Positions 1 to 49,627 of a stretch of 49,627 bases of DNA are shown here, one piece after another. The stretch covers positions 1 to 49,627 of the forward strand of contig CALVAS010000003.1 in NCBI GenBank assembly GCA_944325585.1, in the 5' to 3' direction. Under the pieces are notes generated by a model. That model was not told the DNA's origin and searched no databases. It saw nothing but the letters and a program-made list of their open reading frames with translations. Every line of letters begins with the position of its first letter. The stretch's first letter is position 1. The position numbers and the translations under genes are program-made. The DNA is from Candidatus Gastranaerophilales bacterium. Its GTDB lineage: Bacteria > Cyanobacteriota > Vampirovibrionia > Gastranaerophilales > Gastranaerophilaceae.

Positions 1-365
1 GTAAAAAAATCATGCCAATTGAAAATAAATACAGTATGTCAGAATTGAAAACAGCATTGAAAAAATATGTAGACAAAACAGGCCGAAGAATAACAATTGA
101 ATATCTGTTAATAAAGGATTTAAATGATTCAGCAGAATCAGCAAAAGAACTTGCCGAATATCTGGCGGATTTGAAGTGTAATGTGAATTTGATTCCGTAC
201 AATCCGACAGCCAAAAATGATTATCAGCGGCCGTCCGGTAATGCTGTTCAGCGCTTTAAATATCTGCTGGAGCATTCGGGTAAAAAGGTTACTGTCCGGC
301 TTGAAAGAGGTGCGGATATTGATGCGGCATGCGGACAATTGAGAGGAAAGGTTGAGAAAGACTGA
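1..365 (+). CDS. rlmN: 23S rRNA/tRNA adenine-2 methyltransferase RlmN, C-terminal part (5' truncated by window)
   Basis: The frame is open from the left edge, so the start lies outside the window. About 120 C-terminal residues are visible. They carry the RlmN signatures RRITIEYLLIKDLNDS, VNLIPYNP and RGADIDAACGQL; the Cys of AACGQL corresponds to the methyl-carrying catalytic cysteine of the family. RlmN is a radical-SAM enzyme that methylates C2 of A2503 in 23S rRNA and A37 in some tRNAs. The CxxxCxxC cluster motif would be upstream and cannot be checked here. The stop overlaps the dtd start by one base (TGATG), so the two genes are probably translationally coupled. Confidence 0.95.
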   Translation, partial: KKIMPIENKYSMSELKTALKKYVDKTGRRITIEYLLIKDLNDSAESAKELAEYLADLKCNVNLIPYNPTAKNDYQRPSGNAVQRFKYLLEHSGKKVTVRLERGADIDAACGQLRGKVEKD

Positions 366-802
366 TGAAAGCACTGATTCAAAGAGTTAAGAATGCGTCT
401 GTAACAATCGATAACGAACTTTATTCCAAAATTAATGCAGGGCTGCTGATTTTTCTGGGAGTCACAAAGGAGGATTCTGTCGAAAACTCGGAAAGGCTTG
501 CTCAAAAACTTTTAAATCTCAGAATCTTTGAAGATGAAAACGAAAAAATGAATTTATCCGTTACCGATGTGAAAGGTGAAATTCTTGTTGTTTCTCAATT
601 TACGCTGTGCGCTGATTGCCGGAAAGGTACCCGTCCAAGTTTTGACAACGCGGCGCCTCCGGAAAAGGCTGAAATTCTGTATAAAGATTTTGTAGAGCGT
701 ATGACCGGCTCCGGATTAACAGTAAAAACAGGTAAATTCCGTGCTATGATGGATGTAGCGCTTGTTAACGACGGGCCTGTTACGCTCTGGGTGGAAAAAT
801 AA
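365..802 (+). CDS. dtd: D-aminoacyl-tRNA deacylase
   Basis: This 145-residue protein has the usual length for Dtd. It carries the two active-site signatures: SQFTL at about 77-81 and the cross-subunit GPVT motif at about 137-140. Dtd hydrolyses D-amino acids from mischarged tRNA and also removes glycine from tRNA-Ala, so it is a cytosolic proofreading enzyme. It follows rlmN with a one-base overlap, which fits a small RNA-modification and translation-quality operon. Nothing in the sequence suggests loss of function. Confidence 0.95.
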   Translation: MKALIQRVKNASVTIDNELYSKINAGLLIFLGVTKEDSVENSERLAQKLLNLRIFEDENEKMNLSVTDVKGEILVVSQFTLCADCRKGTRPSFDNAAPPEKAEILYKDFVERMTGSGLTVKTGKFRAMMDVALVNDGPVTLWVEK

Positions 803-811
803 ATTCCCCAC

Positions 812-843
812 TTGCAAATATTTTACTTTTATGTTATTATAAT
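812..843 (+). promoter_or_regulatory. Predicted sigma-70-type promoter upstream of the Zn-ribbon gene
   Basis: TTGCAA (812-817) is followed after 17 nt by TATTAT (835-840); an overlapping TATAAT lies at 838-843. The leader to the ATG at 946 would be about 100 nt and very AT-rich. This promoter would separate the downstream gene-rimM-trmD unit from rlmN-dtd. Confidence 0.5.
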
Positions 844-945
844 TATATTAAGTATATTGATATTTATATTATTACCGAGGAGTAATTAATTTTTTAAATC
901 TATTTTTATTATGCGATTATTTTTTTTAATTAAGAGGCTTTCAAT

Positions 946-1941
946 ATGTATGTAAACAAGTGCGTTAAGTGCGGTCGTGAATTTGAGACGAAAAACCCCA
1001 AACGAGTAATTTGCCCGGATTGTTTATATCCGGATAAAAAGATGATGATTAATCCATCTGCCGATGCAGGTTCTGATACATCTGCGGCGCAAAGCCAGTC
1101 AGGAGAACCTGAAGTTTTGAGAAGTTACAGCACAGAAGATAAACCGCAATTTTATAACAGTTATTCAAGCGGCGGAAACGAAAATCAGAACAATTACCGT
1201 CGTCCGCAGCAGCGTAATTACAATAATAACCAGGGCGGTTACAGACGTGATAACAATCGCCAGGGGTATAACAGAAATAATCAGGGCGGCTACAATCGTG
1301 ATAATCGCAGAGGCGGTTACAATCAAAGACCGCAGCAGGGCGGATTTAACAGAGGCGGATTTAATCAACGCCGTCCGCAGCAAAACAGATTTAACAAACG
1401 TCCCGGAAAACCAAAAGCTCCAAAACAGCTTCTGGTAAGCAAAGAACAGCTGGAACAAATTGAATTGCTCTATAAATCAATGCTTCCGCTTCCAAATCCG
1501 GATGCGCATGAAGTAATCGGAGAAAAAATCGGTTTGGAACCAAGAAAAGTATTTTTCGGAATTAACCTTGTAAGACAAAAACTTATGCTTCCGAAATTAC
1601 CTTTCCCGAAACGTAAACTGGCTATTTCACCGGATCAGCTTTTTGCAATTAAAAATCTTTATGAACCGTTGCTGCCGCTGCCTCCAATCGGATGCCACAA
1701 AATTATAGCAGCACAATTAAAAATGGATGAGTGGCGTGTTCACGTAGGTATCGGTTTGATTCGTTCTCAAATGGGATTACAGCGTTGGAATCAGGATAGA
1801 GCTGATGCTCCTGAAGAGTTTAAAAAGAAACCTGAAGATGCGCAGGCTGATAATGCAAATGAACAAACTGCCGAAGTGGCTGAAGAAAAACCGAAACGCG
1901 GCAGAAAACCTAAAAAGGCAGAAGAAGCCGCCGAGTCATGA
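946..1941 (+). CDS. Zn-ribbon protein with Arg/Gly/Asn-rich disordered region and two HTH-like repeats
   Basis: I do not recognise a named family for this 331-residue protein. The N-terminus has a CxxC...CxxC zinc ribbon (C6, C9, C23, C26). Residues about 75-160 are low-complexity and rich in Gly, Arg, Asn, Gln and Tyr, with repeated GGY/GGF and RRP units that resemble eukaryotic RGG RNA-binding regions. Two tandem repeats follow (about 165-217 and 228-280). They share the pattern S..QL..I..LY...LPLP...H..I...L......V..GI.L.R, which could be a pair of small helix-turn-helix folds. The tail is acidic with a KPKRGRKPKK segment resembling an AT-hook. It overlaps rimM by 4 bp (ATGA), so a role with RNA or ribosomes is plausible but inferred only from context and composition. 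Confidence 0.85.
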   Translation: MYVNKCVKCGREFETKNPKRVICPDCLYPDKKMMINPSADAGSDTSAAQSQSGEPEVLRSYSTEDKPQFYNSYSSGGNENQNNYRRPQQRNYNNNQGGYRRDNNRQGYNRNNQGGYNRDNRRGGYNQRPQQGGFNRGGFNQRRPQQNRFNKRPGKPKAPKQLLVSKEQLEQIELLYKSMLPLPNPDAHEVIGEKIGLEPRKVFFGINLVRQKLMLPKLPFPKRKLAISPDQLFAIKNLYEPLLPLPPIGCHKIIAAQLKMDEWRVHVGIGLIRSQMGLQRWNQDRADAPEEFKKKPEDAQADNANEQTAEVAEEKPKRGRKPKKAEEAAES

Positions 1942-2450
1942 GCAAATTTATATCAGTAGGTAAAATTCTGAATTTTCATGGCATTCAGGGTGAAGCTAAA
2001 GTTGGTTACTCTAAAAACCAGCAGGAATTTTTCTGCGGATTGAAGGAAGTCTTCGTAAAAGAGCAGCAGGATTATAAACCGTTAAAGATAAAAAATATAC
2101 GGCTGCATAAAAACTTTGCGATTGTAAAGTTTGACGGAATCAATTCAATTGATGAATTGATTGAATATAAAGGGGCTTTGCTTTTTGTTGACGAAAGTGT
2201 TATTCGCGAATCTCTTGATGAAGATGAGTTTTTGATTGATGAGCTTGTCGGATTAGAGGTTTTTGATAAAGACGGCAATAAGCTCGGATTTATTGTCGGA
2301 GTTTCCAACAACGGCGCTTCCGATTTGCTTTCAATAAAGACAAAGTCCAATAATATTTCATTAGTTCCGTTTGTAAAGGCTATTGTGACTGATGTAAGTC
2401 TTAAAGAGAAGAAAGTGACGATAAATAATATTGAGGGGTTACTTCAATGA
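1938..2450 (+). CDS. rimM: Ribosome maturation factor RimM
   Basis: This 170-residue protein has the RimM layout. The N-terminal beta-barrel begins with the conserved GKILNFHGIQGEAKV stretch. The C-terminal PRC-barrel has the pattern ELVGLEVFD..GN.LG and ends with an LVPFV..IV.DV segment. RimM binds S19 and helps mature the head of the 30S subunit. It overlaps both neighbours by 4 bp (ATGA) and sits directly before trmD, the classical rimM-trmD order. Confidence 0.95.
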   Translation: MSKFISVGKILNFHGIQGEAKVGYSKNQQEFFCGLKEVFVKEQQDYKPLKIKNIRLHKNFAIVKFDGINSIDELIEYKGALLFVDESVIRESLDEDEFLIDELVGLEVFDKDGNKLGFIVGVSNNGASDLLSIKTKSNNISLVPFVKAIVTDVSLKEKKVTINNIEGLLQ

Positions 2451-3118
2451 GATTCGACGTGTTGACTTTGTTTCCTGAGATGATTGAATCACATTGTTCA
2501 TACAGTATCTTAAAAAGAGCTGTTGAAAATTCAGTTATTGAAGTCAATACGATTAATCCGCGGGATTTTACTCTTGATAAGCACCGCAAAGTTGATGATA
2601 CGCCTTACGGCGGCGGGGCCGGAATGGTTTTAATGCCTCAGCCGTATGTTGACGCTTATGAAAGCGTAGAAAAAATGCCAAATTCTGTCACAATAATGCT
2701 TTCACCGCAGGGGGAACCTTTGTGCGAGAAAATTGTAAAAGATTTGGCTGGATATGAGCAGATAATCTGTTTGTGCGGGCATTATGAAGGTTTTGACGAG
2801 CGAATAAGAGAAATTATAAAACCGCGTGAAATTTCACTTGGAGATTTTGTTTTGACGGGCGGTGAACTTCCTGCGCTTTGCCTTATTGATGCGGTCAGCA
2901 GAAAATTAGAAGGAACATTAGGCAAAATAGAAAGTGCTGAAGATGACAGTTTTTCCGACGGGCTTTTAGAATATCCGCAGTACACAAAACCGCGGGAATT
3001 CAGAGGTTTGAAAGTTCCGGAAGTTCTTTTAAACGGAAATCATAAAGAAATAAACGAGTTTAGATATCAGCAGAGACTTTTAAGGACAAAGGCAAGGCGT
3101 CCTGATTTGCTGGAGTAA
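2447..3118 (+). CDS. trmD: tRNA (guanine-37-N1)-methyltransferase TrmD
   Basis: This 223-residue SPOUT-family methyltransferase makes m1G37 in tRNAs reading CNN codons and so prevents +1 frameshifting. Visible signatures are PYGGGAGMVLMP (about residue 58-69), LCGHYEGFDERI and SLGDFVLTGGELP of the trefoil-knot SAM site, and the C-terminal YTKPREFRG..VPEVLLNGNH segment. The length is slightly short of the usual 230-250 but no motif is missing. It is the last gene of the operon and converges on a minus-strand gene 12 bp away, with no clear hairpin between them. Confidence 0.96.
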   Translation: MRFDVLTLFPEMIESHCSYSILKRAVENSVIEVNTINPRDFTLDKHRKVDDTPYGGGAGMVLMPQPYVDAYESVEKMPNSVTIMLSPQGEPLCEKIVKDLAGYEQIICLCGHYEGFDERIREIIKPREISLGDFVLTGGELPALCLIDAVSRKLEGTLGKIESAEDDSFSDGLLEYPQYTKPREFRGLKVPEVLLNGNHKEINEFRYQQRLLRTKARRPDLLE

Positions 3119-3130
3119 AATCGTTACGTG

Positions 3131-3595
3131 CTATTTTTGTAAATATTTTTTAGAGCCTATTCCGAGTCCGTCTTTCAGGAATGTAAATCCAGCATAAGCT
3201 GCAAGTGCAATTCCGCTTCCGCATGCCAGTTTTTTACCTTTAGCAAGAAGTGCTGTCAAACCCAGTCCCAGCGGTACTACATTAGACACAAGCATTGAAC
3301 CCAAACCTGAAAAGTATCCGATTGCGGAGTTAAAGAAATTAAGAAAATTATTTTCAAGATGATATTTAAAAACTTTATCTTTCATTTCACCCTTCCAGAG
3401 GCTAGGAGTGTCAAGTTTTTGAGAGTTTTCAAACAAATCCATGCTGACATTTGCATCTCTTGATTCGGATGTTATGTCAGCCTGAAGTTTTCCGATATTA
3501 TGAGCATCGCGCAAAATTAAGTACAAAGCACCGGCACCTGCGGTCTTTGCTAAATATTTTCCGTAATTATTTTTTACTGCGTTAATAATACTCAT
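3131..3595 (-). CDS. Hypothetical protein with two C-terminal hydrophobic segments
   Basis: This is a 154-residue protein of no family I recognise. The first ~90 residues are mixed and charged. Two hydrophobic, Gly/Ala-rich stretches follow (about 90-120 and 124-145) that look like membrane helices or a helical hairpin. There is no signal peptide. It lies 11 bp downstream of the HEAT-like gene on the same strand, so the pair probably forms one transcript. A short Lys-rich soluble part with a Gly/Ala-rich helix is shared in style with the protein at 21996. Confidence 0.7.
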   Translation of the reverse strand: MSIINAVKNNYGKYLAKTAGAGALYLILRDAHNIGKLQADITSESRDANVSMDLFENSQKLDTPSLWKGEMKDKVFKYHLENNFLNFFNSAIGYFSGLGSMLVSNVVPLGLGLTALLAKGKKLACGSGIALAAYAGFTFLKDGLGIGSKKYLQK

Positions 3596-3606
3596 TATTT
3601 AACCCT

Positions 3607-4455
3607 TTATTTTTTGTTTGTTTCGGAATTTTTTTCAGGAACTTCAAATTCTTTTTCAATCACGTTTCCTGACATTTTGAGAAGAATATTTGTTGCCTGT
3701 GCTGCGTCCTGTCCGTAACCGGAGGTTGAAGTTTGCATTTTTTTGAGAACCCCGACCGTGTAATCGTCTCCGGTACACGTTCTTGAATCAAGCATGCTGA
3801 GTGCTAAAAATCTGATTTGTTGAGAGGGATCCTGAAGCATTTTGTTAATCAGAGCGGTCAATGCTGCATCATCTTTCCGGCTGTCATCTTCCTGAAGTCT
3901 TGCAACTACTTCTTTTGCACCCATCATTCTGACTTCCGGATCCTGACTGTTTAAATAATTTTCCAAATTTTTGATATATTCATCTGTTAATTCAACAATT
4001 TTTCGTTTTTCAGTCTTTTTTTTGTCGGCGGACTCTGTTGTTTTTGTCTCAGTTGTTTGTTTGCTTTCTGTGTTTGTTGAATTTGTGTTATCAGACTGCA
4101 TCAATTGCGCGGCAGGTTGTGAGGACCCGCCCCCTTGCGGTGATTGGATTGTGTTGTTTACAACTGCATTCCCGCCTTGCGCTGTTATTCCTCCTGGCGG
4201 AACAAATTGCTGGGTATAATAATTGGACGGATATGCCATCCCCGGCAACCCCTGATAAACAGGAAGATTTCCCGTCGGATTCAGGTTGGGAATCCCGACT
4301 GACGGATTATATATTTGGATATTTACACCTGCGCAGCTCGGCGGTGCAGCAGGATTTGAAGTATAATTTACCGGCTGCTGTTGAACTGCCGGCTGAATTG
4401 TCTGCGGTAATACTGTTTGTAATTGGTTGTTTCCCTGATTGTAAACTGATGTCAT
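3607..4455 (-). CDS. HEAT-repeat-like protein with Pro/Gln/Asn-rich N-terminal half
   Basis: The 282 residues split into two parts. Residues 1 to about 135 are low-complexity and rich in Gln, Pro, Asn and Thr, probably disordered. A charged Thr/Glu/Lys spacer leads to an alpha-helical region (about 150-260) with the pattern of two to three HEAT-like repeats (EYIKNLENYLNSQDPEVRMM, LINKMLQDPSQQIRFLALS). HEAT repeats are protein-protein scaffolds. The start ATG is supported by an AAGGGT Shine-Dalgarno site. Function is unknown; it is likely co-expressed with the small membrane-type protein downstream. Confidence 0.75.
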   Translation of the reverse strand: MTSVYNQGNNQLQTVLPQTIQPAVQQQPVNYTSNPAAPPSCAGVNIQIYNPSVGIPNLNPTGNLPVYQGLPGMAYPSNYYTQQFVPPGGITAQGGNAVVNNTIQSPQGGGSSQPAAQLMQSDNTNSTNTESKQTTETKTTESADKKKTEKRKIVELTDEYIKNLENYLNSQDPEVRMMGAKEVVARLQEDDSRKDDAALTALINKMLQDPSQQIRFLALSMLDSRTCTGDDYTVGVLKKMQTSTSGYGQDAAQATNILLKMSGNVIEKEFEVPEKNSETNKK

Positions 4456-4572
4456 AACACTACCCTTTTAAAAATTACTTATATATTAAAAGTATTTAAG
4501 CAGAAATTTATTGCTTTAATTTTATAAAGATTAAGAAATGTTAAATATATTTTTTAAATTTTTGATTTTGCA

Positions 4573-4578
4573 TATAAT
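4573..4578 (+). promoter_or_regulatory. -10 box TATAAT, predicted leaderless start
   Basis: A perfect TATAAT ends 6 nt before the ATG at 4585 and there is no Shine-Dalgarno sequence. Transcription would begin at or within a base of the A of the ATG. The same arrangement recurs at five other genes in the window. Confidence 0.55.
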
Positions 4579-4584
4579 AAAATT

Positions 4585-5166
4585 ATGGGAAGTTACGAAG
4601 ATACATATCTGGCAAAGCGTCCGCAGGAACTCTGTCATATGTGCGGGCGGTGCTGTCGTGTGGTCACTACATCAAAGTCTTACGAGGAATTGAAGGCTTT
4701 GCAAGCGCAGAATGATATCGGTGCCTGCGAGTTTTTAAAGATTTTTGAACCGTATCCGTCAATTGAAGCAGCCAGAAAAGTTGATAAAGAGCTTGTCGAT
4801 AATGTTATAAATCTATTGAAAGAGGACGGCAATTACGACGAAAGCAAAATGACTTTTTACGGATGCAAATATCTTCAGGATGACAATTTATGTTCGATTT
4901 ATGAAGAACGACCGGTACTTTGCCGTCATTGTCCATCTACTCCGTGGTCAATTGTTCCGCCGGGATGCGGATTTGAGGGCTGGCTGTTTATGGAACGCGA
5001 AAACGCCAAGCAAAAAGTCCGCAAGGCAAAAGAAGATTTGCTTGAACTTCAGCTTCTCAAACAAAAAAAGACTGATGAAGAATTTTTGAAAAAAGTTGCC
5101 TCCGTCGAACATAAAATCTTAAATACTATTGAACTTTACAAAAAATACGGCTCTTATGACTGGTAA
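4585..5166 (+). CDS. YkgJ-family cysteine cluster protein
   Basis: The 193-residue protein begins with the CxxCGxCC motif (C17, C20, C23, C24). Further cysteines follow in GACEFL, YGCKYL, NLCSIYEERPVLCRHCP and PPGCGF, the conserved pattern of the YkgJ zinc- or iron-chelating family. The biochemical role of the family is not firmly established; metal binding is a family-level inference. The C-terminal ~60 residues are a charged, probably coiled-coil helix. The gene stands alone, converges with the DUF3536 gene one base away, and has a leaderless-type promoter. Confidence 0.85.
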   Translation: MGSYEDTYLAKRPQELCHMCGRCCRVVTTSKSYEELKALQAQNDIGACEFLKIFEPYPSIEAARKVDKELVDNVINLLKEDGNYDESKMTFYGCKYLQDDNLCSIYEERPVLCRHCPSTPWSIVPPGCGFEGWLFMERENAKQKVRKAKEDLLELQLLKQKKTDEEFLKKVASVEHKILNTIELYKKYGSYDW

Positions 5167-5167
5167 A

Positions 5168-7669
5168 TTAATTTCCTGCCTTTGCCAGTTTTGTTCTGTA
5201 AAATTCCGTGTTGATATTAAGTTTTGTTCCTATGTCAAGAAGCATATCGACAAATTTTTTATCGCTAGTTCTGTTTGAAGTTTTGCTTGACTCAATAATT
5301 TCGCCGATTTTGTGATAAATTTTTGAAAAATAAATGTTTTGCGCTTCTGAAATGTCAATTTCAAGCTCAAGTTTTTCAATGTAGTCAAACAGTTCCAGAA
5401 CAACGTCAGCCTGCTGAATTTCAAAACTGTAAGCCAGACGGTTAATGTTTTGAAGAATTTTTTTGCTGAAAATAGCATTTGACGGTTGTTTATCAAGTTT
5501 TATGCCCATTGTTCTGGTTTCAAGATTAATATCAGATGCTTCCTGAAGTACCGCAGGATCAACAAACCCGTTTGAATCCTGTATAAGTTCATTGAATTTA
5601 CGGCTCAGGGCATATTCCGCCGCAATCTTGAATTCGTCAGGAATTGAAAGACCAAGATTTTGCATTTGATAAATTGAGCTTTTTCCTTCGTTGTACATTT
5701 CCTGATAAATCTGAGCAAACTTTTGCATTTTGCCTTTCAAAAGTCTTTGCAGAATTTTTCTTCTTTCTTCAATAAAGATATCTTTCAGTGTAAAGTAATC
5801 TTTTCCGAAGTATTCATCCAGTGCTCTGATTATTTCAGTCAGCGGGTTAAGCAGGAATGTTTTAATAAGTTCGGTTTTCAAATGATTATACTCGTTTTCG
5901 TCAGAGTATTCTTTGATTGCACAGTGGAAATCTCCGCCTGAATACTGCATAAGTGCAAATACAAGATTTTGTTTTTGTAATGTTACCATTGATTGAAGTT
6001 CAATGTTGCCGATTACAAAATTCGAGTTGCCTTTTTGAACTTTTTGATAATCGTTTCTTTTGATTGTGTAGCAGTAAACGTTTTCTTCATCTTCAAAGTC
6101 CTGATAAAGTGACGAAATTGCCCACAAACTTGCGACCTGTTTTCCAGTAACAATTGACGGTTTTACAAAGTTGTTGAAAATATCTCTGCCAGTTCCGTAT
6201 TCTGTTATGTTGCTTCTTGCCTCTGAGAGAATTTCCGTAAAATGAGTTTCAAAATCTTTTTTAGTGAATTTTGCGGCAAGCTGCATAGCGCGTGCTGCGT
6301 ATTTCATAATCTGTACGGTTTCAATTCCTGAAATTTCAGAGAAGAACCAGCCGCAGCTTGTGTACATAAGCATTGCCTGACGTTGAATTTCTAAAAGTTC
6401 CATGCCTTTTACTTTTTGTGCGTCTGAAAGTTCAGGACGAAAATGTTCATTCTGAAATTTTAAAACATTCATCAAATTTCTGTCCAGAATAACTTGAATA
6501 TATTTATTTCTGACTTCCCAGCAGTCTTTATTAAAGTAGTTTGGAGCCTGTTCTTCAAATACTTTAACAAGTTCATCCCGAAGGTAGTCAAGTGCATCCC
6601 GAAGCGGTTTTCTCCATTTTTGATTCCAGCCGGGATGTCCGCCGGTTGAGCATCCGCAGTCCTCTTTCCAGCGTCCTACACCATGGAAACAGCTCCAGCT
6701 TGAAGCCTGTTTTATATCCACTTCATAATCGCTGCGGTATTTTTCCAGATACTCGCCGTAATTTGTCAGGGTGAACCCTTCTTCTTTTGCCTTTATCTGA
6801 AGAACGTACGCAAGAGCCATATCACCGAATTTTGTGTGGTGTCCGTAGCTTTCGCCATCCGTTGCAATATTTACAAGCTGAGGATAGTCGCGGCAGTCGG
6901 AAACTCCTTCACGAAGACGTTTTGCAAACTTGTTTCCGTCTTTTAAAAGTTCATCAAATGCAACAGAGCGGGAAATTGCACCGTCATAAAAGAATAAATC
7001 AATATATTTGCCCGGAGCTGATTTGATGTAATATCTGTAAGATCTGGCAGGGTCAATATTTCCCCAGCTTACATCAGTCCATTCCTTATCATTTTCTTTT
7101 CTTATTTTCAATGCCTGATAAGGAGAAAGAACCGTAAATTTAATCCCGTTTGCTTCAAGAACCCGAAGAGTATCATCATCAACAGCCGTTTCAGCAAGCC
7201 ACATTCCCTCAGGTTTTCTGCCAAAACGGTATTCAAAATCTCTTATACCCCATTTTACCTGAGTTTCTTTGTCTCTTTCATTTGCAAGGGGCATGATAAT
7301 ATGGTTGTAAACCTGCGCCATGGCATTTCCATGACCTGAATGTTCCGTTACACTTTCGATATCGGCTTTTATAATTCTTTCATAAGTCAGCGGTGCAAAC
7401 TGTTCCATCCATGATAACAGTGTAGGCCCGAAGTTGAAACTCATATGTTCATAGTTGTTTACAACATCAAGAATCCGATTTCTGCTGTCAACGATTTTGG
7501 AAACAGAATTCGGATTATAGCATTCTTTGTTTATTCTCTCATTCCAGTCATGAAACGGAAGAGCGCTGTCTTGCAGTTCAATTGCTTCCAGCCACGGATT
7601 TTCTCTGGGCGGCTGGTAAAAATGTCCGTGTATTGTTAAAAATTTTTCAGTATTTTTTTCTTCAGTCAT
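5168..7669 (-). CDS. GH57-type glycoside hydrolase / DUF3536 protein
   Basis: This 833-residue cytosolic protein (no signal peptide) starts with the GH57 motif HGHFYQPPRENPW (about 14-26). GMWLAETA places a Glu near residue 160 where GH57 enzymes have the catalytic nucleophile. IATDGESYGHH places an Asp near 271 that matches the acid/base motif. The C-terminal ~400 residues match the DUF3536 type of extension, largely helical. GH57 members act on alpha-glucans (amylase, branching enzyme, 4-alpha-glucanotransferase). The exact activity cannot be read from sequence, but glycogen or maltodextrin metabolism is likely. The start ATG has an AAGGAG site. Confidence 0.88.
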   Translation of the reverse strand: MTEEKNTEKFLTIHGHFYQPPRENPWLEAIELQDSALPFHDWNERINKECYNPNSVSKIVDSRNRILDVVNNYEHMSFNFGPTLLSWMEQFAPLTYERIIKADIESVTEHSGHGNAMAQVYNHIIMPLANERDKETQVKWGIRDFEYRFGRKPEGMWLAETAVDDDTLRVLEANGIKFTVLSPYQALKIRKENDKEWTDVSWGNIDPARSYRYYIKSAPGKYIDLFFYDGAISRSVAFDELLKDGNKFAKRLREGVSDCRDYPQLVNIATDGESYGHHTKFGDMALAYVLQIKAKEEGFTLTNYGEYLEKYRSDYEVDIKQASSWSCFHGVGRWKEDCGCSTGGHPGWNQKWRKPLRDALDYLRDELVKVFEEQAPNYFNKDCWEVRNKYIQVILDRNLMNVLKFQNEHFRPELSDAQKVKGMELLEIQRQAMLMYTSCGWFFSEISGIETVQIMKYAARAMQLAAKFTKKDFETHFTEILSEARSNITEYGTGRDIFNNFVKPSIVTGKQVASLWAISSLYQDFEDEENVYCYTIKRNDYQKVQKGNSNFVIGNIELQSMVTLQKQNLVFALMQYSGGDFHCAIKEYSDENEYNHLKTELIKTFLLNPLTEIIRALDEYFGKDYFTLKDIFIEERRKILQRLLKGKMQKFAQIYQEMYNEGKSSIYQMQNLGLSIPDEFKIAAEYALSRKFNELIQDSNGFVDPAVLQEASDINLETRTMGIKLDKQPSNAIFSKKILQNINRLAYSFEIQQADVVLELFDYIEKLELEIDISEAQNIYFSKIYHKIGEIIESSKTSNRTSDKKFVDMLLDIGTKLNINTEFYRTKLAKAGN

Positions 7670-7709
7670 TTCTTAACTCCTTGAAAACGCTCTATCGTAT
7701 CTTTAAACA

Positions 7710-8231
7710 CTACTTGTTTTCGGTTTCTTTTTTGGGTTTTACGGTCAGCACTTTAAATTGGTCAACATCCATCCAGACATCGCCCAGTGCATTTGAAAAA
7801 ACTTTTCCTGAAAATTCGATTTCATCTCCTGCATTCAAATCAATATGCTTTTCAGCTTCCGCTCTTTTTAGAAATATTTTAAGCTCTGATAGCGGAACAT
7901 TATGATCTGTTACGTCAGGACGCTGGATTAAAAACGTTATAAAATCTTCCGAACTTTTCATTGCAGGCTTGTAGTCAAGACCTAATGTGGAAAATTTATC
8001 AAACTTTCCTTTGATTTTTACATATTTGTTGAGATAGAAAGACGGGTTTTTAACCATGTCGAGCGGTTGAACCGGAATGTAATTTCTTGTTGGAGCAGGT
8101 GCAGAAACCGCAATCAAGGGATTTTCAAGATTTATTCCTGCGGTGTTGCCGACAAGGTTTCCTGTTGCTGCAGAAACGCATAAACCTGTTGATAATATTA
8201 AAATTGATAATACATATTTCGCTTTTCCCAT
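7710..8231 (-). CDS. Secreted protein, OB-fold-like
   Basis: I chose the ATG at 8231 because it has a GAAGGGA site 8 nt upstream and starts a clean signal peptide (MGKAKYVLSILILSTGLCVSA). The product is 173 residues. After cleavage, a short linker leads to a beta-rich domain with the pattern VKIKGKF.KFS...F..LIQRPD...E.KIFLKRAEA...GDEIEFSGKV, resembling nucleic-acid-binding-type OB folds found in exported proteins. The function is unknown; it is probably periplasmic or surface-exposed. It is the gene just downstream of an AT-rich divergent intergenic region. Confidence 0.75.
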   Translation of the reverse strand: MGKAKYVLSILILSTGLCVSAATGNLVGNTAGINLENPLIAVSAPAPTRNYIPVQPLDMVKNPSFYLNKYVKIKGKFDKFSTLGLDYKPAMKSSEDFITFLIQRPDVTDHNVPLSELKIFLKRAEAEKHIDLNAGDEIEFSGKVFSNALGDVWMDVDQFKVLTVKPKKETENK

Positions 8232-8528
8232 TTTATTTTCCCTTCTTTGACTCTCCACAATATTATTTTACCACATAAAACATTTTTTTGTATATATTTT
8301 CGTTATATTGATAATAAAATGCTCTATAAGATTTTCACTTGTACATGCGGCTAATATCAATATGAGATATTAATTTCACCACAAATATTTTTCTTGTAAT
8401 CGTTTTTTTAGACGATTGTAAAACCGGATTGTTTAATTCATTATGTATATACTCAAGCTATGGATTAGATATCCTGAAAATTAAATATTTTATGTTTTTA
8501 CCCCGCTATACAATAAAGGAATAAATAA

Positions 8529-9461
8529 ATGAATAATTTATTTAAGTTTTTATTGCTCTGTGCAATACTCTCAAATACATTTACCCCTTGTTTTTCTGAA
8601 GCTGCTGCAAATCCGGCCGATGAGATAGCTCATTTGCCGCTTGCTGCACCGAAGGATGTTACTAAAGACGACAAAACAGAGACGTTGGAAGAGAATAATA
8701 GTCTGCCGCAGGCACAGAGCATGGCAGATGAGTATGAAAAAGAAAATGAAACCAAAGTTATCAATTTGGTTGATGAGGCAGAAACGGCTGCATGTCCTGA
8801 AAATCCTATTTTAGTACAACGAAGCGGAACTATTGAATCTTTCAAGTCCGCGTATAAATGTCTTGCAGGAAAAGAATTAACTGCAATGATGCTTGAGAAA
8901 GGACGGACTTTTGAGGTTAAGTCAATGCAGCCTATGTCTTATGAAGCGACGGGCGGAACAGAGGTTCAATTTGAATCGCTTTATCCGGAAAGGGTTTTTA
9001 TGCAGCGAGAGCCGGTAAAACTTGTTTTTACGGGTGAAATTGTCAAAAACAAGCCTCCCGGAAAAGGCGGTTCCAGCGGCACGTTAAAGGTTATGATTAA
9101 AAACGTTAAGCTGGAAAATATTACCTATCCGGCAGAAGCGTATATTACCAAAATGAATAAAAAAAGTGTTTTATTCGGTGCTGTTGCAGGCCCTTCAAAT
9201 TATAGGGATAATCTTGCGGATACAGCGAATAACGGAACTATACACACAATATATAAAGATCCTTGTAAGACAACGGCTGATGAGTGTGTGCATACAGCAG
9301 CAAAACCTTTTTATTTTTTAACAGGAGCACTTCTTCAAACGGCAGATTTGTTTATTGCACCGATTATTGCGTTTTTTGTTCCCGGTAATGAGGTTTATAT
9401 TCCGGAAGGAACTGAGTTTGAAATAAAATTGGAAAACGACATTCCAGTTTTGGAAATATAA
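8529..9461 (+). CDS. Exported hypothetical protein
   Basis: The protein has 310 residues with a signal peptide (cleavage probably after about residue 23-26, ending CFSEAAA). An acidic low-complexity stretch reaches to about residue 85. The main domain is beta-rich, and near the C-terminus there is a hydrophobic segment (FLTGALLQTADLFIAPIIAFF) before a final strand region. I do not recognise the family. The start is supported by an AAGGA site. It is monocistronic, followed by a structured-RNA candidate. Confidence 0.75.
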   Translation: MNNLFKFLLLCAILSNTFTPCFSEAAANPADEIAHLPLAAPKDVTKDDKTETLEENNSLPQAQSMADEYEKENETKVINLVDEAETAACPENPILVQRSGTIESFKSAYKCLAGKELTAMMLEKGRTFEVKSMQPMSYEATGGTEVQFESLYPERVFMQREPVKLVFTGEIVKNKPPGKGGSSGTLKVMIKNVKLENITYPAEAYITKMNKKSVLFGAVAGPSNYRDNLADTANNGTIHTIYKDPCKTTADECVHTAAKPFYFLTGALLQTADLFIAPIIAFFVPGNEVYIPEGTEFEIKLENDIPVLEI

Positions 9462-9565
9462 TTTCTAATAAAAAAAGGACTTAACATTTCTGTCAAGCCT
9501 TAGTATATCAAACGTGAAAACCATTGATATTTATAAATTGTACATAGTATTAAAGATGTAACTTA

Positions 9566-9571
9566 TATAAT
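9566..9571 (+). promoter_or_regulatory. -10 box of the candidate ncRNA
   Basis: A perfect TATAAT lies 6 nt before position 9577, which is the first base of the predicted closing helix. No good -35 is visible at the usual spacing; TTGTAC at 9538 is 22 nt away. Confidence 0.4.
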
Positions 9572-9576
9572 GAGAA

Positions 9577-9692
9577 TTATTATAGTCTGGGAAGTAAGCC
9601 TGTAATATTTTCAACCAAACCGCTGAAAGAAAAAATCTTGTCGCAACCCCGAAAAAGTGCTTGGATACTACAAGCTTACATAACTATAATAA
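9577..9692 (+). ncRNA. Candidate rod-like structured RNA, family not identified
   Basis: The ends pair perfectly for 10 bp (9577-9586 TTATTATAGT with 9683-9692). Inside, 9594-9604 pairs with 9669-9679 (10 of 11 bp), then CCAA (9615-9618) with TTGG (9661-9664), and CGCT with AGTG further in. The apical region is A-rich and includes CTTGTCGCAACCCC. The overall form is a single rod with internal loops, about 116 nt. It resembles 6S or SRP RNA in shape, but I see none of the conserved SRP tetraloop sequences and cannot assign 6S. A rod reads similarly on both strands; the promoter and terminator favour plus. Confidence 0.4.
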
Positions 9693-9757
9693 CCGTTTTC
9701 GTGCGGATTTTCACCACTCAAAAGAATAACTTTTAAACTAACAAATTAACAACTTGG

Positions 9758-9784
9758 AACTAATTCTTAAGGATTAGTTTTTAT
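9758..9784 (+). terminator. Intrinsic terminator, plus polarity
   Basis: AACTAATTC (9758-9766) and GGATTAGTT (9771-9779) form a 9-bp stem with one T-G pair and a TTAA loop, followed by a short T-run (9778-9782). It would end the candidate RNA. The stop codon of the convergent minus-strand gene lies inside the loop. Confidence 0.5.
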
Positions 9785-10531
9785 AATGTCATTTTTCTCC
9801 GAATCTGGTTTGTTTTTCATGTATCCGACAGCATAAATTATGAATACAAACCATATTAAATAAAACAAAAATAATATCGGGTCGTAATATGTGAAAATGC
9901 TGTTTATATGGTCTGTTGACATTATAAACCAGAATATAAAGCAGGTAATCCAAAATACGCTGTAAATCCATCGTTTGATTTTTGTGTTAAACGTCACAAA
10001 TGATAGTAAATTTATTACTGGATAATAAATGATACCTATAAAAATTATAAAACAGACTGCACTGAAAAGCGGAATTCCAAATGAATCTGCAGCCCAGTTG
10101 TAGACATATTTAACAATATCTGTCATGTATGCATTAACATAGCAAAAGCCCCATATCGGAAATGAAAGATTTATCCAGGGGTAAATAAAGGCTTTTCTTG
10201 TAAGTATTCTAATATTTCTAAATTTTTTAAATTCGGTTATTTTAAAAATCGCTGTGAAAGCGAAAAATGCTATAAATAACCCCCACAATTTGAAAATTTT
10301 GTTAAACACAAAATATTTCGGATTTATCAAATGCGCAACGGCACCATCGACTTCTTTCGACGTGACGCTCTGAGCAATTTGATTTGCCAGTTCTCGGTCA
10401 GTGTAAAATTGCGGCAGATGAAAGTTGCATCCGTATAATAGAATCAGAGTCAGTATTAGTACAATTAGACCCGAAACTATAATCGGATTGTTAAAAATTT
10501 TTTGAGTTCTTTCAATCAGTTTGTTGTTCAT
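9767..10531 (-). CDS. Multi-pass membrane protein, unknown
   Basis: This 254-residue protein has about six hydrophobic helices, rich in Phe, Ile, Trp and Tyr. The first helix (about 17-34) is followed by a ~50-residue soluble loop; the rest are packed toward the C-terminus. I recognise no family motif. Its start overlaps the end of the upstream membrane-protein gene by 20 bp, so the two are translationally coupled and may form a complex. Confidence 0.7.
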   Translation of the reverse strand: MNNKLIERTQKIFNNPIIVSGLIVLILTLILLYGCNFHLPQFYTDRELANQIAQSVTSKEVDGAVAHLINPKYFVFNKIFKLWGLFIAFFAFTAIFKITEFKKFRNIRILTRKAFIYPWINLSFPIWGFCYVNAYMTDIVKYVYNWAADSFGIPLFSAVCFIIFIGIIYYPVINLLSFVTFNTKIKRWIYSVFWITCFIFWFIMSTDHINSIFTYYDPILFLFYLIWFVFIIYAVGYMKNKPDSEKNDIIKTNP

Positions 10532-10859
10532 AAAATTTTTCCTCTAATCTTTTTTTATCAAGAAACCGGCTGATTAATTCCAATCCGATAATAAGAAATA
10601 TCAAGTCAAATGCAATTACTGCATATGGAAAGAAACCTAATGCACTGGCTTCCCAGCGTCCTGACATGACAAACAAACCAAAAGCAAAATCAAAGATCTT
10701 ATAAAGGATTGCTGCCGAGGTGTTGAACACTATTGCTATTAAACCGCTTGCAATGACGCGGGAAACTATGTATCCCACCGGAATCCACAGCAAAATATAC
10801 GAAATCTGAAGAATCGGAAATTCTAAATAAAAAGGTTTTTCTCTGAAGTTGTAATCCAT
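10512..10859 (-). CDS. Small membrane protein, unknown
   Basis: I place the start at 10859 (MDYNFREKP, 115 residues). This ATG lies exactly 6 nt after a TATTAT -10-like box and has no Shine-Dalgarno site, the same leaderless layout seen at other genes here; an in-frame ATG six codons upstream would lie before that start point. About three hydrophobic helices are present and the C-terminal end is charged (KKRLEEKFYEQQ). It is coupled to the larger membrane protein downstream by a 20-bp overlap. Confidence 0.65.
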   Translation of the reverse strand: MDYNFREKPFYLEFPILQISYILLWIPVGYIVSRVIASGLIAIVFNTSAAILYKIFDFAFGLFVMSGRWEASALGFFPYAVIAFDLIFLIIGLELISRFLDKKRLEEKFYEQQTD

Positions 10860-10978
10860 AGTAATATAATAACACAAATTTTAAAAAATGGAGATATTAT
10901 TAAAAAATATTAATTATAATATCCGTCCGCAAATCCGCCGAACTCGCATTCGGCTTGTTCTTGCCATTATCTTCCATA

Positions 10979-11009
10979 ATAAAAAAGTTCCACCCAAAAG
11001 GTGAAACTT
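10979..11009 (-). terminator. Intrinsic terminator after tRNA-Gly
   Basis: On the minus strand AAGTTTCACC pairs with GGTGGAACTT (one wobble), with a short TTTG loop, followed by TTTTTT. It lies directly 3' of the tRNA. Confidence 0.7.
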
Positions 11010-11016
11010 CTTTATT

Positions 11017-11089
11017 AGCGGAAGACGAGACTCGAACTCGCAACAACCTGCTTGGAAGGCAGGGACTCTAGCCATTGAGTTACTTCCGC
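11017..11089 (-). tRNA. tRNA-Gly (anticodon TCC)
   Basis: Reading the minus strand, the cloverleaf is complete: acceptor GCGGAAG/CTTCCGC, D-stem ACTC/GAGT, anticodon stem CCTGC/GCAGG with loop CTTCCAA (anticodon TCC), and T-arm GCGAG-TTCGAGT-CTCGT. The discriminator base is T and the CCA tail is not encoded. The length is 73 nt and an intrinsic terminator follows. Confidence 0.95.
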
Positions 11090-11202
11090 ATGTCGCGAAA
11101 TTTGATTGCATGAAAATCTTAATCCAAACATATTTTTTTTGCAAGATTTTTATTTTTTATGTTATTCTTTTTTAAAAGAGCAGAAAATATTGAGGTATGA
11201 AT

Positions 11203-12072
11203 ATGGATTTAATGGATAATATAATCAATTATTTGGAAAAACTCAACAAACTTCTTGAATCTACGCATTTTGATTTTCTTGTAGGCGTCGTTATCAATAT
11301 TTTCCTGATAATGCTTTTATTCAAAGTCGTTGATATGTTCAGTGCAAAACTAAAAGAACATGTTCTCGCAAAAGATTCAAAAAATCAATTAATTCAATTT
11401 ATACCGATTCTTGACAGAATTTTTAAAATCTTGATTGTATTTTTTATAGTAGCTTCATTCCTGCAAAGTTTCGGTTATTCTGTTTCATCACTAATAACAG
11501 GGTTCGGAATTACAGGTTTGGCAGTAGGTTTTGCTGCAAATGCAACTATTGCAAATGTTTTCGGTACTCTTTCAATATTCAGCGACAAAGCGTATAGAGT
11601 TGGTGATTATGTTATTGTAAACGGTGTTGAAGGCTATGTTGAAGATGTGAATTTGATGTCAACCAAAATAAGAACACTTGATAATTTTTTATATATTGTA
11701 CCGAACAGCAGCGCCTCAAACGGCAATATATGTAATATTACGGCCGCAAGAAAAAGAAGAATTAACGAAGTCTTTACGCTGACTTACGATACTTCGGATG
11801 AAAAGCTGGAAAAAGCAATACATATTCTGGAAAATATTCTTCATGAAAATAAAAATATTCATAATGATTATGTTGTATTTTTGGACACACTTTCTGAAAG
11901 TTCAATAGATATAAGATGCATTGCATACGCCAAAACAGGCTCTTATAACGAATGGAAAAAAATTCAATCTGCTTTCCTGCTTGAAGCAGTAAGACAATTC
12001 CGTGCAGAAGGTTTGGATTTTGCATTCCCGTCAACTTCCGTTTATGTTGAAAAATCCGGAAGCAACGCATGA
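11203..12072 (+). CDS. Small-conductance mechanosensitive channel, MscS family
   Basis: I prefer the ATG at 11203, with GAGG 7 nt upstream, over the one at 11197, where the spacing would be one base. The product is 289 residues. There are three membrane helices (about 25-45, 70-92, 98-125). The third carries the Gly/Ala-rich pore pattern GFGITGLAVGFAANATIANVFG, followed by the MscS beta-domain segment YRVGDYVIVNGVEGYVEDVNLMSTKIRTLDN split over two short stretches. MscS channels release solutes on hypo-osmotic shock. The stop overlaps the rlmH start by 4 bp. Confidence 0.92.
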   Translation: MDLMDNIINYLEKLNKLLESTHFDFLVGVVINIFLIMLLFKVVDMFSAKLKEHVLAKDSKNQLIQFIPILDRIFKILIVFFIVASFLQSFGYSVSSLITGFGITGLAVGFAANATIANVFGTLSIFSDKAYRVGDYVIVNGVEGYVEDVNLMSTKIRTLDNFLYIVPNSSASNGNICNITAARKRRINEVFTLTYDTSDEKLEKAIHILENILHENKNIHNDYVVFLDTLSESSIDIRCIAYAKTGSYNEWKKIQSAFLLEAVRQFRAEGLDFAFPSTSVYVEKSGSNA

Positions 12073-12539
12073 ATATAAAAATTATTGCACTCGGAAAATT
12101 AAAAGAGAAGTTTTTGAAAGACGGCGTTGAAGAATTTAAAAAACGTCTTATTCCTTATGCAACTTTTGACATTATAGAGATTCAGCCTGTTGAAATAAAA
12201 GACGAACATTTAATCGGCAAAGCACTGGATGAAGAAGCTGACAAGATTCTTTCTTATATCAAGTCCGGCTCATATGTAATTACTTTAGAAATTGATGGAA
12301 AGATGCTTTCATCTGAAAATTTTGCGGAAAAAATCAGCGAAATCACAAATTCAGGTATAAGTGAAATAATATTTGTAATCGGTTCCTCATACGGTCTTTC
12401 GCCAAAAATTTCAAAACGTGCAAATTTTAAATTAAGTCTTTCAAAAATGACATTTCTTCATCAATTTGCCAGACTGATTCTTGTTGAACAGATTTACAGG
12501 GCTTTTAAAATTATAAAAGGTGAAACCTACCATAAATAA
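12069..12539 (+). CDS. rlmH: 23S rRNA pseudouridine-1915 N3-methyltransferase RlmH
   Basis: The 156-residue length is exactly that of the RlmH SPOUT family. The SAM-binding knot motif appears as FVIGSSYGLS (usually IGGxxG), and the conserved KMTFLHQFARLILVEQIYRA block and the terminal GETYHK are intact. RlmH acts on the assembled 70S ribosome at helix 69. The Gly-to-Ser change in the knot loop is a mild variant. It overlaps mscS by 4 bp (ATGA). Confidence 0.95.
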   Translation: MNIKIIALGKLKEKFLKDGVEEFKKRLIPYATFDIIEIQPVEIKDEHLIGKALDEEADKILSYIKSGSYVITLEIDGKMLSSENFAEKISEITNSGISEIIFVIGSSYGLSPKISKRANFKLSLSKMTFLHQFARLILVEQIYRAFKIIKGETYHK

Positions 12540-12600
12540 AATTTACAATTTAATAAAACAGTGCTATACTTTGAAAGTAAAGTGTTTTTTGGAGAGAGAG

Positions 12601-14328
12601 ATGGAAAATTTTGAATTAAATTATTCACTTGAAGAATTAAAAAAACGTACTCATAAAGATTATTTAGCCACCAAGAAAATGCTGGATGTTGATGCCCCTG
12701 AATATTTAAATCTTGCAGACGGAGACAAAAAGGCATTGAAGAATCTTGTAAAGGCTGCGTTTTTCATTGAAAAAATCTATTATAAACTTGATAATAAGCA
12801 GAATACAGATTTTTATGATTATTTGGAGAAAGAAATTTTAAAAGGCAATGAGCGTGCCGAGTTAACTAAAATTCTTTTTCTTGCGCAGAAGGGGATGTGC
12901 GCAATCGACCGTGAATCTGTAAAAATTAATCTTGCAAAAGGTATAACTGAACTTCCGGGGAAAGGATTGTATCCGGAAGATTTAACAAAAGACGAATTTC
13001 ATAAGATTCTGATAAAAATGCTGAACGAAGGCAAGAAAGATGAAGTCCGCAAAATTCTTAATCAGCGTTCTGTTGTTTTAAGAAAAGAGGATGAACTTGA
13101 AGCAATTGATTATGTGAAATTTTTCAACGAAGATTTCAGAAAAGCTGCGGAAAAACTTGAGCTTGCGGCAGACACCTCAACAAATGACGAGTTTAACGAA
13201 TATTTGAGACTTCAGGCGGTCGCTTTGAGAGAAGCTGATCCGATGCTGGATGCATATGCTGACAAAAAGTGGGCAGAACTTCAGGATACACCGCTTGAAT
13301 TTACGATTACCCGCGAAAATTACGCGGATGAAATGACCGAAAGCGTAATTGAAAACGAGGAATTGAAAAAACTTCTTGAAGAGAATGATATTCCTGTGAT
13401 TTCAAAAGATTTTCTCGGCGCGCGTGTTGGTATTGTTAATAAAGACGGAACAAATGCGCTTTTAAAAATAAAAGAATTTCTTCCGCTTCTTGCGGCAAAC
13501 ATGCCCTATCATGAAGAATATGAACAGAATATTTCAAAGACAGACGATGCAAAACAGACCATGGTTGATGTTGATATTGTAGTTCTTGCAGGGGATGTCG
13601 GGGCTTATCGTGCAGGGATTACGCTGGCGGAAAATTTGCCGAATGACGACAAATTATCTCTTACAATCGGCGGCGGCAGACGGAATGTTTACCACAGACA
13701 AATCCGTTTTATTTCCGACCGCGAAAAACTTCAACGCAGACTTGATGCAACTTTAGACAAAGACCAGCATAAATATTATCTGGATGAAGCTGACCACTGG
13801 TTTACAATCGGGCATGAAAATACCCATTCTCTTGGGCCGAATAAAGGAACCGAGGCTTTGGGAAAATATAAAAGCATAATTGAAGAAAACAAAGCTGATA
13901 TGGGTGCTCTTGCTTTTCTTGATATTTTGGAAGAAAAAGGGATGTATTCGCATGAACAGGTTTTACAAATCATTGTTTCATTTGCGGCGGACAACTTTTT
14001 GAAATCCAAACCTACGCTTTCTCAGGCGCACCGTGTTCGTACGGTTATGCAGACAAAGTATTTCATTGAACACGGTGCAATCGTATTAAATGAAGATAAA
14101 AAAATCCATGTTAATATTGAAAAGATGATTCCGACAGCCAAAAAGATGCTTGAAGAAATTATCAGAATTCAAATTGACGGCGATTTTCAAAAAGGCGAAA
14201 AATATGTTCTTGACAATTTTGTCTGGACTGATGAAATGGAGATAATTTCGCAAAAACTTAAAGAAATTGATAAAAATCTGAACGGACGAACTGACTCTCC
14301 GCTTGCCGCAATGCTTTTGAAAAGTTGA
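12601..14328 (+). CDS. Metallopeptidase of the dipeptidyl-peptidase III (M49)-like family
   Basis: The start at 12601 has a GGAGAG site; an earlier in-frame ATG at 12520 overlaps rlmH and is less likely. The protein has 575 residues and no signal peptide. The zinc site is visible as HENTH (H405, E406, H409) in GHENTHSLGPN, with the second ligand motif EENKAD (E428/E429). Classical DPP III has a six-residue HExxGH motif; here the spacing is HExxH with a following SLGP, as in the Nudix-fused relatives. It probably cleaves small peptides in the cytosol. The substrate is not predictable from sequence. Confidence 0.82.
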   Translation: MENFELNYSLEELKKRTHKDYLATKKMLDVDAPEYLNLADGDKKALKNLVKAAFFIEKIYYKLDNKQNTDFYDYLEKEILKGNERAELTKILFLAQKGMCAIDRESVKINLAKGITELPGKGLYPEDLTKDEFHKILIKMLNEGKKDEVRKILNQRSVVLRKEDELEAIDYVKFFNEDFRKAAEKLELAADTSTNDEFNEYLRLQAVALREADPMLDAYADKKWAELQDTPLEFTITRENYADEMTESVIENEELKKLLEENDIPVISKDFLGARVGIVNKDGTNALLKIKEFLPLLAANMPYHEEYEQNISKTDDAKQTMVDVDIVVLAGDVGAYRAGITLAENLPNDDKLSLTIGGGRRNVYHRQIRFISDREKLQRRLDATLDKDQHKYYLDEADHWFTIGHENTHSLGPNKGTEALGKYKSIIEENKADMGALAFLDILEEKGMYSHEQVLQIIVSFAADNFLKSKPTLSQAHRVRTVMQTKYFIEHGAIVLNEDKKIHVNIEKMIPTAKKMLEEIIRIQIDGDFQKGEKYVLDNFVWTDEMEIISQKLKEIDKNLNGRTDSPLAAMLLKS

Positions 14329-14358
14329 GGGGCGGGGGTGAAACTCTGACAAACTTTT

Positions 14359-14397
14359 ATAAAAACCGCATGGACAATTAATGCTGTGCGGTTTTAT
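14359..14397. terminator. Bidirectional intrinsic terminator
   Basis: AAAACCGCA (14362-14370) and TGCGGTTTT (14387-14395) form a perfect 9-bp stem with T-rich and A-rich flanks. It can serve both the M49-like gene on plus and folE2 on minus. Confidence 0.75.
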
Positions 14398-14470
14398 AAA
14401 TCGTCTTATTTCCGTCTGCTTCGGCGTTTGCGTTTATAAAGCTCAGAAACTATTTTGAAAAACTCTGCCG

Positions 14471-15253
14471 TTAATCTTTGCTTTCTCTTTGATAAGCCCA
14501 TGCAGAATGATTGTGAATGCTTTCAAAGGCTTCGCATTCCACTTCAAATTCATTTACTATTTCGTCTTCTCTCAGCGTTACAACCACATCTCTAAGAACA
14601 TCTTCAACAAACTTCGGATTGTCCCAGGCCTTTTCAGTCACAAACTTTTCATCTTCTCGTTTTAAAAGCGGGTAAACAGGACAGCTGGCGCAGGATTCCA
14701 CCATATCAATCAAATCCTCTATCCAGATGTGTTTGTCTTCATCATACGAAACTCTCACTCTGATAAATGCTCTCTGGTTATGAGCACCGTTGTCAGAAAT
14801 CTCCTTTGAACACGGACAGAGCGTTGTAACAGGCACTTCCACCCCTAAAATAAATTTGTAACCGTTTTTGTCAATTGTTCCCTTAAATAAACAGTCAAAA
14901 CTCATAGGCGAAATCAGGTGTGTAACAGGAGATTTTTTGTCGACAAAATATGTGAACGTAAATTCCAATTCTCCGCTTTTTGCATCCAATCTCCGGATTA
15001 TTTCTTCCAGACATCCTTTTATATCGACTCCAAGAAGATTTTTGTTTCTCCACTCCGTCAAAACTTCAACAAATCTTGACATATGAGTGCCTTTATAGTC
15101 TCTGGGCAGCGAAACATTAACTTTTGCCTTTGCGCAGACAACCTGATTAGAGTTGTTTTTTCTCTGTATAATCAGCGGTAATTCAAGATGCTTAATCCCG
15201 ACTTTTTGAATATCAACGTTTCTTTCATCTTTTAAATTTTGAATGTCTTTCAT
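14471..15253 (-). CDS. folE2: GTP cyclohydrolase FolE2 (type IB)
   Basis: This 260-residue protein shows the FolE2 signatures: an N-terminal VGIKHLELPL segment, SFDCLFKGTI, TTLCPCSKEIS with the catalytic cysteine, and GAHNQRAFIRVRV. The enzyme converts GTP to dihydroneopterin triphosphate, the first step of folate biosynthesis. It tolerates zinc limitation better than FolE1. No riboswitch or Zur-like site was recognised upstream. It is monocistronic. folC, later in the same pathway, is at the other end of the window. Confidence 0.93.
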   Translation of the reverse strand: MKDIQNLKDERNVDIQKVGIKHLELPLIIQRKNNSNQVVCAKAKVNVSLPRDYKGTHMSRFVEVLTEWRNKNLLGVDIKGCLEEIIRRLDAKSGELEFTFTYFVDKKSPVTHLISPMSFDCLFKGTIDKNGYKFILGVEVPVTTLCPCSKEISDNGAHNQRAFIRVRVSYDEDKHIWIEDLIDMVESCASCPVYPLLKREDEKFVTEKAWDNPKFVEDVLRDVVVTLREDEIVNEFEVECEAFESIHNHSAWAYQRESKD

Positions 15254-15366
15254 ACTTCAATCCTATTGTTAATTTTTGTTAACCTAAACCACAAAAAATA
15301 GCAACTTTTTGGGAATAAGATACTTATTATAAATATATAAAGCTCTCTCTTCTTATTTAAACGGAT

Positions 15367-15405
15367 AGGCCTTGAAAAATTTAATCAAGGTCTTTTTTTT
15401 TTTTT
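15367..15405 (+). terminator. Strong plus-strand terminator with no assigned gene
   Basis: AGGCCTTGA (15367-15375) pairs with TCAAGGTCT (15385-15393) and is followed by a run of 13 T. Both flanking genes lie on the minus strand, so the hairpin has no plus-strand gene to serve. It may end a short unannotated RNA starting near 15330-15340, after TATAAA-like sequence. Confidence 0.6.
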
Positions 15406-15421
15406 GACTAAATATAAAACA

Positions 15422-15441
15422 AGCGGGCTTTTAAGCCCGCA
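15422..15441 (-). terminator. Terminator of the thioredoxin-like gene
   Basis: GCGGGC and GCCCGC form a GC-rich hairpin at 15423-15440, six bases past the stop codon of the minus-strand gene. It is followed on that strand by TTGTTTTATATTT. Confidence 0.65.
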
Positions 15442-15447
15442 ATAAAA

Positions 15448-15918
15448 TTATTTTTTTGATGCTTTATTCAACATATCTCTGATTCTCAAATATCTGTTCA
15501 ATTCAACCTTGAACTTCGGAAGGTTTTGATAAATCGCATTGTTTATTAAGATTCTGTTGTCATATTTCGGGTCAATTATGTAAACAGTAGGAAATCCGGT
15601 TAAAGCAACATCTTCAACCAATGCTCTGTTAATCGGATCTTCAGCATTCAACATAACAAAATTGTATTTTGTTCCGTAAAGCATGCTTAAAACTTTGTAT
15701 TTCGGCATAAATCTCAAACAATATCCGCACCAGTCAACATAAAATAATGCAAGTGCAGGTTTGTCACTCTCAAGAGCTTCTGAATATTGAATACCGATTT
15801 TGTAGTCTGACGGTTTTTCTTTTTTATCAAGCGCGCCCGTTGCAACTGCAAATCCGGCTGCTGATGTTAATATAACTACAAATAAAATTGCTAAAGTAAT
15901 TATTACTTTCTTTTTCAT
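15448..15918 (-). CDS. Membrane-anchored thioredoxin-like protein
   Basis: The 156-residue protein has an N-terminal membrane anchor (about 5-28), followed by a thioredoxin fold. The active site WCGYC is at about 63-67 and the cis-proline motif is GFPTVYI. It would face the periplasm or cell surface and act in thiol-disulphide exchange. The substrate is unknown; pilin-like proteins with several cysteines are encoded nearby, but the link is only an inference. A GAGGAGGA site and a TATAAT upstream support the start. Confidence 0.85.
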   Translation of the reverse strand: MKKKVIITLAILFVVILTSAAGFAVATGALDKKEKPSDYKIGIQYSEALESDKPALALFYVDWCGYCLRFMPKYKVLSMLYGTKYNFVMLNAEDPINRALVEDVALTGFPTVYIIDPKYDNRILINNAIYQNLPKFKVELNRYLRIRDMLNKASKK

Positions 15919-15993
15919 AATATCCTCCTCTTAAACATATATTATACAACAAATATATTTTTTTTAGTAATTTCATAAAACTTAACAAAAGAC

Positions 15994-16022
15994 TTGAAAA
16001 AGTATATACTATGATATATACT
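15994..16022 (+). promoter_or_regulatory. Promoter with overlapping dyad upstream of the sigma factor gene
   Basis: TTGAAA (15994-15999), a 17-nt spacer and TATACT (16017-16022) form a good sigma-70-type promoter. An inverted repeat, AGTATATA (16001-16008) and TATATACT (16015-16022), fills the spacer and covers the -10, so a dimeric regulator could block it. Confidence 0.6.
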
Positions 16023-16090
16023 AAATATATATCCAGAAAGAGTGTAAGTTGTTCTCGTGTAACAAAATTAAATAAGGAGTTTAAAAGAGT

Positions 16091-16996
16091 ATGAGTAAAA
16101 ATGCGCCTGTCAAAATGAAGAAGGTTAAGTCTAACCCCGCCAAAAATGAGGTTTTGATGTACGGCAACGGTGAATTTACCGATTATTTAAGAGAGATATC
16201 AAGTTATCCGGTTTTATCTCCGGCAGAAGAGCGCGAACTTGCAAGAAAAGCTAAAGAGGGCGACACCGATGCCAAAAAGAAATTAATCCAATCAAATTTG
16301 AGAGTAGTAATTACGATTGCCAAAAAAGTTATTCACAACACAAATCTTCCTCTGGTTGATTTGATTCAGGAAGGAAATTTGGGGCTGATGATTGCGGCAG
16401 AAAAGTTTAATTACAAACTCGGCTACAAATTTTCAACTTATGCGAGCTGGTGGATAAAACAATCAATGTTTAAAGCCATTTCCGAGCAGTCTCATTGCAT
16501 GAAGATTCCTGTTTACATTCAAGAAACTCTGTCAAAATTTTCCAAGGTAAAATCCGAGATGGAAAAGGAATACAATTGTCAGGTTAAAAATCAGGATGTT
16601 GCAAAGAAAATGAATATTGAGCCCGATAAGATTGAAACATTTTTATCGGCATATACAAAAACGATTTCAATAGAGCGCGGTCTGGAAAGGGCAGACGGAA
16701 AAGAATTGAATGTCGCAGATATTCTGGAAGACGAAAGAGCCTCTGTTTCTGCCAATGTTGAATATGAAAATTTGAAAAACGATATTCAAATGGTAATTTC
16801 AACGTTAAAAGAGCGCGAACAGGACGTTGTTAAAATGCGTTACGGGCTTGGTAATGCGACAAAACTTACGCTGGAAGAAATCGGTAACATATATGGCGTT
16901 ACAAAAGAATGCATAAGACAAACAGAACTGAGAGCTTTGCAAAAAATGCGTTTATCAGCTTTGTCTCAGGAACTTTTGTCCGGTTATATAGGGTAA
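16091..16996 (+). CDS. RNA polymerase sigma factor, SigA/RpoD-like (probably group 2)
   Basis: The 301-residue protein lacks region 1.1 but has region 1.2 (DYLREISSYPVLSPAEEREL), region 2 (NLRVVITIAKK, DLIQEGNLGLM, FSTYASWWIKQSM), region 3 and region 4 (LEEIGNIYGVTKECIRQTEL.AL.KMR). Region 2.4 reads QSHCMKIPVY, where the primary factor normally has QARTIRIPVH. This suggests an alternative group 2 factor rather than the housekeeping one. An AGGAG site precedes the start. It has its own promoter and terminator. Confidence 0.9.
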   Translation: MSKNAPVKMKKVKSNPAKNEVLMYGNGEFTDYLREISSYPVLSPAEERELARKAKEGDTDAKKKLIQSNLRVVITIAKKVIHNTNLPLVDLIQEGNLGLMIAAEKFNYKLGYKFSTYASWWIKQSMFKAISEQSHCMKIPVYIQETLSKFSKVKSEMEKEYNCQVKNQDVAKKMNIEPDKIETFLSAYTKTISIERGLERADGKELNVADILEDERASVSANVEYENLKNDIQMVISTLKEREQDVVKMRYGLGNATKLTLEEIGNIYGVTKECIRQTELRALQKMRLSALSQELLSGYIG

Positions 16997-17044
16997 AATT
17001 AATGCTCGTGTGTTTTTATATGTCTCGTGTTTAGTAACAATTGT

Positions 17045-17068
17045 ACCGCCTTATTGGCGGTTTTATTT
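17045..17068 (+). terminator. Terminator of the sigma factor gene
   Basis: ACCGCC and GGCGGT form a 6-bp GC-rich stem with a TTATT loop, followed by TTTATTTTG. It supports placing the next gene's start downstream at 17133. Confidence 0.8.
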
Positions 17069-17132
17069 TGGATGGAATTCATATCCTATAAAAAGTGGTT
17101 TACTTTGTTACAAAAAACATTATGATAAAAGT

Positions 17133-17675
17133 ATGAGAAGATTTGCGGTTTTATTTTTCATAGTTCTTGTTCTGTCATCAAATGCTGCAAAAGCTGAAGA
17201 TAGTGATTTATGGGACAACTTCGGCGATACGAATGTTTACGGACAAACGCCGGTTACAGATGAAGAATTTGAAAAGGCTCTGGAAAGTAAAAAAGGAAAA
17301 CCGAAAAAGCCGAAAGACAAATTACTCAGAAACGGTGAAAGTTATCAGCAAAGCAATGAAACACAGTTTTTGACGGCAATGCCGAAAGAGCTTCCTATTC
17401 TTCTTGTGCCGTTGAATCTTGCGATTAAAGAGGACAGAATTCTGCCGGTTGGTCATTATCAGGTGACGGGTGAAAGGCAGAACGGAAAAATTTATCTTAA
17501 ACTCTATCAGGCACACAATCTTCTGGCCAGTTTAGAGGCAACTGAGACAAATGATGATTTTGGAGAAGAAGAAATAAATTTTGTAAAACTTCTGCCGGAA
17601 AATCAAAATCAGGTGAAGATTATATTCGGTTCTGTGGATTTTAATGCCTATACTCTGGTAAAAGTAGCAGAATAA
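17133..17675 (+). CDS. Secreted hypothetical protein
   Basis: An upstream in-frame ATG at 17010 would read through the sigma gene's terminator, so I chose 17133. That ATG lies 6 nt after TATGAT and opens directly into a signal peptide (MRRFAVLFFIVLVLSSNAAKA). The product is 180 residues. A charged Lys/Pro-rich linker (about 50-70) is followed by a compact beta-rich domain. No family was recognised; the location is probably periplasmic. Confidence 0.72.
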   Translation: MRRFAVLFFIVLVLSSNAAKAEDSDLWDNFGDTNVYGQTPVTDEEFEKALESKKGKPKKPKDKLLRNGESYQQSNETQFLTAMPKELPILLVPLNLAIKEDRILPVGHYQVTGERQNGKIYLKLYQAHNLLASLEATETNDDFGEEEINFVKLLPENQNQVKIIFGSVDFNAYTLVKVAE

Positions 17676-17787
17676 ACTGTTACATATGAATTTACGGCAA
17701 TGTAGGAAATTATTCTGTATATGGCAAACTCCTCAAAAATGTTTTCATGATAAAATACAATTGGAGAATTTTAAAAGGAGTTAAATT

Positions 17788-18960
17788 TTGAAAAGAGCGG
17801 TTATTATAGTAATTGACAGTATGGGAATAGGTGCAATGCCTGATTGCCGTGAGTTTGGCGATATTCCCGAATGTAATACGTTAAAGAATGTCTGTGAATT
17901 CAACGGCGGACTGAAAATTCCGGTTCTTGAGAAGATGGGACTCGGTAATATTCAAGATTTCAAGGGTATTTCTCCCGTTGAAAATCCGATTGCAAAATAC
18001 GGAACTATGGTTGAAAAATCAAAAGGCAAAGATACAACAACAGGTCACTGGGAAATTGCCGGATTGGTTTCAGAGCAGCCGTTCGCAACATTTCCGGAAG
18101 GTTTTCCAAAAAAACTTATAGATGAATTTATAGAGGTTACGGGCTGCGGCGGTGTTCTTGCCAATTGTCCGGCAAGCGGAACCGCAATAATTGAAAAACT
18201 TAATGATGAACATCATAAAACCAAATTTCCTATTGTATATACAAGTGCGGACAGTGTTTTTCAGATTGCACTTGATACGGATTTGATACCTCTTGAAACT
18301 TTGTATGATTGGTGCGAAAAAGCACGCAAAATTTTAGACGAGGGCAATTATAACGTTTCACGCGTAATTGCCAGACCGTACAAAATAATTGACGGTAAGC
18401 CGACAAGAATTTCAAAAGACAGACGGGACTATTCAATGGTGCCGAAACATACTGTTTTGAACGAGATAAAAGATGCCGGCGGAAAAGTTATCGGAATCGG
18501 TAAAATAGAAGATATTTTTTCAAAATCCGGCATAACTCATGCTATTCATACGGGTTCAAACAGAGAAGGGTTAGAGTTAACTTTGAAGGCTGTTAAAAAT
18601 GAACTTGATTTGGAAAAAATAGCCTATCCGGATTATAAAGGCGGCGGAGATTTCACGCTTATATTTACAAACCTTGTTGATACCGATATGCTTTTCGGGC
18701 ACAGAAACGACGCTGAAGGTTACGGAAAAGCAATCGAAGAAATAGACAGCTGGCTTGCAAAAATATTGCCCGAGTTGCATGAAGAGGACGTACTTTTTAT
18801 AACAGCTGACCATGGTTGTGATCCGACGGTTCCGGGTACGGATCATACGCGGGAAAAGGTTCCAGTTCTTGTTTACGGGCACGGTGTAGAACCCGAGAAT
18901 TTGGGTGAAATTACAGGGTTTGATTACATTGCAGATTATATCCGCACCCTTGCAAAGTAA
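17788..18960 (+). CDS. deoB: Phosphopentomutase
   Basis: The start is a TTG at 17788, with AAAAGGAG 7 nt upstream. The 390-residue protein belongs to the alkaline-phosphatase-like metalloenzymes. Metal-binding motifs are visible at the N-terminus (IVIDSMGIGAMPD), in the DTTTGHWEIAG segment with the phosphorylated threonine, and at the C-terminus (ITADHGCDPT..GTDHTREKVPV). DeoB interconverts ribose/deoxyribose 1-phosphate and 5-phosphate in nucleoside salvage. No other deo gene is adjacent. Confidence 0.96.
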   Translation: MKRAVIIVIDSMGIGAMPDCREFGDIPECNTLKNVCEFNGGLKIPVLEKMGLGNIQDFKGISPVENPIAKYGTMVEKSKGKDTTTGHWEIAGLVSEQPFATFPEGFPKKLIDEFIEVTGCGGVLANCPASGTAIIEKLNDEHHKTKFPIVYTSADSVFQIALDTDLIPLETLYDWCEKARKILDEGNYNVSRVIARPYKIIDGKPTRISKDRRDYSMVPKHTVLNEIKDAGGKVIGIGKIEDIFSKSGITHAIHTGSNREGLELTLKAVKNELDLEKIAYPDYKGGGDFTLIFTNLVDTDMLFGHRNDAEGYGKAIEEIDSWLAKILPELHEEDVLFITADHGCDPTVPGTDHTREKVPVLVYGHGVEPENLGEITGFDYIADYIRTLAK

Positions 18961-18999
18961 AATTTTTGTTATATAATATTGATGTGAAATTTATTTCAC
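18950..18999 (+). promoter_or_regulatory. Ferredoxin promoter with perfect palindrome
   Basis: TTGCAA (18950-18955), inside the deoB 3' end, and TATAAT (18972-18977) are 16 nt apart. Just downstream, GTGAAAT (18984-18990) and ATTTCAC (18993-18999) form a perfect palindrome with a 2-nt centre at the predicted start point. This is a likely repressor site. The half-site spacing does not match CRP (N6). Confidence 0.55.
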
Positions 19000-19026
19000 G
19001 AAGTCGAATAATATAAGGAGAAAAAA

Positions 19027-19203
19027 ATGGACGTAAAAGTAAATGATTCATGTATAGGATGTGGCGCTTGCGAATCTATTTGTGACGCTGTATTTAGAGT
19101 AAATGGTGTTGCAGTAGTTGATGCATCAGCTGTTGCAGATAACGAAGATTGTATTAAAGAAGCTGCTGAAGCTTGCCCGGTAGGCGCAATCGAAGTTGCA
19201 TAG
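19027..19203 (+). CDS. Small single-cluster [4Fe-4S] ferredoxin
   Basis: A 58-residue protein translates from ATG 19027, preceded by ATAAGGAG. It has CIGCGACESIC (C-x2-C-x2-C) and the remote ACPVGAI cysteine, which together bind one [4Fe-4S] cluster. Acidic surface residues and lack of a second CxxCxxC set match the monocluster ferredoxins of anaerobes. It carries low-potential electrons, probably for fermentative or radical-SAM partners. It has its own promoter and an unusually long terminator hairpin, so it is a single-gene, possibly highly expressed unit. Confidence 0.93.
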   Translation: MDVKVNDSCIGCGACESICDAVFRVNGVAVVDASAVADNEDCIKEAAEACPVGAIEVA

Positions 19204-19233
19204 TTAACATTAAAAATTAAGTTAATAGTAAAT

Positions 19234-19277
19234 AATAATACAGGTTTTTCGGATAGCGAAAAGCCTGTATTATTTTT
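19234..19277 (+). terminator. Ferredoxin terminator
   Basis: An 18-bp stem (19234-19251 with 19257-19274, one T-G pair) and a GATAG loop are followed by TTTTT, ending 74 nt after the ferredoxin stop. Confidence 0.85.
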
Positions 19278-19350
19278 AGAGCGCGATTAATTGCGAAAAC
19301 CTTGTTTTTCTGCTAAAATTAAAAGTTGTAGGAAATACAGGAGTAAAATT

Positions 19351-19629
19351 ATGCCATCAGAAGTCAGAGCAAGTCATATTTTGGTTAAAACGGAAGACCA
19401 AATAAAAACATTACTTGAAAGATTGGAAAAAGGTGAAACATTTGAAGATTTGGCTAAAAAATGTTCATTGTGTCCGTCAGGTCAAAAAGGCGGTGATTTG
19501 GGATATTTCGGCCGCGGAGAGATGATAAAAGAGTTTGAAGATGCCTGTTTTGATACTGATGTTGATGATATGACAACGGTAGAAACGGAATTCGGCTGGC
19601 ATTTGATTAAAGTTACGGGAAAAATTTAA
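19351..19629 (+). CDS. Parvulin-type peptidyl-prolyl isomerase
   Basis: The ATG at 19351 has CAGGAG upstream and gives 92 residues, the length of a free-standing parvulin such as E. coli PpiC. The domain reads EVRASHILVKTEDQ, FEDLAKKCS..PS..KGGDLGYFGRGEM and FGWHLIKVTG, all standard. There is no signal peptide, so it acts in the cytosol. The stop overlaps the next start by one base (TAATG). Confidence 0.93.
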   Translation: MPSEVRASHILVKTEDQIKTLLERLEKGETFEDLAKKCSLCPSGQKGGDLGYFGRGEMIKEFEDACFDTDVDDMTTVETEFGWHLIKVTGKI

Positions 19630-21185
19630 TGAGCGAAATATTATCAAAAGCACGGGAGTTTATGAAATCGGAAAAAATCGATTTTCTGCTTGTCAATTCA
19701 ACAAACGAGTTTCTTGTTGAATATAATGAGCTTAATGAAAACGCGAGATATTTGCTGACAGGTTTTTCCGGCTCAACGGGGGACGCTCTTCTCGGCTTTG
19801 ATAAACTTTATCTTTTCGTTGACGGAAGATACCATATTCAGGCGGATTTGGAAACCAATTCCGAAATTGTAACGGTCGTAAAACTCGCTGCAGGCCAGTC
19901 GGTTTTGGCGGAAATGTCCAAGCGGATTCCGCAAAATGCAGTTGTAGGAGTTTGTTCAAAGAAAAATTCACAAACCCGTGTAGAGGAAATGGAAAAACAT
20001 TTTAAAATAAAACTTCTTGCAGATGACGGTATTGAAACAGACAGCGTCAACTTCGGGTGTATTGAGGATGTTGATGAAACAGTTACCGGAATTTCGTCTT
20101 CTGAAAAAATTGAAAAAATACAAAAAACGCTTGCGCTGAATGAAGCAATTCTGTTTACTAATTTGGAGGATGTTTCATACCTTTATAACAAACGGGATTT
20201 TTCAAAGCCTTATTCATCAAAAATTATCGGTAAATCTCTTGTGTCAAAACATTCGGATACGCTTTTTACAGGTGAAAAAATAAAAGATTTTGATAAATAT
20301 ATAGTTTCTGATGCGGTTTATGTAGATAAAAATACAATTACAGCATATGATTATGCTTTGCTCGGTAAAAAATCCCGCCAGATAAAAGAAAATCCCGTTC
20401 AGGCAATGCGTACCGTAAAAACAGAAAAAGAAATTGAGCATTTGAAAGATGCTTTTTCCAAAACCGATAAAACAATGTACGCTATCCGTGATTATATTGA
20501 AAATTCCGAAAACATTTCCGAATATGATATAGACAAAAAATTGGAGGAATTGTTTTATAAATTCGGCGCAAAAAATTTGAGTTTTAAATCCATTGTTGCG
20601 CATAATCAGAATTCCGCGCTTGCACATTATTCAAAATCATCAAAGGATGAAATTATCAAAGACGGAAGTCTGGTTTTGATAGATTGCGGCGCATATTATG
20701 AAGGCGGACTCGCAACTGATATTACAAGAGTTTTTGTGAAAGGAAAGCCTGATGAATTGCAGCGACGTGTTTATACAACAGTATTAAAAGGTTTTCTAAA
20801 CGCGTTTAATTTTAAACCGGATTCAGGAACAACGGGATTTCAGATTGACGAACTTGTAAGAAATATTTTTGCTGAAAATCCGATTGAAGGTTTTGTATTT
20901 AACCATGGTTTGGGGCACGGAATCGGAATAAACGTTCATGAAGCCCCGCCGAACCTTAGCTGCGGAGAGATTGCAAAATCCGAGATTAAAGAAAATATGT
21001 GCTTTACAATAGAGCCGGGACTTTATAATAAAGAACATTTTGGTGTACGGCTTGAAAATTCGTGTTATTTAAAGGACGGAAAGATAAATTCATTCACAAA
21101 TATGTGTTATGAAAAGAAACTGATTGATTTTGATTTGCTGAGCGATTGCGAAAAAGAATGGCTTGCTGAATTTGAGGTAAAATAG
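19629..21185 (+). CDS. Aminopeptidase P family (M24) metallopeptidase
   Basis: The 518-residue protein has two creatinase N-like domains (to about residue 270) and a pita-bread M24 catalytic domain. Metal ligands are seen as the two aspartates of LIDCGAYYEGGLATDITRVF, the histidine of GLGHGIGINVHE, and the glutamates of FTIEPGLY and VRLENSCYL. It probably removes N-terminal residues from X-Pro peptides. It is coupled on both sides, to a parvulin and a SpoU methyltransferase, by one-base overlaps; all prolyl-linked function is inference. Confidence 0.92.
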   Translation: MSEILSKAREFMKSEKIDFLLVNSTNEFLVEYNELNENARYLLTGFSGSTGDALLGFDKLYLFVDGRYHIQADLETNSEIVTVVKLAAGQSVLAEMSKRIPQNAVVGVCSKKNSQTRVEEMEKHFKIKLLADDGIETDSVNFGCIEDVDETVTGISSSEKIEKIQKTLALNEAILFTNLEDVSYLYNKRDFSKPYSSKIIGKSLVSKHSDTLFTGEKIKDFDKYIVSDAVYVDKNTITAYDYALLGKKSRQIKENPVQAMRTVKTEKEIEHLKDAFSKTDKTMYAIRDYIENSENISEYDIDKKLEELFYKFGAKNLSFKSIVAHNQNSALAHYSKSSKDEIIKDGSLVLIDCGAYYEGGLATDITRVFVKGKPDELQRRVYTTVLKGFLNAFNFKPDSGTTGFQIDELVRNIFAENPIEGFVFNHGLGHGIGINVHEAPPNLSCGEIAKSEIKENMCFTIEPGLYNKEHFGVRLENSCYLKDGKINSFTNMCYEKKLIDFDLLSDCEKEWLAEFEVK

Positions 21186-21934
21186 TGGAAAAGATAACGA
21201 GCGTTTCAAACAACCTTGTAAAAGAGACTGCAAAATTAAAACAAAAAAAATATCGGGATGAATCCGGAAAATTTCTGCTGGAAGGGTTTAAATCGATTCA
21301 TGAAGCATTTTTGTACGGCGTTGAAATTGATTATGTTTTTGTGAATGAATATAAACTTGAAGAGTATAATTTTCTAAAAGAAAAACTTATTTCAGTAAAC
21401 GACGCTGTTTTAAAGAAAATTTCGACAACAGAAACACCGCCTGATGCCGTTGGTGTCGGGGTGCAAAAGCTCTGTAAAATTCCGGATGTAAAAAACAGAC
21501 AAAAGGTTCTGCTTCTGGAAAATATAAAAGATGCCGGAAATTTAGGAACGATTTTAAGAACCTCGGCGGCACTGGGGGTTGAACTGGTTGTTTTGTTCGG
21601 AGACTGTGTGGATTTGTACAATCCGAAAGTTGTCCGCTCTGCTGCCGGCTGTCTCTGGAAACTTCCTGTCGTTAATCTTAAAAAAACGGATGAATTAACA
21701 AAATATTTTGATAATTATACAAAAATAGCAACGCTTCCGCGCACAGATAACATGCTTAAAACTTTTGAAACAAAAGTTCCGTTTCTTGTAATGTTCGGCA
21801 GTGAAGCTAATGGCTTAAGCGATGAGTTGATAAAGTTTTCAAACAAAAGCGTAAAAATCGAGATGAAAGATAATGTGGAATCTTTAAATTTAAGCGTTTC
21901 ATGCGCAATTGTTTTATATAAATTGTTAATTTAA
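21185..21934 (+). CDS. SpoU-family RNA 2'-O-methyltransferase
   Basis: It starts with GTG at 21185, overlapping the previous stop by one base. The 249 residues comprise the N-terminal substrate-binding domain (about 1-95) and the SPOUT domain. The three SpoU motifs are visible: LLLENIKDAGNLGTILRTSAA, VMFGSEANGLS and VESLNLSVSCAIVLY. It methylates a ribose in rRNA or tRNA; the exact nucleotide cannot be deduced. The RlmB/TsnR-like group is the closest match. Confidence 0.92.
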   Translation: MEKITSVSNNLVKETAKLKQKKYRDESGKFLLEGFKSIHEAFLYGVEIDYVFVNEYKLEEYNFLKEKLISVNDAVLKKISTTETPPDAVGVGVQKLCKIPDVKNRQKVLLLENIKDAGNLGTILRTSAALGVELVVLFGDCVDLYNPKVVRSAAGCLWKLPVVNLKKTDELTKYFDNYTKIATLPRTDNMLKTFETKVPFLVMFGSEANGLSDELIKFSNKSVKIEMKDNVESLNLSVSCAIVLYKLLI

Positions 21935-21995
21935 TAGCAAAAAATATTTTGTCCGGTTTTTATAAATATCAGTAAATTTACAACAAGGGGGAATT

Positions 21996-22523
21996 TTGAC
22001 AGTAAGTAATTTTAACAGCAGTACAGCTTTTCCGCGCCTGATGACGGCACCTCAATCCATGCCCTTATCAAGCAGTCAAAATTCCAATGAAATAAAAAAA
22101 GAAGAAGCCGCTGAAAAAAATAAGAAAAAAACGATTAAGGAAAAACTGGGCATTGATAAAATGTCCGAAAAAGAAAAATACTGGCTTGGAGCATCATCCC
22201 TTGCCGTTTCTGCAATTGCCGGAATCTTAATTGCCAAATCAGGGAAAAAGGGATATGAAAAGTTAAAAGATTCAAATTCCATAAAGAAATTTCTTGAGGA
22301 TATGAATCCTGAATTTGATCCGGCTAACCATATAGAAAGTACTTATTCAAAAGGCTACAAACGCATTGATAAAGTTATTCCGCCCGCAGGACTCAATTAT
22401 ACCGAATTTTTGACTCCAAAAGGTAAAACTATTGCATCAGTGTATTGGGATTTTGATAACAAAGTTATAAGTTATGTTGTAAAAGATAAAAACGGCAATG
22501 TGCTCAAAAGTTACAATTCCTGA
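21996..22523 (+). CDS. Hypothetical protein with one membrane helix
   Basis: The start is TTG at 21996 after AAGGGGGAA. The 175-residue protein has a Ser/Lys-rich N-terminus, a charged KEEAAEKNKKKTIKEK stretch, then one hydrophobic helix (WLGASSLAVSAIAGILIAKSG, about 62-82) and a soluble C-terminal domain of about 85 residues. No family was recognised. The layout resembles the small membrane-type protein at 3131, and both may be lineage-specific. Confidence 0.65.
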   Translation: MTVSNFNSSTAFPRLMTAPQSMPLSSSQNSNEIKKEEAAEKNKKKTIKEKLGIDKMSEKEKYWLGASSLAVSAIAGILIAKSGKKGYEKLKDSNSIKKFLEDMNPEFDPANHIESTYSKGYKRIDKVIPPAGLNYTEFLTPKGKTIASVYWDFDNKVISYVVKDKNGNVLKSYNS

Positions 22524-22585
22524 TAACTGCAAAAATTTACAAATATTTTGAATTTCCATGTCAGATTTTGTAGTAAAATATTTTT

Positions 22586-23983
22586 ATGGATATTTTGGAA
22601 GTTAAAAAAATCTGGAGCGAAATTAAAGCCGAATTAAGAGACGTCATACCTGCACATGCATATTATTCATGGTTTGATGCAATTGAACCGGCGGGTTTTG
22701 ATGATGAAGTTTTATCTTTGATAACCGTCCATCAGCTTGCGCCGCAGATTGTAAGACAAAATTATTATAAACAGATTATCACTGCCCTTCAAAAACATTT
22801 CGGCCCGGATATTGATTTTAATATTCAATATGACGCGGCACTTGCTGAAAAATACGTTAAAGAAAAGAAAAAAGAAAGTGCAAAGCCAAAATCAATTCAT
22901 GCTGACGAAGATGAGGAGCAAAAAAAAGTTCTTGATAATCTTGCAAAGATGCAGTCTTTTTCAAATTTAAACTTAAAGTACAAGTTTGAAAATTATGTTG
23001 TCGGAGAAAACAACAGATTTGCACATGCAGTTGCAATGGCAGTTGCCAAAAATCCTGCCAAAAAATATAATCCGCTTTTCATATACGGGGCTTCAGGGCT
23101 TGGAAAAACCCATTTGATGCAGGCAATAGGCCATTATATCATATTTAACAAACCAAAACTTAAAGTAAGATATATTAAAACAGAAGATTATTTTAATGAA
23201 GTAATAAAAAATATTCAATGCAATGACAGAATTTCAAGGATGGATAAGTTTCGTCAAAAATACCGGAACATTGATGTGCTTTTGATTGACGACATACAGT
23301 TTTTGGAATCCAAAAAGGCAACTATGGAAGAAATTTTCCATACATTTGACAGTCTTCACAACAATAACAAACAAATTGTAATAACATCAGACCGTCAGCC
23401 GAAAGATATTCCGACGCTTCCGGATAGACTAAGAACACGTTTTGAAATGGGGATTATGGTGGATATTACGCCTCCGGATTTTGAAACGCGTGTTGCGATT
23501 TTGAAAAATCTTGCAGAACAAAACGGGCTCGATGTTCCGTTTGAAGTTTATGAATATATTGCAAATAATTTTGTTTCAAATGTTCGGGAGTTGGAAGGCG
23601 CGTTTAACAGAGTCAGTGCGTTTTCGGATATTGAAGCGTTCCCGATAACGCTGGAACTTGCAAAAAAAGTTTTAAATTGCGAAGCGTCCAAAAAAGAACT
23701 TTCATTTGACGACGTGGCAAAAACAGTTGCAAATTATTACGGTGTCACTGTGGATGATTTTAAAAGCTCATCAAGAAACCAGAAAGTTTCCAGTTCAAGA
23801 CACATCGCGGTTTATTTGACAAGAGAAATGACAGAAAAAAGTTTTGAAAGCATTGCTGAATTTTTTAATAAAAAACATACAACAATGCTCTATTCATACG
23901 AAAAAATTAAGGATGAACTGAAAGTTAATAAAGAGCTTGAAAGAACAGTTACAGAACTTAAAACAAAATTAAAGGAATTATAA
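22586..23983 (+). CDS. dnaA: Chromosomal replication initiator DnaA
   Basis: The 465-residue protein has all four DnaA domains. Domain I is at about 1-80 and domain II is a short Lys/Glu linker. The AAA+ domain carries Walker A (GASGLGKTH, about 169-177) and Walker B (VLLIDDIQFL). The C-terminal DNA-binding domain carries SSRHIAVYLTREMT and KKHTTMLYSYEKI in place of the usual RDHTTVxHA signature. Transcription is probably leaderless, with TAAAAT 6 nt before the ATG. No dnaN or DnaA-box cluster is adjacent, so this is probably not the origin. ruvA follows after one base. Confidence 0.95.
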   Translation: MDILEVKKIWSEIKAELRDVIPAHAYYSWFDAIEPAGFDDEVLSLITVHQLAPQIVRQNYYKQIITALQKHFGPDIDFNIQYDAALAEKYVKEKKKESAKPKSIHADEDEEQKKVLDNLAKMQSFSNLNLKYKFENYVVGENNRFAHAVAMAVAKNPAKKYNPLFIYGASGLGKTHLMQAIGHYIIFNKPKLKVRYIKTEDYFNEVIKNIQCNDRISRMDKFRQKYRNIDVLLIDDIQFLESKKATMEEIFHTFDSLHNNNKQIVITSDRQPKDIPTLPDRLRTRFEMGIMVDITPPDFETRVAILKNLAEQNGLDVPFEVYEYIANNFVSNVRELEGAFNRVSAFSDIEAFPITLELAKKVLNCEASKKELSFDDVAKTVANYYGVTVDDFKSSSRNQKVSSSRHIAVYLTREMTEKSFESIAEFFNKKHTTMLYSYEKIKDELKVNKELERTVTELKTKLKEL

Positions 23984-23984
23984 A

Positions 23985-24602
23985 ATGTACGATTATATAA
24001 AAGGTACTTTTACCGGAAAAAATTCTTCATCCAAAGGCTTCTTTTTGACAGTAGAAAATAGCGGAATAGGGTATTTGGCTGAAGTTATGTCGAGAGACTA
24101 TGCTACAGTTGAAAAAACCGGGGATGAAGGAAAACTTTATACAATTTTGATTCACCGCGAAGATAAAATGTCATTGTGCGGATTTTTGCATAAAGAAGAC
24201 AGAGATATTTTTTCAATTCTTACATCGGTTTCAGGCGTCGGAAGCAAAATGGCGCTTGTGCTTCTGGATGAATTTCAATCGTCAGAACTCATTGGTTTTG
24301 TAATTGCGGGCAACTACAAAGAGTTGACAAGAGCAAAAGGTGTCGGGCCGAAACTTGCGCAGAAAATTATTTTGGAATTAAAAGATAAATTAATGAACTA
24401 TAATAATACGGCTCCGATTGAGATAAAAACATCTTCTGTTCAAAACACTCAAGCAATGGAAGATGCTCAGACTGTTCTTATTTCACTCGGGTATGAGCGT
24501 GAAGAAATCAAAACAGCCTTTTCAAAAGCAATGGTTAATCTTTCAAACAATGCCTCAGCTGAAGAGATTTTAAAAGAGTCGCTTAAAATCCTTTCGGTTT
24601 AA
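23985..24602 (+). CDS. ruvA: Holliday junction branch-migration protein RuvA
   Basis: The 205 residues comprise the N-terminal OB fold (about 1-65), tandem helix-hairpin-helix motifs (LTSVSGVGSKMAL and LTRAKGVGPKLAQKIILELKDKL) and a C-terminal three-helix RuvB-contact domain (about 155-205). It binds four-way junctions together with RuvB. It begins one base after dnaA, an unusual partner, and no ruvB or ruvC is in the window. Confidence 0.95.
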   Translation: MYDYIKGTFTGKNSSSKGFFLTVENSGIGYLAEVMSRDYATVEKTGDEGKLYTILIHREDKMSLCGFLHKEDRDIFSILTSVSGVGSKMALVLLDEFQSSELIGFVIAGNYKELTRAKGVGPKLAQKIILELKDKLMNYNNTAPIEIKTSSVQNTQAMEDAQTVLISLGYEREEIKTAFSKAMVNLSNNASAEEILKESLKILSV

Positions 24603-24657
24603 TTTGATTTATTCAGCTGTATATGTTGGAACTAAACTCTCAAAAATATTAGTATTA

Positions 24658-24693
24658 AAAAAGCTCTTCTTAAATAAATAAGAAGAGCTTTTT
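24658..24693. terminator. Bidirectional terminator between ruvA and the prepilin peptidase gene
   Basis: AAAAAGCTCTTCTT (24658-24671) pairs perfectly over 14 bp with 24680-24693, around the loop AAATAAAT, giving A/T tails on both strands. Confidence 0.9.
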
Positions 24694-24708
24694 GTATAAG
24701 TTTTTAAA

Positions 24709-25701
24709 TTAAGCAAGAACAAATAATACAATCAATGCTGCAATTGTCATTGCAGGGCCGAAAGGTAATATTGAAACATCCCCTTCTTCTTTAATACCTT
24801 TAATAATTCTGACACAGGCGTAAACACCTATTACTAAAAGTATGAGTGACGCAATCAGACAGATTGTAAAATCTTCTATGTAACCATAATAATTTGCTGC
24901 TGAAAATCCTGCTGCCGCAAGTAAAAATACAACTATTGATGCAATTGTTAAATTGTCATTTCTGGCTTTTAATTTTCTGAAAAATGAAGGCATTACAATT
25001 ACAATTTGAACAGCAATACTTAATGCTAATGTGATTAATAATGTTCTCCAGCCGAAAAATGCTCCTATACCGGCTGCAATAAATGTATCACCTGTTCCGA
25101 AGGCGCGTTTACCTACAATAAGATATCCTGCCGCTGCAAGAATTTCCATAATAATAACGCCTGCAATAAGTCCTAATACTGATGATGTTATCGGAAGGTT
25201 TAAGAAGTTGTGTGCATTGAAGAGAAACTGACCGGTTGTCTCAAGTTGCGCCTGAATATGGGAATGACTTAAAATTACATTATATATTAGTCCCATAATA
25301 ATCATAAACCATGCATGCCAAGCACAAATAACTTTTTCACGGATATCTGTAATCGACATTACAAATAGAGTTGCACAGGCTATAAAGACAAATAATGCTG
25401 TTAATGTTAAACTATATTTTAACAAACATCCGACAAGCAGCAATCCTGTTAAAAATTCAACAATCGGATATTGAATGCTGATTTTTTCTTTACAATAGGC
25501 ACATTTCCCGCCGAGAAGAAAATATGACAAAATCGGAATATTGTGCCACGGTTTGATTTTGTTGCCGCATTTGGGGCATTTTGATGACGGAAATACAATG
25601 GATTCACCTGTCAGTCCCCTTAATGCAACTACGTTTAAAAAACTTCCTATCACTGTACCCAGGATAAAGGTAAACAGTAAAATACCAATTAATAGTGCCA
25701 T
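24709..25701 (-). CDS. pilD: Prepilin leader peptidase / N-methyltransferase
   Basis: The 330-residue integral membrane protein begins with the GTVIGSFLNVV motif and has the cytosolic two-CxxC zinc loop (CPKCGNKI...CAYCKEK). The two catalytic aspartates are in TDIREKVI and GTGDTFIAAGIGAFFG. It cleaves prepilins between Gly and Phe and methylates the new N-terminus. The C-terminal extension of about 90 residues with extra helices is longer than usual. It starts 2 bp after the SigF-type gene, so they share a transcript. The four prepilin-like genes in this window are its probable substrates. Confidence 0.94.
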   Translation of the reverse strand: MALLIGILLFTFILGTVIGSFLNVVALRGLTGESIVFPSSKCPKCGNKIKPWHNIPILSYFLLGGKCAYCKEKISIQYPIVEFLTGLLLVGCLLKYSLTLTALFVFIACATLFVMSITDIREKVICAWHAWFMIIMGLIYNVILSHSHIQAQLETTGQFLFNAHNFLNLPITSSVLGLIAGVIIMEILAAAGYLIVGKRAFGTGDTFIAAGIGAFFGWRTLLITLALSIAVQIVIVMPSFFRKLKARNDNLTIASIVVFLLAAAGFSAANYYGYIEDFTICLIASLILLVIGVYACVRIIKGIKEEGDVSILPFGPAMTIAALIVLFVLA

Positions 25702-25703
25702 TT

Positions 25704-26483
25704 TTAATCTCCATTATTTTTAATTAGTTCATACATTTTACTTAAAGCCTTTTTCAGTCTTCTTGAAACCTGCATTTGCGACATGTTCATTTTTTCGGAA
25801 ATCTCTCTTTGATTCAAGTCCTGATAATAACTCAGTTCAATAATTTCCCGCAAGTCAGGCGGGAGCCTCTTTATGGTGCTTGCAAGCATAATCTTGTTTT
25901 CATAAGAGTTCATAAATTCCTGATAATCGTTTGCGGGAATTTTGTCTAACAATGAAATGTCTTCATCTTCCTGCATAAATGATTGATCAAGAGACAATGT
26001 GCTTTTGCAGCGTTCAATTTCAATAACTTCATTAATTTTTGCAACCGGCAGATCTAAATACTCGGCAATTTGTTCAGGTGTAGGATCTTCACTGCCTGTT
26101 TCTGTTAATTTTTTCTTTGCAGTGTTGATTTTAAATAAAAGTTCCTGTAACTCGCGCGGAGCTTTAATGATAGAAGCCTTGTCGCGTAAATAGTGTTTAA
26201 TCTCACCTTTAATAAAATAAGTTGCATAAGTTTTAAACTTTGTGTTCATATCGAGCCGGTAAAATTCAATCGCCTTAATAAGCCCGAGCGAGCCGACCTG
26301 AATCAAATCTTCATTGGAAATTCCGGACTGAAGCGCAATAGTATTTGCAATCTTTTTTACAAGATCCATTGCTTCTTCAACTATTTTCAGATGCAGCATT
26401 CTTTTCTTTTTTTCGTCTTTTGAGTTTTTAAACGAAATTAATAAAGCATCCAACTCTTCGGTTTGTTTTTCCTTCGCGTCCAA
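25704..26483 (-). CDS. sigF: RNA polymerase sigma factor, SigF/SigB type (group 3)
   Basis: The start is TTG at 26483, with GTGGAG 8 nt upstream; the product is 259 residues. Region 2 reads GISNEDLIQVGSLGLIKAIEF and FKTYATYFIKGEIKHYLRDKASIIKAPR, the group 3 signature. Region 4 is LPPDLREIIELSYYQDLNQREISEKMNMSQMQVSRRLKKAL. In the cyanobacterium Synechocystis, SigF is known to drive pilus gene expression. Here the factor is directly linked to the prepilin peptidase gene, which supports a pilus regulon. No anti-sigma factor gene is adjacent. Confidence 0.9.
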   Translation of the reverse strand: MDAKEKQTEELDALLISFKNSKDEKKKRMLHLKIVEEAMDLVKKIANTIALQSGISNEDLIQVGSLGLIKAIEFYRLDMNTKFKTYATYFIKGEIKHYLRDKASIIKAPRELQELLFKINTAKKKLTETGSEDPTPEQIAEYLDLPVAKINEVIEIERCKSTLSLDQSFMQEDEDISLLDKIPANDYQEFMNSYENKIMLASTIKRLPPDLREIIELSYYQDLNQREISEKMNMSQMQVSRRLKKALSKMYELIKNNGD

Positions 26484-26626
26484 GAATTAATCTCCACTTC
26501 TTTTTTAATTATACCATAACTTTGGCAAAATGGGAAATTTTAATTTAATTTAATAATTTGTTTTTGTAAAATATTGTTTATGCTAATATTAAAACAGTTA
26601 TTTATTCAGTTATATGGAGAGTGAAA

Positions 26627-26908
26627 ATGATTACCATAAAAGATGTTGAACACGTTGCAAAACTTGCAAGATTAGAGCTTACGGAAGATGAAAAAGAACT
26701 TTATACGAAACAATTGGGAGATGTTTTAAAGTATGTTGACCAGATGAATGAAGTTGATACATCAAACGTAAAACCCATGACTCAGGTAATTGATTTTGTG
26801 AATGTTATGAGAGAAGATAAAGTTGTTTATGAACAGACAAAAGAAGAACTGATGGCAAATGCGCCGGAAGAAGAAAACGGATTTTTCAAAGTTCCGAAAA
26901 TTAATTAA
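26627..26908 (+). CDS. gatC: Asp-tRNA(Asn)/Glu-tRNA(Gln) amidotransferase subunit C
   Basis: The ATG at 26627 lies after GGAGAG and gives 93 residues, the normal GatC size. The sequence has the family pattern VEHVAKLARLELTEDE, LGDVLKYVDQMNEVDTSNVKPM and the C-terminal FFKVPKI. GatC stabilises the GatA-GatB complex that makes Gln-tRNA and Asn-tRNA from misacylated precursors. gatA and gatB must be elsewhere. pyrG follows after 60 bp. Confidence 0.95.
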   Translation: MITIKDVEHVAKLARLELTEDEKELYTKQLGDVLKYVDQMNEVDTSNVKPMTQVIDFVNVMREDKVVYEQTKEELMANAPEEENGFFKVPKIN

Positions 26909-26962
26909 GAATTTTCAAAAAGTGATTATAGATTTAAAAGGGATATAAAGTAACGGGGTTAA

Positions 26963-28567
<1,605 letters not shown>

Positions 28568-28602
28568 TGAAAAATGATATCTTAAAAAAGGAGATTTAAC
28601 CT

Positions 28603-28974
28603 TTGGAAACAAAGCCAAATTCAGGGGTGTTTAATATTATCGGGTTGTTGTTAGTGTTTTTAACCATACCTTGTTTAGGTCTGTTATGCTGGAATATATT
28701 GGCGTTGATATGTTTGTTTTTTGTAATGATAACTCCGATGATAATTATTGCAGGATTGGCAAATATTAACCCTTTTGAACTTTTTGGTATTGAAGCTGCA
28801 AGATTTGTTTTGTTATTCATTGTTTGTTTGGTTTGTTTAAGTCTTTATGAATCCGGCAAAAACAAAAAAAATATAGGATGTTATATCACAGGACTTGTTA
28901 TTGTTATTTTTTCCTATATTATTTATTATAATTTGTTTAGAAAAGCTCTGTTACCTAATGGTATTTTCTTTTAA
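28603..28974 (+). CDS. Small four-helix membrane protein, unknown
   Basis: The start is TTG at 28603, with AAAGGAG 9 nt upstream. Of the 123 residues most are hydrophobic, forming about four membrane helices with a short Lys/Asn-rich loop (SGKNKKN) near residue 87. No family motif was recognised. Codon use and base composition match the neighbours. It may be co-transcribed with pyrG. Confidence 0.6.
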   Translation: METKPNSGVFNIIGLLLVFLTIPCLGLLCWNILALICLFFVMITPMIIIAGLANINPFELFGIEAARFVLLFIVCLVCLSLYESGKNKKNIGCYITGLVIVIFSYIIYYNLFRKALLPNGIFF

Positions 28975-29001
28975 TTAATTTATCATTACATACCAGTCGC
29001 C

Positions 29002-29030
29002 TTGACGATACCTTTTGTTCGTTGTATTTT
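29002..29030 (+). promoter_or_regulatory. Predicted promoter of the MFS transporter gene
   Basis: TTGACG (29002-29007) and TATTTT (29025-29030) are separated by 17 nt, 33 nt before the start codon. Confidence 0.45.
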
Positions 29031-29063
29031 AAATATACTGAATAGATTATTGGGGAGAACTTG

Positions 29064-30452
29064 ATGGAAGATAGTAATCTTAAAAAATTTACGGCTGCGC
29101 AGTTTTTAAACTTCGCATTAGGCTTTTTCGGACTTCAATTTGCATGGCAGATGAGAATTATTTTGTCAGGACCTGTTACGGAAAGTTTAGGTGCGTCTCC
29201 GCTTATTTACGGCTTAATCTGGCTTGCAGGACCTTTTACCGGAATGGTTGTCCAGCCGTTAGTCGGAGCGCTTTCAGATAAGACTATCTCTCCTTTTGGC
29301 AGAAGACGTCCGTATCTTTTGGGCGGAGCATTAATAGCTTCTCTTGCACTCTGGATTTTTCCTAATTCTGCGGATGTAACACAATTTTTGCATATTTTAA
29401 CAGGAATTAATTTCCCGCAATTGACAGCTCTTGTTATTGCAGCAATTATGATATGGGTTATTGATGCATGTATTAATATTGCACAGGGGCCTTACAGAGC
29501 TTTGATTCCTGATGTTGTTCCACCGGAACAGCATTCAATCGCAAATTCTTTCATCTCTCTTGCAATCGGACTAGGTTCTGTTGTTGCCGCAGGTACTGCC
29601 CCGTTTTTAAAATTGGCTTTTGATTACCAGATGTCTATCAAAGCGCAGTTTGTGATGGCTGCTTTAGCGTTTACGCTTGCAATGCTCTGGACTTGTATAA
29701 CAATCAAAGAACACTCATTAAGAAAAGAAGTTGAACTTGTGCATGATGCGGAAAAGGAAGAAACTTGTTTCTGGGATTCATTGGTTAATTTCTTTGCAAT
29801 GTCGCCGGAAGTTTCAAAAATTTGTTTAATGCAATTTTTCACATGGATTGGAACTATGTGCTTATTGATTAATTTTACACAGTATTCAATTCATACGATT
29901 TATAGTGTTCCGGATTTGTCAACGGCTGATTTGGCGCTTAAGGCTGCTTATGACGAGGCAGTTGTTAACGGAACCAATTTTTCTTCAATAAGTTTTGCAA
30001 TTTTTAACTTAATTTGTTTTATTGTTGCGATTCCTATCGGATTTTTGTCAGCAAAATTCGGAAATAAAAAAGTCCATATACTTTCATTAATTTCAATGGT
30101 TGCGGCTTATTTGGGGCTTGCATTTACGAAATCTCCGGTTGCAGTTGCAGCGTTAATGGGGCTTGCCGGTATCGGCTGGGCTAGTATTTGTGCGCTTCCT
30201 TTTGCTATGCTTTCTCAGTATATCAAAAAAGGTACGGAAGGCTCTGTAATGGGAATATTTAATATCTTTATTGCAGGTCCGCAGGTATTTGTATGTACGC
30301 TTGTAGCCTGGTTTATTTCAAAGTGCTCATTCTCTGTTGAAGGCGGAATAAACCACCACTGGGAATATGTATTTATAATCGGTGCAATATGCCTTTTGAT
30401 TTCGGCTTTTGTTGCAGCTAACGTTAAAGAAAAAACAAATAATAATGTTTAA
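29064..30452 (+). CDS. MFS transporter, SLC45/sugar-proton symporter type
   Basis: The ATG at 29064 follows GGGGAGAA. The 462-residue protein has 12 predicted helices. SLC45/sucrose-carrier signatures are present: a GLQFAWQMRI segment in helix 1, GALSDKTISPFGRRRPYLLGG after helix 2, and PYRALIPDVVPPEQHSIANSF after helix 4. Such carriers import disaccharides or glucosides with protons. The actual substrate is unknown. A bidirectional terminator follows. Confidence 0.9.
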   Translation: MEDSNLKKFTAAQFLNFALGFFGLQFAWQMRIILSGPVTESLGASPLIYGLIWLAGPFTGMVVQPLVGALSDKTISPFGRRRPYLLGGALIASLALWIFPNSADVTQFLHILTGINFPQLTALVIAAIMIWVIDACINIAQGPYRALIPDVVPPEQHSIANSFISLAIGLGSVVAAGTAPFLKLAFDYQMSIKAQFVMAALAFTLAMLWTCITIKEHSLRKEVELVHDAEKEETCFWDSLVNFFAMSPEVSKICLMQFFTWIGTMCLLINFTQYSIHTIYSVPDLSTADLALKAAYDEAVVNGTNFSSISFAIFNLICFIVAIPIGFLSAKFGNKKVHILSLISMVAAYLGLAFTKSPVAVAALMGLAGIGWASICALPFAMLSQYIKKGTEGSVMGIFNIFIAGPQVFVCTLVAWFISKCSFSVEGGINHHWEYVFIIGAICLLISAFVAANVKEKTNNNV

Positions 30453-30482
30453 TTATTGAAGTGTTAAATAAATATTAATAAG

Positions 30483-30512
30483 AAATACCGGAATTTATAT
30501 TCAGGTATTTTT
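30483..30512. terminator. Terminator between the MFS gene and a prepilin gene
   Basis: AAATACC...GGTATTT (30483-30489 with 30504-30510) plus an inner GAAT/ATTC stem, with one mismatch, precede TTTTTG. It serves the convergent genes on both sides. Confidence 0.7.
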
Positions 30513-30527
30513 GTAGTTGGCATAACT

Positions 30528-31259
30528 TTACCAGTAATTAATCTTCCAGCCGTCAGCCATAACTTTTGCCGCACATACCATACCTCCGGCAGGGCTTTTA
30601 AGATTACAGGCATGTGTTCTTGATGAGTCCGTTAAGTTTGCATTATTCCAATCATATCCTACGGGCTTTATATTATTTTCAGCAACAACAAAGAAAAATA
30701 AATCGTGTCCTGCTATATTCGGACCTTGTGAACTTCCGTTTGTATCAATAAACAACAATTGACTGTTATCTATGCCGCCGTTTTTATTGTTTAATCCAAT
30801 ACATGTTCCGTCCGTTAGTTTTACTGACGCAGTGTTGTTAGGAAGAAACGGTGTTGAAATATAAACATTTGTCATCCACCTGTATTGTGCTTTAACAGCA
30901 TTGCCTGATGATGATGTGCTATCAAACAGTTTTCCGTCAAAGCACATCAGATTTCGGTCAGTAGTGTTGCTTTTTGAATAAATTTTTGCACCGCTAAGTT
31001 CGGGTGCTATATACTCTCTTAAAATTTTTTCAGCGTCATCCCAGTCCGGCCAGTCTTTTGTTTCACCATACTTTACCTGAGCGCGTAAAAATGCCTGAGA
31101 GATTATTGTGTATGCTTTTTGCAACCTCACTTCGGCTTCTTTTTTCTTATAGTTTTTAATAACTGCCGGCAGTGTCATACCTGCAACAATTCCGATTATA
31201 CCGAGAGTTACCAGAACTTCAGATAAAGTAAAACTGTCCCTGCAGGTTGTGCTGTTCAT
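30528..31259 (-). CDS. Prepilin-like protein with N-terminal cleavage/methylation helix
   Basis: The ATG at 31259 has GGAAAGGA upstream; the product is 243 residues. A short leader (MNSTTCRDS) precedes FTLSEVLVTLGIIGIVAGMT, the hydrophobic type IV pilin helix with Glu at +5. The residue before the cleavage site is Ser, not the canonical Gly, so processing may be slower or absent. The globular part is Asn/Thr-rich and has four cysteines, including a conserved-looking CNLKSPAGGMVCAAKVMADGWKI end. There is no G-tract here, unlike the three prepilin genes downstream. A divergent XRE gene and a long palindrome sit at its 5' end. Confidence 0.88.
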   Translation of the reverse strand: MNSTTCRDSFTLSEVLVTLGIIGIVAGMTLPAVIKNYKKKEAEVRLQKAYTIISQAFLRAQVKYGETKDWPDWDDAEKILREYIAPELSGAKIYSKSNTTDRNLMCFDGKLFDSTSSSGNAVKAQYRWMTNVYISTPFLPNNTASVKLTDGTCIGLNNKNGGIDNSQLLFIDTNGSSQGPNIAGHDLFFFVVAENNIKPVGYDWNNANLTDSSRTHACNLKSPAGGMVCAAKVMADGWKINYW

Positions 31260-31273
31260 AAAGATTCCTTTCC

Positions 31274-31302
31274 TAAAATGGAGCATAATATGCTTCATTT
31301 TA
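31274..31302. promoter_or_regulatory. 29-bp near-perfect palindrome (candidate XRE operator)
   Basis: Two 14-nt arms, TAAAATG-G-AGCATA and TATGCT-T-CATTTTA, flank a single central A with one mismatch. It lies 15-43 bp upstream of the prepilin start and 29 bp upstream of the XRE gene start. A dimeric HTH regulator could control both promoters from it. As RNA it would form a hairpin just before the prepilin Shine-Dalgarno site. Confidence 0.55.
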
Positions 31303-31330
31303 ATCTCAATAATATGTCAAAATAAAAGTA

Positions 31331-31549
31331 ATGTCAAATAAAGATACAAAATTAGTGAATATAGGTAAACAGATTAAACTTTTGAGAAAAAAGAAGAATT
31401 TTTCCCAGTTAAAATTGGCTGTAATGCTTGGAATTTCAAGAGAACATTTATCAAAAGTTGAAAGAGGGGCAACTCCGCCAAGTCTCAACCTTTTATTTGA
31501 TATTATTGCTTTGACGGACGGGCAAATATTAATAACTAAAAATATGTAA
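31331..31549 (+). CDS. XRE-family transcriptional regulator (HTH_3)
   Basis: The 72-residue protein is a single Cro/C1-type helix-turn-helix domain: IGKQIKLLRKKKNFSQLKLAVMLGISREHLSKVERG split over the five expected helices. It has no ligand or oligomerisation domain. Its divergent arrangement with the prepilin gene and the palindrome between them suggest it regulates that gene and itself. No Shine-Dalgarno site is visible; a CAAAAT box 7 nt upstream suggests a leaderless message. Confidence 0.88.
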   Translation: MSNKDTKLVNIGKQIKLLRKKKNFSQLKLAVMLGISREHLSKVERGATPPSLNLLFDIIALTDGQILITKNM

Positions 31550-31572
31550 AGCCTCAGGGGGGAAAGTTTACT

Positions 31573-31611
31573 AAACAAAAAGCAGGATTTTTTTAATCCT
31601 GCTTTTTGTTT
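31573..31611. terminator. Bidirectional terminator
   Basis: A perfect 17-bp stem (31573-31589 with 31595-31611) with a five-T loop lies between the convergent XRE gene and the Lys/Ala-rich gene. Confidence 0.88.
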
Positions 31612-31624
31612 AAGTTTTATCTAA

Positions 31625-32308
31625 TTATACGTTTAAAATAAATCCGCCTTTATCTGCGTTTTTAAGTTTGTCGCCTTCAATTTTGGCTCTTAAATTCTTG
31701 ATATATTTATAAACATAATCTCTCGGCAATTCAAGAAGTGTTGCCAGATCTTTTGCGTAAACAATTTTGTTATTGTTTTCAAGAAAATAATCGAAAACTT
31801 TCTGTTCTCTGTCTGTTAAAGCCTTTTTGAATACGACTCTTACTTCTTCACGTAAATTTTTGCTTTTTGCTGTTGTATCAACCTCTACAGCAGTTTTATT
31901 TTTTGCAGTTTTGGGTGCCTTTGCAGGCTTTGCTGCTTTAGACGGTTTCACCTCAGCTGTTTTTGCTGTTTTAACTGCTTTTTTGGCATGAGTTTTCTCA
32001 ACTTTTGTTTTAGGCGTTTCATCAATGTCTATTTTAAGGTTTGAGATTGAAAAAGGCGAAGGTGCGATTTCTCTTTCTCTTTCATAAGCTCTGTCTGCTA
32101 TTGTGCTTAATCTTTCAGCTTTTGAAGGCATCCACTCATCTGCTGTTGAAATTACCGGCTGACCCTTTAACACAATATCAACCAGATCATTGGTCGGTTT
32201 TGCCTCTTCTATTTTTTTACCGAGCCTTGCAGCAAACTCCTCCAATGTAATCTTTTCTAATGAGCTTCTCCATTGCTTAATCTCTTCCTTGCTCAAGTAT
32301 TCAGACAT
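31625..32308 (-). CDS. Protein with Lys/Ala/Pro-rich linker and C-terminal winged helix
   Basis: The start ATG has GGAG upstream; the product is 227 residues. Residues 1 to about 95 are mixed and helical. Residues about 97-145 are a low-complexity Lys/Ala/Pro/Thr linker, like the tails of histone H1-type proteins. The last ~70 residues (LTDREQKVFDYFLENNNKIVYAKDL.....YVYKYIKNLRAKI) look like an OmpR-type winged helix without a receiver domain. A DNA-binding, possibly nucleoid-associated, role is inferred. No known family was assigned. Confidence 0.75.
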   Translation of the reverse strand: MSEYLSKEEIKQWRSSLEKITLEEFAARLGKKIEEAKPTNDLVDIVLKGQPVISTADEWMPSKAERLSTIADRAYEREREIAPSPFSISNLKIDIDETPKTKVEKTHAKKAVKTAKTAEVKPSKAAKPAKAPKTAKNKTAVEVDTTAKSKNLREEVRVVFKKALTDREQKVFDYFLENNNKIVYAKDLATLLELPRDYVYKYIKNLRAKIEGDKLKNADKGGFILNV

Positions 32309-32463
32309 TCATTAATCTCCTTAAACTGTGTATTTGTCTCACTTACTATTCTTATAATGTATCATGAATTTTGGCTTTTGGCGCAAAATGTTTCGGTACG
32401 TAAATTTTTATGTTTATTGCTTTACAAAGTATTGAAAAACCCCGATAAAAGTTATCCGATTTC

Positions 32464-33135
32464 TTAATACATAACTCCGGAATCAAGAATTTTTTGAACT
32501 TCGGCCTGCATAATCTCATGAATTTCCGCAATCGGCTTTGTACCGTCTATGCTGATAAAGTTATATTCATTTTTCATATCATTATACTGTTCAAGACATT
32601 TTTTCTGATATATTTCAAAACTTTTGTAAAAATCTGTTGAAAAGCCTACGTCGCGTCCGCTTTCGTAAAAGTCCAGACCGGTTGTTCCGATTATTCTTTT
32701 TAAAAGAATATCGACCGGCATATCAAGATAAAATATCAAGTCAGGTTCCGGCGCATATTCGTACAAATTTTTAACCCATTCGATATTTTGTCCGCGTACA
32801 ACGTCACGCGCAAGAGCAGTGTAATAGTATCTGTCAAGAAGAACTATAAAACCGGATTTTAAAGCAGGAATAATCGTGTTTTCAAGTCTGTCCGCAAAAT
32901 CAGCCGCATATAAAAGACTGTAGGTCGTTGCATTTAACAGGTTTCTGTCTTTCGCCTCATCAATTACGTTGGCAATAAGACGCGAAGTTTTCCATTCGGA
33001 AACCATAACACCGTATGACTGGTCTTCAATGGAGCGTTTTAAAAGTTCCAGTTGAGTTGATTTTCCGCTTCCGTCAGTCCCTTCTATTACGATAAGCAAA
33101 CCTTCATAATCGTGTTTCTTTTTAAATTTTTCCAT
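32464..33135 (-). CDS. Thymidylate kinase-like protein (copy 1 of a tandem pair)
   Basis: The 223 residues start with the P-loop EGTDGSGKSTQ (about 18-28). The DRYYYTALARDVVRG segment (about 100-115) fills the position of the TMK DRY motif, and a LID-like region FYESGRDVGFS follows. The canonical enzyme phosphorylates dTMP to dTDP. The variant DRYxYTAxARDVxRG sequence marks a divergent subfamily, so substrate specificity is uncertain. It overlaps the stop of its paralogue by one base (TGATG). Confidence 0.85.
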   Translation of the reverse strand: MEKFKKKHDYEGLLIVIEGTDGSGKSTQLELLKRSIEDQSYGVMVSEWKTSRLIANVIDEAKDRNLLNATTYSLLYAADFADRLENTIIPALKSGFIVLLDRYYYTALARDVVRGQNIEWVKNLYEYAPEPDLIFYLDMPVDILLKRIIGTTGLDFYESGRDVGFSTDFYKSFEIYQKKCLEQYNDMKNEYNFISIDGTKPIAEIHEIMQAEVQKILDSGVMY

Positions 33136-33809
33136 CAGATTACAACTCCTTTAGCTTTCAAAACTTCTTTTAACATTTCTCTTATTGCGACCTGTTTTTT
33201 GTGAATTGAATCTGTTGCATCAAGTTTTACCAGACCGTATTCTTTTACCATTTTTTGATATTCTTTAATTACGCGGCCCTGAAATATCATATAACTTTCA
33301 TAAGGGTCATTGCTGAGTTTTAAATCCATTCCGGCTTCATAGAATTTTGGCGCACGGTTTGAACAGATTCTTTCCATTGAAGTTTTGGGATTGATGTCAA
33401 AATAAATTGCCAGATCCGGTTTTATTGCAAAATCATAAACTTTTCTGACCCACTGCGGATCAACGCCTCTTGCAACATCACGGGCAAAGGCTGTGTAGGC
33501 GTATCTGTCTGCAAGAACTATAAAACCTGCTTTTAAAGCCGGATCAATCACCTGCTTAAGTCTGTCTGCAAAGTCAACAGCATGGAGAAGTGAAAAGGTT
33601 CTTGGCGAAAGCATATTTTTCTTCTTGGCCAGCTTTGTTGTCTGGCAAATCAATTCAGAGGAATTCCATTCGGTAAAAATTACATCCTGTCCTATTGATT
33701 TAAGCCAGTCGCGCAAAAGTGCAAGCTGGGTAGATTTTCCGCTTCCGTCGATACCTTCGACACAGATTAATGTTCCTTTTAAGTTGTGTTTTTCCGTTAA
33801 TTTAGACAA
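33135..33809 (-). CDS. Thymidylate kinase-like protein (copy 2 of a tandem pair)
   Basis: A start at 33809 (TTG, with AAGGAG 9 nt upstream) gives 224 residues and aligns residue by residue with the start of the neighbouring paralogue. A further TTG at 33869 has no ribosome site and lies inside the upstream gene. The motifs are EGIDGSGKSTQ, DRYAYTAFARDVARG and KFYEAGMDLKLS. It is roughly half identical to copy 1 by eye. It is the third gene of an ilvC-HD-TMK-TMK minus-strand run. Confidence 0.83.
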   Translation of the reverse strand: MSKLTEKHNLKGTLICVEGIDGSGKSTQLALLRDWLKSIGQDVIFTEWNSSELICQTTKLAKKKNMLSPRTFSLLHAVDFADRLKQVIDPALKAGFIVLADRYAYTAFARDVARGVDPQWVRKVYDFAIKPDLAIYFDINPKTSMERICSNRAPKFYEAGMDLKLSNDPYESYMIFQGRVIKEYQKMVKEYGLVKLDATDSIHKKQVAIREMLKEVLKAKGVVI

Positions 33810-33855
33810 ATCTTTTGACTCCTTATGTTTTTTGTCAGGTGAATTATTATCCGTA

Positions 33856-34692
33856 TTAGTCTTTTTCAAGCAGCGCAGTGTTTATTTTGCCGAATTTTGC
33901 TGACATATTGTCTATTAAATGTATAAGATACAGTTCAGGCTCCAGATCACGCTCGTTAAGATCAATGATAGCGCCCCATTCTGCTCTGCCGTGGTGTGCT
34001 GCAATCATTTTGGCAACTTCTTTAAAACCGTTGGTCATACAGATTGAAAAACCGTATTGTGAATGTGTTAACCATTCTTGGCGGAAATTTTCGTCATAGT
34101 CAATCAGTCCGGTTTCTAAATCTATGGTGTATTCAAAAATTTTGCCGATATCGTGGAGAATACAGGCTGCATAAATATTGTCGCGATTCGGTTTGTAATC
34201 CATTGCATCCATATTTAATTCCGCAAATTTCAAGCATTCTACCGTATGCACCAGAAGCCCGCCTATGTAATTGTGGTGCATAAGTTTTGCGGCAGGTGCA
34301 GTTTTAATTATTTCCTTATTGGTTTCAAAATAATTTTCCAAAAAGTTTCTGAGCTTTTCGTTTTTGATTTTGTCAAAATAGGAGGTTAATTCTCTGTAAT
34401 AAACTTCCCGTTCTGTTTCATTCAAGCCCATTTTTGCTTCTTTTACCAGTTCAAGCGAATTGATAAGACAGTTGTTGAACTTTTCGTTAAAAGAGCCGGA
34501 AACAATTCTCAAAAGGTTCCCGCATCTGAAAAGTTTGCTGTCCATGCGGTTTAAGGCTTCTTCCCAGAGAACACAGTTTAAGATGGTGCCGTCTTCAGGA
34601 TTTTTAAGCTGAAGTTTGCCCATTTTGGTTCCTGCTTTTGTGTCGCCTATTGAAAAAATTACTACTTCATAAATTATATCTGTACTGAACAT
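33856..34692 (-). CDS. HD-domain protein, YhaM 3'-5' exoribonuclease-like
   Basis: The 278-residue protein has an N-terminal OB-fold-like part (about 1-90) and an HD phosphohydrolase domain. Metal ligands are seen in HHNYIGGLLVHTVEC, the ILHDIGKIFEY dyad, THSQYG and AAHHGRAEWG. This architecture matches YhaM/CBF1-type 3'-5' exoribonucleases. An AAGG site supports the start. It lies 9 bp after ilvC, and its end overlaps only the unlikely long form of the next gene. Confidence 0.85.
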   Translation of the reverse strand: MFSTDIIYEVVIFSIGDTKAGTKMGKLQLKNPEDGTILNCVLWEEALNRMDSKLFRCGNLLRIVSGSFNEKFNNCLINSLELVKEAKMGLNETEREVYYRELTSYFDKIKNEKLRNFLENYFETNKEIIKTAPAAKLMHHNYIGGLLVHTVECLKFAELNMDAMDYKPNRDNIYAACILHDIGKIFEYTIDLETGLIDYDENFRQEWLTHSQYGFSICMTNGFKEVAKMIAAHHGRAEWGAIIDLNERDLEPELYLIHLIDNMSAKFGKINTALLEKD

Positions 34693-34701
34693 TGTTTTAC
34701 C

Positions 34702-35790
<1,089 letters not shown>

Positions 35791-35861
35791 TTAAAAAACT
35801 TGATGTATAGAAAAATGAATGTTATAATTTTTAAGAGAAGAAAAATATAACGAGGAGAAAA

Positions 35862-36702
35862 ATGATGAAAAAGCGCGCTATGACTGGATTTACGGGGGGG
35901 GGGGGCAAGTAAGAAACTTCTCCTTAAACGGACAAAGCAAAAAGATTTAAAAACGGGATTTACATTATCTGAAGTGTTAATAACGCTAGGCATAATCGGC
36001 ATAGTAGCAGCAATGACTCTTCCGGCATTGATAGCTAATCATCGCAAGCAGGTAACGTTAACAAAAGTCAAGCAGACTTACAATATACTTAGTAATGCCT
36101 TAGAGCGTGCAAAAGTGGATTACGATACCGAGGTAAACAACTGGTATGTGCCGACTGAAGGTTCTAATCTGGAAAAGAGTATGTACTTTGCCGAAACTTA
36201 TATGATTCCGTATTTACAGGTTACACATTACTGTAAAGATAAATATGTTGCACCTTATTGCAATTTGAAACCTAAAAGATTAGATGACTCAGTGTCCGGT
36301 GAAATTATGGGGCCTGCCGGTGACGGTTATGGAACAGCTTTTGTACTTAATAACGGCACGGTAGTAAATGTTCGAGTCGGGGCAATGACGGGGGCAGAGA
36401 CAGATCAAGGAGGGATAAGCCGAATTTGGATAATGTTTGATATAGATGGCCCGCAAGGATTTAATAAACTTGGATATGATACATTTATGATAGAACTTGG
36501 CGGTGCTGAAGGTTATAAGAAAAATAATAATGCAGACAGAAACAAGTTTCTGCCTTATGGATATGATGCGTCAAAAAATTGTGATTACTACGTTTCGGAT
36601 ATGAATCATGCCTGCAATCCGAATGTTACATACAGTGGTTCATTTTGTCTTGCCTATATTGTTTGTAACGGCTGGGATTTCGGCGACAAATACCCGTGGT
36701 AG
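35862..36702 (+). CDS. Prepilin-like protein A; start separated from body by a G12 tract (out of frame as sequenced)
   Basis: A CGAGGAG site precedes ATGATG at 35862. That frame reads MMKKRAMTGFTGGGGK and stops at 35910. The prepilin frame is open from the G-tract onward (ASKKLLLKRTKQKDLKTG, then FTLSEVLITLGIIGIVAAMT) to 36702, but it has an upstream TGA and no ATG, GTG or TTG start before the cleavage motif. One G fewer (11) would fuse the frames. The Gly/Phe cleavage site and Glu+5 are canonical. The mature protein has about 250 residues, several cysteines, and ends ...CNGWDFGDKYPW. It is likely a minor pilin or pseudopilin-type surface protein. The GTG at 35974 is an unlikely start, since it would delete the motif. 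Confidence 0.8.
35894..35905 (+). repeat. G12 homopolymer in the prepilin A leader
   Basis: Twelve consecutive G lie between TTTAC and CAAGTAAG. Length 11, 14 or 8 would put the ATG in frame with the prepilin; the observed 12 does not. Such tracts mutate by slipped-strand mispairing. Confidence 0.9.
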
Positions 36703-36746
36703 AACGTGGATGGCGCAATGTTGGTTTATCTTATGCACAAAATAAA

Positions 36747-36773
36747 TCCGCGTGTTAATAAAAAGCACGCGGA
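36747..36773 (-). terminator. Terminator of the small basic-protein gene (minus)
   Basis: TCCGCGTG (36747-36754) and CACGCGGA (36766-36773) form a perfect 8-bp stem. On the minus strand a T-rich stretch (TTTATTTTG) follows, about 85 nt past the stop of the 51-residue gene. Confidence 0.6.
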
Positions 36774-36788
36774 AATTGATAAAAAATT

Positions 36789-36820
36789 ACGGACTGATAT
36801 TATATCAGTCCGTTTTCTTC
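36789..36820 (+). terminator. Terminator of prepilin A
   Basis: ACGGACTGATAT pairs with ATATCAGTCCGT (36789-36800 with 36802-36813) and is followed by TTTTCTTCTT. On the other strand the A-run 36781-36786 gives a weaker T-tail. Confidence 0.75.
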
Positions 36821-36856
36821 TTGCTCTCAACTTCTTAAATTCTTGCTGTAACACAC

Positions 36857-37012
36857 TTACTTAACAACAGCAAGTTTCGGCCTTATGCCGGATTCCATAT
36901 TAATATTTCTGGCATTTGCCACCGCCATACCACGGCGTTTTCTCGCTCCTCTTAATATATATTCAACACTGCCGTTTACATTACACGCAGGTCTTACTAT
37001 CTTTTTGAGCAT
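36857..37012 (-). CDS. Small basic protein of 51 residues, unknown
   Basis: On the minus strand ATG 37012 has TTGGAGAT upstream and opens a 51-codon frame ending at 36857. The product is basic: it starts MLKKIVRPACNVNGSVEY and has a central RGARKRRGMAVANARN segment. One cysteine is present and there is no membrane helix. A hairpin with T-rich sequence follows. Composition suggests nucleic-acid binding, perhaps with the ribosome, but I recognise no family. The good ribosome site and the terminator are the main reasons to call it a gene. Confidence 0.6.
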   Translation of the reverse strand: MLKKIVRPACNVNGSVEYILRGARKRRGMAVANARNINMESGIRPKLAVVK

Positions 37013-37125
37013 TTTGTTTATCTCCAATTGTCTGATTACAAATGAGTAATCGGTCGGTTGGTCAATAAACTTTAATGTTTTATCTGATTAAGTTTACAAA
37101 GATTAACAAATCGGAGATATATTCT

Positions 37126-38115
37126 TTAATTCGTTACAATCTTGCTGTTTTCCCCAAAAAGAAATACCTGAATTGCATTTTCTGCAGTTTTTACAGGTCT
37201 GTAAAAATGCTTGACCAGTATAACCTGATTTTGAATTGGTGTGTAATTTTTTGCTCTTAAATACTCGCCCAGTTTTTCGGCGGTTTTGGTGTAATTTTTT
37301 TGCTTCACAAACGGGTAGAAAACAGAACGTCGTCTGTCGATTTCCGAAATCGCATATTTTAATATATCATCATACGCGATTTCAAACCCGTCATTTGTGA
37401 CAAAATCAATTATAAAGTTGTTATTATCGCTTGTTGTAATCGAAATATAGCCGATAATCGTGTTTCTTAAGGGTTCTTCCAGTACATATCTGTTTTTGTA
37501 AAACTGTCTGTAGCCGCCCAGAACAGGGTCTTCAAACTCCTGTTTAATTCTTTCAAGCGACGCCTTGTAAATCGTCTGAATCTCGCTGTTATAAAGTTTA
37601 CAAACACTTTTTGCATCCCCGTTGTTGAAAGGTCTAAAGCCGCAGGGAATATCTTTGTTTTTTTCAAAATTCTCTATTTTCCATAAGGTTTCGCTTGCGC
37701 ATTGTCTAAATCCGCATCCGTCTGTGAAAAGTTTTAACAGTTCATCATGGCACTCATCAACCGAAACAATAAATGATGTTGCGCCTTTTGCGGAGTATTT
37801 TGACGTTACAAAATCAATAAGCTGTTTTCCTGCGTCATAAAGATTATTCTGAAAAACAAGACGTGTAATGTTAATTTTATACGGATTCCCGATAGACGGC
37901 TCAATTGTTATAAGCCCCAGTATTTCTTTTCCGTCAAGTAGAATGTAAGATTCGTGCAGGAACTTGAATTTTAACGGTAAAATTGAACTGATAATTCCAA
38001 AAGGCTCGTTAATCAGCGCTTTTGTGAAAAATTCTCCCTCCGGCGACCCCAGATAAGAAATCATTTTTTTGAGTTTAGGATAATCAAAGCAGTTTAACTT
38101 TCGGATACGTGTCAT
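37126..38115 (-). CDS. GNAT-type N-acetyltransferase-like protein
   Basis: The 329-residue protein appears to be two GNAT-like halves. The first half has ESYILLDGKEILGLITIEPS and the second RNTIIGYISITTSDNNNFIIDFV, each resembling the central beta-strands of the GNAT fold. The acetyl-CoA-binding R/Q-x-x-G-x-G/A motif is not clear in either half, so catalysis is uncertain. The ATG lies 6 nt after TATAAT with no Shine-Dalgarno site. It is divergent from the first alcohol dehydrogenase gene. Confidence 0.65.
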   Translation of the reverse strand: MTRIRKLNCFDYPKLKKMISYLGSPEGEFFTKALINEPFGIISSILPLKFKFLHESYILLDGKEILGLITIEPSIGNPYKINITRLVFQNNLYDAGKQLIDFVTSKYSAKGATSFIVSVDECHDELLKLFTDGCGFRQCASETLWKIENFEKNKDIPCGFRPFNNGDAKSVCKLYNSEIQTIYKASLERIKQEFEDPVLGGYRQFYKNRYVLEEPLRNTIIGYISITTSDNNNFIIDFVTNDGFEIAYDDILKYAISEIDRRRSVFYPFVKQKNYTKTAEKLGEYLRAKNYTPIQNQVILVKHFYRPVKTAENAIQVFLFGENSKIVTN

Positions 38116-38186
38116 ATTCTTATTATATATTTTATTTTATCGTTTCGCAAGTTTGTGTTAAAATTTGTGAGAAGAGGGATTTGTTT

Positions 38187-39197
38187 ATGAAAATTGCTGT
38201 TATTGATAACGAACATATTAGTCTTAAAACCGTTGAGAATTTGAAACTGGAAGGTCGAAAAGGTGCAATTGTAAAAGTTCTCGGATGTGGTTTATGCGGC
38301 TCTGATATCGTAAAATTCCGTGAAAAAATTTCACCTGACGGAACCGTACTTGGACACGAGATTGTCGCGCAAATTGTCGAAATCAATTCGGAAACTGATT
38401 TTAAAACCGGTGACAAAATTGTAACATCCCATCATATACCTTGCGGGGAGTGTATTTTTTGCAAATCAGGCAACGTCTCAATGTGCAGACATTTTAAAAA
38501 AACAAATATTACCCCTGGCGGATTCAGCGAGTTTGTCTATTTATCGGAAGAGCATCTAAAAAATGTTGCCCGTATTCTTCCGGCAAATCTTAGCGAAATA
38601 GAAGGTTCTTTTTACGAACCGCTTGCCTGTTGTGTAAGAGCTGTGCACAGAACCGATTTAACTAAAGGTTCTAAAGTTCTTGTTGTCGGGCTTGGCTCTA
38701 TCGGAATATTAATGGCGCAGGCTCTTAAAGCTCATGGAATGCAGGTTATCGGGTGCGACCTGATTGATGAAAGAGTCGAAATCGTGAAGAATTTGGGGAT
38801 TGACGCCATAAACTCTTCTGATTATGAGAAAACGAAAAATTATATTTTTGACAAAACCGACAATTACGGCGTAGATGCGGTATTTATGACATCAGGCGCC
38901 GACAAAGCCATTGAATTTGCGCTTGCGATGGTCAGAAACGGCGGAAAAATACTTGTTTTTGCAAGTACACCGCAAAATTTCGGATATGCAAACAACGAAA
39001 TTTATTACCGCGAGTTGACGATTCTCGGAAGCTATTCACCTGCGCCTTCGGATTTGGCGGAGTCTCTGGAACTTTTGAAAAGCGGCAGAGTAATTGTTAA
39101 AGGTTTGTCAACTGTTTACGATTTTGATAAAATAGATTCAGCGTTTAAAGATACAATCGCAAACAAAATTTTGAAAGCATATATTAAGGTAAACTGA
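38187..39197 (+). CDS. Zinc-dependent medium-chain alcohol dehydrogenase (copy 1)
   Basis: The ATG at 38187 follows AGAGGGA; earlier in-frame starts would overlap the divergent gene. The product is 336 residues. The catalytic zinc site is GCGLCGSD with GHE. The four-cysteine structural zinc loop is PCGECIFCKSGNVSMC. The nucleotide-binding motif is VLVVGLGSIGILMAQ. The substrate could be a polyol, threonine or a sugar alcohol. It is followed after 43 bp by a second family member. Confidence 0.88.
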   Translation: MKIAVIDNEHISLKTVENLKLEGRKGAIVKVLGCGLCGSDIVKFREKISPDGTVLGHEIVAQIVEINSETDFKTGDKIVTSHHIPCGECIFCKSGNVSMCRHFKKTNITPGGFSEFVYLSEEHLKNVARILPANLSEIEGSFYEPLACCVRAVHRTDLTKGSKVLVVGLGSIGILMAQALKAHGMQVIGCDLIDERVEIVKNLGIDAINSSDYEKTKNYIFDKTDNYGVDAVFMTSGADKAIEFALAMVRNGGKILVFASTPQNFGYANNEIYYRELTILGSYSPAPSDLAESLELLKSGRVIVKGLSTVYDFDKIDSAFKDTIANKILKAYIKVN

Positions 39198-39240
39198 GGT
39201 GTGATTGCAAGACCGTCGGAAAACGGTTTGAAGGAAGATT

Positions 39241-40284
39241 ATGAAATCAATACAATATTATGGTCCGCAAAATATAAAATATGAAGATGTGATGGTTAAA
39301 CCGCCGGAAGATGGCGAAATTGTCGTCAAAATAATATCTGCGCTTACCTGCGGAACAGATGTGAAAACATACAGACGCGGACATCCGGTTTTGATTAAAA
39401 ATATTCCGTCGGGATTCGGGCATGAATTTGCAGGAATCGTTGATAAGGTCGGCCGTGGTGTTACAAAATTTAAATCCGGTGACAGAGTCGTTTGCGCCAA
39501 TTCGGCCCCTTGCGGAAATTGTTTTTATTGTCGCCGCGGTGAATATAATTTATGCGAAAATCTCGACCTGTTAAACGGAGCATATGCGCAGTATATTACA
39601 GTTCCGGCACGTATTGTTGAAAAAAACACTTTAATTTTGCCTGAAAATTTAAGTTTTGACAAAGCCGCATTCTGCGAACCGCTTGCAAATGTAGTTCATG
39701 GTGTTGAAAGAACCGGAATTAAAGAAGGCGATACGGTTGGTATTATCGGAATAGGTCCGATTGGACTTATGTTTGCGCGATTGGCAAAACTTAAAGGTGC
39801 AAGGGTTATTGCAGCAGGCAGAAACCCAATAAAATTAAAACTCGCCGATGAATTTGCGCATGCGGATGAAATTGTGGATTTGAAAAAATATCCGAATCCT
39901 GAAAAAATATTTATGAACTTTACGGAAGAAAATAAGGGATTGGATATTGCTGTTGAATGTGTCGGCTTACCTGAAATTTGGGAGCGTATTTTTTCATTTG
40001 TGCGTCCCGGGGGTACAGTCCACTTTTTCGGCGGCTGCAAATCAGGTTCCACAGTGACGTTTGACACCACAAAAATGCATTACGGCGATATTCGTTTGAT
40101 GAGTGTTTTTCATCATACTCCGGAATATTTCAGAAAGGCTCTGGATTATATTGCATCAGGCGAAGTTGAAGTGGAAAAATTGATTACAGGCACACTGCCT
40201 CTTAAGGATGTTGAATTCGCAATGAAAGAGCATATTGAGGGAAGAGCAGTGAAATTTTTAATAAAACCATGGGAAAATGAATAA
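39241..40284 (+). CDS. Zinc-dependent medium-chain alcohol dehydrogenase (copy 2)
   Basis: A GAAGGAAG site precedes the ATG; the product is 347 residues. It has the catalytic motif TCGTDVKTYR, GHEFAG, the structural zinc loop PCGNCFYCRRGEYNLC and the Rossmann motif VGIIGIGPIGLMFARLAK. The similarity to sorbitol and sugar-phosphate dehydrogenases is general. Pairing with copy 1 suggests a two-step polyol or sugar conversion. Prepilin B begins only 16 bp downstream, so it may be co-transcribed. Confidence 0.9.
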   Translation: MKSIQYYGPQNIKYEDVMVKPPEDGEIVVKIISALTCGTDVKTYRRGHPVLIKNIPSGFGHEFAGIVDKVGRGVTKFKSGDRVVCANSAPCGNCFYCRRGEYNLCENLDLLNGAYAQYITVPARIVEKNTLILPENLSFDKAAFCEPLANVVHGVERTGIKEGDTVGIIGIGPIGLMFARLAKLKGARVIAAGRNPIKLKLADEFAHADEIVDLKKYPNPEKIFMNFTEENKGLDIAVECVGLPEIWERIFSFVRPGGTVHFFGGCKSGSTVTFDTTKMHYGDIRLMSVFHHTPEYFRKALDYIASGEVEVEKLITGTLPLKDVEFAMKEHIEGRAVKFLIKPWENE

Positions 40285-40300
40285 TAAAAAGGAGGAAACC

Positions 40301-41144
40301 ATGAAAAGGCAGACTATGACTGAATTTACGGGGGGGGGGGGCAAGTAAGAACCGTCTCCTTAAACGGGAAAAAAAAAAAGATTTAAAAACGGGATTTACA
40401 TTATCTGAAGTGTTGATAACGCTCGGCATAATCGGCATAGTAGCAGCAATGACCCTTCCTGCATTGATAGCTAATCATCGCAAGCAGGTAACATTAACAA
40501 AAGTCAAGCAGACTTACAATGTATTAAGCAATGCATTAGAGCGAGCAAAAGTAGATTATGATACCGAGGTAAACAACTGGTATGTGCCGACTGAAGGTAC
40601 CCAGCTTGAAAAGAGCAAATTTTTTGCAGAAACCTACATGCTTCCATATTTGCAGGTGTCGACATATTGTAAAGAAAGGTCAACAAATCCCTATTGCCTG
40701 ATAACATATACCCATTTGAAAGGTGAGGAATATGAAGTTCTAGGGCCCTCAAACAGCGGAAGCGGTGTATCTTTTGTTTTAAATAGCGGAGTTGTGGTTG
40801 GTGTAACTGTTGGAGCAATTTCTACAACAAATCCGGGGGATCCTTATGACGAAACCATAAGCCGGATAAAGATTACCTTTGATATAGACGGTCCGCAAGG
40901 ATATAACAAAAAGGGTTATGATGTATTTATGATAGAGCTCGGCGGGGCTGATGGCCCAAGAATAGGTAATAGAGCCGACAGAAATAAATTTCTGCCATAT
41001 CTTTATGACGCCTCCAAAGACTGTGATTACTATGTATCAGATAACAATCATGCATGTAATAACAATGCAACATACGGAGGAAGTATGTGCCTTGCCTATA
41101 TTGTTTGCAACGGCTGGGATTTCGGCGACAAATACCCGTGGTAA
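40301..41144 (+). CDS. Prepilin-like protein B; start separated from body by a G12 tract (out of frame as sequenced)
   Basis: AAAGGAGG precedes ATG 40301, whose frame reads MKRQTMTEFTGGGGK and stops at 40346. The prepilin frame opens at the tract (ASKNRLLKREKKKDLKTG then FTLSEVLITLGIIGIVAAMT) and runs to 41144 with no usable start of its own. Deleting one G restores a single frame. The body is a close paralogue of prepilin A: near-identical for the first ~65 mature residues and again over the last ~45, divergent in the middle. An A11 run at 40369-40379 is a second possible slippage site. Confidence 0.8.
40330..40341 (+). repeat. G12 homopolymer in the prepilin B leader
   Basis: Twelve G lie between TTTAC and CAAGTAAG, the same length and flanks as at 35894. 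Confidence 0.9.
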
Positions 41145-41184
41145 AGCTGTGTAAGCGGCAAACTGTAAAAGTATTATATAAAAC

Positions 41185-41209
41185 CGACGGCTCTTATAAA
41201 GAGCCGTCG
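41185..41209. terminator. Terminator between prepilin B and rpmA
   Basis: CGACGGCTCTT (41185-41195) pairs over 11 bp with AAGAGCCGTCG (41199-41209). The minus strand continues with GGTTTTATATAAT, so it mainly ends the rplU-rpmA transcript. Confidence 0.75.
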
Positions 41210-41248
41210 TAAATTCAACCTATTCTATCGTTCAATATGTAAGTCTTT

Positions 41249-41503
41249 TTACACTGCATAAACGCTTACTTGTTTTCTGTCGCGTCTGTGAGCTTCAAAT
41301 TTAACTTGACCGTCAATCAATGCGAATAAAGTATCATCTGAACCGATACCTACATTGTTTCCGGGATGAATTTTAGTTCCGCGTTGGCGAACAAGGATGT
41401 TTCCGGCTTTAACAGCTTCACCGCCGAATTTTTTAACGCCTAACCGCTTCGCTTCTGAATCGCGTCCGTTACGGGTAGATCCCATACCTTTTTTATGTGC
41501 CAT
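41249..41503 (-). CDS. rpmA: 50S ribosomal protein bL27
   Basis: The 84-residue protein has the typical bL27 sequence [21 protein letters not shown] and [15 protein letters not shown]. The N-terminal Ala-His-Lys-Lys reaches the peptidyl-transferase centre. There is no Firmicutes-type cleavable N-terminal extension. It follows rplU by 69 bp on the same strand. Confidence 0.97.
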
Positions 41504-41572
41504 TGTTATATCTCCTGTTATGGTTTATATTTGTATCACTTTTGGTTTGTGTGCCTTAAAGACACGATTTTT

Positions 41573-41932
41573 TTACGCTTCTTCTGTTGTTTCAGCAGTT
41601 TCAGCTGATTTCTTTTGAGCAGAAGTTCTGATTTTGTTAATCATTACTCTTGTAAAGCCTTGTCTGTGGCCTTGTTTTTTTCTGTAACCTTTTTTAGGTC
41701 TTTGTTTGAAAACAATAATTTTCTTTGCTTTATCTTCTTTAACGACAACGCCTTCAACTGATGCGCCGGCAACATAAGGCTGTCCGACTTTTGATTTTTT
41801 GCCGTTAACTATCATAACAATGTTGTCAAAAACAACTTTTGCATCTTTTTCTTGATTTAACAGTTCAATGTCAACATAACGTCCTTCTTCGACTTGATAC
41901 TGTTTTCCGCCTGTTTCTACAATTGCGTACAT
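41573..41932 (-). CDS. rplU: 50S ribosomal protein bL21
   Basis: The 119-residue protein shows the bL21 pattern [16 protein letters not shown] at the start and [21 protein letters not shown] near the end. A short Ala/Glu/Thr tail follows the conserved domain. An AAGGA site precedes the ATG. It is first in the conserved rplU-rpmA operon, with a strong promoter and an ~87-nt leader. Confidence 0.97.
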
Positions 41933-42025
41933 TTTTGTTTGTCCTTTCTAATTGAGGTTTCGTAACCCTTCAACGGGTGTTTCGGGGTTTTATCAACGAG
42001 TTACCTGTACTATACACGTATATTT

Positions 42026-42054
42026 ATTATCAGATACTCAAATCCTAATGTCAA
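42026..42054 (-). promoter_or_regulatory. Strong rplU promoter
   Basis: On the minus strand a perfect TTGACA (42049-42054) and GATAAT (42026-42031) are 17 nt apart. The leader to the rplU ATG is about 87 nt and contains a small ACCC/GGGT hairpin, a possible autoregulatory element. Confidence 0.75.
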
Positions 42055-42113
42055 GCAGTATTAATATTTATTAACTTTTTACTCTCTTATTTTGTTTGAA
42101 GTAAAATTAGAAT

Positions 42114-43496
42114 ATGAAGTTTAATGAGAAAGAAATTGAGACTGCCTGCGGGGCGGAAGTATTAAAAAATACGGGTGATGATATATATTTCGGAATTTCT
42201 ACCGATACAAGAACAATCAGAGTCGGAGATGTGTATTTACCGTTAAAAGGAGAAACTTTTGACGGTGAAAAATTTATTTCTCAAGCGCTCGAAAAAGGTG
42301 CCGTCGGATATTTTACAACTTCAGATAAGATATTTGACGGTGCAAAAGTCGTTTTTAAAGTTGAAAATACTCTAACGGCTTATTTGTCGATTGCAAATTT
42401 TTTGAGACGCAAAATTAATCCGATAACTGTTGCAATTACGGGAAGTTCAGGAAAAACAACAACAAAAGAAATGGTCTATTCTGTTTTGAGTCAAAAATTC
42501 AGAACGCATAAAACTTTTTCAAATCATAACAACGAAATCGGGCTTTGCCAGACAGTTCTCTCAATGCCGGATGATACGGAAGCGTTGATTGTGGAGATGG
42601 GAATGCGCGGTTTTGGCGAAATTGAACTTCTTTCAAAATTTGCAGAACCGGATTATGCAATTATTACAAATGCGGGTTCTGCCCATATCGGACGCCTCGG
42701 CAGTCTTGATAATATTGCAAAGGCAAAGTCTGAAATTGTTAAATTTTTAAAAAACAACGGTGCGCTTGTTGCAAACGAAAACGAGCGGCTTCATCGTTTT
42801 ACAAAAGATTACACAGGTGAAAAAATCTGGTTTTCGATTGCTGATGTTGAGATTCTAGAGCAAAAACAGGGATATTCAAGATTCCGTTATAAAGCTAAAG
42901 AGTACGAACTTAATGTTGAAGGAAATTACAACATAGAAAATTCTCTTTCCGCAATAGAACTCGGCTTTAAACTCGGGATGACTTATGAAGAGATAAAAGC
43001 GGGACTTTTGGCTTATCACCCGATAGAAAAACGCTGGGAAGCCGAAAATGCAGGCGGGTTTAATATAATTAACGACAGTTACAACGCAAATCCGGAATCA
43101 ATGAAGGCATCTGTTTCAACGTTCATAAATTTGTATGAAAAACCGGTGGTAGTTCTTGGCAATATGGGAGAACTCGGCGAAAATGAAGTTGAGCTTCACA
43201 AAGGTGTCGGAAAGTATCTGGCGGACATTCTGGCTGCCGGTAAAAAAGATAGGACGGGTTCTGAAAGATTCTTGAATGACACAGTGAAATTTCTGACTGT
43301 CGGAAGTCTTGCTGAAAAAATCGGTGAAGAGCTTATAAAGGCAGATGTTTTTGTAAAGAATTTTGAAAATAATGAGGATGCAGCCCGTTACATTCTTGAT
43401 AACATTGATGCAGGATGTACAATATTTTTGAAGGCATCAAGAGCGATGAAGTTTGAAGAGATTATTGAATTTTTGAGGGAGAATAAACAGTCATGA
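42114..43496 (+). CDS. murF: UDP-N-acetylmuramoyl-tripeptide--D-alanyl-D-alanine ligase
   Basis: The 460-residue Mur ligase has an N-terminal UDP-binding domain (STDTRTIRVGDVYLPLKGETFDG in two short blocks), the ATP loop TGSSGKTTTKEM (about 111-122), NNEIGLCQTVL, and the C-terminal NDSYNANPESMKA. It adds D-Ala-D-Ala to the peptidoglycan precursor. The ATG lies 6 nt after TAAAAT with no Shine-Dalgarno site, so the mRNA is probably leaderless. It overlaps mraY by 4 bp. Confidence 0.95.
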   Translation: MKFNEKEIETACGAEVLKNTGDDIYFGISTDTRTIRVGDVYLPLKGETFDGEKFISQALEKGAVGYFTTSDKIFDGAKVVFKVENTLTAYLSIANFLRRKINPITVAITGSSGKTTTKEMVYSVLSQKFRTHKTFSNHNNEIGLCQTVLSMPDDTEALIVEMGMRGFGEIELLSKFAEPDYAIITNAGSAHIGRLGSLDNIAKAKSEIVKFLKNNGALVANENERLHRFTKDYTGEKIWFSIADVEILEQKQGYSRFRYKAKEYELNVEGNYNIENSLSAIELGFKLGMTYEEIKAGLLAYHPIEKRWEAENAGGFNIINDSYNANPESMKASVSTFINLYEKPVVVLGNMGELGENEVELHKGVGKYLADILAAGKKDRTGSERFLNDTVKFLTVGSLAEKIGEELIKADVFVKNFENNEDAARYILDNIDAGCTIFLKASRAMKFEEIIEFLRENKQS

Positions 43497-44473
43497 TAAT
43501 GATAACAGTGGCATTTTTACTGGGAATGATATTATGCCTTTTGTTCGGAGTTCCGTACATTTCATTTTTGAAGAAGAAAATGATAGGCCAGTATGTAAAA
43601 GACGTTGCGCCGGAAGCTCACCAGCAAAAGGAAGGAACCCCGACAACCGGCGGAGTTTTTATAATTATGGCTGTTGTTATAGCCTCAATTATTACGCTTG
43701 CGCTTGCGCAAAGATTGTCGGAAGAGGCGTTTATAATATTAATTACATTTCTTTTTTATACATTTGCAGGGTTTCAGGACGATTATCTTAAACTCAAAGG
43801 AAAGCACAATGACGGATTGAGTGCAAAAGGAAAGCTGCTTCGTCAGATTGCAATCGCACTTTTGCCGACAATTTATGTAATGATGAGTAATACTTTCGGC
43901 ACTGTTTTTTCTGTAGGAAGCTGGGAACTTGATTTAAAATGGTTTTATCCCGTATTTGCGGTATTTGTAATTACGGGTGCTTCAAATGCTTACAATCTTA
44001 CGGACGGACTTGACGGTCTTGCATCATCAACCGGAATGTTTGCATTTGCTGCATGTTCTCTGATTCTGCTTGCAACAGGACATCCCGGGGCTGCAATAAT
44101 TTCTGCTGCCGTATCAGGTGCTTTGTTCGGATTTTTACGCTATAACAAACCGAAAGCCGAAGTCTTTATGGGGGACACGGGTTCTCTTGCAATAGGAGGA
44201 CTTCTCGGAACGCTTGCGGTAATCGGAAAATTTGAATTTTTGCTGATTTTTATCGGCGCGGTTTTTGTAATTGAAACTCTGTCTGTTATTTTGCAGGTTA
44301 CTAGTTTTAAAACAACCGGCAAAAGAATTTTTAAAATGTCGCCTATTCACCATCATTTTGAATTGTGCGGTTGGAGTGAAAAGAAGATTGTAATTGTGTT
44401 TGCGCTTATGTCTGCGTTGTGTGCAGCATTAGCGCTTGTTTTATTCTGGTTGACTCAAAGAGGAATTATATAG
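43493..44473 (+). CDS. mraY: Phospho-N-acetylmuramoyl-pentapeptide transferase
   Basis: The 326-residue polytopic membrane protein has the MraY signatures HQQKEGTPTTGG, FQDDYLKL, NAYNLTDGLDGLA and FMGDTGSLAIGG, and SPIHHHFELCGWSE near the end. The catalytic aspartates lie in the DD and GDTGS motifs. It makes lipid I at the inner membrane. It lies between murF (ATGA overlap) and murD (2 bp). Confidence 0.97.
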   Translation: MIMITVAFLLGMILCLLFGVPYISFLKKKMIGQYVKDVAPEAHQQKEGTPTTGGVFIIMAVVIASIITLALAQRLSEEAFIILITFLFYTFAGFQDDYLKLKGKHNDGLSAKGKLLRQIAIALLPTIYVMMSNTFGTVFSVGSWELDLKWFYPVFAVFVITGASNAYNLTDGLDGLASSTGMFAFAACSLILLATGHPGAAIISAAVSGALFGFLRYNKPKAEVFMGDTGSLAIGGLLGTLAVIGKFEFLLIFIGAVFVIETLSVILQVTSFKTTGKRIFKMSPIHHHFELCGWSEKKIVIVFALMSALCAALALVLFWLTQRGII

Positions 44474-44475
44474 TT

Positions 44476-45825
44476 ATGAAAACAAACTGGTTTGATAAAA
44501 AGGTTTTAGTTCTGGGGCTTTCCAAAAGCGGAATTTCGGCGGCAAAATACTTAAACCGCCATGGAGCAGACGTCTATATAACAGAAAGCCGTGAAAAAAC
44601 AGACAAAGATATTGAGACAATTAATGAACTGGAAAATCTCGGTATAAGAATTGAAATGGGACATCACAGCGACGAATTTATCAACGATTCATATCTGGCT
44701 GTTACAAGTCCAGGAATTCCGCCTCAGTCTGAAATTATGCAAAAACTAAAAGAGAAAAATATTCATGTGATTTCAGAAATTGAACTTGCATTTTCACAAA
44801 CCTCAAAACCTTTTGTTGCAATAACCGGAACAAACGGTAAAACAACTACAACAGCACTGACAGCGCATATTTTAAGTCAGGAGTTTAAGGCATATCCATG
44901 CGGAAATTACGGTGTGCCGCCCTGTGATCTTTTAGACGGTGATGTTGAAATTTTTGTCTGTGAATGCAGTTCATTCCAGCTTGAATACAGCGAGGCGTTC
45001 CAGCCGCAAATTTCTGTTTGGACAAACTTTACCCCCGATCATATAAACTGGCACGGAAATCTTGAAAATTACTTTAATGCAAAGGCAAAAATTTTTAAAT
45101 CTCCTACCGCACCTGCGTTTGCGGTTCTCAATGCAAAAGATGAAAAACTTAAAGATTTTTCTTCTCATTGCGGCGGAACTGTATTTATGTTCGCGGAAGA
45201 AACGGGAGAAAACTGCTGTTATGTAAAAAATGACGCGATTTATTTTAAACGTAACGGGATTGAGGAGCATATTATAGATTTAAAAGATTGTCCGCTGATA
45301 GGCGAACATAATTATCAAAATGTTGAGTGCGCGGTTATTGCTGCAAAACTTGAAGGCATTTCAAATGAAAATATAAAATCTGCAATTATGAGTTTTAAGG
45401 TTCCTGAACACAGACTTGAAAAATTCGCACAGAAAAACGGAACTGTTTTTTATAACGATTCAAAGGCGACAAATCCGGAAGCCTCACTTGTTGCAATCAG
45501 ATCTTTTATTGATAAAAATGTAGTTCTGATTGCGGGCGGACGCGACAAAAATACGGATTTAAAAGAGTTTGACGAGGCTTGCAAAAAACATATTAAAACG
45601 GTTGTTTTGATTGGCGAAGCTGCAGACAGATTTGAAGAAAATTTGAAAAACGACGGATTTGAAAATATTGTGCGCGAGCAAACTATGGAAAGTGCAATTG
45701 ATAAAGCTATTTCGCTAAATCCTGATGTTGTTTTGCTGTCGCCGGCATGTGCAAGTTTTGATATGTTCAGCGGATATGAGGAGAGAGGAAAGGTCTTTAA
45801 AGATTATGTCTTATCGAGATTATGA
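44476..45825 (+). CDS. murD: UDP-N-acetylmuramoylalanine--D-glutamate ligase
   Basis: The ATG at 44476 follows AGAGGAA and opens with MKTNWFDKKVLVLGLSKSG, the Rossmann-like N-domain. The product is 449 residues. The ATP loop TGTNGKTTTTAL, the central NFTPDHINWHGN segment and the C-terminal NDSKATNPEAS and GGRDKNTD blocks are all present. It adds D-Glu to UDP-MurNAc-L-Ala. It overlaps ftsW by 20 bp. Confidence 0.95.
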   Translation: MKTNWFDKKVLVLGLSKSGISAAKYLNRHGADVYITESREKTDKDIETINELENLGIRIEMGHHSDEFINDSYLAVTSPGIPPQSEIMQKLKEKNIHVISEIELAFSQTSKPFVAITGTNGKTTTTALTAHILSQEFKAYPCGNYGVPPCDLLDGDVEIFVCECSSFQLEYSEAFQPQISVWTNFTPDHINWHGNLENYFNAKAKIFKSPTAPAFAVLNAKDEKLKDFSSHCGGTVFMFAEETGENCCYVKNDAIYFKRNGIEEHIIDLKDCPLIGEHNYQNVECAVIAAKLEGISNENIKSAIMSFKVPEHRLEKFAQKNGTVFYNDSKATNPEASLVAIRSFIDKNVVLIAGGRDKNTDLKEFDEACKKHIKTVVLIGEAADRFEENLKNDGFENIVREQTMESAIDKAISLNPDVVLLSPACASFDMFSGYEERGKVFKDYVLSRL

Positions 45826-47008
45826 TAGAAATAATTATGAACGTGAAAGACAGCGGAGCAATCGTCAGCCTATACAAAGCGTTATAATATCTTCACCTGA
45901 CAGAACTCTGTTGGTTGTTGTGACTTTTCTTGTCATAATCGGTTTTATGGCGATTTTTTCTGCCTCTGCGCCAAAATGTCTTGATGAAGGCGTAAATCCG
46001 GCACAGTTTTTGATAAAACAGGTTATCTGTTTCATCGTCGGGTTTATCGGGTTGAAATTCTTTACAAATTACGATTACAAAAAACTCGCGCAGTGGAATA
46101 CAATTTTTGCGGCGGCTATTATAATTTCACTTTTGCTTGTTGATTTTACACCTTTAGGCGTTACGGTAAACGGAGCAAAACGATGGATAAACCTCTTCGG
46201 ATTCCAGCTTCAGCCTTCAGAATTTGCAAAACCTGCGGTTGTTCTGCTTCTGGCATCAGCCTTTAAAGATAACGGGCATCTTTTTGTTGAAACCAAGTGG
46301 ATAAAATATTTCATTCCAATTATTGTAATGCTTGCCTTTATTTTTATGCAGCCGAACTTAAGTATGGTTATTCTGCTTTTGTCTGTGTCTGTTGTAATGT
46401 TTTTATGCGGCGGCGGTTCATTAAAATTATTCTTTAGCTTTCTTGCGGCCGGTGTCACAACAGTTGTGCTTGCATTAACAACAATTATCAAACCTTATCA
46501 GCTTCAAAGGCTTCAGATTTGGCGCCACCCTGAAACCGATCCGCAAGGCGCGGGATATAATATAATACAGTCTTTAATCGCTTTTGCCTCCGGAGGATTT
46601 AACGGCGTCGGCTACGGTGGTTCAATTCAAAAACTTTCATATCTGCCCGAATGCCATACGGACTTTATTTTTGCAATTATTGCGGAAGAACTCGGATTTG
46701 TCGGATGTGTTCTTATAATAGGATTATTCTGGACATTTGTACATAGAGGATTTATTGTTGCTTCCAGATGTCCTGATATGTACGGAAGACTTCTCGCTGT
46801 CGGCATAACTTTTTCAATCGGATTTCAGGCGTTTTTGAATATAAGCGTTGCCAGCTCGTTTCTGCCGACAACAGGTGTTCCGCTTCCGTTCATAAGTTAC
46901 GGCGGATCTTCATTGATTGTTTCTCTCTGGATGGTCGGAATTTTGTTAAACATTTCCAAAAAGCGCATTAAAAAAATAAGGAATCAGGAAAATGACCCAA
47001 TCCGATAA
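45806..47008 (+). CDS. ftsW: Cell-division lipid II polymerase FtsW (SEDS family)
   Basis: The ATG at 45806 (GGAAAGG upstream, inside the murD end) gives 400 residues. A charged 30-residue cytosolic N-terminus precedes about ten membrane helices. SEDS signatures include NGAKRWINLFGFQLQPSEFAKP, the RLQIWRHPETDPQGAGYNIIQSL block, GLGYG-like NGVGYGGSIQKLSYLPECHTDFIFAIIAEELG, and the final PLPFISYGGSS. Position between murD and murG favours FtsW over RodA. Confidence 0.93.
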   Translation: MSYRDYDRNNYERERQRSNRQPIQSVIISSPDRTLLVVVTFLVIIGFMAIFSASAPKCLDEGVNPAQFLIKQVICFIVGFIGLKFFTNYDYKKLAQWNTIFAAAIIISLLLVDFTPLGVTVNGAKRWINLFGFQLQPSEFAKPAVVLLLASAFKDNGHLFVETKWIKYFIPIIVMLAFIFMQPNLSMVILLLSVSVVMFLCGGGSLKLFFSFLAAGVTTVVLALTTIIKPYQLQRLQIWRHPETDPQGAGYNIIQSLIAFASGGFNGVGYGGSIQKLSYLPECHTDFIFAIIAEELGFVGCVLIIGLFWTFVHRGFIVASRCPDMYGRLLAVGITFSIGFQAFLNISVASSFLPTTGVPLPFISYGGSSLIVSLWMVGILLNISKKRIKKIRNQENDPIR

Positions 47009-48137
47009 AAAATATACGTATTTTATAACAGGCGGAGGCACAGGCGGACATATTTATCCTGCCGTTGCCGTTGCAGATGAACTTATATCCCGCGGACAGA
47101 ATGTATTTTACGTGGGTAATCCCAAAAATCTCGAATTTGATATTGTAAGTCAAAAAGGATTTGAGTTTTTGCCGGTTTATGTTCACGGAATGCCGCGAAA
47201 AGCAGGTTTCACTCTGATAAAGTGGCTCTTTGAACTGGGTTTGGCTGTGTTAGGAAGCATTGTGTATATTTTGAAATACAAACCCGACGCGGTATTCGGA
47301 ACCGGCGGTTATGTATCTGCGCCTGCCCTGATGGCTGCAAAATTGTGTAAGGTTCCTTTTATGCTTCACGACTGTGATGCAAAACCGGGGCTTGTTACAC
47401 GAAAACTTTCAAAGTGGGCTGATTGTGTTTCTCTGGCTTTTGACTGCGCAAAACAGGAGATTGCAAATGACTGTTGTATGATTAACGGAAATCCTATCAG
47501 AAAAACGTTTAAAACGCTTTCAAAGCAGGAAGCAAGAGAAAAATTGGGGTTGCAGGATAAAACAACTCTTTGTATTATGGGCGGTTCACAGGGGGCGCGC
47601 TCAATTAATGACGGTGCTGTTGAAATCCTTAAGAAATTCTCTCAAAATTCAGATTTGCAAATTATTTTTCAAACAGGAAAAAAGAATTTTGAACGCGTGA
47701 TTGAGCAGCTTATAAAGATTTATCCGGAATATGAAGCCGATAAAAATCTTGTTGTAAAACCGTATTTTGATGATATGGTAACTGTTTTAAAAGCCTCAGA
47801 TATTGCAATTTCCAGATCCGGTTCGCTGAGTCTTTCAGAGCTGTGTGCATCCGGTATTGCATCAATTCTTGTACCATATCCTTATGCTGCAGCTGACCAT
47901 CAGCGCAAAAATGCAAAATATATGGAAGAAAAAGGTGCTGCGCTTTATCTTGAGGACGAAGACGTTAATGAAGATACTTTAACTGATTTGATATCTTATT
48001 TGCTGAATAATCCGCAAAAATTAAACGAATTGCAAAACTCTGCGCTTATGCTTGCCAAATATGACAGTGTTGATTTGATTTGCGATAAATTAGTTGAAAT
48101 TGTAAAAAGTTGCGAAGTTCGCAAACGTAAAGTATAA
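46992..48137 (+). CDS. murG: UDP-GlcNAc:lipid I N-acetylglucosaminyltransferase
   Basis: The 381-residue GT-B glycosyltransferase has the glycine-rich GGGTGGHIYPAVAVADEL motif, TGGYVSAPALMAAK, GGSQGARSIND, and the acceptor-side SRSGSLSLSELCA and VPYPYAAADHQ.KNA blocks. It converts lipid I to lipid II. It overlaps ftsW by 17 bp. In many genomes murC/murB follow; here a prepilin gene starts 21 bp after the stop. Confidence 0.96.
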   Translation: MTQSDKKYTYFITGGGTGGHIYPAVAVADELISRGQNVFYVGNPKNLEFDIVSQKGFEFLPVYVHGMPRKAGFTLIKWLFELGLAVLGSIVYILKYKPDAVFGTGGYVSAPALMAAKLCKVPFMLHDCDAKPGLVTRKLSKWADCVSLAFDCAKQEIANDCCMINGNPIRKTFKTLSKQEAREKLGLQDKTTLCIMGGSQGARSINDGAVEILKKFSQNSDLQIIFQTGKKNFERVIEQLIKIYPEYEADKNLVVKPYFDDMVTVLKASDIAISRSGSLSLSELCASGIASILVPYPYAAADHQRKNAKYMEEKGAALYLEDEDVNEDTLTDLISYLLNNPQKLNELQNSALMLAKYDSVDLICDKLVEIVKSCEVRKRKV

Positions 48138-48158
48138 TAATAAAGAGGAGGATAAAGT

Positions 48159-48981
48159 ATGAAAAAGTGCACTATGACTGAATTTGCGGGGGGGGGGGGC
48201 AAGTAAGAAACGTCTCCTTAAACAGGAAAAACAAAAAGATTTACAAACAGGATTTACATTATCAGAAGTTCTTATAACGCTCGGCATAATCGGAATCGTG
48301 GCGGCAATGACACTACCTGCGTTAATTAATAAATATCAGGAAAGAGTACTGGTTGTCTCTGCCAAGAGGTCTTATGCAATAGTAACAAATGCTTTAATGC
48401 GGTGGAATGCGGATAATGATATGACAGGTGATTATCTATCATTTTTTTCTTCTTACGGAAGTGATGTTGAGCGGCTTCGGGTATTAACTAAATATATGAA
48501 TACGGTACAATTTTGTACGCAGGATAAAGTGGAACCTTGCGGCGGTAAATATGAAATAAAGCAGTATAAAAAATTAAATGACGGACACGGGAATACTGCT
48601 CAATTTGATTTAATAAACTGGTGGCGTGCTGTTCTTGTAGACGGTACTTTTATAACGCTTCAATCCGAAGTTGAAAACGGCAGTTGTATTCATAAATATT
48701 GGTCTTATGAAACTGATGCGGACGGCAATTATATCCCTGATGATTCCAGTCCTAACGGATATAAAGGAAAAGAAACTACCTCATACACCTGCGGCGTAAT
48801 TGTTATTGATACAAACGGTTTAAAATCTCCGAATCAGGTGGGACGCGATGTTTTCGGGATTGCCTTTTCGCAGAAAGGTCCGGAGGAAAGCCAGAATTCA
48901 ACACGCGGAAACATAAATTATGTACTTCAAAATGACAAATTAATTGATACAGAGGATTATACTATCGGAAAGTTTGAGTAA
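48159..48981 (+). CDS. Prepilin-like protein C; start separated from body by a G12 tract (out of frame as sequenced)
   Basis: AAGAGGAGG precedes ATG 48159. Its frame reads MKKCTMTEFAGGGGK and stops at 48204. The prepilin frame continues through the tract (ASKKRLLKQEKQKDLQTG then FTLSEVLITLGIIGIVAAMT) to 48981. A TTG at 48184, inside the tract's flank, is a formal start in this frame but has no ribosome site, and in copies A and B that codon is TTA. The leader and helix match copies A and B. From residue ~25 of the mature protein the sequence is unrelated (NKYQERVLVVSAKRSYAIV...), with four or more cysteines. It is joined to the mur operon by a 21-bp gap. Confidence 0.8.
48188..48199 (+). repeat. 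G12 homopolymer in the prepilin C leader
   Basis: Twelve G lie between TTTGC and CAAGTAAG. Length and right flank are identical to the tracts at 35894 and 40330. Confidence 0.9.
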
Positions 48982-49030
48982 TACTGTAATAACCTTGATA
49001 ATTATATTTTTTTGATTTACCGTTTTAATT

Positions 49031-49627
49031 ATGAACAATAATTATAATGATGCAAAAGAGCTTTTGACTTCAAAAGGAAAATTTTATATAAATTTGGGAC
49101 TTGAGCGGATTTCATCCGTTCTTGAATTACTCGGGAATCCGCAGGATAAACTAAAATATTTCCATGTCGCGGGAACAAACGGCAAGGGAAGTGTTTGTTC
49201 GATTCTTGCGGAGGTTTTAAAAGAGTACGGACTAAAAACAGGACTTTATACAAGCCCGCACCTTTTTAAATATACCGAACGTATTAAAATTAACGGCGAA
49301 GATATTTCAGATGAAGATTTTGCAAATCTTGTTTTTGAAATCTGTGAAATCGCAGATAAAAACAAGATTCATCTGACGGAATTTGAAATTCTGACTGCTG
49401 TTATGTTTAAATATTTTGCGGATAATAATGTTGATGTTGTTGTCCTTGAAACCGGTCTTGGCGGAAGATTTGATGCAACAAATGTTATAAAAAATAATCT
49501 TTGCGCTGTTATAACCCATATCGACCTTGATCATACTGAGCGTCTCGGCAGTACTAAAGATAAAATTGCTTTTGAAAAAGCCGGAATAATCAAGCCGAAT
49601 TGCCCTGTTGTTGTTTCGGAGGGGTAT
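49031..49627 (+). CDS. folC: Folylpolyglutamate synthase/dihydrofolate synthase, N-terminal part (3' truncated by window)
   Basis: The frame is open from ATG 49031 to the window end (199 codons). It carries the FolC signatures LGLERISSVLELLGNPQ, the ATP loop HVAGTNGKGSVCSIL (about 46-60), YTSPHLFKYTERI, and VVLETGLGGRFDATN followed by THIDLDH. The enzyme adds glutamates to folates. No clear Shine-Dalgarno or -10 sequence precedes the ATG. Together with folE2 this gives two folate genes in the window, not linked to each other. Confidence 0.95.
   Translation, partial: MNNNYNDAKELLTSKGKFYINLGLERISSVLELLGNPQDKLKYFHVAGTNGKGSVCSILAEVLKEYGLKTGLYTSPHLFKYTERIKINGEDISDEDFANLVFEICEIADKNKIHLTEFEILTAVMFKYFADNNVDVVVLETGLGGRFDATNVIKNNLCAVITHIDLDHTERLGSTKDKIAFEKAGIIKPNCPVVVSEGY

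Follow-up and report, generated by a model that had tools for sequence, protein, structure and literature searches.

In the double homeodomain of DUX4 (HD1-HD2; PDB 5zfy, 5z6z and 6e8c), two three-helix units stand in tandem with a short linker between them, and helix 3 of homeodomains carries the signature W48-F49-x-N51-x-R53, the numbering used below. Three-helix helix-turn-helix (HTH) domains are also present in bacterial regulators and transposases (e.g., response regulators, LysR and TnpE), which usually have one HTH together with a sensor or catalytic domain, while the AT-hook has R-G-R-P as its core. A different kind of likeness is offered by FUS, a nucleic-acid-binding protein with a disordered region that contains arginine and tyrosine; contacts between these two residues are described as contributing to FUS phase separation (PMC5927716). 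The gene described here codes for a protein of 331 aa in which likenesses to these systems meet. We read it, with about even confidence, as a lineage-specific nucleic-acid-binding hub that leans towards RNA and translation and perhaps regulates itself through its leader.

The gene occupies positions 946-1941 (+ strand) of the window, i.e., the whole stretch of 49,627 nucleotides that was analysed, which lies within contig C3 of a genome of 1.76 Mb (96% complete). The open reading frame is real and conserved, and its product is composed of an N-terminal four-cysteine ribbon, a disordered arm rich in R, N, G, Q and Y, two repeats and a basic tail. No Pfam or NCBIfam match of the protein exceeded the curated cut-off, and PHROGs gave nothing of relevance (one weak match to the tail, E 0.53); the statement of the initial annotation that it belongs to no described family stands for these three collections. 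Likewise, a literature search limited to titles and abstract openings found no publication describing it, and PDB sequence matches of the tail to designed repeat proteins (E of at least 0.076) were rejected as charged-helix noise. What that annotation had observed at 946-1941 is confirmed, and what it had made of the observation is partly supported.

The zinc-ribbon-like module comprises residues 1-36 (946-1053, + strand), with the pattern C6-x2-C9-x13-C23-x2-C26. The same spacing (C-x2-C-x13-C-x2-C), with its two cysteine pairs, is present in 110 of the 113 family proteins, the remaining three being cut by a contig end, and residues 1-30 have a pLDDT of 84-91 in the full-length model; the zinc ribbon proposed earlier is thus borne out. 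No named ribbon family in Pfam or NCBIfam is reached by a curated score. For instance, the profile of RNA polymerase subunit P (NF001605) scores 16.8 bits against a cut-off of 63, and gives weak matches in 18 of 32 family members.

The arm follows at residues 37-158 (1054-1419, + strand). Between residues 75 and 160, R, G, N, Y and Q make up 79% of the sequence and the net charge is +17. When the 78 stop-to-stop frames of at least 100 aa in the window were ranked by their best 85-residue low-complexity stretch, this one came first (0.84, the next frame reaching 0.45). The pLDDT of residues 35-155 is below 50 in the full-length model (31-47 by blocks), as expected of a disordered region. Across 110 proteins (the three truncated ones were dropped before counting), the sequence of the arm varies and its composition is kept, with medians of about 18% R, 1% K and 9% Y. 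Its arginine, tyrosine and glycine are of the kind found in disordered RGG- and FUS-like condensing proteins, and in families f41, f45 and f46 the asparagine is swapped for glycine and proline. The Arg/Gly/Asn/Tyr region that had been noted is therefore present, although in the species of the window it is richer in asparagine than in RGG. The protein had also been said to end in KRGRKPKK. This basic AT-hook-like motif exists, at residues 317-324 (1894-1917, + strand), but seven further residues follow it, and it reads RGRKP where the AT-hook core has RGRP, which some relatives do contain. As RGR[KPR] is found in the tails of only 84 of the 113 proteins and is missing in some genera, this piece is common yet dispensable.

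The two repeats lie at residues 162-217 (1429-1596, + strand) and 225-280 (1618-1785, + strand). A gapless alignment of the two spans 56 residues and has a score of 94, which is 17 SD above that of shuffled sequences (22.3 ± 4.2, n=5000, largest 46). Both are almost invariant among the family proteins, with conservation extending over the whole domain and not over helix 3 alone. AlphaFold2 predicts two three-helix units with a mean pLDDT of 80 and a pTM of 0.49, a value at which the single HTH units deserve more trust than their relative placement. The duplicated HTH-like domain had been recognised before and is upheld by both the alignment and the predicted units; the structure prediction that had been suggested for residues 165-280 agrees with an HTH-like nature and adds a homeodomain-like fold that had been missed. 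The finding that had been named as speaking against the earlier view, namely that the repeats are clearly homologous to a characterised family whose function is unrelated, was not encountered.

The three-helix HTH fold of the homeodomain (PF00046) is predicted for both repeats in both models. With the two-repeat model, four DUX4 double-homeodomain structures head the VIA-align results (Z 7.2 to 6.6, 110-113 residues), the best of them with 110 aligned residues, an rmsd of 3.8, an identity of about 16% and a Z of 7.2 that is modest, being inside the range reached by models through chance. With the full-length model, homeodomains make up most of the 50 rows (best Z 6.1). Since the Z-scores are modest and the best Foldseek E is 0.23, we take the modelled resemblance to be a likeness of fold and not kinship. 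The cut-off of PF00046 (22.9 bits) is not reached by the window protein (16.1), the two-repeat piece (19.7) or repeat 1 alone (15.0), and repeat 2 of the window protein alone gives no match. Among 20 relatives, 16 match at E ≤1 and one exceeds the cut-off (27.6 vs 22.9 bits), and repeat 1 accounts for most of the matches, with one relative matching on repeat 2. A homeobox protein comes first in the PDB profile search (E 0.38, not significant alone), and a six-frame search of the own genome with PF00046 found no match at E ≤0.1, so it is relatives, pieces and models that carry the homeodomain likeness.

The PF00046 match ends at position 45-46, just ahead of WFxN. At W48, F49, N51 and R53, repeat 1 has G, I, L and R, only the last being kept; its helix 3 reads VF[FA][GA]INLxRxK in 112 of 112 sequences, and repeat 2 reads EWR[VA]HV[GA]I, with the arginine kept, in all of them. 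These 112 comprise the window protein, 99 of the 100 nearer proteins and 12 divergent ones; the protein of locus L092, left out by the search pattern, has the same helix-3 motifs and is added in the set of 113. As the WFxN signature was found in none of the 112 and only the arginine is kept, the protein is not filed as a homeodomain protein and is, to judge by its sequence, homeodomain-like.

Upstream of the gene, a consensus scan indicated a promoter-like site at 812-840 (+ strand), formed by TTGCAA, a spacer of 17 nt and an extended -10 TATTAT. The scan yielded 10 sites in the region against 6.7 expected and is weak alone. The -10 reads TATAAT in many relatives, and when 25 leaders, picked by hand from the window and 80 further loci, were aligned, the columns around it proved to be some of the few without variation. 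The 12-base element AATTAAGAGGCT (928-939, + strand), which is new here and had been missed by the initial annotation, lies over a clear ribosome-binding site, 6 nt 5′ of the start codon. It forms 12 consecutive invariant columns in the 25 leaders, for which identity averages 59% when every column is counted. A purine block further upstream (GAGGAGTAAT; 877-886, + strand) recurs with changes in many relatives and is a weak feature. The 10-base core TTAAGAGGCT appears a single time at each of the 80 loci (both strands of their 665,381 bases contain 80 copies), ends 6-9 bases 5′ of the start and, in the leaders inspected, stands ahead of the 331-aa gene. The own genome contains a single copy of AATTAAGAGGCT and three of TTAAGAGGCT, the other two of which are not ahead of an ATG. 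The pattern TTAAGAGGCTN{5,10}ATG was found in 103 of 146 genomes of the family, and each of the seven own-genus genomes in this sample has one match at the start of the 331-aa gene, two of them with extra matches elsewhere.

Among the 100 loci tabulated for the leader (the 12 most distant ones were left out), the element is missing from 10 of the 93 rimM-linked loci, which belong to more distant genera, and from all seven of the unlinked loci examined; consequently, it characterises the nearer genera. It is not palindromic, and RNA structure prediction gave no pairs in the leader. Because of its overlap with the Shine-Dalgarno site, some of the constancy may reflect an ordinary initiation signal. 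The Shine-Dalgarno part accounts for AAGAGG, and the constancy of the flanking bases is the unusual part.

The common gene order is dtd, the 331-aa gene, rimM and trmD. The last two are at 1938-2450 and 2447-3118 (both + strand), and their identities are confirmed above cut-off by TIGR02273 for rimM and by TIGR00088 and NF000648 for trmD; dtd is likewise confirmed by NCBIfam. In E. coli, rpsP precedes rimM, whereas in the own genome rpsP is on contig C12 and the 331-aa gene takes that place. The TGA of the gene overlaps the ATG of rimM at 1938 (ATGA), as first reported. This overlap recurs in 19 of the 93 loci, among 112, in which rimM-trmD lie downstream at gaps of -11 to +23 bases. The 112 consist of the best 80 of 309 relatives found, a set biased to near relatives, 20 divergent loci chosen by hand and 12 divergent ones from the class sample. 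In the other 19 (divergent genera and other families) rimM is not near. The linkage is thus not stable across the family and is lineage-specific, which led us to discard a universal rimM operon. The ribosome-assembly role that had been suggested from the overlap is weakened by the same counts, i.e., the 19 unlinked loci and an ATGA in only 19 of 93.

At unlinked loci the neighbours are ffh (L094), the gene for S6 (L092), nusG (L141) and gatB (L142 and L143), and divergent serine dehydratase-like genes (sdaAB) adjoin the gene in families f41 and f46. Neighbours were profiled at L094, L092, L141, L142 and L132, and named by eye at the rest. This mix of translation, secretion and transcription genes is suggestive, not proof. 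Two divergent genera also encode a small protein with cysteine pairs upstream of the gene, in divergent orientation (L102, 3191-3661; L094, 3217-3693). Elsewhere in the window, a tRNA-Gly (TCC) at 11017-11089 (- strand) is the sole Rfam match, and several scattered proteins that look pseudopilin-like by eye (30528-31298, 35974-36702, 40410-41144 and 48184-48981) have TLGIIGIVA.MTLPA in common near the N-terminus. Two adjacent similar frames at 32464-33869 (223 and 244 aa), with the P-loops GTDGSGKST and GIDGSGKST seen by eye, are perhaps a thymidylate-kinase-like tandem duplicate.

With the window protein as query, matches came from 131 of the 292 phylum genomes searched, all in families f1 or f2 of the own order; no f1 genome is among the misses listed, which are ordered by kinship and open with another family. 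A profile of the domain gave strong matches in all 23 genomes of f1, f41, f45 and f46 in the class sample and in none of the 37 sampled genomes of f3, f40, f42, f43 and f44 (one fragment with E = 0.09 was not counted). A broader profile matched 77 of 156 class genomes (60 from f1, nine from f41, four from f45 and four from f46), with a single match in each of the 77. In the phylum it matched 172 of 385, adding f47, and every matching genome listed belongs to this class. According to these counts within the phylum, this is a single-copy, lineage-specific gene that belongs to part of one class. Many relatives come from metagenome-assembled genomes named Candidatus Gastranaerophilales, Melainabacteria or Cyanobacteria, and a few bear other names. 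No relatives were found in plasmids, phages or viral contigs; a mobile-element protein was considered, and there is no sign of one.

By our estimate, nucleic-acid binding is likely. In the hub that we propose, the two HTH domains would hold on to two adjacent segments of DNA or RNA, the Arg/Tyr arm would provide loose multivalent contact with RNA and probably self-association, and the ribbon would contact nucleic acid or a partner (e.g., the ribosome or RNA polymerase). One of the least certain steps is the placement of the hub on the side of RNA and translation, which is a lean over the DNA side. The proposal as a whole has in its favour the composition of the arm, with much arginine and tyrosine and little lysine, and the translation and transcription genes that adjoin in several unrelated placements, although translation genes are lacking next to several divergent loci (sdaAB and others). 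As uncertain is the hypothesis that the protein keeps its own level constant by binding AATTAAGAGGCT over the ribosome-binding site; in most of the own order, this would set the levels of the downstream rimM and trmD as well. The boldest form of this proposal, a bacterial analogue of a FUS-type RNP organiser, single-copy and lineage-wide, with a double-homeodomain-like reader that would condense with RNA through its arm and set its own and the rimM-trmD level through the unique 12-base leader, seems unlikely.

Neither DNA nor RNA binding follows from the HTH fold that is shared, and a DNA-binding protein has to be weighed against the hub. Such a protein, nucleoid-associated or a global transcription factor, would read DNA with its HTHs, hold the AT-rich minor groove with its tail, condense the nucleoid with its arm and use the leader as a DNA operator. 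We regard this as possible, with chances clearly short of even. Its best structural matches are DNA-bound homeodomains, an RGR tail is present in 84 of 113 proteins, and each genome sampled from the family has one copy; by contrast, the base-reading residues W48 and N51 of homeodomains are not kept, each repeat has a charge of only +3, the tail motif is gone in some genera, and the leader lies over a ribosome-binding site and is not palindromic. The interpretation of the initial annotation, a strict ribosome-assembly or translation factor co-expressed with RimM and TrmD, would fit the gene order in 93 of 112 loci and the proximity of S6, ffh and gatB in others. It is quite unlikely given that 19 of 112 loci have lost the link and that f3, f40, f42, f43 and f44 (0/37 genomes) make ribosomes without the protein.

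It might also be argued that the homeodomain likeness arises by chance from a common three-helix HTH, and that the repeats are a protein-protein module making no contact with nucleic acids. The middling Z, the sub-threshold homeodomain matches in three of 14 control genomes (none above cut-off) and the conservation over the whole domain, not just helix 3, would agree with this explanation. However, two separate models and a Pfam profile indicate the same family, and a basic arm is attached to the repeats, which leaves it very unlikely. The hub with a lean towards RNA and translation remains the reading that we prefer.

These gut bacteria are relatives of cyanobacteria, and the class to which they belong is known mostly from metagenomes and has hardly been studied by genetics. 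The constancy of the protein, present in one copy per sampled family genome and belonging to no named family in the collections searched, points to a missing part of the machinery by which they express their genes. With a tandem homeodomain-like module and a FUS-like arm in one bacterial protein, the division of labour between folded readers and sticky arms could be studied in a simple system, and the leader element makes the self-regulation hypothesis directly testable.

Each of the known systems covers part of this architecture. NF001605 (RNA polymerase subunit P) and Pfam Zn_ribbon_8 have the same paired-cysteine pattern, but the scores are far below the curated cut-off. Bacterial HTH regulators and transposase HTHs share the three-helix HTH, and some are among the structural matches, although none of those matches combines a ribbon, an arm and twin HTHs. 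With FUS-type regions the protein shares arginine and tyrosine in a disordered region, whereas its own sequence is bacterial and rich in Asn or in Gly and Pro; we claim no homology here, and the arm is a candidate for condensation only. The nearest likeness in fold is the tandem of DUX4, from which this protein differs in being bacterial, in lacking the WFxN of helix 3, and in adding a zinc ribbon and a disordered arm to the two homeodomain-like units.

Follow-up and report, generated by a model that had tools for sequence, protein, structure and literature searches.

The prepilin gene that directly follows murG in the DNA analysed here (the window, a stretch of 49,627 nucleotides from a Candidatus Gastranaerophilales bacterium), called locus C in the following, is probably one of many phase-variable prepilin genes in Gastranaerophilaceae, which would share a leader cassette and an OFF rest state maintained by selection. 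One architecture is shared by such genes throughout the genome, and locus C is therefore an acquired member of a genome-wide poly-G prepilin family and no special case.

The tract of locus C and its position behind murG

The start codon of locus C is the ATG at 48159 on the forward strand, on which all features described here are located, and the stop codon of murG (46992–48137; Pfam Glyco_transf_28 and Glyco_tran_28_C; 71–89% identical to MurG of congeners) lies 21 nt upstream. The G12 tract reported in the preliminary description, the third of its kind in the window, is exactly present at 48188–48199, and the gap of 21 nt was confirmed by the sequence. The start codon is preceded by the strong Shine-Dalgarno (SD) sequence GAGGAGGA (48145–48152). 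As assembled with G12, the frame opened by the ATG (48159–48206) encodes MKKCTMTEFAGGGGK and ends with TAA at 48204–48206. The prepilin frame (SKKRLLKQEKQKDLQTG/FTLSEV..., 48202–48981), which stays open through the leader peptide, across the processing site (48252/48253) and on through the body, is joined to the ATG only at G11 or G14, i.e., a homopolymer in the 5' coding part sets the frame by its length. The encoded protein matches the Pfam family N_methyl (PF07963) with 27.1 bits at a cut-off of 21.2 and carries the N-terminal methylation motif TG/FTLSE with a G/F processing site and Glu at +5; this places an N_methyl prepilin in a murG–folC unit and not in a sortase-dependent pilus cluster. 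Between tract and processing motif the prepilin frame of locus C contains no ATG, GTG or TTG and locus C thus depends on the leader start. A separate internal start was rejected, as none exists ahead of the motif, and the TTG at 48184 was dismissed as the real start, since it has no SD upstream and is absent from the two other tract genes of the window, loci A and B. Some loci, among them L066 and L094, have a prepilin with an ATG of its own. Behind the tract, locus C contains the anti-SD TCTCCTT (48213–48219; CTCC at +14), which pairs with the SD in the minimum-energy fold. This stem is present in a single-sequence RNA fold whose stability is no better than that of shuffled sequences (z -0.54), and an Rfam search returned no match at locus C.

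Downstream of the prepilin the 5' part of folC is encoded (49031–49627; Mur_ligase_M). The expectation that murC or murB should follow murG was not borne out, because in several congeners it is folC that directly follows: it adjoins murG in G003, G013, G009, G010, and G006 with a gap of ~1 to 42 nt and starts likewise close behind murG in G002. The spacer 3' of the locus C prepilin is similar to the murG–folC spacer of L112. In the congeners G012, G008, G007, and G001, the murG–folC slot contains an unrelated, tract-free prepilin. The slot is repeatedly occupied by prepilins (L179, L181, L182, L188, L187) with similar DNA behind the murG stop, which resembles an antisense helix-turn-helix fragment; the slot is possibly an insertion hotspot. 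The closest matches to the body of locus C come from other genera (57% identity in G055; 54–56% in G014, G073, and G065), whereas identity within its own genus reaches at most ~37%. The simplest reading of these sequence comparisons is that a body from outside was joined to a local leader near the processing site.

The short gap to murG and the neighbouring folC make a single murG–prepilin–folC transcript, and hence cotranscription of locus C with both genes, likely. Neither a promoter nor a terminator beyond chance was found in the murG–prepilin gap, and a clear promoter and terminator of its own, which would isolate the prepilin gene, was not detected. The proposal that the prepilin rides on the murG transcript is hence kept as an insertion into a murG–folC unit, but such a position is not unique to locus C, as locus B lies 16 nt behind the gene of a zinc-type alcohol dehydrogenase (39241–40284). 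Of 112 tract genes, 45, locus B included, lie no more than 120 nt downstream of a co-directional ORF, and the setting behind a co-directional gene is not unusual among them.

Poly-G prepilins in the window, the genome and the order

Locus A (35872–36702; G12 at 35894–35905) and locus B (40301–41144; G12 at 40330–40341) possess leaders as in locus C, and beyond these three G12 tracts no G/C run of at least nine exists in the window, in which nine-mer matches number 12 compared to 0.02 expected. The leaders of the three loci are 83–86% identical across ~190 bp while the body of locus C differs. Gene conversion, offered earlier as a reason for the likeness of the tracts, or common descent therefore accounts for it in part, namely for the leaders, but the body of C is closest to other genera.

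The genome to which the window belongs (1.76 Mb, 105 contigs), assigned to Candidatus Gastranaerophilales by a scan with MurG, contains 37 G/C runs of at least nine, with lengths of 10–14 and most of them at prepilin starts. Nearly all of them have one architecture, which consists of AAGGAGCT, ATG, 6–13 codons, G10–G14, CAACCCGTAA or a similar sequence, GCTCCT, a spacer and the prepilin. Prepilin-like places found with Pfam N_methyl number 52 in this genome, 70–96 in tract-rich relatives and 10 in the tract-free G005. Tracts of at least nine G/C occur in 13 of 14 congeneric genomes, and across the order 91 of 117 genomes have runs of at least ten, with a maximum of 176 per genome. Many tracts lie within ~100 nt of contig ends in G000 (C7, C17, C45, C59, C68, C71, C73, C89), which argues that prepilins with tracts disrupt the assembly and that their number is underestimated.

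The poly-C tracts of G011, considered as a possible new protein family, proved to belong to prepilins as well. Genes of the Acyl_transf_3 family carry the same leader type as the prepilins, which indicates that the leader travels; such poly-G leaders precede the acyltransferase-family genes L083 (G008), L085 and L098 (both G009), assembled in phases 0, 1, and 2. Leaders of G012 (e.g., L192, L193, L203, L226) have up to ~220 open codons from tract to prepilin, which are largely translated palindromic repeats of a CHSELDSESI-like type. Absent mismatch repair was rejected as the cause of the tracts, as MutL was found in tract-rich genomes. The genera g35 and g36 (G099, G103, G101) lack a MutL match and have few or no poly-G tracts, the reverse of the Campylobacter pattern.

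Phase bias, tract length and signals behind the tract

The phase of each tract was called by comparing the start with the best SD to the frame of the downstream prepilin. Within the genus of the window (four genomes, 115 tracts), one G above an in-frame length is the rule (92 tracts), compared with 11 tracts in frame and 12 in the third phase; as the loci are related and p-values overstate their independence, the chi-square p = 3e-25 denotes a strong bias rather than an exact probability. The common off-phase of the three window tracts, which had seemed odd for independent switching, is thus not a matter of chance. Their identical length is a local feature: G12 and the same off-phase hold for the window, but with lengths of G10 to G14 genome-wide it is the phase that is common. 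Tract length follows the in-frame length, with G12 in 63 of 71 loci that would be ON at 11 or 14, G13 in 14 of 29 loci with ON at 12, and G11 in 13 of 15 loci with ON at 10 or 13. A preferred length of 12 could not produce this shift; a mutational equilibrium at this length is rejected, and the suggested slippage mechanism requiring 12 Gs is not supported.

In another genus, represented by G022, 20 of 25 tracts have one G above an in-frame length, while in G055, again of another genus, 23 of 28 have one G below, in runs that are nearly all 10 and for which long-read undercalling is possible. The direction of the frame transition is hence conserved within the genus of the window and within G022 and opposite in G055. 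G061 was left out, because all 40 of its sampled runs are exactly 10 (loci L343–L372), a homopolymer cap that probably results from long-read polishing; any survey of poly-G in public genomes should include a check for such caps. Over the usable sample, 25 of 182 tracts are in frame (ON), which is below one third (p = 1.4e-9, read with the same reservation for related loci). Near-identical leaders that differ by 1 nt, one ON and one OFF, are found in L031 (G11) and L066 (G12) and in L251 and L263 (G007). L032 (G000, contig C2), in frame with G8, is a candidate for a switch that a shortened tract has fixed in the ON state; its relative L224 (G012) is out of frame with G11. L050 (G000) and L266 (G007) form a prepilin pair of 97% identity; both have G11, which puts them in the rare third phase, meet an in-frame stop at +7 and possibly represent a lineage with another resting phase.

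The resting phase is accompanied by signals behind the tract. In the genus of the window a 0-frame stop follows within 12 nt in 96% of phase-1 loci, compared to 36% in the background and 4% in the third phase. The corresponding values in G055 are 96% (own resting phase) and 9% (third phase). In G022 both the stop rule and the anti-SD rule are absent. Of the 89 loci in the window's genus that possess the sequence CTCC, 84 have it 14–16 nt past the tract. It is distributed over all three codon frames (35, 37, and 17), which marks it as a nucleotide signal and excludes a peptide constraint. A stem of at least six pairs complementary to the SD is found in 70% of loci versus 9% in the next 45 nt. 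The base beside the SD/anti-SD core covaries (C-G, A-T, G-T, T-G) and is paired in 110 of 123 loci versus a shuffled value of 83 (0 of 2000 shuffles). The relatedness of the loci weakens this covariation, but the change from GCTCCT to TCTCCTT recurs in G055, whose leader peptides are unrelated.

Tract genes are under purifying selection: the dN/dS of the prepilin bodies has a median of 0.20 (54 pairs), it is 0.205 where both copies are OFF (43 pairs) and 0.18 for the window's own pair, loci A and B. Spacers are open in the prepilin frame over up to 225 codons. Low dN/dS and open spacers together argue that tract genes do get expressed, at certain times or through one route or another.

A proposed heritable switch and its alternatives

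We propose that a transferable leader, composed of SD, ATG, 6–13 codons, G-run, out-of-frame stop, anti-SD and spacer, was fused to prepilin bodies, and that DNA slippage in the G-run would act as a heritable switch of this fusion. At G11 ribosomes would read through into the prepilin of locus C, whereas at G12 translation would end a few nucleotides past the tract and an SD/anti-SD hairpin could cover the start site. The copy at locus C would have been inserted between murG and folC and would probably be carried on their transcript. The usual resting state would be a clean OFF, a single G away from ON and maintained by selection, which would explain why the three window loci are alike; a predominance of OFF among the assembled states, however, is not what one would expect of a conventional two-way switch. 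For Campylobacter jejuni poly-G tracts, an insertion bias at G8–9 and a deletion bias at G10–11 are cited in PMC4085013, and with biases of this kind long runs would stop one above ON if ON were counterselected. As a full explanation this was rejected, since a simple simulation in which slippage was biased and ON counterselected gave ~50:50 between the two OFF phases and no single dominant phase. A clean stop ahead of the anti-SD may favour the resting phase over the third phase.

The main rival is programmed slippage, in which the genes would operate with one extra G: RNA polymerase or the ribosome would slip on the run at a set rate, part of the product from every copy would continue into the prepilin, and the rest would end at the stop. 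It accounts equally well for the conserved phase, kept across independent leader types and tract lengths of 10–15, and for purifying selection on genes that are OFF; the stop directly behind the tract and the equal rarity of ON and third-phase departures in the window's genus (11 and 12) agree with it. Its weak point is G055, where one G too few would demand opposite recoding within the same family, and near-identical paralogs 1 nt apart in length, ON copies among them, speak against it, as does the fact that a ribosomal shift would not need 10–13 Gs. We regard it as possible but rather unlikely. Its particular form, in which the one-G-off state is productive and dozens of prepilins per genome are made at a low set level via polymerase slippage, with stop and anti-SD hairpin setting the dose, we hold to be unlikely; if true, poly-G would be a genome-wide recoding signal instead of a heritable switch. 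Heritable slippage is favoured by the one-G differences in near-identical copies, by the ON copies and by a Bifidobacterium precedent.

That the tracts are truly in frame and miscounted by one in most assemblies appears improbable. Miscounts are real in this collection, as the uniform runs of G061 and the near-uniform ones of G055 illustrate, but the genus of the window has lengths of 10–15 with no cap, for which such an artefact is unlikely: its +1 state recurs across different assemblers (metaSPAdes, IDBA, and MEGAHIT, judged by contig names), ON and third-phase tracts stand side by side in the same assemblies, and the acyltransferase tracts assembled in all three phases. Moreover, stutter usually shortens homopolymer runs. 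Very improbable, too, is a history of common descent and gene conversion only, in which homogenised leader copies would carry a phase without functional meaning. It would suit loci A, B, and C with their shared ~190 bp and the differing body of C, but unrelated leader types in the same genomes (L055, L195, L273, L289 and others) have the same resting phase and the number of Gs moves with the in-frame length. Furthermore, G-runs slip far faster than point mutations build up, so that neutral copies should lose the memory of their phase.

No report linking Gastranaerophilales or Melainabacteria to phase variation of pilins by simple sequence repeats was found in the literature. In Neisseria, pilC is a poly-G switch, PilC being a pilus-associated adhesin and not a prepilin. 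As in the genes described here, the poly-G lies near the start of a pilus-related gene, and it acts as a translational ON/OFF switch of the kind proposed here; we know of no anti-SD leader in Neisseria. The Neisseria phasome comprises 115 genes (PMC5084427). In Bifidobacterium breve UCC2003, sortase-pilus genes carry G10–G12 near the 5' end, the population is mostly out of frame and -1+3n is ON (PMC9187656). This gut commensal shares with the present case a pilus gene, a usual length that is out of frame and a second ORF without an active start (PMC9187656), but it has sortase pili at one or two loci per genome; the present genes encode prepilins, occupy tens of loci and have both stop and anti-SD conserved behind the tract. 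For C. jejuni NCTC11168, PMC4965091 gives 29 poly-G loci; the many tracts per genome are alike, whereas the C. jejuni genes mostly encode surface-modifying enzymes and the present family has a shared leader cassette, up to 176 tracts per genome and a strong OFF-phase preference. Programmed transcriptional slippage and frameshifting (reviewed in PMC5009743) resemble the present case in that a slippery run with a stop behind it marks a conserved change of frame, and differ in that known bacterial cases mainly use A/T runs and in that the direction differs here between genera.

If the switch reading is right, the poly-G repertoire of gut Gastranaerophilales would be among the largest known, with up to 176 tracts in ~2 Mb, and portable leaders would stand ahead of many pilins, even within a cell-wall operon. 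The common resting phase would then allow to test whether contingency loci drift between phases or are retained in an OFF state that is preferred and lies a single step from ON.
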